Counted from the first letter of the stretch, positions 1-37,812 are shown. The stretch: 37,812 bases of DNA from Flavobacteriaceae bacterium (GCA_023262245.1 JALRDC010000044.1:1-37812), one strand, 5' to 3'. Notes: generated by a model from the letters alone, not told the origin. Translations and numbers: made by a program.

Positions 1-1
1 A

Positions 2-3000
2 AATGGAGTGCCTCTTCCAGGAGCAAATGTTGTAATCGAAGGAACCACGCAAGGAGTTTCTACAGATTTTGATGGAAATTACAGTATTGCTGCTTCTCAA
101 GGAGATAACTTGGTTTTTAGTTTTGTGGGTTATTCCAATCAAATTGTTACGGTAGGTAACAGTTCTCAAATCAATGTTCAATTACAGCCTGATAATACCT
201 TGGAGGAAGTAGTAGTTACTGCTTTGGGGATTAAAAGAAATACCAAAGCTGTGGGATATTCGGTAACTCAAGTTGGTGGCGAAGAAATTAATACCATAAA
301 GAATACCAATGCTATCAACGCTCTACAGGGAAAAATTGCAGGAGTTCAAATTACAGGAAACGCCGCTGGTGCAAAGGGTTCTTCCCGTGTTATTATCCGA
401 GGTAACAGCTCCCTTAGTGGAAACAATCAGCCTTTATATGTTGTTGATGGAATTACGATCAATAATTCAAATTTAGGTTCCGCTGGAGTTTGGGGTGGAG
501 CTGATTCAGGAGATGGTGTTTCTGCACTTAATCCAGACGAGGTAGAATCGGTATCAGTACTAAAAGGTGGAGCTGCAGCAGCTCTTTATGGGTCTCGAGC
601 ATCCAATGGTGTGATTTTGATTACAACTAAATCAGGGTCGTCATCAGAAGGACTGGGAGTGGAGTTGAGCAGTTCTATTCAATTTGACGATATTAAAAAC
701 GACCCCTATGATCCACAAACAACTTATGGTCAGGGACGTGATTATTCTACAAGCTCTGACAATATTGATACCTACGCAAACTGGGGATTACCGCTAAACG
801 GTTCTTCTGTTGAACAGTGGGATGGCGTCTCACGACCTTATTCATACAAGGGTAATAATCTGGAAAAATTTTATAAATCAGGTGAGACCTATATCAATAC
901 TATTGCGCTTTCCAATAGTACAGATCGTTCGAATATGCGTCTTTCATTTTCAAATTTGCAGAATACAGACATCATCCCTAATTCAACCTTAGAGAGAAAC
1001 ACCTTAGGGTTAAATATGTCCCAACAGTTTGGAGATTTTTCTGCAACTGTAAATGTGAAATATATTAATGATGATTCTGTAGGAGCACCACGACTCTCCG
1101 ATTCTCCAGGAAATGCAAACTTTGGAATTCGGTTATTTGCACCTTCTATTGATGTTAACGACATGTTAGGAGAAGGAGGTTTAGGGACCAATGCAGACCG
1201 AACTGAATTTAGAACTAGTGATAATACCTATTCACAAAATCCCTGGTTCGCAGCCTATCAATTTTTTAATAATTCTGTAAGGGAACGATTCATTGGTTCT
1301 GCAGAAGTCCGCTGGGATATTAAGGAATTTTTATATCTCACAGGACGTTTTGGGTCTGACAGATTCGATTATCGAAGAACTTCGGGAACACCCTATGGAA
1401 CAGCTTATCAGCCATTAGGCAGCATGTCTGAATATTCGTTAACAAATATTCAAAGTGATGGAGATTTATTTATAGGAACCAACAATCTAAGCCTAGTTAA
1501 TGATTTAACCCTAACAGCTTTTGCAGGTGTAGGGAAAAATTATCAGAAAGCTGAGTCTGTTACTGCAAATGGAGGAAACTTTATCGTACCCTTCCTATAT
1601 ACAGTAAAAAATACTCAAAATCAAAGTACAGGATATGGTTTTAATGAACGTAAAATTAACTCCGCCTATGGTTCAGCAGAATTGGGATATAAAGAGGCTC
1701 TTTATTTTACTTTTACAGCAAGAAACGACTGGTTTTCAACCCTTTCACTTCCTAATAAGACAACCCCAAACAACGACCTTTATACTTCCGCTAGTTTGAG
1801 TTTAGTCCTCAGTGATCTGGTAAACTTGCCAGAGGCGTTTACCTTTTTGAAGTTTAGAGGAGGGTATTCTCAAGTAGCAGGAGGAGCAAATAGTCCCTAT
1901 TCACTCAACCTTACCTACGGAATTTATGGTCAAGGGCACCAAGGTGCTTCCTTGGGAAATATATCAAACAATTCCATTCCAAATGAAAACATCACTCCCT
2001 TTGAAAAGGATGAAACCGAGGTCGGATTTGACTTACGTATGTTTGATAACAGAGCGTCAATAGATTTTACCTATTATAGTAACACAACAGATGGGGATAT
2101 TGTAGGAGTAAGTGCCTCTCCAACTTCTGGTTATGGTAGTGCACTGGCAAACTTGGGAGTAATTACCAATAAAGGGATTGAAGTGTTGTTAAATTTACGC
2201 CCTGTTCAGTTAGATGATTTCGCTTGGGACTTTACTTTTAATTACTCAAACAATACCTCAGAAATAGTTTCAACTAACGATACAGGAACCAATATCTCAC
2301 TTGATGAACCGCGATCTAGAAATCTAAGGGTAACACATATCGTTGGAGAACAATACGGTGCCTTATATGGAACTAGTTACAATCGAGATCCTCAAGGTAG
2401 AATAGTACATGACATTGATCCAGACGGAACTCCCATTCCTCAAATTGGAGACCGCAAAATTTTAGGTTTTGGAGTAGCTCCAGTTTCCGTGGGATTGACC
2501 AATAGTTTCCGATATAAAAACTTCAACTTAAGCTTTTTAATTGAAGGTAAAAACGGAGGGCAAATTTATTCAGGAACCAATGCATTGGCAAAATATTTTG
2601 GAGTTCATAAAGCTACAATTGATGCTGATGGACGTGAAAATGGATTTACTGTTTCTGGAGTAGATGCCAACGGGACGGCTTTTACGAAGACTATTGCCCC
2701 AGAAAGGATAGAAGATTATTGGAGAAGAACCTATAGCATAGCAGAAGAAGCAATTTACGACTCAAATTATTTGAGGTTACGTCAGTTTTCTTTAGGATAT
2801 AACTTCCCAAGGAGTCTCCTCAATGATACCTTCATTAGAAATGCCTCCATATCCTTCATAGCAAGAAATTTATTTTTCTTACAAAACAGCGTTGAAAATG
2901 TTGATCCAGAGTCTGGATATAATGTAAGTAATTCTCAAGGCTTGGAATGGTTTGGTCTCCCTGTACCAAGGAGCATAGGACTGAATATAAACCTTAAATT

Positions 3001-3004
3001 TTAA
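2..3004 (+). CDS. SusC/RagA-family TonB-linked outer membrane protein (5' truncated by window edge)
   Basis: N-terminal carboxypeptidase-regulatory-like domain (GVSTDFDGNYSI...), EEVVVTALGIKRNTKAVGYSVTQV, plug GKIAGVQITG, DGITINNSN and VLKGGAAAALYGSRASNGVILITTK motifs; directly followed by SusD. Reading frame is open to the window start. Confidence 0.96.
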   Translation, partial: NGVPLPGANVVIEGTTQGVSTDFDGNYSIAASQGDNLVFSFVGYSNQIVTVGNSSQINVQLQPDNTLEEVVVTALGIKRNTKAVGYSVTQVGGEEINTIKNTNAINALQGKIAGVQITGNAAGAKGSSRVIIRGNSSLSGNNQPLYVVDGITINNSNLGSAGVWGGADSGDGVSALNPDEVESVSVLKGGAAAALYGSRASNGVILITTKSGSSSEGLGVELSSSIQFDDIKNDPYDPQTTYGQGRDYSTSSDNIDTYANWGLPLNGSSVEQWDGVSRPYSYKGNNLEKFYKSGETYINTIALSNSTDRSNMRLSFSNLQNTDIIPNSTLERNTLGLNMSQQFGDFSATVNVKYINDDSVGAPRLSDSPGNANFGIRLFAPSIDVNDMLGEGGLGTNADRTEFRTSDNTYSQNPWFAAYQFFNNSVRERFIGSAEVRWDIKEFLYLTGRFGSDRFDYRRTSGTPYGTAYQPLGSMSEYSLTNIQSDGDLFIGTNNLSLVNDLTLTAFAGVGKNYQKAESVTANGGNFIVPFLYTVKNTQNQSTGYGFNERKINSAYGSAELGYKEALYFTFTARNDWFSTLSLPNKTTPNNDLYTSASLSLVLSDLVNLPEAFTFLKFRGGYSQVAGGANSPYSLNLTYGIYGQGHQGASLGNISNNSIPNENITPFEKDETEVGFDLRMFDNRASIDFTYYSNTTDGDIVGVSASPTSGYGSALANLGVITNKGIEVLLNLRPVQLDDFAWDFTFNYSNNTSEIVSTNDTGTNISLDEPRSRNLRVTHIVGEQYGALYGTSYNRDPQGRIVHDIDPDGTPIPQIGDRKILGFGVAPVSVGLTNSFRYKNFNLSFLIEGKNGGQIYSGTNALAKYFGVHKATIDADGRENGFTVSGVDANGTAFTKTIAPERIEDYWRRTYSIAEEAIYDSNYLRLRQFSLGYNFPRSLLNDTFIRNASISFIARNLFFLQNSVENVDPESGYNVSNSQGLEWFGLPVPRSIGLNINLKF

Positions 3005-4507
3005 ATGAAAATGAAAAAAGTAATCACCACATTTAGTTTGCTTAGTATCCTTTTGATCTCTTGTGATTTTGATAAAGGGTTTGAAGAATTAAATATCGAT
3101 CCGACCAAAGCAGCTCAATTGGACGTTAACAACAAATTTGCTTCGGTCTTTCTAAGAACTTCTGGAGGGCGCTATGAGAATTGGAGAGCGAGTTTGATCT
3201 ATTCTTCTTGTATTATCCAACACATAGCCTCAACAGCCACTTATTGGTCTGGAAATTTTTACACACGAAATGAGGATTATGCAACCTCACTTTTTGATCG
3301 AGGATATCCCGAACAAGTAAAAGAAATTGAAGATATTATTTTTCAATTAAATGAAGAAGGAAATTCAGGAACTGCTATGGGAATAGCCAGAATTTGGAGA
3401 GTAGTTATTTATCATAGATTGACAGATTTATATGGCGATATTCCCTACTCTGAAGCAGGAAAAGGTTATATAGATGGGATTTTAAAGCCGCAATACGATG
3501 CACAACAAGACATCTATATGGATATGTTAGCAGAACTTGAGGCTGCTACTGGACAACTAGGTCAGGACACTCTTGGCGTTTCTGATCTTGTCTTTCAGGG
3601 AGATACGGATAAATGGAGAAAGTTTGCCAATTCCTTAATGCTCCGCTTGGCCATGCGATTGACCAAAGTAGATCCAGGAAATGCTCAAAGTTGGGCATCA
3701 AAGGCTATTGCGGCCGGAACCATGTCCTCAAACGATGATATCAGTTTTATTCAACATACAACTGGTCCTGGAGGAATCAACAGAAATGGTCATGGAGAAG
3801 TTTTTACTGCTGATGGAAACCCAAGACTTGCTCGTACTTTTGTGGATTTTCTTCAGGGAGATCCTAGACTACCCATTTTAGGAGCTCGCCGAAGTGACGG
3901 CAGTACTAACCCAGATGATCTGATTGGTTTGCCTAGCGGTCTTACAACAGGGGCTTTGGAGACAAAATACGGTACAAAGTCCTCAGACTATGCAGAACCC
4001 AACCGCAATGTGATAACTGGTGAAGATGCCCCTATGGTGTTCCAAACCTATGCAGAAATTGAATTCTTAAAGGCAGAAGCAGCCCTAAGGGGGTGGTACA
4101 ATGGAGATGTTAAAGCGCATTACGAAAATGGAGTAAAAGCGGCGATGCAGATGCTTTCAAAATTATATCCTAATGCTAATGAAATTTCTGATGCTCAAGT
4201 GGCGGATTATCTCGCTGCACGACCATTTGATATGGATAACGCGATGAAAATGATTCATGAACAATATTGGGTGGTTACCTTCTTAAATGAGTATGAAGCA
4301 TTTGCCAATTGGAGAAGAACTGGATTTCCTGAACTACAACCCTACGGAGGAGAGGCAGTTTACGATGGAAATGTAACGCAAGGTACCATTCCCAGAAGGC
4401 TAATATATCCTAATGGAGAATCAAGTACGAATCCTGAAAGTTTTGCAGCGGCTCTTGCTCGTCAAGGGCAAAATGAATTTACTACCAGAGTATGGTGGGA
4501 TCAATAA
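3005..4507 (+). CDS. SusD/RagB-family starch-binding-like outer membrane lipoprotein
   Basis: Lipoprotein signal (LLSILLISCDF), SusD-type TPR-like composition (TDLYGDIPYSEA, YAEIEFLKAEAALRGW), immediately downstream of SusC. Confidence 0.95.
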   Translation: MKMKKVITTFSLLSILLISCDFDKGFEELNIDPTKAAQLDVNNKFASVFLRTSGGRYENWRASLIYSSCIIQHIASTATYWSGNFYTRNEDYATSLFDRGYPEQVKEIEDIIFQLNEEGNSGTAMGIARIWRVVIYHRLTDLYGDIPYSEAGKGYIDGILKPQYDAQQDIYMDMLAELEAATGQLGQDTLGVSDLVFQGDTDKWRKFANSLMLRLAMRLTKVDPGNAQSWASKAIAAGTMSSNDDISFIQHTTGPGGINRNGHGEVFTADGNPRLARTFVDFLQGDPRLPILGARRSDGSTNPDDLIGLPSGLTTGALETKYGTKSSDYAEPNRNVITGEDAPMVFQTYAEIEFLKAEAALRGWYNGDVKAHYENGVKAAMQMLSKLYPNANEISDAQVADYLAARPFDMDNAMKMIHEQYWVVTFLNEYEAFANWRRTGFPELQPYGGEAVYDGNVTQGTIPRRLIYPNGESSTNPESFAAALARQGQNEFTTRVWWDQ

Positions 4508-4527
4508 ATATTAATTTTTTAATAAGA

Positions 4528-4557
4528 GAAAGAGGATTTTTATCCTCTTTCTTTTTT
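4528..4557 (+). terminator. Rho-independent terminator of the susCD operon
   Basis: GAAAGAGGAT-TTTT-ATCCTCTTTC perfect 10-bp stem followed by TTTTTT. Confidence 0.9.
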
Positions 4558-4705
4558 ATTGACCACGTATAAATCCCAAGAACTCCATACATTTTTAGAA
4601 GATTCTAAACATTTTTTACTTCGTCCATAATCCCGGAATTTTTGGAAGTTCTGTATTGATGCTCTATAGTACCAGGATTGCCGTATTTGTTATTGTACAT
4701 CAATT

Positions 4706-4742
4706 GTTAGCACCTCTAGGATAGGTGTAACTCCTTTTTTTA
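4706..4742 (+). terminator. Second terminator-like hairpin in the susD-xylB intergenic region
   Basis: GTTA(G)CACCT-CTAGGAT-AGGTGTAAC stem with one bulged G, followed by TCCTTTTTTT. Confidence 0.6.
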
Positions 4743-4855
4743 TTGAGCTTTTTTCATGAGTTACAAAAGAAAGGACAACTAACTTTTAGTTATATTTAAA
4801 CATAATAAGCTTTTAAAAATGTCACTTGTAAACCATAAAATTATTTTTTCGTCTT

Positions 4856-6352
4856 ATGAATAGTAGTTTTTATATTGGTTATGATATAGGAAGCTCTTCA
4901 GTGAAAGTTGCACTTGTAAATGCTCAAACAAACAGACAGTTTGCATTAGTTTCTGAGCCAAAGCGAGAGATGAAAATCCATGCTGAAAAAGCAGGTTGGG
5001 CAGAACAAGATCCTCAAAAGTGGTGGAAGTATTTATGTAAGGCAACCCGTCGAATTTTAACTGAAAATAAAATAGATTCCAAACAAATTTTAGCGATAGG
5101 CATTTCATATCAAATGCATGGATTGGTTGTGGTAGATGCACAAGGTAAGCTATTACGAGATTCTATAATTTGGTGTGATAGCAGGGCAGTAGCTATTGGT
5201 GATCAAGCGGCACTAAGTATAGGGGTAAGTCGCTACGGAAAACACTTACTTAATGCCCCGGGAAATTTTACTGCTTCCAAATTAAAATGGGTAAAAGAAA
5301 ACGAAGAAGCTGTTTATAATAAAATTGCACATTACATGCTCCCAGGAGATTATATTGCCTATCAGTTAACTGGGGACATTGTAACAACTCCCAATGGACT
5401 TTCCGAGGGAATGCTTTGGGATTATCACGACAAAAAAGTAGCAGATTGGTTATTGAAGCATTATGGTATAAATCCAAAACTCACCCCTGATCTAGTAGCA
5501 AATTTTCAAGAGCAAGGGCGTGTTTCCAAGAAAGGAGCTACGGAATCAGGTTTGCCAGAAGGGATCCCTATTCGATACCGAGCTGGGGATCAACCCAATA
5601 ATGCGCTAGCGTTAAACGTACTTAATCCTAATGAAGTAGCGGCAACAGGAGGCACTTCAGGGGTCTTGTTTGCGGTGTCTGAACAAAACACCTCTAAGGA
5701 ATTTTCAAGAGTAAATCATTTTGCTCATGTAAACTATACGGATCAAAACCCTGTTGTGGGAACTTTGCTTTGTGTAAATGGAGCAGGTATTCAATACAGT
5801 TGGTTGAGGTCCATAACACAGATAGAGAATTTTGAACAAATGAACGCATTGGCGGGCCAGGCAAAGGTTGGCAGTGAAGGATTGATAAACCTTCCTTTTG
5901 GAAATGGTAGTGAACGTATGTTAAACAACCGAAATGTAGGAGCTCATTTTTGCAACTTAAATCTTAATTTACATCAGCAGGAACATCTGTGTCGTGCTGC
6001 CCTAGAGGGTGTTGCTTTTTCTTTTGCCTATGGGATGGAAATCATGAAAGAAGATGGTTTAAATGCCAAGGTCATAAGGGCTGGGAATGACAATCTTTTT
6101 CAGTCTGAGATTTTTGCTTCAACACTTGCTACAATAATAAATCAACCCCTCGAAATTTATAATACCACTGGTGCTGTTGGTGCTGCTCGAGCAGCTGGAC
6201 TAAATAAAGATGGGCTGGACCTGCTTGGCAAGAGTATGAATGATTTTGATAAGGTTGCAGAAGTAGAACCCAATTCCCATCCCCAAGTTTATCAACAAGC
6301 TTATATTAAATGGAAAACCGAATTAGAAAATCAATTAAAAACAGTGAAATGA
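4856..6352 (+). CDS. xylB: Xylulokinase (FGGY carbohydrate kinase)
   Basis: [56 protein letters not shown] overlap with xylose isomerase. Confidence 0.95.
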
Positions 6353-7674
6353 TACTAACAGGAGAAAAAGAATATTACAAAGGAGTGGGCGCCATAAAAT
6401 ATGAAGGAAAAGAATCCAACAACCCTTTAGCTTTCAAGTATTACAATCCAGAGCAACGGGTATTGGGAAAACCGATGCGCGAACATTTTAAATTTGCAGC
6501 AGCCTATTGGCACAGCTTCTGTGGTCAAGGAGGAGATCCTTTTGGACCTGGGACACAACAATTTCCATGGGATCAATCATCAGACCCTATGCAAAGAGCT
6601 TATGATAAAGCAGATGCTGCTTTCGAATTCATTACAAAAATGGGCTTTGACTATTTCTGTTTTCACGATATCGATTTGGTTGAGGAAGCAGCGAGTTTAA
6701 GCGAAACAGAAAAGCGATTGCATCAGATAGAAGAATACATCACTCAAAAGAAAAAAGATTCTGGAGTTAAAGTGCTGTGGGGAACAGCCAATTGTTTTTC
6801 AAACCCTGTATATATGAATGGAGCGGCAACCAATCCTGACTTTCAGGTGGTAGCTCGTGCAGGAGCTCAAATCAAAATGGCTCTAGACCTAACGATCGCT
6901 TTAGGCGGGGAAAATTATGTTTTTTGGGGCGGACGTGAAGGATATATGTCTTTATTGAATACCGATATGGGAAGGGAACTTGATCATCTAGCTCAAATGC
7001 TCTCCATGGCTAGAGATTATGGAAGAAAACAAGGATTTAAAGGTACCTTTTTTATTGAACCTAAACCTATGGAGCCCATGAAGCATCAATATGATTTTGA
7101 TGCAGCTACGGCTATTGGATTTTTAAAGAATTACGGTTTAGAAAAAGATTTTAAATTGAATATAGAAGTCAATCATGCAACCCTTGCTCAACATTCCTTT
7201 GAACACGAACTCTCTGTTGCTGCAAATGCCGGAATGCTTGGAAGTATTGATGCCAATAGAGGCGATTATCAAAACGGCTGGGACACCGATCAATTTCCTG
7301 TTAACTTATACGAGGTAACAGAAGCCATGTTGGTTTTTCTACAAGCAGGAGGCCTTCAAGGGGGAGGAATAAATTTTGATGCAAAAATTAGAAGAAACTC
7401 TACGGATTTAGAGGATATTTTTCATGCACATATCGGAGGTGCAGACACTTTTGCACGCGCCCTTTTAACAGCGGAGAACATCATCACTAATTCGCCATAT
7501 AAGGCTTTAAGAGAAGAACGGTATGCTTCCTTTGATAAAGGTCAAGGAAAATCCTTTGAAAAAGGAATCCTCTCCTTAGAGGAAATAGCAGAAATTGCTT
7601 TTAAAGGGGAGCCACCAAAACGAATTAGCGGTAAACAAGAACGTTTTGAAAACATCATCAATCAATTTTTATAA
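6349..7674 (+). CDS. xylA: Xylose isomerase
   Basis: [72 protein letters not shown]...GWDTDQFP. Start set at ATG 6349 (441 aa), overlapping the xylB stop (ATGA). Confidence 0.97.
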
Positions 7675-7678
7675 AACA

Positions 7679-8704
7679 ATGTCAAAACAAATAGTCGTAT
7701 TCATTTTAAGCGTTATCTTTTTTTGGGGTTGTAATCAGAGTCAAAGAACTCAAAGAGAAATTATTGTAAAAGAAGGTATGGTTTGGATACCTACAGGAGT
7801 ATTTCAAATGGGAGGTAATAGTGAAGAAGCTCGGAAGGATGAATATCCTCAACACCCGGTTCAAGTGGACGGCTTTTGGATGGATCAAACAGAGGTGACC
7901 AATGCTGAATTTAAAAAATTTGTTGAAGCTACAGGTTATATCACTACGGCCGAAATAGCCCCTGATTGGGAAGAAATAAAAAAAGAACTGCCTCCAGGCA
8001 CACCAAAACCAGCAGATTCTCTATTGCAGGCAGCTTCATTGGTCTTTGAGGCAACCGAAGGGCCAGTAAATTTGAATGCTTATGATAGTTGGTGGAAATG
8101 GCAACCCAAAACCAGTTGGAAACAGCCAAAGGGACCTAAGAGTTCTATAGAAGGAAAAGAGAACCATCCCGTTGTTCATATTTCTTGGTATGACGCTCAA
8201 GCTTATGCAAAATGGGTGGGAAAAAGACTTCCAACAGAAGCTGAGTGGGAATGGGCGGCGCGAGGAGGAAAAAAAGAGGGGATTTATCCTTGGGGGAATG
8301 AGCAAGTAAATAAGGGAAAAGTCAAAACTAACTCGTGGGAGGGCAGCTTTCCTTATGAAAATAATCTTAGAGACCTCTTTTTTTATACAGCGCCTGTAGC
8401 TTCCTTTGAACCCAATCCTTTTGGACTCTATGATATGGCTGGAAATGTTTGGGAATGGTGTTCCGATTGGTATGCATATGACTACTATACAACACTAGCA
8501 GAGAAAAAAGTTGTTAATCCTCAAGGTCCAGATACGTCTTATGATCCTTACCAACCTTTTCTTAAACAAAAAGTCATGCGAGGTGGTTCTTTTTTGTGTA
8601 ACGATGCTTATTGCTCAGGATATCGAGTAGCGGCGAGAATGAAGTCATCACCCGACACAGGATTACAACACACCGGTTTTAGGCTAGTTAAAGATGCTGA
8701 ATAG
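7679..8704 (+). CDS. Formylglycine-generating enzyme / SUMF1-family sulfatase-modifying factor, predicted lipoprotein
   Basis: MVWIPTGVFQMGG, HPVVHISWYDAQAYAKWVGKRLPTEAEWEWAARGG, AGNVWEWCSDWY, and C-terminal GGSFLCNDAYCSGYRVAARMKSSPDTGLQHTGFR with both FGE-type cysteines; lipobox FFWGC. Start taken at ATG 7679 rather than the ORF-track start. Confidence 0.92.
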   Translation: MSKQIVVFILSVIFFWGCNQSQRTQREIIVKEGMVWIPTGVFQMGGNSEEARKDEYPQHPVQVDGFWMDQTEVTNAEFKKFVEATGYITTAEIAPDWEEIKKELPPGTPKPADSLLQAASLVFEATEGPVNLNAYDSWWKWQPKTSWKQPKGPKSSIEGKENHPVVHISWYDAQAYAKWVGKRLPTEAEWEWAARGGKKEGIYPWGNEQVNKGKVKTNSWEGSFPYENNLRDLFFYTAPVASFEPNPFGLYDMAGNVWEWCSDWYAYDYYTTLAEKKVVNPQGPDTSYDPYQPFLKQKVMRGGSFLCNDAYCSGYRVAARMKSSPDTGLQHTGFRLVKDAE

Positions 8705-8727
8705 TAAAGGTTGAAATAAGCAATAAG

Positions 8728-8751
8728 AAAATGACACAGTGTCATTTTTTT
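8728..8751. repeat. Palindrome with poly-T tail between FGE and etfB (terminator or operator)
   Basis: AAAATGACAC-A-GTGTCATTTT followed by TTT. Confidence 0.6.
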
Positions 8752-8777
8752 AATTAAATTCGTATCAAATCTATTGT

Positions 8778-9524
8778 ATGAACGTATTAGTTTGCATTAG
8801 CAACGTCCCGGACACTACTTCTAAAATTAACTTTAAAGAGGAGAACACTTCATTTGAAACTCAAGGGGTTCAATTCATCATCAATCCTAATGATGAATTT
8901 GGATTGACCCGTGCAGTGTGGCTCCAACAAAAGGAAGCTGCTAAAGTAACAGTTATAACTGTTGGAGATGCTTCTTGTGAACCCATTTTAAGAAAATGTC
9001 TTGCCATTGGAGCAGACCAAGCTGTTCGTATTGATCTCCAACCTCAAGACGGTTTTGAAGTTGCGGCTCAATTGACGGCTTTTTGTCAAACCAATGCTTA
9101 TGATTTGATCATCACAGGCAGAGAATCTATTGACTACAATGGCGGAATGGTAGGTGGTATGCTCGCAACAAATTTGAACATGCCGTATTTAGCAAATTGC
9201 ATTCAATTGGAGATTGAAGGAGTTGATTTACAATTGCAGAGAGAAATAGATGGAGGAAAAGAAAGTTTACAAGCAAACCTTCCCATTGTGATTGGAGCCC
9301 AAAAAGGATTGGTAGAAGAGAAAGATCTAATTATTCCAAACATGAGAGGGATTATGCAAGCAAGACAAAAATCGCTGGAGGTCATAGCACCAATTGAAAC
9401 TGAAGCTGCAACCACAGTTGAGGTTTTTGAAAAACCCCCGGAAAAAGGCCCGGTCAAATTGGTTGATGCAAATGATATTGACGGTTTAATAGATTTATTA
9501 GAAAAAGAAGCAAAAGTGCTTTAA
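8778..9524 (+). CDS. etfB: Electron transfer flavoprotein beta subunit
   Basis: MNVLVCISNVPDTTSKINF, NPNDEFGLTRAVWL, DLIITGRESIDYNGGMVGGMLA. Confidence 0.96.
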   Translation: MNVLVCISNVPDTTSKINFKEENTSFETQGVQFIINPNDEFGLTRAVWLQQKEAAKVTVITVGDASCEPILRKCLAIGADQAVRIDLQPQDGFEVAAQLTAFCQTNAYDLIITGRESIDYNGGMVGGMLATNLNMPYLANCIQLEIEGVDLQLQREIDGGKESLQANLPIVIGAQKGLVEEKDLIIPNMRGIMQARQKSLEVIAPIETEAATTVEVFEKPPEKGPVKLVDANDIDGLIDLLEKEAKVL

Positions 9525-9534
9525 ACTAAGAATT

Positions 9535-10488
9535 ATGGCAGTAGTAGTATATTTAGAATCACAGGAGGGTCAAATAAAAAAAGCAGGATTAGAAGTTGCC
9601 TCTTATGCAAGAGCAATAGCAGATGCTCAAGGCCTAAATGTAGTTGGTGTAGGTTTTAATCTCGAAAATCCCGAGCAACTTAATTCCTTCGGAGTGGACA
9701 AGTTATATTTAATAAATACCCAAGGTGACCAATTTTTTGATATTACCCGATATGGCGAAAGTATAGCAGAAATTGTAACAAAAGAAAATGCAAAACTTTG
9801 CGTGGTATCGTCCTCGGCAAACGGGCGCTATTTGGGACCAATTCTAGCAGCAAAAATTAACGCTGCCTATCTTTCTAATGTAGTATCGCTTCCCTCCCAA
9901 TACGAACCTTTACAAGTAAAACGTTCCTGTTTTACCAACAAAGCATTTAATATAACCCAAAGTCATAAAGAAATTACTGTACTATCCCTATCCTCCAATT
10001 CCTTTGGGCTAAAAGAAAAACCAGGAACCACAGAAGTTATAGAGGGGAGTTATTCTAGCGCAACAACCAGCTTAAAAGTTACTACAGTAGATAAAACCTC
10101 AGATAAAGTCACCATTGCTGATGCAGATATCGTTGTTTCTGGAGGTCGAGGGTTAAAAGGTCCAGAGCACTGGCATTTGATTGAAGACCTAGCGGATGTT
10201 TTAGGTGCTGCTACAGCTTGTTCAAAGCCTGTTTCTGATATGGGGTGGAGACCTCACAGCGAACACGTAGGTCAAACAGGAAAACCTGTCGCCTCAAATT
10301 TGTATATTGCTATAGGTGTTTCCGGAGCCATTCAGCATTTGGCGGGAATTAATTCTTCCAAGGTTAAGGTTGTTATTAACTCTGATCCTGAAGCGCCCTT
10401 TTTTAAAGCAGCAGATTACGGTATTGTTGGTGATGCTTTTGAAGTGGTTCCCAAATTGACAGAAAAATTAAAAGCCCGAAAGGTATAG
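9535..10488 (+). CDS. etfA: Electron transfer flavoprotein alpha subunit
   Basis: C-terminal FAD-binding VVSGGRGLKGPEHW, SKPVSDMGWRPHSEHVGQTGKPVASNLYIAIGVSGAIQHLAGI; follows etfB. Confidence 0.97.
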   Translation: MAVVVYLESQEGQIKKAGLEVASYARAIADAQGLNVVGVGFNLENPEQLNSFGVDKLYLINTQGDQFFDITRYGESIAEIVTKENAKLCVVSSSANGRYLGPILAAKINAAYLSNVVSLPSQYEPLQVKRSCFTNKAFNITQSHKEITVLSLSSNSFGLKEKPGTTEVIEGSYSSATTSLKVTTVDKTSDKVTIADADIVVSGGRGLKGPEHWHLIEDLADVLGAATACSKPVSDMGWRPHSEHVGQTGKPVASNLYIAIGVSGAIQHLAGINSSKVKVVINSDPEAPFFKAADYGIVGDAFEVVPKLTEKLKARKV

Positions 10489-10502
10489 GGATGTAAAAAA
10501 TC

Positions 10503-11201
10503 ATGATTCGAAAAAAAGTGGATACGGTCACTCAGGCTCTTGAAGGAATTCAAAGCGGGATGACAATAATGCTTGGAGGTTTTGGATTATGTGGGATCCC
10601 AGAAAATTTAATCAGTGCTTTAGCACAATCTTCACATAAGAATTTTACTTGTATTTCTGCAAACGTTGGCGTAGATGATTTTGGTTTAGGATTGCTCTTC
10701 AACCAAAAGAAAATAAAAACCATGATTGGATCCTATGTAGGAGAAAATGAAGAATTTGAACGACAAATGTTGTCCAAAGAAATTGATGTCATTTTAACTC
10801 CTATGGGTACACTAGCCGAAAAATGTAGAGCAGCAAAAGTAGGTATCCCAGCTTTTTTCACCCCTGCAGGTTTCGGAACAGAAGTTGCAGAAGGAAAAGA
10901 AATTAGAGCATTTAATGGAAAACAGTACCTACTCGAAACTGCATATCAAGCAGACTTTTCTCTGGTTAAAGCATGGAAGGGTGACGAAACGGGAAATTTA
11001 ATTTTTAAAGGAACAGCAAGAAATTTTAATCCCTTGATGTGTGGAGCTGCAACAATTACTGTTGCTGAGGTTGAGGAATTAGTCCCACCAGGGGCTTTGG
11101 ATCCTAATGAAATTCATACTCCTGGAATTTTTGTAGATCGTATTTTCCAGGGAGAGCAATACGAAAAACGAATTGAAAGACGAACTGTAAAGTACCCATA
11201 G
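10503..11201 (+). CDS. scoA: 3-oxoacid (succinyl-CoA/acetoacetate) CoA-transferase subunit A
   Basis: GMTIMLGGFGLCGIPENLI, SANVGVDDFGLGLL, TPAGFGTEVAEGKE. Confidence 0.94.
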   Translation: MIRKKVDTVTQALEGIQSGMTIMLGGFGLCGIPENLISALAQSSHKNFTCISANVGVDDFGLGLLFNQKKIKTMIGSYVGENEEFERQMLSKEIDVILTPMGTLAEKCRAAKVGIPAFFTPAGFGTEVAEGKEIRAFNGKQYLLETAYQADFSLVKAWKGDETGNLIFKGTARNFNPLMCGAATITVAEVEELVPPGALDPNEIHTPGIFVDRIFQGEQYEKRIERRTVKYP

Positions 11202-11203
11202 AG

Positions 11204-11860
11204 ATGGCATTAAGCAAAAATGATATTGCCAAGCGCATCGCTCAGGAACTTCGTTCTGGATATTATGTTAATCTCGGAATTGGGATACCAACCTTAGTAG
11301 CAAATCATATTCCAAAAAATATAGCGATTGAATTTCAAAGTGAAAATGGAATTCTGGGTATGGGTCCTTTCCCCAAAGAAGGCTCAGAAGATGCAGACCT
11401 TATCAATGCAGGAAAACAAACCATAACAGCTTTGCCTGGAGCAAGTTTTTTTGATTCCGCATTAAGTTTTGGTATGATTCGAGGCAGGCATATTGATTTA
11501 ACCGTATTGGGGGCAATGGAAGTTTCAGAAACGGGAGATATCGCTAATTGGAAAATTCCAGGAAAATTGGTCAAAGGAATGGGAGGAGCAATGGACTTGG
11601 TTTCCTCTGCAGAAAATATTATTGTTGCTATGATGCATACTGATCCAAAGGGAGCCTCCAAACTCAAAACAAAATGTAGTTTACCCTTAACTGGTGTAAA
11701 ATGCGTAAAACGGATCGTAACAAATCTAGCGGTTATAGATATTGTTGCTGAGGGTTTTTTACTAAAAGAAAGAGCTCCCGATGTCACCCTAGAAGAAATA
11801 AAAGAAGCGACAGAGGGTAACTTAATCATTCCCGCTGAAGTACCTGTGGTTAAACTTTAA
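11204..11860 (+). CDS. scoB: 3-oxoacid CoA-transferase subunit B
   Basis: VNLGIGIPTLVANHIP, FQSENGILGMGPFP, catalytic SENG motif; adjacent to subunit A. Confidence 0.95.
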   Translation: MALSKNDIAKRIAQELRSGYYVNLGIGIPTLVANHIPKNIAIEFQSENGILGMGPFPKEGSEDADLINAGKQTITALPGASFFDSALSFGMIRGRHIDLTVLGAMEVSETGDIANWKIPGKLVKGMGGAMDLVSSAENIIVAMMHTDPKGASKLKTKCSLPLTGVKCVKRIVTNLAVIDIVAEGFLLKERAPDVTLEEIKEATEGNLIIPAEVPVVKL

Positions 11861-11931
11861 CTTCACTCGCTCTTTTTAATGAATCGTTTAATTAAGAATT
11901 TAGTATTTTTAATAAATTTTAAAATTCATTT

Positions 11932-12657
11932 ATGACACGCATTTTTATTTATTGTCTATTGTTATTCGTAGCAAGTTGCAATGAGACCCCAAAAAAAGAA
12001 CTCAAAAAAGAAAACGTTCCAGTGGATCAAGAATGGATTTCATTATCTCCAAAAGATAGTTTTGAAGGATGGCATATATTTCAAAATGAAGAAGGGACAA
12101 AAAGCGGATGGACAGTTGAAGAGGGTGTTTTTACTTTTGATAAAGAAAACTCCAAAGGTAAAGGAAATAAGAGTCTGGTTACGGATGCCCTTTTTACAAA
12201 TTTTGAAATTGAATTTGAATGGAAATTATCTCCCAATTCAAACAGCGGGTTTATGTGGGGCGTAAGTGAAGATCCTAAGTACGATCATCCTTTTGTAACA
12301 GGACCTGAAATTCAAATTATTGATGCCGATGTTTATGGTGACGATCCAGAACATCAGGTACATACCGTAGGGGCACTGTACGACATGATACCTCCAACCA
12401 ATATTGTTGCTAAAAAAGCAGGAGCTTGGAACAAATATAACATCACAATAGATCATTCTAAAAATGAAGGAATCATTGTGCTCAATGGATCTGAAATTAA
12501 CCGTTTTCCTTTGTCAGGAGACAAGTGGGATGCACTGGTAAAGAAAAGTAAATTTGCAACTATGGAAGGTTTTGGAAAATTTAAAGAAGGGCGCATCAGC
12601 CTGCAAGATCACCCTGGTGTAATTTCATATAAAAATATTAAGATTAAGAGACTGTAA
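11932..12657 (+). CDS. DUF1080 / 3-keto-disaccharide hydrolase-like lipoprotein
   Basis: Lipoprotein signal (LFVASCNE), FEGWHIFQNEEG, FEIEFEWKLSPNSNSGFMWGVSE, GPEIQIIDAD, GALYDMIPP, jelly-roll DUF1080 pattern. Confidence 0.9.
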   Translation: MTRIFIYCLLLFVASCNETPKKELKKENVPVDQEWISLSPKDSFEGWHIFQNEEGTKSGWTVEEGVFTFDKENSKGKGNKSLVTDALFTNFEIEFEWKLSPNSNSGFMWGVSEDPKYDHPFVTGPEIQIIDADVYGDDPEHQVHTVGALYDMIPPTNIVAKKAGAWNKYNITIDHSKNEGIIVLNGSEINRFPLSGDKWDALVKKSKFATMEGFGKFKEGRISLQDHPGVISYKNIKIKRL

Positions 12658-12658
12658 T

Positions 12659-13003
12659 TTGATTCCGCTTGAAAGATATAAAGGTGTAATACTATCAGGG
12701 GTTTCCGGACTCCTGATAGCAATGCTTTTAATCCCAATGGGATTAAAGCTAGAACACGCTTACAGCTTTCATGCCAAAACAAAAGAATGCAAACACAGTA
12801 AGACCCATATTCACGCTGAGAATTCACATGATGATTTCTTAGACTATTATTTTCAACCTTTAGTTGATGAATCTTCACCTGTTTTTAATTTCAAGACATT
12901 TGAAATCAAAAACATTAAGGTAAATTTTTACCAGCACGTTTTTTATTCAAAACCCTACAAAGGCTTAGGTTTGAGAGCCCCACCAGTATTGCTGTTTTCC
13001 TAG
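12659..13003 (+). CDS. Small His/Cys-containing membrane or exported protein ending in LRAPP
   Basis: TTG start, N-terminal hydrophobic segment, KTKECKHSKTHIHAENSHDDF, C-terminal GLRAPPVLLFS; upstream of lipoprotein plus TonB receptor. Confidence 0.65.
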   Translation: MIPLERYKGVILSGVSGLLIAMLLIPMGLKLEHAYSFHAKTKECKHSKTHIHAENSHDDFLDYYFQPLVDESSPVFNFKTFEIKNIKVNFYQHVFYSKPYKGLGLRAPPVLLFS

Positions 13004-13011
13004 AATAAATA

Positions 13012-13043
13012 GGGTATTAAATTTTATAAAAACTTAATATCCC
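13012..13043. repeat. Imperfect inverted repeat between the small His-rich gene and the lipoprotein gene
   Basis: GGGTATTAA ... TTAATATCCC with a single-base bulge and 13-nt spacer. Confidence 0.5.
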
Positions 13044-13078
13044 AAACAGAAATACATAAATCTTAAAACCAGAATAAA

Positions 13079-13627
13079 ATGAAAATAGTAATTAACCCAA
13101 TCTATAATCTCTTTATACTCTTTCTAACCTTGTCGTTCACCTCTTGTGAAAAAGATACTCCAGAAATAGTTGAGGAACAAGAAGTAATAACAACAGTTAC
13201 AATAGAATTTAAAGCTGCTGATGCCTCTTCGCAAACCTTTAAATGGCAAATGGATCAAGCCAATACGCAAACCATCACATTAAAAACCAATACACCTTAT
13301 GAGGTATCGATTGCTTTTTTAGATGAAAGTGATCCTGGAAATGTTAAGGTTATTACAGAGGAAGTAGCGGAGGAAGCAGACGAACACCAAATATTTTACG
13401 AATTTTCTGATGTTACTGTCTCTTACACCTCGGGAGAAAGTGATGCTTTGGATAGTAATAACAATCCTGTATTTATTCACAGTATTTGGACTGCTAGTTC
13501 CACTGGGACAGGGTTTGCAAGAGCATATTTGATACATGAGCCAACTACAAAAAGCAGTACAACCAGAAATGGTTTTGGGGGTGAGACCGATGTTGCGATA
13601 GATATCCCAATAACTATTGTGGATTAA
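13079..13627 (+). CDS. Hypothetical lipoprotein, acidic/His motif EEADEHQIFYEF
   Basis: Lipoprotein signal LTLSFTSCEKD; ATGA overlap with the TonB receptor downstream. Confidence 0.85.
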   Translation: MKIVINPIYNLFILFLTLSFTSCEKDTPEIVEEQEVITTVTIEFKAADASSQTFKWQMDQANTQTITLKTNTPYEVSIAFLDESDPGNVKVITEEVAEEADEHQIFYEFSDVTVSYTSGESDALDSNNNPVFIHSIWTASSTGTGFARAYLIHEPTTKSSTTRNGFGGETDVAIDIPITIVD

Positions 13628-16050
13628 TGAAGCGCTCTGTTTTTCGGCTTCTAATATTTGTAGTCGTCATTACCCTAAAAGGAAGTCCGATTTTGTATGG
13701 TCAATCATGTAATTATTCTTTAAAAGGGAATATTCTAGATTTGCATGATCAATCTCCTATTTTTGGTGCTCTCATTACAATTGAGGGCACCACTTTTTTT
13801 TCACAAACCGATGAATTTGGTACTTATAATTTTGAAAACCTTTGTCCTGGAACTTATTTATTCTTGATAGAACACCCGCAATGTGATTCATTAAAGCGGA
13901 AAATAACGATTCGCCAAAATCAAGTTTTAAATTTTAAACTGGAACACCATATAAATGAATTGGAAGAAATCACCGTATCTGACTCAAAGTTAGAACAGAT
14001 TACTAATTCTGCCCAAGAAGCCCGACTCAATGCAGATCAAATCTTGGAATATAGTAGTAAAAGCCTTGCTGATGCTTTGAATACACTTTCGGGGGTTTCA
14101 GTTTTACGAACAGGAAATAGTATTGCAAAACCTCTCATTCATGGAATGTACGGAAGTAGGGTGGGTATTGTTTCTAATGGGATGCGACTTAGAGATCAAG
14201 AATGGGGAGCAGACCACGCTCCTAATATTGACCTTAACGCATTTGAAACTATACAAGTAGTTAAAGGCGCTGCTGCTTTAAAATACGGGGGGGATACCCC
14301 TGGGGGAATTATCGTGTTAGCTCCTGCTAAAAAAGTCCTAAAAGACAGTTTATATGGTAATACAGTCCTGAATATGGAAACCAATGGCCGTGGCGGAAGT
14401 ATCTCGTCAAGGTGGGTTAAAACCTTTAAATCAGGTTTTTATTATAGTGGTCAACTAACAGCAAAAAGGTTCGGAGACTTTCAAGCTCCAAATTATAATT
14501 TGACAAATACAGGACTTCAAGAAGGGAATCTATCCTTTAAACTAGGAAGTAATAGAATTGTTGAAGGATGGGAGTTTAATTATTCGCGTTTTTCTAATGA
14601 GGTAGGCATTCTGCGTGCCGCTCATATTGGCAATATACAAGATCTCGCAACAGCATTGGCGTCAAATATTCCTTTGAGAGTGAACCCTTTCACCTACGAC
14701 ATTAATGCTCCAAAACAACAAGGAACCCACCAAAACATTCAAATTTCGTATTTCTCAACTACTAAAAATCAAGCAAAATGGAAATGGGAATATAGTTATC
14801 AAATAAACCAAAGAAAAGAATTTGATGTTAGGAGAGGAACTCGTTCAGAGCTCGCTGCCATTGACTTAAAACTCCAAACCCATGCGCTTTCTGGGAATTA
14901 TACATGGAAGAAATTCGAAAATTGGAAATATGAATGGGGAATTAACAGTTTACTACAAGACAATTTTTCAAATCCTAACACAGGAGTAAAACGATTAATC
15001 CCCGATCATTTAAAAATTGAATTGGGAAGCTATATCCTTGGTGTTTACAAGCCAAATAATATGTTTAGTTGGGATTGGGGACTTCGACTGGATGGTGTAC
15101 TTATAGATGCACTAAAATATTATGATGAAAGAGATTGGATCGAAAGAGGTTATGCAGATGAATTTGAACTTTTTGAAATTCAAGACATGGGGACACAACT
15201 ATTAACTAATCCAAAGTTTAACTTTCTTAATATTGCTGGTCAAACTGGAGTGGTATTTGGTTTCGGAAAAGGTTTTGAGTCTAACGTGTCTTACATTCTA
15301 TCTCAGCGAGCACCAAATGCGTCAGAATTGTTTAGCGATGGGTTGCATCATTCTTTAGCAACAATAGAATACGGTAACTTAAGATTACAAAAAGAAACAA
15401 TACACAAACTGCTTTTAGGGGTGTCTAAGACATCAGATTCATTTCAAACCACAATCTCACCTTATGTTTCAAAAGCAAAAAATTATATCTTCATAGTTCC
15501 CAGAGGACTAGAGCAAACCATAAGGGGTGCTTTTCCTTTTTGGCAATATGACGCAACCAATGCCTTGTTTTTTGGAATCGATTTAAATGCTGATTTAGAT
15601 TTAAGTCCAGAATTGAATTTTAATTGGTCAGCATCCTACACTTATGCTCAAGATTTAGAGGCCAATTTACCCTTAATTTCAATCCCTCCATTTAACAGTA
15701 CTCAAAAAATAAAATATACTTCGAATTCAAAAAAATGGGATTTGGAAATAGCCCACCAAAGGGTATCAAAACAATTGCGATTTCCAGACAATAATTTTAA
15801 ATTCAATACTATTAAAATGGGTACTATAGTACCCGAAACAGTAGATATAAGTACCCCTCCCGAGAGTTTTAACAAGTTAGATATGATTTTTTCATTATAT
15901 TTGAAAAGAAGCAAAATCCTCAAAAGCTACCTAAAAGTGATGATTAAAAACATTACAAACAATGACTACAGAGACTACCTTAATCGATTCAGGTATTACG
16001 CTGCAGAAAACGGCAGGAATATCCAATTGCAACTAAATTTTATTTATTAA
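13627..16050 (+). CDS. TonB-dependent receptor (probable metal or metallophore receptor)
   Basis: Carboxypeptidase-regulatory-like N-terminus (GALITIEGTTFFSQTDEFGTYNFENL), plug domain with GMYGSRVGIVSNGMRLRDQEWGADHAPNIDL, VVKGAAALKYGGDTPGGIIVL, terminal beta strand ending in F-I-Y. Confidence 0.92.
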   Translation: MKRSVFRLLIFVVVITLKGSPILYGQSCNYSLKGNILDLHDQSPIFGALITIEGTTFFSQTDEFGTYNFENLCPGTYLFLIEHPQCDSLKRKITIRQNQVLNFKLEHHINELEEITVSDSKLEQITNSAQEARLNADQILEYSSKSLADALNTLSGVSVLRTGNSIAKPLIHGMYGSRVGIVSNGMRLRDQEWGADHAPNIDLNAFETIQVVKGAAALKYGGDTPGGIIVLAPAKKVLKDSLYGNTVLNMETNGRGGSISSRWVKTFKSGFYYSGQLTAKRFGDFQAPNYNLTNTGLQEGNLSFKLGSNRIVEGWEFNYSRFSNEVGILRAAHIGNIQDLATALASNIPLRVNPFTYDINAPKQQGTHQNIQISYFSTTKNQAKWKWEYSYQINQRKEFDVRRGTRSELAAIDLKLQTHALSGNYTWKKFENWKYEWGINSLLQDNFSNPNTGVKRLIPDHLKIELGSYILGVYKPNNMFSWDWGLRLDGVLIDALKYYDERDWIERGYADEFELFEIQDMGTQLLTNPKFNFLNIAGQTGVVFGFGKGFESNVSYILSQRAPNASELFSDGLHHSLATIEYGNLRLQKETIHKLLLGVSKTSDSFQTTISPYVSKAKNYIFIVPRGLEQTIRGAFPFWQYDATNALFFGIDLNADLDLSPELNFNWSASYTYAQDLEANLPLISIPPFNSTQKIKYTSNSKKWDLEIAHQRVSKQLRFPDNNFKFNTIKMGTIVPETVDISTPPESFNKLDMIFSLYLKRSKILKSYLKVMIKNITNNDYRDYLNRFRYYAAENGRNIQLQLNFIY

Positions 16051-16059
16051 ATAAATTAG

Positions 16060-16734
16060 TTGATTTTGAAAATTAGTCCCCTTATTTTATTTCTAGTAAT
16101 TACCTTTTTGGATAGCTACTTAGTTGGTTCTGGTCAAGAACTCTATCAAAAGTTCATTGAGCCCTTAATTACGCCCACCCTATTTATATATTATTGGGTT
16201 AATTCACCTGAAAAAAGCACAAGTCTCATCACGGTTTTTTTATTTCTTTGGACAGGAGATCTTTTACTTCTTTTTGAAACGTCTGATTTACATTTAAAAT
16301 GGTCTGTATTTTGTTATTTTGTCGTGCAAATATTTTTGATTTTGCATTTCTTTAAATACTTCAAAGGCTACTCTCTTAGAGAACACCTTCTAGGGGTATT
16401 GTTATATGGATCTTATTTAGTGGTTTTTTTAAATCATGTTTACATATCTTTAGACGATATGCGTATTCATGGTGTTGTTTATGGTCTTACGCTTTCTTTT
16501 CTAGGAAGTTTTACAATCATGTGGTTATTAAAACAGTATACCAAGCCCATTGCTTTACTGACCAGTGGCCTTTTTATTTTCTCTATTCGTGACGTATTAA
16601 TTACCTACAATAAACGCTATTTTGAGGAAGAATTTTTTACCTTTCCAGTTCCTTTGTTGCACGCTATTGGTTTTTTATTGATTGTTCAAAGTTTCCTTTT
16701 GTTGGAACAAAAACGATTCTCATCTTCGGGCTAA
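16060..16734 (+). CDS. YhhN-like multi-pass membrane protein
   Basis: Multiple hydrophobic helices, LWTGDLLLLF motif, TTG start, close spacing after the TonB receptor. Confidence 0.65.
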   Translation: MILKISPLILFLVITFLDSYLVGSGQELYQKFIEPLITPTLFIYYWVNSPEKSTSLITVFLFLWTGDLLLLFETSDLHLKWSVFCYFVVQIFLILHFFKYFKGYSLREHLLGVLLYGSYLVVFLNHVYISLDDMRIHGVVYGLTLSFLGSFTIMWLLKQYTKPIALLTSGLFIFSIRDVLITYNKRYFEEEFFTFPVPLLHAIGFLLIVQSFLLLEQKRFSSSG

Positions 16735-16744
16735 ATTTAAAGGA

Positions 16745-17299
16745 ATGTTTATTAAGATTAGATGTTTTGCTTTTTTGATGTTAACTTCTTATGCAATAAA
16801 TGCACAAGATAACTTTAAAACGGAAGGTTTATACAACGACCCATCTGTGGAGACGCAAAGAGCATTTGTTGAAGAAATACTCTACATAGCGGGGTATGTG
16901 CCCGAATATATTCAGATCTATCAAACGCTTCCCAATAACGCTCATGTTTATCGTGTTAAATTAGATTCAGTAACAGGAGGATTTATGTTTGTGCGTTGGG
17001 ATAAAGAAAAAAAAGAACATTTTATTGCCAACAAAATGATAGATCCAGGGCTTTATTACAATTTGAAGACAGCCAGAGAGATTATGCGGAAACAAACTAA
17101 AAAGGCCAGTTTTGATGTAGAGGACGCTGCACTACAAGCTGCAGACCAAGAACAAATTAATGATACAGACCTTTTAGAGTTACGATCGCTATACGACAAG
17201 AGAGAACAAGAAAAAAAGAATTTAATTAATGAAGCTGAATTAAAAATTCAACAAAAAGAACAACGTAAAATTGAACGAAAAAATTCTAAAAAAAATTAA
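16745..17299 (+). CDS. Secreted hypothetical protein with charged coiled-coil-like C-terminus
   Basis: Signal peptide (RCFAFLMLTSYAINAQ), conserved-looking globular part, Lys/Glu-rich tail. Start set at ATG 16745. Confidence 0.75.
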   Translation: MFIKIRCFAFLMLTSYAINAQDNFKTEGLYNDPSVETQRAFVEEILYIAGYVPEYIQIYQTLPNNAHVYRVKLDSVTGGFMFVRWDKEKKEHFIANKMIDPGLYYNLKTAREIMRKQTKKASFDVEDAALQAADQEQINDTDLLELRSLYDKREQEKKNLINEAELKIQQKEQRKIERKNSKKN

Positions 17300-17323
17300 A
17301 TTTTAAAAAATAATCTTGAATAT

Positions 17324-17539
17324 TTATTCATCAATATTTTCAAAAAATTCAGAAATTTTTATTTCTAGACCATCACAAATTTTTTTTAAATAACTTATAG
17401 ATATGTTTGTTTCTCCTTTTTCAATTAGTGAAGCATATTTTCTATCTATATCAATAAGCATTGCTAGTTTTTCTTGAGACAATCCCTTCCTTTTTCTTAA
17501 TTGCTTGATTTCTTTGGATACCTTTTTTAAGAACTCCAT
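17324..17539 (-). CDS. XRE-family HTH transcriptional regulator
   Basis: EIKQLRKRKGLSQEKLAMLIDIDRKYASLIEKGETNISISYLKKICDGL - classic HTH_XRE. Confidence 0.9.
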   Translation of the reverse strand: MEFLKKVSKEIKQLRKRKGLSQEKLAMLIDIDRKYASLIEKGETNISISYLKKICDGLEIKISEFFENIDE

Positions 17540-17740
17540 ATTAAATATAATTGTAATAATTTTTGAAACATTAAAATCTACAAAAAAAAAGGAAACTTTC
17601 TATTGTATTAAAATACCACGGATTGAAGTACATTGATTTTTTTATTCTGACTCAGTATATTTCTGCGTTATCCGATAGTACTCAAATCATTTTCAAGCCA
17701 ATTTCATCTTAAGTGGAAGGGAGTATTGAATCAATGAATA

Positions 17741-18454
17741 ATGAAGTTAGAAAAGATGAAAAATTCGTTAAACAAAATTTTATCTGTAGTTGTAATTTTA
17801 GCACTGGCAATCAGTTTCATTTCAAATGATAGGGAAAGTGTCTCCTATATTGTTTTAGCAACGCTACTGAATCTAAGCTATTTGTTTTATTACAAATCAA
17901 GTACCTCCTATCGATCAATGATTTTGGATTTAGCTATTTTCTTCTATATGATTGCAGATATACTTTTATTTTTAAGCACTTCAGGTAATGTTTTTTTTCA
18001 AATAGGTGTTTTATTGATGAGCTTAGAAACAATTCTGTTTACATATCTCATATTTGGTTGCTCAGAAAAAATTAAAACACAATATTATTTTATAGGTCCT
18101 ATTTTATTATTGCCCTATTTTATGATCATGTTTTCTCATGTAAGTGAAAGTTTGGAAAGTCTTACTTGGTTAATTTTGTTGGAGATTATTGTGACTCTAA
18201 TTTTAGCCACTTTTTCTTTTGCCCATTTTGCTAAATCTCCCACTTTAATAGACAGCTTTGCCTTGCTAGGCGCAATTTTTTTAGCACTGAATGAGCTTTT
18301 ATCGGGTTACAATTTTTTTTATTACCAACAAAGATATTTTACCTACGAACTCACTGTTACTAGCATTTTATACCACCTTTTTATCCTCACTTTTTTAATC
18401 AATAAATTAGGACATAAAGAGGTGTTATTCTATCGGAATAATAAGGACCTCTAG
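17741..18454 (+). CDS. Multi-pass membrane protein, related to the 16060-16734 protein
   Basis: Hydrophobic helices, shared C-terminal pattern (YN...RYF.xE...HxFxxxxFL). Start could be 17741 or ATG 17756. Confidence 0.7.
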   Translation: MKLEKMKNSLNKILSVVVILALAISFISNDRESVSYIVLATLLNLSYLFYYKSSTSYRSMILDLAIFFYMIADILLFLSTSGNVFFQIGVLLMSLETILFTYLIFGCSEKIKTQYYFIGPILLLPYFMIMFSHVSESLESLTWLILLEIIVTLILATFSFAHFAKSPTLIDSFALLGAIFLALNELLSGYNFFYYQQRYFTYELTVTSILYHLFILTFLINKLGHKEVLFYRNNKDL

Positions 18455-18882
18455 CCAAAAGAAACTGTAAGGGTAGTTCCCTCTAATTTACTTTGATAAC
18501 AATTCAGAGAACCGCTACATTCATTAGAATAAGAATTATTGTGATATTGACAAGTAAACTCGTTACCATCATAAACCCAACGATCTCGATTACCTTGATG
18601 TGGACAACGATTATCAAAAACTCTTATAACACTACTACTTATTCTTACCATTAGAAGGTTTTCTGCGGTATAATTTAGCCAACCACCTATTTCTGAGAGA
18701 GCTGAAAATGTACTATCGCTTATATTCAAGATTAAGGGTCCAGTTCGGGCAACACCAGAGTTTTGGGAAGTTAGTATTGGGTCCTCTTCTTCAGAAGAAC
18801 AAGCTTCTAATAAAGGGATCCCAAGTGCTGCGAGAACAATGGGCTTACAAGCGGTTTTCAAAAAATTTCTTCTATTTTCCAT
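18451..18882 (-). CDS. Rieske [2Fe-2S] domain lipoprotein/Tat substrate
   Basis: Twin-arginine start MENRRNFLKTA, lipobox-like LLEAC, Rieske ligands CPHQG ... CQYHNNSY. Confidence 0.9.
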   Translation of the reverse strand: MENRRNFLKTACKPIVLAALGIPLLEACSSEEEDPILTSQNSGVARTGPLILNISDSTFSALSEIGGWLNYTAENLLMVRISSSVIRVFDNRCPHQGNRDRWVYDGNEFTCQYHNNSYSNECSGSLNCYQSKLEGTTLTVSFG

Positions 18883-18958
18883 TTTTTTGTTTAAATATAA
18901 TTATAAAATATTGAACAAAAAATACTTTTCTATAAACCTTTTGATTTATTTTTATGGC

Positions 18959-21316
18959 ATGCGATACATTCTATTTTTAATATTTCTATTAATGGGTTTT
19001 ACGTCCAAAGCCCAAACAACAGGTTCGTTAAAAGGGCGTATTATTGACATTCAAAGTCAGCAACCCTTAGAAGGGGCAACAGTTATTTTAGAAGGAACAA
19101 CCTTTGGAAGTGTTACAGACGAAGCGGGTTATTTTGCTTTGGAAAACATTCCTGCTCAATCCTATAACGTCATAGCGAGTTTTTTAGGCTATGAAACGAC
19201 TTCCCAGTATAACATTATTGTAAAATCAGTTGGGAACATACCGCTATTATTTGAGTTACAAGAATTGGCGGAAAACTTAGACGAGGTTGTATTAGTTCGG
19301 AGTCCCTTTAAAACAAAAAGTGAAACTCCGCTATCCACTCAAACTTTTTCTGCGGTTGAAATAGAAACCTACCCTGGAGGAAATAATGACATTACAAAAG
19401 TGGTGCAAAGCATGCCCGGAATTTCACCTTCAATAGGGGGCTTCCGAAATGATATTATAATCCGTGGAGGAGCCCCAAATGAGACGGTTTACTATTTGGA
19501 TGGAATTGAGATCCCTAATATTAACCATTTTAGTACGCAAGGAAGTGCTGGTGGTCCTGTAGGGATGATCAATGTCTCTTTTGTTCGAGAAGTTACCCTG
19601 TCCAGTTCGGCTTTTGGTGCTGAATACGACAATCCTCTTTCTGGTGTTCTTGCATTTGAACAACGCGAAGGTGATTCTAGTGGGCTGGGAGGAAATTTTC
19701 GATTCGGAGCTAGTGAAGCAGGCTTAACCTTGGAGGGACCTCTATTTAGAAAAAACATTTCGGAACCTGCCAAGACTACTTTTTTATTTTCTCTAAGACG
19801 AAGTTATCTTCAATTTCTTTTTGAGTTAATCGGCTTGCCCATACGTCCAGATTACTGGGATTATCAATGGAAAATTAAACATGAAATTGATCGTTATAAT
19901 TCGTTGACTTTCCTAGGAATCGGCGCTATTGATGATTTTTCTGTTAAACCGCCAAAGGAATTTGATGCTGAGCAACAGGCTACATTAGAACAGGTTCCCA
20001 TAATTGATCAACGAAGTACTACTGTTGGTTTATCTTGGAAGCGGAATTACAAAAACGGAAAAGGTTTTATGACCACGGCTGTAAGTTCTAACCGTTTGGA
20101 AAATATTTTTGCTCGTTTTGAAGACAACACCACAAAAACGGGAACGATCTTTCAAAATGACTCCTACGAATGGGAGTCTAAATTGAGATTTCAGGCTACT
20201 CAATTTGTTGATCAGTGGAAGTGGTCAACCGGATTTAATGTCCAAAGCTCAAATTATAAAAACGATACTCAATTTGTATTTTACAACATTGCATATGAGA
20301 CACAACTGGACTTCGTTAAATATGGATTTTTCCTAAAGGGTTCCCGGAAATTTTTAAAGGATCGATTAAATGTAGCTTTAGGAATACGTACTGATGCAGA
20401 TAGTTTTTCAGAAGGATCAAACCTTGTAGATAATATTTCACCTAGGTTATCACTCTCTTATGCGCTTACTGAAGATCAAAAATGGAAAGTCAACGCTTCA
20501 CTGGGAAGGTATTTTAAAATCCCTACCTATACCATGCTTGGCTTTCAAGAGCGAAATGTTTTTGTAAATAAAAGTGCAGCATACACTCAAAGTGATCATT
20601 ATGTTGCTGGATTGGAATACAATCTTGGTTCTGCTTCCCGCGTTACCGTTGAGGGTTTTGTTAAAAAGTATACTGACTATCCCGTTTCTGTTATTGATGG
20701 GGTCTCATTAGCAAATAAAGGAGGAGGATTTGAAGTCCTTGGAAATGAAGCAATTGTTTCAGAGGGTGAGGGACAAAGTAGGGGAGTAGAACTTTTATTC
20801 CAACAAAAATTATCTAAAAACTTTTATGGAGTCTTCGCATATACCTACTTCTTTAGTGAATTCACCGGTCTTGATGGTGTTTCCAGACCTTCTGTTTGGG
20901 ACAGCCGTCATTTGATTTCATTTTCGGGAGGATACAAGCTAAAACGCAATTGGGAATTGAGTGCCCGCTGGCGTTTTGCAGGCAAAAATCCTTATGTGCC
21001 AACGGATATTCAAGCCAGTACACTTTCTTACCCTGAGATCATCTTAGATTATGATCGTTTAGGAGAAGTAAAATTAAATGCCTTTAATCAGGCGGATATT
21101 CGTATCGATAAAAAGTGGAATTTTAAAAATCTATCCTTTAATTTTTACTTTGAAATACAAAACTTTTTAGCTCAACCTAATCCTACTCCAGAAGAATACG
21201 GATTGAATAGAGCAGAGGATGGAAGCATTATTTTACCGAGAAGCTTAGTACCTGTAACGACTAATGAAGGGAATAACGCTCCGCTTCCTTCTTTTGGTTT
21301 TGTGCTCTTCTTTTAG
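18959..21316 (+). CDS. TonB-dependent receptor with carboxypeptidase-regulatory-like domain
   Basis: TGSLKGRIIDIQSQQPLEGATVILEGTTFGSVTDEAGYFALENI; plug VVQSMPGISPSIGGFRNDIIIRGGAPNETVYYLDGIEIPNINHF. Start set at ATG 18959 (signal peptide MRYILFLIFLLMGFTSKAQ). Confidence 0.93.
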   Translation: MRYILFLIFLLMGFTSKAQTTGSLKGRIIDIQSQQPLEGATVILEGTTFGSVTDEAGYFALENIPAQSYNVIASFLGYETTSQYNIIVKSVGNIPLLFELQELAENLDEVVLVRSPFKTKSETPLSTQTFSAVEIETYPGGNNDITKVVQSMPGISPSIGGFRNDIIIRGGAPNETVYYLDGIEIPNINHFSTQGSAGGPVGMINVSFVREVTLSSSAFGAEYDNPLSGVLAFEQREGDSSGLGGNFRFGASEAGLTLEGPLFRKNISEPAKTTFLFSLRRSYLQFLFELIGLPIRPDYWDYQWKIKHEIDRYNSLTFLGIGAIDDFSVKPPKEFDAEQQATLEQVPIIDQRSTTVGLSWKRNYKNGKGFMTTAVSSNRLENIFARFEDNTTKTGTIFQNDSYEWESKLRFQATQFVDQWKWSTGFNVQSSNYKNDTQFVFYNIAYETQLDFVKYGFFLKGSRKFLKDRLNVALGIRTDADSFSEGSNLVDNISPRLSLSYALTEDQKWKVNASLGRYFKIPTYTMLGFQERNVFVNKSAAYTQSDHYVAGLEYNLGSASRVTVEGFVKKYTDYPVSVIDGVSLANKGGGFEVLGNEAIVSEGEGQSRGVELLFQQKLSKNFYGVFAYTYFFSEFTGLDGVSRPSVWDSRHLISFSGGYKLKRNWELSARWRFAGKNPYVPTDIQASTLSYPEIILDYDRLGEVKLNAFNQADIRIDKKWNFKNLSFNFYFEIQNFLAQPNPTPEEYGLNRAEDGSIILPRSLVPVTTNEGNNAPLPSFGFVLFF

Positions 21317-21327
21317 CAGTATTGCCC

Positions 21328-21846
21328 TTAAAGATCCAGCAATCCTTCTGGTAGTTGGACATGAATGCTTTTACTGTCACGATTTACTTCGAGTATTAAA
21401 TCATCGTGTATTGGGATTAAGGATAAATTCCCGTCCTTTTTTTTAATTTCAAAAAGGGCTTGCATGCCTTGGTCAAGAATATTTATTACCGTTCCTATGG
21501 ATTGATTTTCTTCAATGATTTCAAAACCAATTACTTCGTGATAGTAGAATTTTGTGTCTTCCAGTGTAGGAAGCATGCTTAGTGGGAGATAGACCTCTTT
21601 TTTTAATAAAGATTCTGCCTCTTGCTCATTGTTTACTTGATCAAATTTAATCCGTAATAAGGCAGACTTGTGTAATTGACATTTCTCAATAAAAAAAGGA
21701 ACCAATCCTGTGTTTAGTTCCACAAAAATTGATTCCAATCTTGTATAGTCTTCGGGTGTATCGCTATCTGTTTTTATGAGAAGCTCCCCTTTAAAGCTGT
21801 ATTTTCCGACGATGGTACCTACGTAAAAGCAGTCCTCTTTTTTCAT
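21328..21846 (-). CDS. rimM: 16S rRNA processing protein RimM
   Basis: MKKEDCFYVGTIVGKYSFKGELLIKTDSD, LLRIKFDQVNNEQEAESLLKKEVYLPLSMLP, FYYHEVIGFEI; downstream of rpsP. Start moved to 21846. Confidence 0.95.
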   Translation of the reverse strand: MKKEDCFYVGTIVGKYSFKGELLIKTDSDTPEDYTRLESIFVELNTGLVPFFIEKCQLHKSALLRIKFDQVNNEQEAESLLKKEVYLPLSMLPTLEDTKFYYHEVIGFEIIEENQSIGTVINILDQGMQALFEIKKKDGNLSLIPIHDDLILEVNRDSKSIHVQLPEGLLDL

Positions 21847-21862
21847 CGGTCGAAGAAGAAAT

Positions 21863-22597
21863 TTATTCGGCCTTTTCTTCGTTTTCAGCTTCACCAGCAG
21901 AGGACTCTTCAGTCGTTTCTGCTTCCGCCTCAGCAACAGGCTCTTCAATCTTTTGCGCTCCAGCTTCAGTTTGTACTTCTGCCTCGGCAGTAGTTTCCGC
22001 TTCGGGCGTTACTTCTTCTTGTATTTCAGCCGTATTTTCTTCTGAAGTTGTTTCTTCTGAAGTTGTTTCTTCTGCGTTCTCTGGTGTAGTTTCTTCAGTA
22101 GCTGGTGTTTCTTCGTTTGCAGGAGCAACATTCTCTACTTCAGTTTCTTCCACTGCAGCATCGGCAAGTCTTTTTTCACTTGCTGCTTTTTCAGCTGCTA
22201 ATCTTTTTGCTTTAGCTTCTGCTTCTTCTTTAGAGAGTCCGTCTTTTTTGGCTTGTATTTTAGCTTCTTTTTCTTCTAACCAAGCAGCAAGCTTTTTATC
22301 TGCCTCTTCTTGAGTTAAAGCACCTTTACGAACACCTCCGTTTAAGTGATGTTTGAGCATGGCTCCTTTATAAGATAATAGCGTTCTAGCAGTATCTGTG
22401 GGTTGTGCTCCTTTTTCTAACCAACTCACAGCTTCATCAATTTTGATGTCTACTGTTGCGGGATTGGTGTTGGGGTTGTAAGTACCTAATTTTTCTAGGT
22501 AGCGACCATCTCTTTTAGAGCGGGAGTCTGCGGCGACTAACCAATAGAAAGGTTTTCCTTTTTTTCCGTGTCTTTGAAGTCTCAGTTTTACTGGCAT
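21863..22597 (-). CDS. rpsP: 30S ribosomal protein S16 with long acidic low-complexity C-terminal extension
   Basis: MPVKLRLQRHGKKGKPFYWLVAADSRSKRDGRYLEKLGTYNPNT (S16), then about 100+ residues rich in Glu/Ala/Thr. Confidence 0.97.
   Translation of the reverse strand: MPVKLRLQRHGKKGKPFYWLVAADSRSKRDGRYLEKLGTYNPNTNPATVDIKIDEAVSWLEKGAQPTDTARTLLSYKGAMLKHHLNGGVRKGALTQEEADKKLAAWLEEKEAKIQAKKDGLSKEEAEAKAKRLAAEKAASEKRLADAAVEETEVENVAPANEETPATEETTPENAEETTSEETTSEENTAEIQEEVTPEAETTAEAEVQTEAGAQKIEEPVAEAEAETTEESSAGEAENEEKAE
22036..22074. repeat. 15-bp tandem repeat (2.6 copies) inside rpsP extension
   Basis: TTTCTTCTGAAGTTG x2 plus TTTCTTCTG. Confidence 0.85.
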
Positions 22598-22649
22598 ATC
22601 ATATTAATTTGTGAGGATTCACGACCCTCTGATTATTAATTCTGGGCTG

Positions 22650-22657
22650 CAAATATA
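22650..22657 (-). promoter_or_regulatory. Bacteroidetes-type -7 element for rpsP-rimM (TATATTTG on minus strand)
   Basis: CAAATATA on plus strand = TATATTTG on minus; no clear -33 TTTG at the expected spacing. Confidence 0.5.
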
Positions 22658-22776
22658 ATGGAAATAATAACTTTTTACGCAGAAGATGCAGTTATTTTAG
22701 AAAGGATTCTAAATTTTGGGTGTAATTTACATAATTAGGTACGCTTTAAGAAGCATATAGTATGAAGATTTAAAAC

Positions 22777-22807
22777 TTTGTCATCGGAATAAAAAAACGT
22801 ATTTTTG
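22777..22807 (+). promoter_or_regulatory. Bacteroidetes-type promoter upstream of tig
   Basis: TTTG, 19-nt spacer, TATTTTTG (consensus TTTG-N19-TAnnTTTG). Confidence 0.75.
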
Positions 22808-22828
22808 CGCACTTAATTTCAACCCGCT

Positions 22829-24160
22829 ATGAACATCAGCAAAACAGATATAGACGCTCTAAATACCGTTATTAATATTACTGTAGAACGAAAAGATTTT
22901 GAAGAAAAAGTTACTACAGTGCTTCAGGACTACAGAAAAAATGCGAACATCCCCGGCTTTCGTAAGGGTCATGTTCCTATGGGAATGATTAAAAAGCAAT
23001 ATGAGCAAGCTGTAATTGCGGATGAAGTCAACAAACTACTCCGAGAAAATCTTGACAAATACATCAACGAAGAAAAATTAGAACTATTGGGTAGTCCAAT
23101 TCCCAAAGCTTCAGAAGAAGCCCTGGATTGGAACGCACCTCAAATGAATTTTGAATTTGAGTTGGGATTAGCACCAAAGTTTGACGTTAAATTGGACGTG
23201 CTAAAAAAAGTGGTTCAATATGAAATTGAGCCTGAAAAAAAGATGATAGATGACCAACTGGAACACATCAAAAAGCAGTATGGAAAGATGGTCTCTCAAA
23301 AGCAGGTTGAAAAAGGTTATGAGATTACTGCTCAATTTAGAAATGAAGAAGCGGAAATGGAAAAAATGGTCAACTTTAGCTTAGAGGATCTAAAGAGTAA
23401 AAAAGCTATTGCGACCCTCAAGGAAGCTACTACAGGTTCCACGATAACAGTTTCAGGAAAAAATCTTTTTAAAGACAACGATACCGCCAAACGTTTACTT
23501 GCGATAGAAGACCAAAAACTCGAAAGCTTGATGAAGTTGGAAATCACTTTAGAAATTAAAGAAATTAATGAACGAATTCCAGCAGAACTCAACCAAGAGC
23601 TCTTTGACAAACTATACGAGCCTGGTACGGTTACTTCTGAGAAAGAGTTAAGAGAAAAAATTAAGTCGGGGTTACAAGCTCAACTTGAGCCTCAAGCCAA
23701 CCAAAAGTTAATGAACGATATTTCAGAAGCGATGGTAGAAAAGACAAAATTTAAGCTCCCAGCAGACTTTCTTAAAAAATGGATACAAACCTCAGGAAAA
23801 GAACCTCTTAGTGAAGCGCAAGCAATAGAAGAATATAATAAATCTGAAAAAGGAATACGATATCAATTAATCGAAGGAAAAATCATCAATGAGAATGAAC
23901 TTACGATGTCTTTCGATGAACTCAAAACCTTCACAGAAACCCTTGTCCAAAACCAAATGATGCAATATGGACAAATTCCAGAAAAAGAACAGTTAGAAGG
24001 AATTGTTTCTAATGTCTTGTCAAACCAAGATGAAACACGAAGAATATCCGAACAACTGATGGGAGAAAAAATGCTCAGATTTTACAAAGAAAAAGCACCG
24101 CTAAAGAATAAAAAAGTAGGATTTGACACCTTCGTAAAAGAAGCTTACGGCAAAGCGTAA
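22829..24160 (+). CDS. tig: Trigger factor
   Basis: N-terminal NIPGFRKGHVPMGMIKKQYEQAV signature; followed by clpP and clpX. Confidence 0.95.
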   Translation: MNISKTDIDALNTVINITVERKDFEEKVTTVLQDYRKNANIPGFRKGHVPMGMIKKQYEQAVIADEVNKLLRENLDKYINEEKLELLGSPIPKASEEALDWNAPQMNFEFELGLAPKFDVKLDVLKKVVQYEIEPEKKMIDDQLEHIKKQYGKMVSQKQVEKGYEITAQFRNEEAEMEKMVNFSLEDLKSKKAIATLKEATTGSTITVSGKNLFKDNDTAKRLLAIEDQKLESLMKLEITLEIKEINERIPAELNQELFDKLYEPGTVTSEKELREKIKSGLQAQLEPQANQKLMNDISEAMVEKTKFKLPADFLKKWIQTSGKEPLSEAQAIEEYNKSEKGIRYQLIEGKIINENELTMSFDELKTFTETLVQNQMMQYGQIPEKEQLEGIVSNVLSNQDETRRISEQLMGEKMLRFYKEKAPLKNKKVGFDTFVKEAYGKA

Positions 24161-24192
24161 TAAATTCATTAATTTTAAAGAAATATAACGAT

Positions 24193-24858
24193 ATGGACTA
24201 CGGTAAAGAATTTAAAAAATATGCTACAAAACACCACGGGATTAATGCGATGTATTATGACAAAATCGTAAGTAGCATGACACCCTACATTATTGAAGAG
24301 CGTCAATTAAACGTAGCTCAAATGGACGTTTTCTCTCGTTTGATGATGGATCGTATCATGTTTTTGGGGACTGCTATAAACGACCAGGTAGCAAATGTTA
24401 TTCAAGCCCAACTACTGTTTTTACAAAGTACAGATTCCAATAGGGACATCCAAATGTATATTAACTCCCCAGGAGGGGGTGTTTATGCAGGTCTTGGAAT
24501 TTACGACACCATGCAATTCATTTCTCCTAATGTAGCCACTATTTGCACAGGAATTGCCGCTTCAATGGGAGCTGTCTTACTTTGTGCTGGACATGAAGGT
24601 AAACGTTCAGCGCTTCCTCATGCACGAGTAATGATTCATCAACCCCTAGGCGGTGCACAAGGACAAGCTTCCGATATAGAAATCACCGCAAGAGAAATTT
24701 TAAAGTTAAAAGACGAACTCTATCAAATCATTTCTAAACATTCCGGTCAGTCCATGGAAAAAGTGACTAAAAATAGTGACCGTGATTATTGGATGAAAGC
24801 AGATGAAGCCAAAGAATATGGTATGGTAGATGAAGTTCTTCAAAACGCCCCTAAATAA
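24193..24858 (+). CDS. clpP: ATP-dependent Clp protease proteolytic subunit
   Basis: [70 protein letters not shown]. Confidence 0.98.
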
Positions 24859-24869
24859 ATCTGAACACC

Positions 24870-26099
24870 ATGAGTAAACCTGATTTAAATTGTTCTTTCT
24901 GTGGCAGACCCAAACCGGAGACGCAACTTTTGATTGCAGGACTAGATGCCCATATTTGCGATCGTTGTATTGTCCAAGCCCACGGGATTGTTCAAGAAGA
25001 AGCTTCGGGAGAGATTAAAGATTCCTCACCTATTGAACTAAAAGCTCCTAAAGAAATTAAAGCTTTTTTAGATGACTACGTTATTGGTCAAGAAGCCTCC
25101 AAAAGGGTATTGTCAGTTGCTGTTTATAATCATTACAAGAGACTCTCACATGAAAACACTAAGGAAGATGATGTAGAAATCCAAAAAAGCAATGTCCTTT
25201 TAGTCGGTCCTACTGGAACTGGAAAAACCCTTCTAGCTCAAACCATATCCCGTCTTTTAAAAGTTCCATTAGCTATAGTCGATGCTACGGTATTGACTGA
25301 GGCAGGATATGTAGGAGAAGATGTTGAGAGTATCTTAACGCGCCTACTACAGGCAGCAGATTACGATGTAGAACGTGCAGAAAAAGGAATCGTTTTTATA
25401 GATGAAATCGATAAGATTGCTCGTAAAAGTGACAATCCTTCTATTACCCGAGACGTTTCTGGGGAGGGGGTGCAACAAGCGCTATTAAAACTTTTGGAAG
25501 GTACCGTTGTAAATGTACCACCCAAAGGAGGTAGAAAACACCCTGATCAAAAATTCATTGAAGTAAATACTTCCAATATTTTATTTATTGCTGGAGGTGC
25601 CTTTGACGGTATAGATGCCCATATCAACAAGCGACTAAATTTGCAAGCTATTGGATACAAGACGGCTTTAGAAAAGCGGGATGTAGATCAACAAAACATA
25701 TTGCAATACATTACCCCAAGAGATGTTCGTTCGTTTGGACTAATTCCAGAAATAATAGGAAGGCTCCCCGTATTAACTTATATGAGTCCTCTTGATGAAA
25801 CTACGCTACGCATTATTTTAACTACTCCAAAAAACGCTCTGATAAAACAATACATCCAGTTGTTTAAGATGGACGGTATCGATCTGCAATTCACCCCTGG
25901 TGCCTTAGACTACATTGTTGAAAAAGCTTTGAAGTATAAACTTGGAGCACGAGGTTTGAGGTCCCTCTGTGAAGCCGTTCTTAATGATGCCATGTTTGAA
26001 TTGCCCCAAAGCGATACAACCAAACTTAAGGTCACAAAACAATACGCTGATCAAAAATTATCTAAAATCGAACTTCCTAAGTTGAAGGTAGTTTCTTAA
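24870..26099 (+). CDS. clpX: ATP-dependent Clp protease ATP-binding subunit
   Basis: Zinc-binding CSFCGRP...CDRCI, Walker [34 protein letters not shown]. Confidence 0.98.
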
Positions 26100-27610
26100 G
26101 TGTTCATTTCAATTAGTTCGTCAAGGACATCTCTGGTGTTAGATAAACGCGGAACCTTGTGTTGTCCTCCTAGTTTTCCCTTATTGGAAAGCCATTGATA
26201 AAATAATCCCTCTCGAGCCTTATGAATTTTAAGGGGGTGTAGGGTCATGTTTTTATAACGCTTTGCTTCGTAGTCAGAATTTACCTCTTGAAGTGCTGTG
26301 TCAAGAATCACGCTAAAGTGATCAAGGTCTTCGGGTTCTCTCTCAAATTCAATCATCCACTCGTGAGCTCCTTGCGTATCTTTTTCCATAAATACCGGTC
26401 CTGCACTGTAATCAGAGATCAAACTATTCGTTTTTTGACATGCTATAGCGAGCGCTTGCTCCGCATTTTCAATAATCAGCTCTTCGCCAAAAACATTGAT
26501 AAAATGTTTGGTTCTCCCTGAAACTTTAATTCGGTATGGAGAGAGGCTAGTAAACCTAACAGTATCTCCAATTTTATATCTCCATAGGCCTCCATTAGTA
26601 GTTATAACCATGGCATAATTTGTAAATAAAACAACTTCAGAAAGGGGGATTATACTCTGTTCATCAGCAGTTTCGCCCTCAAAAGGGATAAATTCATAAA
26701 AAATACCATAATCGAGCATCAGGAGTAATTCATCTGAATCATTGCGGTCTTGAATACCAAAAAATCCTTCCGAGGCATTATAGATTTCATAAAAACGGAA
26801 ATTAGGCTTGGGAAATAGATCTTCATACAATTGTCTGTAGGGCTTAAAGCTCACACCACCATGAAAATAAACTTCTGCTTCAGGCCAAACATCCGTAATG
26901 GTTTTTTTTCCTGTTTCTTTTAAAACATTTTGAAGCAAAACTAACATCCAAGAGGGTACCCCTGCCAAACTAGTAACCTTCTCGGGAATGGATTCGCTAA
27001 CTATGGCCTTCATTTTAGTTTCCCATTCTGGCATAAGAGAAGTTTTATTACTAGGGGTAGAACTCAATTCAGCCCAAAAGGGTAGGTTTTGTATGATGAT
27101 GGAAGAAAGGTCGCCAAAATAACTGTTATTCTTGTTATACAATTCGTTACTTCCTCCCAATCGTAACGATTTTCCGGAAAGTAATTGGGAATCTTCATTG
27201 TTGTTAAAGTATAGTGAAAGCATGTCTTTCCCCGCTTTGTAATGACAGTCCTCAAGAGCTTCAGTACTAACAGGGATGAATTTGCTTTTTGCGGAGGTTG
27301 TTCCACTTGATTTGGCAAACCATTTGATCGAACTAGGCCAAAAGATATTTTGTTCTCCTCTTCTACATCGTTCAATGTCAGTCTCTATGCTTTCATAGGT
27401 GGCTATGGGGATGCGATCCCTGAAGACAGCATAACTCTTAATTGTTTTGAAATCAAATTGTTTTCCAAACGCTGTTTTAGAAGCTGTTTTTAGTAGGTAA
27501 TGGAGTAATTCATTCTGTACTTCGTTAGGATATTTCATGAACAGCTCCATTTGGTGTATTCTCTTTTTGAGAATCCAGGAAGCTATGGAATTAAATAGGG
27601 GTATGGGCAT
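26096..27610 (-). CDS. GH3 (auxin-responsive promoter) family acyl-acid-amido-synthetase-like protein
   Basis: [19 protein letters not shown] adenylation motif, [61 protein letters not shown]. Confidence 0.9.
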
Positions 27611-27661
27611 AAAATAATTATTATCTTACTTCGGTAAATTTAACTAATTCCTAGAGAGTAT

Positions 27662-28459
27662 ATGTTTGAAGGTACCTTAAAAAAAATGACAACCGAGCAA
27701 AACGACCCAATAAATTATTTTATGGACATGAAAGCAGGTTTCCTACATATGAATCAATGTTTAGGAAAAACGTTGAGTATTACTCATACAGGGTCACAAT
27801 GTTTAAATTGTTTTAAGGAGCTTCCCATTTTTAGACAAGGATACTGCAAAAGCTGTTTTTTTGAGAGTCCTGCGGTAGGCGACTGGGTCATGCGTCCAGA
27901 ACTCAGTACGGCTCATCTAGGTAAAGCAGATAGAGATTTAGAATACGAATCCAAAATGCAACTTCAACCTCACATCCTTTATTTGGCCTTAAGCAGCCAC
28001 CTTAAGGTAGGCGTTACTAGAAAAAGTCAAATTCCTACACGATGGATTGACCAGGGAGCCCACGAGGCGATGGTGCTGTTAGAAGTTCCCAACCGATACT
28101 TAGCTGGAATTGGTGAAGTCGCTTTAAAAGAACATTTTTCTGATAAAACCAATTGGAGGAAGATGGTACAGAACGAATCGGAACCCATTTTTTGGGAGGA
28201 GGTTTTTAACAAAGCACTTGATCTTTTGCCAAAAGAGTTAAAACCCTATATGAAGCCTGAGGAAAGACACTTGCAAAAAATTGCTTTTCCCGTACTTAGT
28301 TATCCTACCAAAGTAAACAGTTTAAATCTTACTAAAACTCCTTTTTTTGAAGGGAAATTAATGGGCATAAGAGGGCAATACCTTCTTTTTGATGACCAAA
28401 CTGTTTTTAATGTTCGTTCTAACGAAGGACAACAAATCACATTACGCCTTACTGATTAA
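27662..28459 (+). CDS. DUF2797 protein (zinc-ribbon-like cysteines plus KVGVTR core)
   Basis: CLNC...CKSC cysteine pairs, ILYLALSSHLKVGVTRKSQIPTRWIDQGAHEAMVL. Confidence 0.85.
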   Translation: MFEGTLKKMTTEQNDPINYFMDMKAGFLHMNQCLGKTLSITHTGSQCLNCFKELPIFRQGYCKSCFFESPAVGDWVMRPELSTAHLGKADRDLEYESKMQLQPHILYLALSSHLKVGVTRKSQIPTRWIDQGAHEAMVLLEVPNRYLAGIGEVALKEHFSDKTNWRKMVQNESEPIFWEEVFNKALDLLPKELKPYMKPEERHLQKIAFPVLSYPTKVNSLNLTKTPFFEGKLMGIRGQYLLFDDQTVFNVRSNEGQQITLRLTD

Positions 28460-29187
28460 TGTATTTTTTCAGAACCAGCCAGAAGCTGATGAAGAGCGAC
28501 CATTTCTTTTTTTGTCAAATCCCGATAACGCCCCACTTTGGTATCAAGGTTAATATTCATGATGCGAATGCGTTTGAGTTTGATCACACGATAATCTAAA
28601 TATTCGCACATCCTTCTTATCTGTCTGTTTAAACCTTGAGTCAAGACAATGCGGAATTGTTTTTTATGGATTTGCTCAACAAAACACTTTTTTGTGACTG
28701 TATCTAAGATGGGAATTCCATTAGCCATTTTTTCAATAAATTCTGTGGTTACTGGTTTATTGACCGTTACGATGTATTCTTTTTCGTGATTATTACGTGC
28801 CCGCAAAATTTTATTTACAATATCTCCATCATTTGTAAGAAGAATCAATCCCTCACTCATTTTATCCAAACGGCCAATAGGAAAAATCCTACTGGGATAA
28901 TTGATATAATCGATGATGTTGTCTTTTTCAACTCGAGTATCTGTGGTACAAACGATGCCTCTAGGCTTATTGAAAGCGATATAGACATTCTTTTCCTGTT
29001 GGTCTTCTACAAGAATCCCATCCACTTCGATCGTATCTTTTGGGACCACCTTTTGTCCCATTACAACAATAGTTCCATTAACCTTTACCCTACCTTGATC
29101 AATTAATTTATCGGCAGCTCTCCTAGAGCAATGCCCAATTTCGCTTAGGTATTTGTTGATCCGTACTCCGGGAGATTCTTCCTTCAT
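28456..29187 (-). CDS. rluF: 23S rRNA pseudouridine synthase (RluF/RsuA type)
   Basis: S4-domain start (RINKYLSEIGHCSRRAADKLIDQGRVKVNG), FNKPRGIVCTTD, IFPIGRLDKMSEGLILLTNDGD, GLNRQIRRMCEYLDYRVIKLKRIRIMNI. Confidence 0.92.
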   Translation of the reverse strand: MKEESPGVRINKYLSEIGHCSRRAADKLIDQGRVKVNGTIVVMGQKVVPKDTIEVDGILVEDQQEKNVYIAFNKPRGIVCTTDTRVEKDNIIDYINYPSRIFPIGRLDKMSEGLILLTNDGDIVNKILRARNNHEKEYIVTVNKPVTTEFIEKMANGIPILDTVTKKCFVEQIHKKQFRIVLTQGLNRQIRRMCEYLDYRVIKLKRIRIMNINLDTKVGRYRDLTKKEMVALHQLLAGSEKIH

Positions 29188-29190
29188 AAA

Positions 29191-29892
29191 TTAAATTTCA
29201 AGTTCGTCTGTAGGTTTTAAACCAAAAGTTTTTCTAAAGATTCCAACAAATAGATAAAGTAATGGAGTGTCAAACGCAGCAACTAAGATTTTAAATAAAA
29301 AACCTGAAATCACAAGACCCCAAAAAAGGGTCCATTCTAAGACCCCGAAAAGTGTTAACAGACCAACGACCAATAGGGTGTCTATTAGTTGGGAGGTGAA
29401 GGTGGAAAAATTATTACGAAGCCAAAGCATCCTTCCTTTGGTTCGTTTTTTCCAAAAATGATAGACGCGAATATCAACCAGTTGAGCTAAAAGATAGGCA
29501 ATCATAGAGGCCAAAACAGCGATGGGCGATAGCGCAAAAACTTGGTAAAAGGTTTTGTCATCTATAGGAGAGTTTTCAATGGCTGGGACAGCATTGGCAA
29601 GTAACAAAATTCCCATTGAAAAAAAAGAAGCAAAGATTCCTGTAATTACTACCTGATTGGCTCTTTTTTTACCGTAAATTTCTGAGATTAAGTCAGTAAT
29701 TAAAAAAGTAAGAGGGTAAGGCAGAATTCCAACGGAAAGTTCAAAAAGCGGATTCCCAAGGACTTTTAAACCGAAGGGATACCAATAGAAGAATTTTTGA
29801 AAAATCAAATTGGAAACTACAAGTGAAGTGATGAACAAGGCTGCAAGGAGCAGGTAAATATTTTTTGCTAGTTCTTTTTTATCTGCGCTCAT
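29191..29892 (-). CDS. Queuosine-precursor transporter (YhhQ/VUT family)
   Basis: FPLTFLITDLISEIYGKKRANQVV-type motif (here YPLTFLITDLISEIYGKKRANQVV), LAQLVDIRVYHFWKKRTKGRMLWLRNNFSTFTSQLIDTLLVV. Confidence 0.92.
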   Translation of the reverse strand: MSADKKELAKNIYLLLAALFITSLVVSNLIFQKFFYWYPFGLKVLGNPLFELSVGILPYPLTFLITDLISEIYGKKRANQVVITGIFASFFSMGILLLANAVPAIENSPIDDKTFYQVFALSPIAVLASMIAYLLAQLVDIRVYHFWKKRTKGRMLWLRNNFSTFTSQLIDTLLVVGLLTLFGVLEWTLFWGLVISGFLFKILVAAFDTPLLYLFVGIFRKTFGLKPTDELEI

Positions 29893-31659
29893 TTAGTAAA
29901 TTCTTAATTCGAAGGGAAGTAAGGTTTGATAAAGGAGCTTAGGATTTAGATCTGTTGAATTTTTAAACTGTTCGAGGAGGTGTTTAGGAATTAAATTTGT
30001 CCAAGGACTTTTAAGTTCGAGCGAGGGGCCAACCTTTTTGAGTAAATTTTCCAAATTCTCTTCAAATTTTGGGTATTCTAAAACATTATAGCTTTCAACA
30101 CCCGCTTTTTCAGAAGCCAGAGTAAGCGCATCTTCCAAGCCTCCTAGGGCGTCTACCAATCCGTTTTTTAAAGCTTGTTTTCCAGTCCATACCCTCCCTT
30201 GCGCTATATTTTCAACAGCTTCAACTGAGAGTGATCTTCCTTGCATCACACGATTTTTAAATGTATCGTAAGTGAATTGAACCCCTTTTTTTAGTTGTTG
30301 TTCGAAGTTTTGACTTAAGGGTTGGTAAAAGCTGTATCCCATCGCATTGGGGTGGGTGGTTACCGTTTGAGGATTGACACCAATATCTTTGACAAAAGCT
30401 GCTGCATTGGGCAGGGTAGCAAAAACTCCTATAGAACCTGTAATTGTCATTGGATCGGCAAAGATATAGTCTGCTCCTGTGGCAATATAATATCCTCCTG
30501 AAGCAGCTACATTTCCCATCGAGGCAATAACGGGTTTGCTTTGTTTTGCATTTTCTACAGCCCTCCAAATCAACTCTGATGTTAAGGCATTTCCTCCAGG
30601 GGAATTTACACGCAATACAATGGCTTTGACCCAGTCATCTTGAGCTAAATTTTCTAGGGTTTCGACAAAAATACCTTGAGCTATGATGGATTCAGAGCCC
30701 TCCCCATACAATATTGGGCCATTAGCATATACCACAGCGATTCTATCTTTGATGGTCGTATTGTAAGAATTTTTATTGGTATTGACCTGATTGATAGAAG
30801 CTTTTTTGAGTTTTTGATTTTCTTCAAGGCCTAAGCGCGTTTTTATTTTTTGTTCAAAATCATCTTGGTAAGTGATACCGTCTATTAACCCTACTGCATA
30901 AGCATCTGAGGGCAATGAAATGTTGTTTTCGCTAGCCAAAGAGTCTAAAAAAACGGTTTTTAAATTTCGGGATTCGGAGACACTTTCTTTAAAGGAAAAC
31001 CACAGGTCATTTAGTAGGCTTTGAATTTGATATCGATTGTCGGCACTCATTTCGTTCTCTAAAAACGGTTCAACAGCACTTTTGTATTTTCCATGACGAA
31101 CGACTTCCATTTTAAAACCGTATTCGTTTTGAAAATCTTTAAAATAAAGTACCTCTGAAGCAAGTCCTTTAAATTCCATTATTCCAACAGGATTTAAATA
31201 AACAGAATCGGCTACTGAGTTAAGGAAATACCCTTTTTGGGTGAAGAAATCTCCATAAGCATAGATGAATTTACCCTTGTTTTTAAATTCTTGTAAGGCT
31301 TTACGTATGTTGTGCACTTGAGACCAACCGGCAATTGGATTGTCTGCCCGAAGACTGATTCCTTTAATCTCGGGGTGGTCTCCAGCAATACGAATGGCAG
31401 AGAGAATATTGGGCAATCCCAGTACTTCATCTTCAATACCTAAAAATTGCTGAAGTTCGTCAAAAACGGGCGGGCGCTCAACAATGGGTAGATTTAATTC
31501 TAATGATAAAACACTATTGGGGCTTAAAGATCTTGAAACAGAAGGGGCATTGATTATCGTTGCCGATGCAGAAATAATCATCAGAAGGATAGCAAAGAAA
31601 AGTCCAAAAGCGGTTAAAGTACCTAAAACCGAGGCAAAAAAACTTCGTAGAAAATTCAT
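29893..31659 (-). CDS. sppA: Signal peptide peptidase SppA, 67K type
   Basis: VNSPGGNALTSELIWRAV, VIASMGNVAASGGYYIATGADYIFADPMTITGSIGVF. Start set at ATG 31659 (MNFLRSFFASV). Confidence 0.95.
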   Translation of the reverse strand: MNFLRSFFASVLGTLTAFGLFFAILLMIISASATIINAPSVSRSLSPNSVLSLELNLPIVERPPVFDELQQFLGIEDEVLGLPNILSAIRIAGDHPEIKGISLRADNPIAGWSQVHNIRKALQEFKNKGKFIYAYGDFFTQKGYFLNSVADSVYLNPVGIMEFKGLASEVLYFKDFQNEYGFKMEVVRHGKYKSAVEPFLENEMSADNRYQIQSLLNDLWFSFKESVSESRNLKTVFLDSLASENNISLPSDAYAVGLIDGITYQDDFEQKIKTRLGLEENQKLKKASINQVNTNKNSYNTTIKDRIAVVYANGPILYGEGSESIIAQGIFVETLENLAQDDWVKAIVLRVNSPGGNALTSELIWRAVENAKQSKPVIASMGNVAASGGYYIATGADYIFADPMTITGSIGVFATLPNAAAFVKDIGVNPQTVTTHPNAMGYSFYQPLSQNFEQQLKKGVQFTYDTFKNRVMQGRSLSVEAVENIAQGRVWTGKQALKNGLVDALGGLEDALTLASEKAGVESYNVLEYPKFEENLENLLKKVGPSLELKSPWTNLIPKHLLEQFKNSTDLNPKLLYQTLLPFELRIY

Positions 31660-31699
31660 GTAACAAGTATTGGTACTACAAATATAAGGTTTTGTATGT

Positions 31700-32839
31700 T
31701 TGTATTTTACCATTACTATAGCTTTGCAAGAGGAAATAATAATTTCAATAGGAAGTAATCTGGGAGATCGACTCGAAACTATATTCAGGGCCTTGGCTTT
31801 GTTAGAATCTCATCCGGTATCTGTATCAAAACTTTCTAACTTATATGAAACCCCTTCATGGGGTTTTGAGAGTACCCCTTTTTACAATGCCTGTTTTTCC
31901 GTACAAACAACATTAGGTCCTCAGGAACTATTACAGGTTTTGCTCAAAATAGAGCAACAATTAGGTCGTTATAGAAATGAGGAGAAAGAAGGGTATATTG
32001 ATCGAACGATTGATCTAGACATCTTATTTTACAAAGAGGATTGCATCCATACCGCAGATTTAAAGATTCCGCATCCAAGATTGCACCAGCGCAATTTTGT
32101 TTTGGCTCCTCTAATGGATATTGCTCCTGAGTTAAAACACCCCATTTTGTACCAGTCAATAGCAAGCTTATTTCAAAATTCTTCAGACAAGGCAGTTGCT
32201 GTGTGTTTGGAAGATGATTTAGGGTTGCCCCCAATCTTTAATCACTTTCCCTATATTGCAATAGAGGGGAATATTGGTGTTGGAAAAACCACACTAGCTC
32301 AAATGATTGCGGATCAATACCAAGCACGAATTTTAAGCGAAACGATCACTAAAAATCCCTTTTTAGAAGCTTTTTATAAAGACCCCGAAACCCACGCCCT
32401 AGCTGTAGAAAACTTTTTTCTTAAGGATCGTTTTGAGAAGGACACTAAGTTTTGGCAAGAATCTCCAATGAAGGTAATTGCGGATTTTACCTTATACAAA
32501 TCTTTAGTTTTTGCAGAGGAGAATCTGAAAACTGAGGATTTAGAGGAGTATCGTAAAGTATTTGATGCCGAGATAGGCAGTAAGAAAAATCCGAACTTAC
32601 TCCTTTTTCTCAAAACAGATTTAGATCAACTTCAAGCTCAAATAAAGAAAAGAGGGCGTCCCTTTGAACAAGGAATAAAATCCGAGTACCTCAGTCAATT
32701 GGAAGCGGGTTATTCCAAGTTAATTCAAAATAAATTGCCTTTCCCAATTGTTACTATTTCATTAGAAAACATTGATTTTGAAAAAGATAAAACCGCCTTT
32801 CAAATGATTTTAAGAGCAATTTTCAGGCATTCATTTTAG
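31700..32839 (+). CDS. folK: Fusion: HPPK (FolK) + deoxynucleoside kinase
   Basis: N-term SIGSNLGDRLETIFRAL...RTIDLDILFY...IPHPRLHQRNFVLAPL (HPPK); C-term YIAIEGNIGVGKTTLAQMIA...ENFFLKDRFEKD (dNK P-loop and fold). Start is TTG 31700 or TTG 31724. Confidence 0.92.
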   Translation: MYFTITIALQEEIIISIGSNLGDRLETIFRALALLESHPVSVSKLSNLYETPSWGFESTPFYNACFSVQTTLGPQELLQVLLKIEQQLGRYRNEEKEGYIDRTIDLDILFYKEDCIHTADLKIPHPRLHQRNFVLAPLMDIAPELKHPILYQSIASLFQNSSDKAVAVCLEDDLGLPPIFNHFPYIAIEGNIGVGKTTLAQMIADQYQARILSETITKNPFLEAFYKDPETHALAVENFFLKDRFEKDTKFWQESPMKVIADFTLYKSLVFAEENLKTEDLEEYRKVFDAEIGSKKNPNLLLFLKTDLDQLQAQIKKRGRPFEQGIKSEYLSQLEAGYSKLIQNKLPFPIVTISLENIDFEKDKTAFQMILRAIFRHSF

Positions 32840-33353
32840 TATAGAAGTCCCAGATTACCATACCAGTAGCCACGCTAATATTTAAAGAATGTTTCGTTCC
32901 AAATTGAGGAATCTCTATTGCTTGACCGCAGGTATTCACAACTTCTTGATCAACTCCTTTTACTTCATTGCCTAACACAAAAGCATGAGAACGGTCTTTT
33001 TCGGGTTTAAAATCATTTAAAAGAGTTGCTCCCTCTGTTTGTTCTATCGCCCACACAGAGCACCCTTGTTCCATTAATTCTTTTACCACTAACAGGCTGT
33101 TTTCAGCATATTCCCATTGCACATTTTCTGTAGCTCCCAAAGCGGTTTTGTGGATGTCTTTATGCGGGGGGCATGCTGTGATTCCACAGAGGTATATTTT
33201 TTTAATTAAAAAAGCATCTGCGGTACGAAAGACCGATCCAATATTATTCAAACTGCGAATGTCATCTAGAATTAAAGTTAGGGGAGTTTTTTTAGAAGCA
33301 ATAAAGTCTGCTACCGACTTTCGAATTAATTCCTCGTTTTTAAGTTTGCGCAT
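32823..33353 (-). CDS. TrmH/SpoU-family RNA methyltransferase
   Basis: LILDDIRSLNNIGSVFRTADAFLIKKIYLCG, AFVLGNEVKGVDQEVV, IPQFGTKHSLNISVATGMVIWDF. Confidence 0.94.
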   Translation of the reverse strand: MRKLKNEELIRKSVADFIASKKTPLTLILDDIRSLNNIGSVFRTADAFLIKKIYLCGITACPPHKDIHKTALGATENVQWEYAENSLLVVKELMEQGCSVWAIEQTEGATLLNDFKPEKDRSHAFVLGNEVKGVDQEVVNTCGQAIEIPQFGTKHSLNISVATGMVIWDFYTKMNA

Positions 33354-33464
33354 AAATTGTTAGAAAAAACAAAAATACACACTCTTATTTTTATGTAGGG
33401 ATTTGCATCTTTGTTTTTGGGGAAACCCTCAAATTTTAAATACATTAGTAAAAAACCAATTTTT

Positions 33465-36065
33465 GTGTCGAAAGAAGTAAAAGAAACACCGCTAATGAAG
33501 CAATACAACCGTATCAAGGCGAAGTATCCTGATGCATTGTTACTCTTTAGGGTGGGAGATTTTTACGAAACTTTTGGAGCCGATGCCATAAAAGCTGCGG
33601 ATATTTTAGGAATTATTCTAACAAAAAGAGGAGCAGGTAGTAGCAGTGAAACAGAATTGGCTGGTTTTCCTCATCATTCTGTAAACACTTATTTACCCAA
33701 ACTTGTAAAAGCAGGATGTCGCGTGGCTATTTGTGATCAGTTGGAAGACCCAAAGTTGGCAAAAACTATTGTAAAACGGGGAGTTACCGAGCTTATAACC
33801 CCTGGAGTTTCCCTTCATGACGATGTTTTAGATCAAAAAAAGAATAACTACTTAGCGGCCGTTTTCTTTAATAAAAAATGGGGTGTTTCCTTTTTGGATA
33901 TCTCTACAGGAGATTTTCTTGTTGCCGAAGGAAATAGAGAACAAATGGAACAACTGCTTCAAAGTTATATGCCTAGTGAAGTGCTTGTCCCTAAGCCCAA
34001 GAAGCAATTTTTTAATGAACAGTTTGGCGCAAGCTACCCTTGTTTTTATATTGAAGATTGGGCCTTTGAAATAAGTACCGCCCAACAAAAATTAATTTCT
34101 CATTTTGAAACGCATTCTCTTGAGGGATTTGGAATTCAAAATTACACCGTAGGAATCAGTGCTGCGGGAGCCGTTATGCATTATCTGTCTGATACCCAAC
34201 ACGACAAGCTTCAGCACATTACTAAAATAGCCCCCATCAGTCAGGAAGCTTATGTATGGATAGATCGATTTACCCAACGCAACCTCGAACTCTTTCATCC
34301 TAACCATCCCGAGGGAGTACCTCTCATCCAAATCATTGATCATACACAAACGGCAATGGGGGCGCGTCTGTTAAGGAAGTGGTTGGCTTTTCCATTAAAA
34401 GAATTGAAACCGATTGAAATTCGCCAGGCTAGTGTACAAGAATTTTTAGAAGCAACGCAACTTTTAGAAAAAACACAGGAGGCATTAGGACAGATGATTG
34501 ATATCGAAAGAGTCATGGCAAAAATTGCTACTGAAAAAATAAGTCCACGGGCTTTAAATCAATTAGCAGATTCACTGGCCGTTTTAGAAGCGTTTAAGTT
34601 AGTTTTAGCACAAGAAAAACAATCCGTTCTTAACAAGCAATTAAAGGGATTGGCTAGCTGTCAAGAAATTTTAAAGCTCCTTAAAAAGACCTTACATCCT
34701 GAAGCACCTGTGATGGTTTCCAAAGGAAAGGTCATTGCCGAAGGCTTTTCAGAACCGTTAGACAACTTGCGAAAACTTCGCGACACGTCCCAGGCTCATC
34801 TCGATGCTATGTTGGAACGCGAAACAGAACGGACTCAAATCCCTTCGTTAAAAATAGCTTTCAACAATGTTTTTGGGTATTATATAGAAGTACGAAATAC
34901 ACACAAAGACAAGGTTCCAGAAGAATGGGTTCGCAAACAAACTTTGGTCAATGCAGAACGCTATATCACAGAAGAATTAAAAAACTTTGAAACAGAAATT
35001 TTGCAAGCGGGAGAGCGCATTCAAAATTTAGAACAGGAGTTATACATCACTCTAGTTAAGGCGTTACAACAAAAATTGGATACCCTAAAACAAAATGCAG
35101 CAGTAGTAGCGCAATGGGATGTGTTGAGTGGCTTTGCCAAAATGGCACAAAAGAACAACTATTGTTGTCCTGTAATGACTACAGATACTTCTTTGGAAAT
35201 TCAAGGAGCACGTCATCCCGTTATTGAACGTCAACTTCCTTTAGGGACTCCTTATATCGCAAACGACCTTTATTTAGATCGGGAGAAGCAACAAATCATG
35301 ATGATAACCGGACCCAATATGTCTGGTAAATCCGCTTTGTTACGACAAACCGCTTTGATCTCACTATTGGCTCAAATGGGAAGTTATGTTCCGGCTACTA
35401 AGGCCAGCCTAGGTTTGGTAGATAAAATCTTTACCCGAGTAGGAGCCAGCGATAATATTTCTATGGGAGCCTCTACCTTTATGGTAGAAATGAATGAAAC
35501 CGCGTCTATCCTCAACAATATTTCTGAAAGAAGTTTGGTACTCCTTGACGAGATTGGAAGGGGAACAAGTACGTATGATGGTATTTCCATTGCCTGGGCC
35601 ATAGCAGAGTATTTGCACGAACACCCCTTTAGACCTCGCGTACTTTTTGCTACTCATTATCATGAATTAAACGAAATGACACAAGTGTACGAGCGTGTAA
35701 AGAATTTTAATGTTTCGATTAAGGAAACCCAAGACAACGTGTTGTTTTTGCGAAAACTGATTCCTGGAGGAAGTGCTCACAGTTTTGGAATTCACGTAGC
35801 AAAAATGGCTGGGATGCCCCAACACGTTTTGGCAACTGCAAAAGAAAAATTAAAAGGACTGGAAGCTTCACACGGGATTAACAAGAACAAAACTTCTAAA
35901 GACGATAAGGAAGAACTTCAATTGAGTTTTTTCAACTTAGACGATCCTCTTTTAGAAGCTATACGAGAGGAAATCACAGCTTTGGATATTGATACGCTCA
36001 CTCCTGTTGAGGCTTTAATGCAACTCAATCAAATCAAGCGAAGACTTTCCCAAAAAGGGGATTAG
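33465..36065 (+). CDS. mutS: DNA mismatch repair protein MutS
   Basis: TPLMKQYNRIKAKYPDALLLFRVGDFYETFG, MMITGPNMSGKSALLRQTALI, LVLLDEIGRGTSTYDGISIAWAI, ATHYHELNEM. GTG 33465 preferred as start; ORF opens at 33411. Confidence 0.97.
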   Translation: MSKEVKETPLMKQYNRIKAKYPDALLLFRVGDFYETFGADAIKAADILGIILTKRGAGSSSETELAGFPHHSVNTYLPKLVKAGCRVAICDQLEDPKLAKTIVKRGVTELITPGVSLHDDVLDQKKNNYLAAVFFNKKWGVSFLDISTGDFLVAEGNREQMEQLLQSYMPSEVLVPKPKKQFFNEQFGASYPCFYIEDWAFEISTAQQKLISHFETHSLEGFGIQNYTVGISAAGAVMHYLSDTQHDKLQHITKIAPISQEAYVWIDRFTQRNLELFHPNHPEGVPLIQIIDHTQTAMGARLLRKWLAFPLKELKPIEIRQASVQEFLEATQLLEKTQEALGQMIDIERVMAKIATEKISPRALNQLADSLAVLEAFKLVLAQEKQSVLNKQLKGLASCQEILKLLKKTLHPEAPVMVSKGKVIAEGFSEPLDNLRKLRDTSQAHLDAMLERETERTQIPSLKIAFNNVFGYYIEVRNTHKDKVPEEWVRKQTLVNAERYITEELKNFETEILQAGERIQNLEQELYITLVKALQQKLDTLKQNAAVVAQWDVLSGFAKMAQKNNYCCPVMTTDTSLEIQGARHPVIERQLPLGTPYIANDLYLDREKQQIMMITGPNMSGKSALLRQTALISLLAQMGSYVPATKASLGLVDKIFTRVGASDNISMGASTFMVEMNETASILNNISERSLVLLDEIGRGTSTYDGISIAWAIAEYLHEHPFRPRVLFATHYHELNEMTQVYERVKNFNVSIKETQDNVLFLRKLIPGGSAHSFGIHVAKMAGMPQHVLATAKEKLKGLEASHGINKNKTSKDDKEELQLSFFNLDDPLLEAIREEITALDIDTLTPVEALMQLNQIKRRLSQKGD

Positions 36066-37486
36066 TTTTTTTTCCCTCTAGAGGCCAGACGGTCTTTTCC
36101 TGCTACCATCTTCTTTTGGTGTTCTTCAACTAAAGCCTTGATTTTATTTATAATTTCTGGATTTTTATCTGCAACGTTGTATTGTTCCCCTGGGTCGTGA
36201 TTTAAATGGTAGAGCAAGGGAGGATTGTGTTGTTCTTTTTTGCCAAATTGACCATAGGCCCCTTCTGTAATAAAATGAGCTTTATAAGACCCCAATCGAA
36301 CGGCATATAAGTCCGTACCTCTGTAATAAAAAAAGTGATCTCGTTTGCTTTTTTCGTTTTCATATAAAACGGAACTTAAGTCATAGCTGTCGTACTGTCG
36401 GTCATCCGAGAGTTGTACACCAGCAATTTTGCTAAACGTATGGAAAAGATCTAAGGTTGATCCCGTATGATGAACGATTTGGGGAGCAATGCTTTTCGGT
36501 TGCCAAAAAAGTGTTGGAACCCGCATTCCTCCTTCCCAGGTGGTTCCCTTACCTGCATAAAGTTCCCCGGCACTCCCACCTTGTTCATTAAATAGGGTCC
36601 AGGGACCGTTGTCGGAAGTAAAAACCACCATTGTTTGTTCGCTGATCCCCGCTTCTTTTAAAGCTTCAATGATGCTGCCTACGCCTTGATCTATTTCCTC
36701 TATCACGTCACCATACAGACCTCTTGAGCTTTTACCCAATGCCTCTGGGGAAGCAAACAGGGGCACATGAGGGAGGTTGTGTGCGAGGTAAACAAAAAAG
36801 GGCTGGTCTTTATTTTTTTTGATAAATGAAATCGTTTCATCGGTATAACGGCGGGTAATCGTATTTTGATTTGCGGGTCTTTCTACAATATCATTGTTGC
36901 GTATTAGAGGGACATTGAAATTTTCAATAAGGTTGTTCTCAGGATTTGCAATAAGATTCCAATAGCCTCCTTTTTCTTGATATACCTCTTGTGGGGTATC
37001 CATATCATTAGAATAAGGGATGCCAAAATAATAGTCAAAACCGTGTTGAAGAGGGAGGTGTTCTTTTCGATGCCCTAAATGCCATTTGCCGATACAGGCA
37101 GTCACGTAATTTGCTTTTTTCAGTTGAGAGGCTAGAGAAATTTCAGATTTGGGAAAACCATCATTAGAGTCTGGGAATAATACCCTTTGTTTATTGCTGC
37201 TCATTCCACTTCTGATGGGTAACCTACCCGTTAGAAGCCCCGCTCTACTGGGAGTACATACACTAGCAGCTGCGTAAAAGTTGGTCCATTTTTGTCCCTC
37301 TTGTGCCAGTTGGTCTAAATGAGGGGTCTTAATAGAAGGATTTCCAAAGGAGCTTAAATCCCCATAACCTAGGTCATCAGCAAAAATGACTATAAAATTT
37401 GTGGGTTTTGTTTTCTGTGTTTTGGTTTTACAACTTACAAGGGAAATAAAGACACAGCTACAAAAGATTAAAACACGTAAGTTCAT
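36062..37486 (-). CDS. Arylsulfatase-family sulfatase, Cys type, predicted lipoprotein
   Basis: Lipoprotein signal (ISLVSCKTK), IVIFADDLGYGDLSSFG, active site SVCTPSRAGLLTGR, IGKWHLG, FTSDNGPW. Confidence 0.95.
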   Translation of the reverse strand: MNLRVLIFCSCVFISLVSCKTKTQKTKPTNFIVIFADDLGYGDLSSFGNPSIKTPHLDQLAQEGQKWTNFYAAASVCTPSRAGLLTGRLPIRSGMSSNKQRVLFPDSNDGFPKSEISLASQLKKANYVTACIGKWHLGHRKEHLPLQHGFDYYFGIPYSNDMDTPQEVYQEKGGYWNLIANPENNLIENFNVPLIRNNDIVERPANQNTITRRYTDETISFIKKNKDQPFFVYLAHNLPHVPLFASPEALGKSSRGLYGDVIEEIDQGVGSIIEALKEAGISEQTMVVFTSDNGPWTLFNEQGGSAGELYAGKGTTWEGGMRVPTLFWQPKSIAPQIVHHTGSTLDLFHTFSKIAGVQLSDDRQYDSYDLSSVLYENEKSKRDHFFYYRGTDLYAVRLGSYKAHFITEGAYGQFGKKEQHNPPLLYHLNHDPGEQYNVADKNPEIINKIKALVEEHQKKMVAGKDRLASRGKKN

Positions 37487-37578
37487 ACTTAAAATTAGAA
37501 TAGATATTTTTTAAAATTAAGGAATTCTTTTTTCCATGAAAAGCGACGTAAATAGTACCTAAAAATTAAATTTTATTT

Positions 37579-37586
37579 TACATTTG
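37579..37586 (+). promoter_or_regulatory. Bacteroidetes -7 element for tRNA-Gly
   Basis: TACATTTG 12 nt upstream of the tRNA 5' end. Confidence 0.55.
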
Positions 37587-37597
37587 CATTCCATTCT

Positions 37598-37669
37598 GCG
37601 AAAGTAGCTCAGGGGTAGAGCATCACCTTGCCAAGGTGAGGGTCGCGGGTTCAAATCCCGTCTTTCGCT
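37598..37669 (+). tRNA. tRNA-Gly (anticodon GCC), CCA not encoded
   Basis: GCGAAAG/CTTTCGC acceptor, GCTC/GAGC D stem, TCACC-TTGCCAA-GGTGA anticodon arm, GCGGG-TTCAAAT-CCCGT T arm, discriminator T. Confidence 0.96.
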
Positions 37670-37689
37670 CTCTTTTATTTAGAGTTATA

Positions 37690-37812
37690 TGGCAACCTGG
37701 ACAAGATTCGAACAATAATCTATTATGGGATCCTTCAAATCTATCAAGTGTTGGTCAACATGACATATCATTTGCAGGAGCACAAGTTGAGCTTGGACCA
37801 GAAGCAACAGAA
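37690..37812 (+). other. Open-frame fragment without start codon, resembling a phage-tail/adhesin C-terminal segment
   Basis: Frame reads WQPGQDSNNNLLWDPSNLSSVGQHDISFAGAQVELGPEATE to window end; open upstream into the tRNA with no in-frame start after it. Confidence 0.4.

Follow-up and report, generated by a model that had tools for sequence, protein, structure and literature searches.

A probable leader-peptide-controlled metal uptake operon in Flavobacteriaceae

Three consecutive genes in a Flavobacteriaceae genome probably form a metal uptake operon under the control of a leader peptide, with zinc as the most likely metal. The genes occupy positions 12659 to 16050 of the window, which is the whole 37,812-nucleotide stretch analysed and a single contig of a 1.65 Mb genome (completeness 79%). 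They encode an upstream open reading frame (uORF), a lipoprotein and a ZnuD-like TonB-dependent receptor. An earlier note on this DNA had read them as a probable uptake triad to which the small protein belonged. Instead, the small protein bears the marks of a regulatory leader, and it is most likely a metal-sensing arrest peptide and not part of the importer, because its homologues share an invariant C-terminal R[AG]PP, a fixed spacing, the first position in the locus and an RNA helix at the 3′ end of the uORF. The features of the window are as follows.

12659–13003, + strand: uORF, putative 114-aa leader peptide with TTG start, export-type N-terminal helix, Cys/His/Asp motif and C-terminal RAPP followed by VLLFS
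12788–12832, + strand: candidate metal-ligand motif C44...H50xH52...H57-D58, from the alignment of homologues
12974–12985, + strand: RAPP codons AGA GCC CCA CCA, with the two Pro codons at 12980–12985, predicted ribosome stall site
12986–12998, + strand: predicted 5′ arm of the switch helix, GTATTGCTGTTTT, in the last uORF codons and mostly under the stalled ribosome
13012–13043, + strand: inner spacer hairpin formed by GGGTATTAA / TTAATATCCC, stacked within the switch helix
13044–13056, + strand: predicted 3′ arm of the switch helix, AAACAGAAATACA, ending 22 nt 5′ of the lipoprotein ATG
13079–13627, + strand: lipoprotein gene, 182 aa, lipobox Cys23, unnamed Bacteroidota family, predicted beta-sandwich
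13358–13390, + strand: acidic/His motif EEVAEEADEHQ of the lipoprotein (H103 in 53/53, E95 in 51/53 and E99 in 50/53 sequences)
13627–16050, + strand: TonB-dependent receptor gene, 807 aa, ZnuD-like, with an N-terminal CarboxypepD_reg-like domain
14212–14217, + strand: Asp196-His197 of the plug, which align with the D99-H100 pair of ZnuD zinc ligands
15346–15348, + strand: His574, aligned with ZnuD zinc ligand H499

Gene content and neighbourhood

The three open reading frames described in the earlier note were confirmed at their coordinates, as were the sequences it had singled out: KTKECKHSKTHIHAENSHDD and GLRAPP in the small protein, EEVAEEADEHQIFYEF in the lipoprotein and QEWGADHAP in the receptor. 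Its ATGA overlap between the last two genes is actually TAATG, in which the TAA end and the ATG start share 1 nt at 13627. The TTG start of the uORF sits one base after the stop of a gene with a 3-keto-disaccharide-hydrolase domain, so the uORF may not lead its own transcript in the window. No library gives a name to the small protein or the lipoprotein, and no curated family reached its cut-off for the small protein. The lipoprotein was modelled by AlphaFold2 with a pLDDT of 92.5; a fold search gave no useful match. Its residues H103, H153 and D171 are invariant in homologues. Just 3′ of the receptor, two YhhN-family membrane protein genes lie close together (window 16060-16734 and 17741-18454), the first of them syntenic in close relatives.

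The lipoprotein family is present in 62 of 151 sampled Flavobacteriaceae genomes and, by profile, in 89 of 297 Bacteroidota genomes, where the weakest matches span only the signal and linker. We read 60 loci closely together with the window (61 Flavobacteriaceae loci) and found dozens more. One native locus (L249) belongs to Cellulophaga baltica DSM 24729. A homologous receptor adjoins the lipoprotein in all loci read but one, which lies at a contig end. In every one of the 61 loci, an exported-type uORF of about 95–128 aa comes first, ahead of whichever structural gene leads: the lipoprotein in the window and other small-genome relatives, the receptor in most loci. The conserved three-gene neighbourhood, which the earlier note had proposed as a check, is therefore borne out. 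The uORF also occurs with other partners. Genomes lacking the lipoprotein carry homologous uORFs directly 5′ of another receptor subfamily, and genus g129 has extra copies, some before an ABC ATPase, a TonB receptor and two ABC-2 permeases, others before DUF4625 lipoproteins, a receptor and a His/Asp-rich lipoprotein.

Further small genes were seen in these loci. Between the lipoprotein and an ABC ATPase gene, one cluster holds a second small ORF with HCENC and, near its end, NKPPP (L014:2056-2445, G091), which is another candidate stalling leader within the same cluster. Short ORFs ending in LRAPP or RGPP lie away from the cassette at L034 (minus strand, 1000-1314 of the reverse complement) and L056:6912-7239, and are likely further leader peptides of the same genomes. 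A gene for FolE (GTP cyclohydrolase I) is found near the cassette, mostly convergent, at L007, L008, L010, L013, L019, L020, L025, L026 and L029.

A leader peptide with arrest and metal motifs

The uORF tail ends in R[AG]PP at 47 of the 61 loci, in RPPP, KPPP or KAPP at 13 and in KPPS at one (L035), usually followed by 2–5 further residues. R[AG]PP stands near the C-terminus of 46 of 60 uORFs; among the remaining short ORFs in these loci it does so in 3 of 511. Across an alignment of 46 divergent homologues of the R[AG]PP class, R106, P108 and P109 are invariant, and C44, H50, H52 and a second Cys are conserved in at least 90%. The synonymous codons at R-A/G-P-P are fully mixed, with six used for Arg and four for each Pro, and selection therefore acts at the level of the peptide. 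The Cys/His motif lies 45–48 residues from R[AG]PP, at 45 in members with a CxxC and at 47 from the Cys in others. Both Cys of the CxxC occur in up to 21 of the 46 homologues, whereas the window has Cys44 and Asp58/Leu61 instead; D58 occupies the site of the second Cys of most relatives and is separated from R106 by 47 residues. AlphaFold2 predicts a helix at residues 4–39 of the small protein and disorder for the remainder.

These properties recall CruR, the copper-responsive DUF2946 uORF of the Bordetella pertussis cruR-bfrG-bp2921 operon, in which the CxxC-to-RAPP spacing is 45 and is kept within one or two residues (PMC9426467). Both are exported-type leaders with a metal motif about 45 residues before a C-terminal RAPP, both have an N-terminal helix and a disordered remainder, as predicted by AlphaFold2 for the window protein and as reported for CruR, and both precede a TonB-dependent receptor. 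In contrast to CruR, the window peptide has no CxxC and carries Cys44 with His/Asp residues, and its cassette pairs a zinc-type receptor with a lipoprotein in a member of the Bacteroidota. The window protein does not match the Pfam model of DUF2946 (PF11162), and 3 of 46 homologues match it weakly (best E 0.0074); one distant relative, before a homologous TonB receptor, passes at 26.5 against 23.7 bits (locus L190). The window protein thus has the RAPP spacing, the export signal and the first position before a metal-type TonB receptor, but we do not file it as a DUF2946 member because it fails the profile and CxxC tests.

Structural work has demonstrated arrest at RAPP itself (PMC10951233), and arrest of CruR has been demonstrated in vitro (PMC12992588). 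The second of these studies also includes a bulk survey that predicts RAPP/RGPP uORFs ahead of TonB genes in all Gram-negative phyla. The principle of such uORFs in front of TonB genes is therefore already known; in its readable text the survey does not name the window family, its metal motif or an RNA helix. What is new is the pairing of the uORF tail with the region of the next start, and this family with its metal motif and RNA switch is not described in the literature that could be searched. Other relatives by motif are ApdA, ApdP and their kin, RAPP/RGPP arrest peptides that sense Sec/YidC activity (PMC10951233, PMC10987492). They share the C-terminal R[AG]PP, the N-terminal localization signal and the position directly upstream of the regulated gene, a combination present in its strict form at 47 of our 61 loci, but differ from the window peptide in that the latter is proposed to sense metal.

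RNA pairing between the uORF tail and the next start

Reading the spacers suggested the hypothesis that the last uORF codons and stop are complementary to RNA just 5′ of the next start. A ribosome having the first Pro in its P site would largely cover these last codons and the stop. In the window, GTATTGCTGTTTT is predicted to pair with AAACAGAAATACA around the GGGTATTAA hairpin with a dG of -9.7 kcal/mol (p = 0.01 vs shuffles), and a stalled ribosome raises the calculated openness of the start region to 0.71, against 0.36 in free RNA. For a slightly wider stretch of the window, the energy minimum joins the same 5′ arm to bases at the start codon itself; this counts against the helix as drawn, but would have the same consequence for the switch. 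The Asp in place of the second Cys and the 22 nt between 3′ arm and ATG likewise weigh against the model in the window. The spacer between uORF and next gene is 75 nt in the window and mostly 27–100 nt elsewhere.

Across the 61 loci, RNAduplex energies were significant against shuffled partners (p <= 0.05) at 31, compared with 1 and 4 for two control stretches; roughly every second locus, taken on its own, thus lacks a significant helix. The informative test is that of own against swapped partners: own partners averaged -6.43 kcal/mol vs -3.56 for swapped ones, and 0 of 20,000 permutations were as extreme. The same comparison with six shifted control stretches gave no signal (p = 0.12–0.74), nor did 134 ordinary gene junctions (p = 0.31), which rules out generic junction hairpins as the source. 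Two further sets replicated the result, each with 0 of 20,000 permutations as extreme: 29 loci of other receptor types and families averaged -5.57 vs -3.50 kcal/mol, and 43 newly fetched loci averaged -6.78 vs -3.49 kcal/mol. Among the 35 loci with a helix of at least -6 kcal/mol, a stalled ribosome would cover 76% of the 5′-arm pairs, and the median end of the 3′ arm is at -9 relative to the start. RNAalifold on nine close relatives was consistent with the helix and showed little covariation; this is not the informative test here. The promoter element TAnnTTTG is enriched 5′ of the uORF (33 of 61 loci vs 11.7 in shuffles) and shows no enrichment between the uORF and the next gene of the same loci, on which ground an internal promoter was rejected.

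A stalled ribosome at RAPP would open the helix, and control is therefore probably a translational switch of the SecM or CutF style combined with a CruR-like logic. When the metal is scarce, the ribosome would stall at RAPP and cover the last uORF codons. The uORF tail could then no longer pair with the leader ahead of the next gene, whose start would be exposed, allowing synthesis of lipoprotein and receptor. The spacing of about 47 residues would place the metal motif near or outside the exit tunnel once Pro-Pro is at the peptidyl-transferase centre. Metal bound to the nascent chain may then release the stall, let the helix re-form and turn uptake down. By analogy, the system resembles CruR in logic and CutF or SecM in RNA output. 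CutF is a nascent exported copper sensor of the Rhodobacter capsulatus cutFOG operon (PMC9973294), and it likewise combines an exported chain with a metal site and a proline motif with an RNA stem-loop that shields the start of the next gene. CutF differs in having a CxxxC and a proline-rich end in place of RAPP, in controlling a copper oxidase and in that copper is thought to cause its stalling, opposite in sign to our proposal. The candidate switch is fully specified, from stall codons and metal ligands to both helix arms, and it is a concrete and widespread candidate for transition-metal sensing and for control of many TonB receptors in Bacteroidota. If the proposal holds, metal-sensing arrest peptides, known for copper in Proteobacteria, would also govern zinc-type uptake in Bacteroidota, with a different RNA output.

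Other readings of the uORF are less probable. The same peptide and stall could act by attenuation, with Rho-dependent termination before the first structural gene as the output, and CruR, which has the same motif and spacing before a TonB receptor, acts in this way (PMC9426467). We consider this unlikely, given that our short spacers contrast with the 162-nt cruR-bfrG spacer that serves as the Rho terminator region, and that the tail-to-start helix is strongly selected and is not required by Rho attenuation. It is still harder to see the small protein as a working exported component of the uptake system, such as a metal-binding chaperone, as the earlier note had it. The exported-type N-terminus and conserved Cys/His residues would suit that role, yet a leader peptide is what fits the invariant R-A/G-P-P at the very C-terminus, its fixed distance from the metal motif, the predicted disorder and the pairing of the last codons in the RNA, and relatives without a uORF directly in front retain lipoprotein and receptor under other control. 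Equally improbable is a peptide that monitors protein export like SecM, VemP or ApdP, despite the precedent of RAPP peptides with export signals before sec and yidC genes (PMC10987492, PMC10951233): the loci examined have no sec or yidC gene downstream, the Cys/His ligands are kept at a fixed distance from RAPP and the downstream genes are metal-type receptors. A metal-sensing leader peptide with a translational output is thus the reading we prefer.

Metal identity and a second mode of control

Judged from homology, the receptor and lipoprotein are probably an uptake pair for a metal, and this metal is probably zinc. The zinc ligands of ZnuD from Neisseria meningitidis are D99, H100, E340 and H499 (PMC4557270). 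Three of these four align with D196, H197 and H574 of the window receptor, in agreement with the ZnuD-like receptor and the conserved metal ligands that the earlier note had anticipated. Position 196 is D/E in 43 of 43 receptors and H197 is found in all 43, with H574 in 39. The E340 region of ZnuD did not align with the window receptor, where the invariant E398 and D400 are candidates. ZnuD is the best profile match of the receptor (E 4e-27). Overall similarity is low, with 78 bits on the NCBIfam ZnuD model NF038289, below its cut-off of 950, and the window receptor differs from ZnuD in its additional CarboxypepD_reg-like domain and partner lipoprotein. The zinc-like assignment of the earlier note is accordingly favoured by context, but it rests on homology and context and is not proven.

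The leader mechanism could be unchanged and the metal be copper or iron/heme, a less probable reading that nonetheless deserves weight. Copper is the metal sensed by CruR and CutF, and CxxC is a motif of the copper type; TonB models for heme and copper also match the receptor. Zinc is favoured over these metals by the conserved D/E-H pair of the plug and the loop His of the buried ZnuD site together with the best profile match, whereas OprC has no His at the aligned plug site. In addition, some uORFs head ABC-2/TonB clusters similar to the Zur-repressed znuGHI and znuK of Caulobacter (PMC4176598), and a palindromic box in related cassettes lies beside genes for a Fur-family protein, FolE and MerC.

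The earlier note had suggested a search for a Zur or Fur box upstream of 12659 and at 13012–13043. None was found upstream, and 13012–13043 holds no recognisable operator but an inverted repeat, imperfect in sequence, that forms a hairpin in the RNA. The 61 uORF loci contain no proteobacterial-type Zur/Fur box and no palindrome common to more than 6 of them, and control by such a box was rejected for these loci and the window. In a set of 62 newly fetched cassettes whose upstream DNA was intact, however, a TGCAAC-N3-GTTGCA-type palindrome accompanies 15 of the 16 without a uORF directly in front vs 2 of the 46 with one (Fisher 2e-11), a count that is partly post hoc because the pattern had been noticed in some of these loci beforehand. 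It occurs at 0 of the first 61 uORF loci and is absent from the searched part of the window genome. The palindrome usually lies 30–120 nt 5′ of the first cassette gene and is rare, with 0–5 copies per genome and 0 for the reversed control.

The set of genes marked by TGCAAC-N3-GTTGCA is probably a small Bacteroidota Zur-type regulon. In two distant genomes the palindrome stands beside a Fur-family gene, the two proteins being 54% identical, and it also stands beside an ABC-2 cluster; in G307 and G303 a weaker Fur-family match adjoins the cassette itself. The closest solved relative of the Fur-family protein is FurB/Zur of M. tuberculosis at E = 0.0026 only, and we therefore treat Zur as a lead and not as an assignment. 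No homologue of this regulator was found among small-genome relatives of the window and the window genome's own lineage, in G000, G138, G020, G140 or G043. Three relatives of the window show intermediates between both controls. L198 has a uORF, a 44-aa His/Asp-rich lipoprotein, a divergent Fur-family gene, the box and the cassette in this order, with the uORF about 800 nt further upstream of the cassette; L199 has a uORF, the same lipoprotein, the box and the cassette; and in L200 the box is present and no uORF was found.

It is tempting to speculate that the same zinc-type cassette has two interchangeable controls in Bacteroidota, either a Zur-like repressor with its palindrome or an arrest peptide with a start-site helix, and that the peptide replaces the repressor in the small-genome lineages around the window, although we hold this only tentatively. 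Translation in Bacteroidota mostly initiates without Shine-Dalgarno sequences, and the window would, if our proposal is true, offer a zinc-responsive arrest-peptide switch in such a phylum. The palindrome regulon supplies the counterpart for comparison, and replacement of a transcriptional metal sensor by a translational one is thereby directly testable.

Individual palindrome sites include L296:2388, 3972, 4010, 7697 and 12906 (G335), and others lie at L289-L293; the genes they mark encode Fur-family proteins, MerC, FolE, TonB receptors, a 400-aa lipoprotein, ABC-2 permeases and a pyridine nucleotide-disulphide oxidoreductase. The 44-aa micro-lipoprotein of L198 and L199 (L198:3740-3874, L199:4137-4271) has the sequence CEDDDHDDH(D/E)GHDH..., lies directly 3′ of the uORF, is rich in His and Asp and is possibly a metal buffer.
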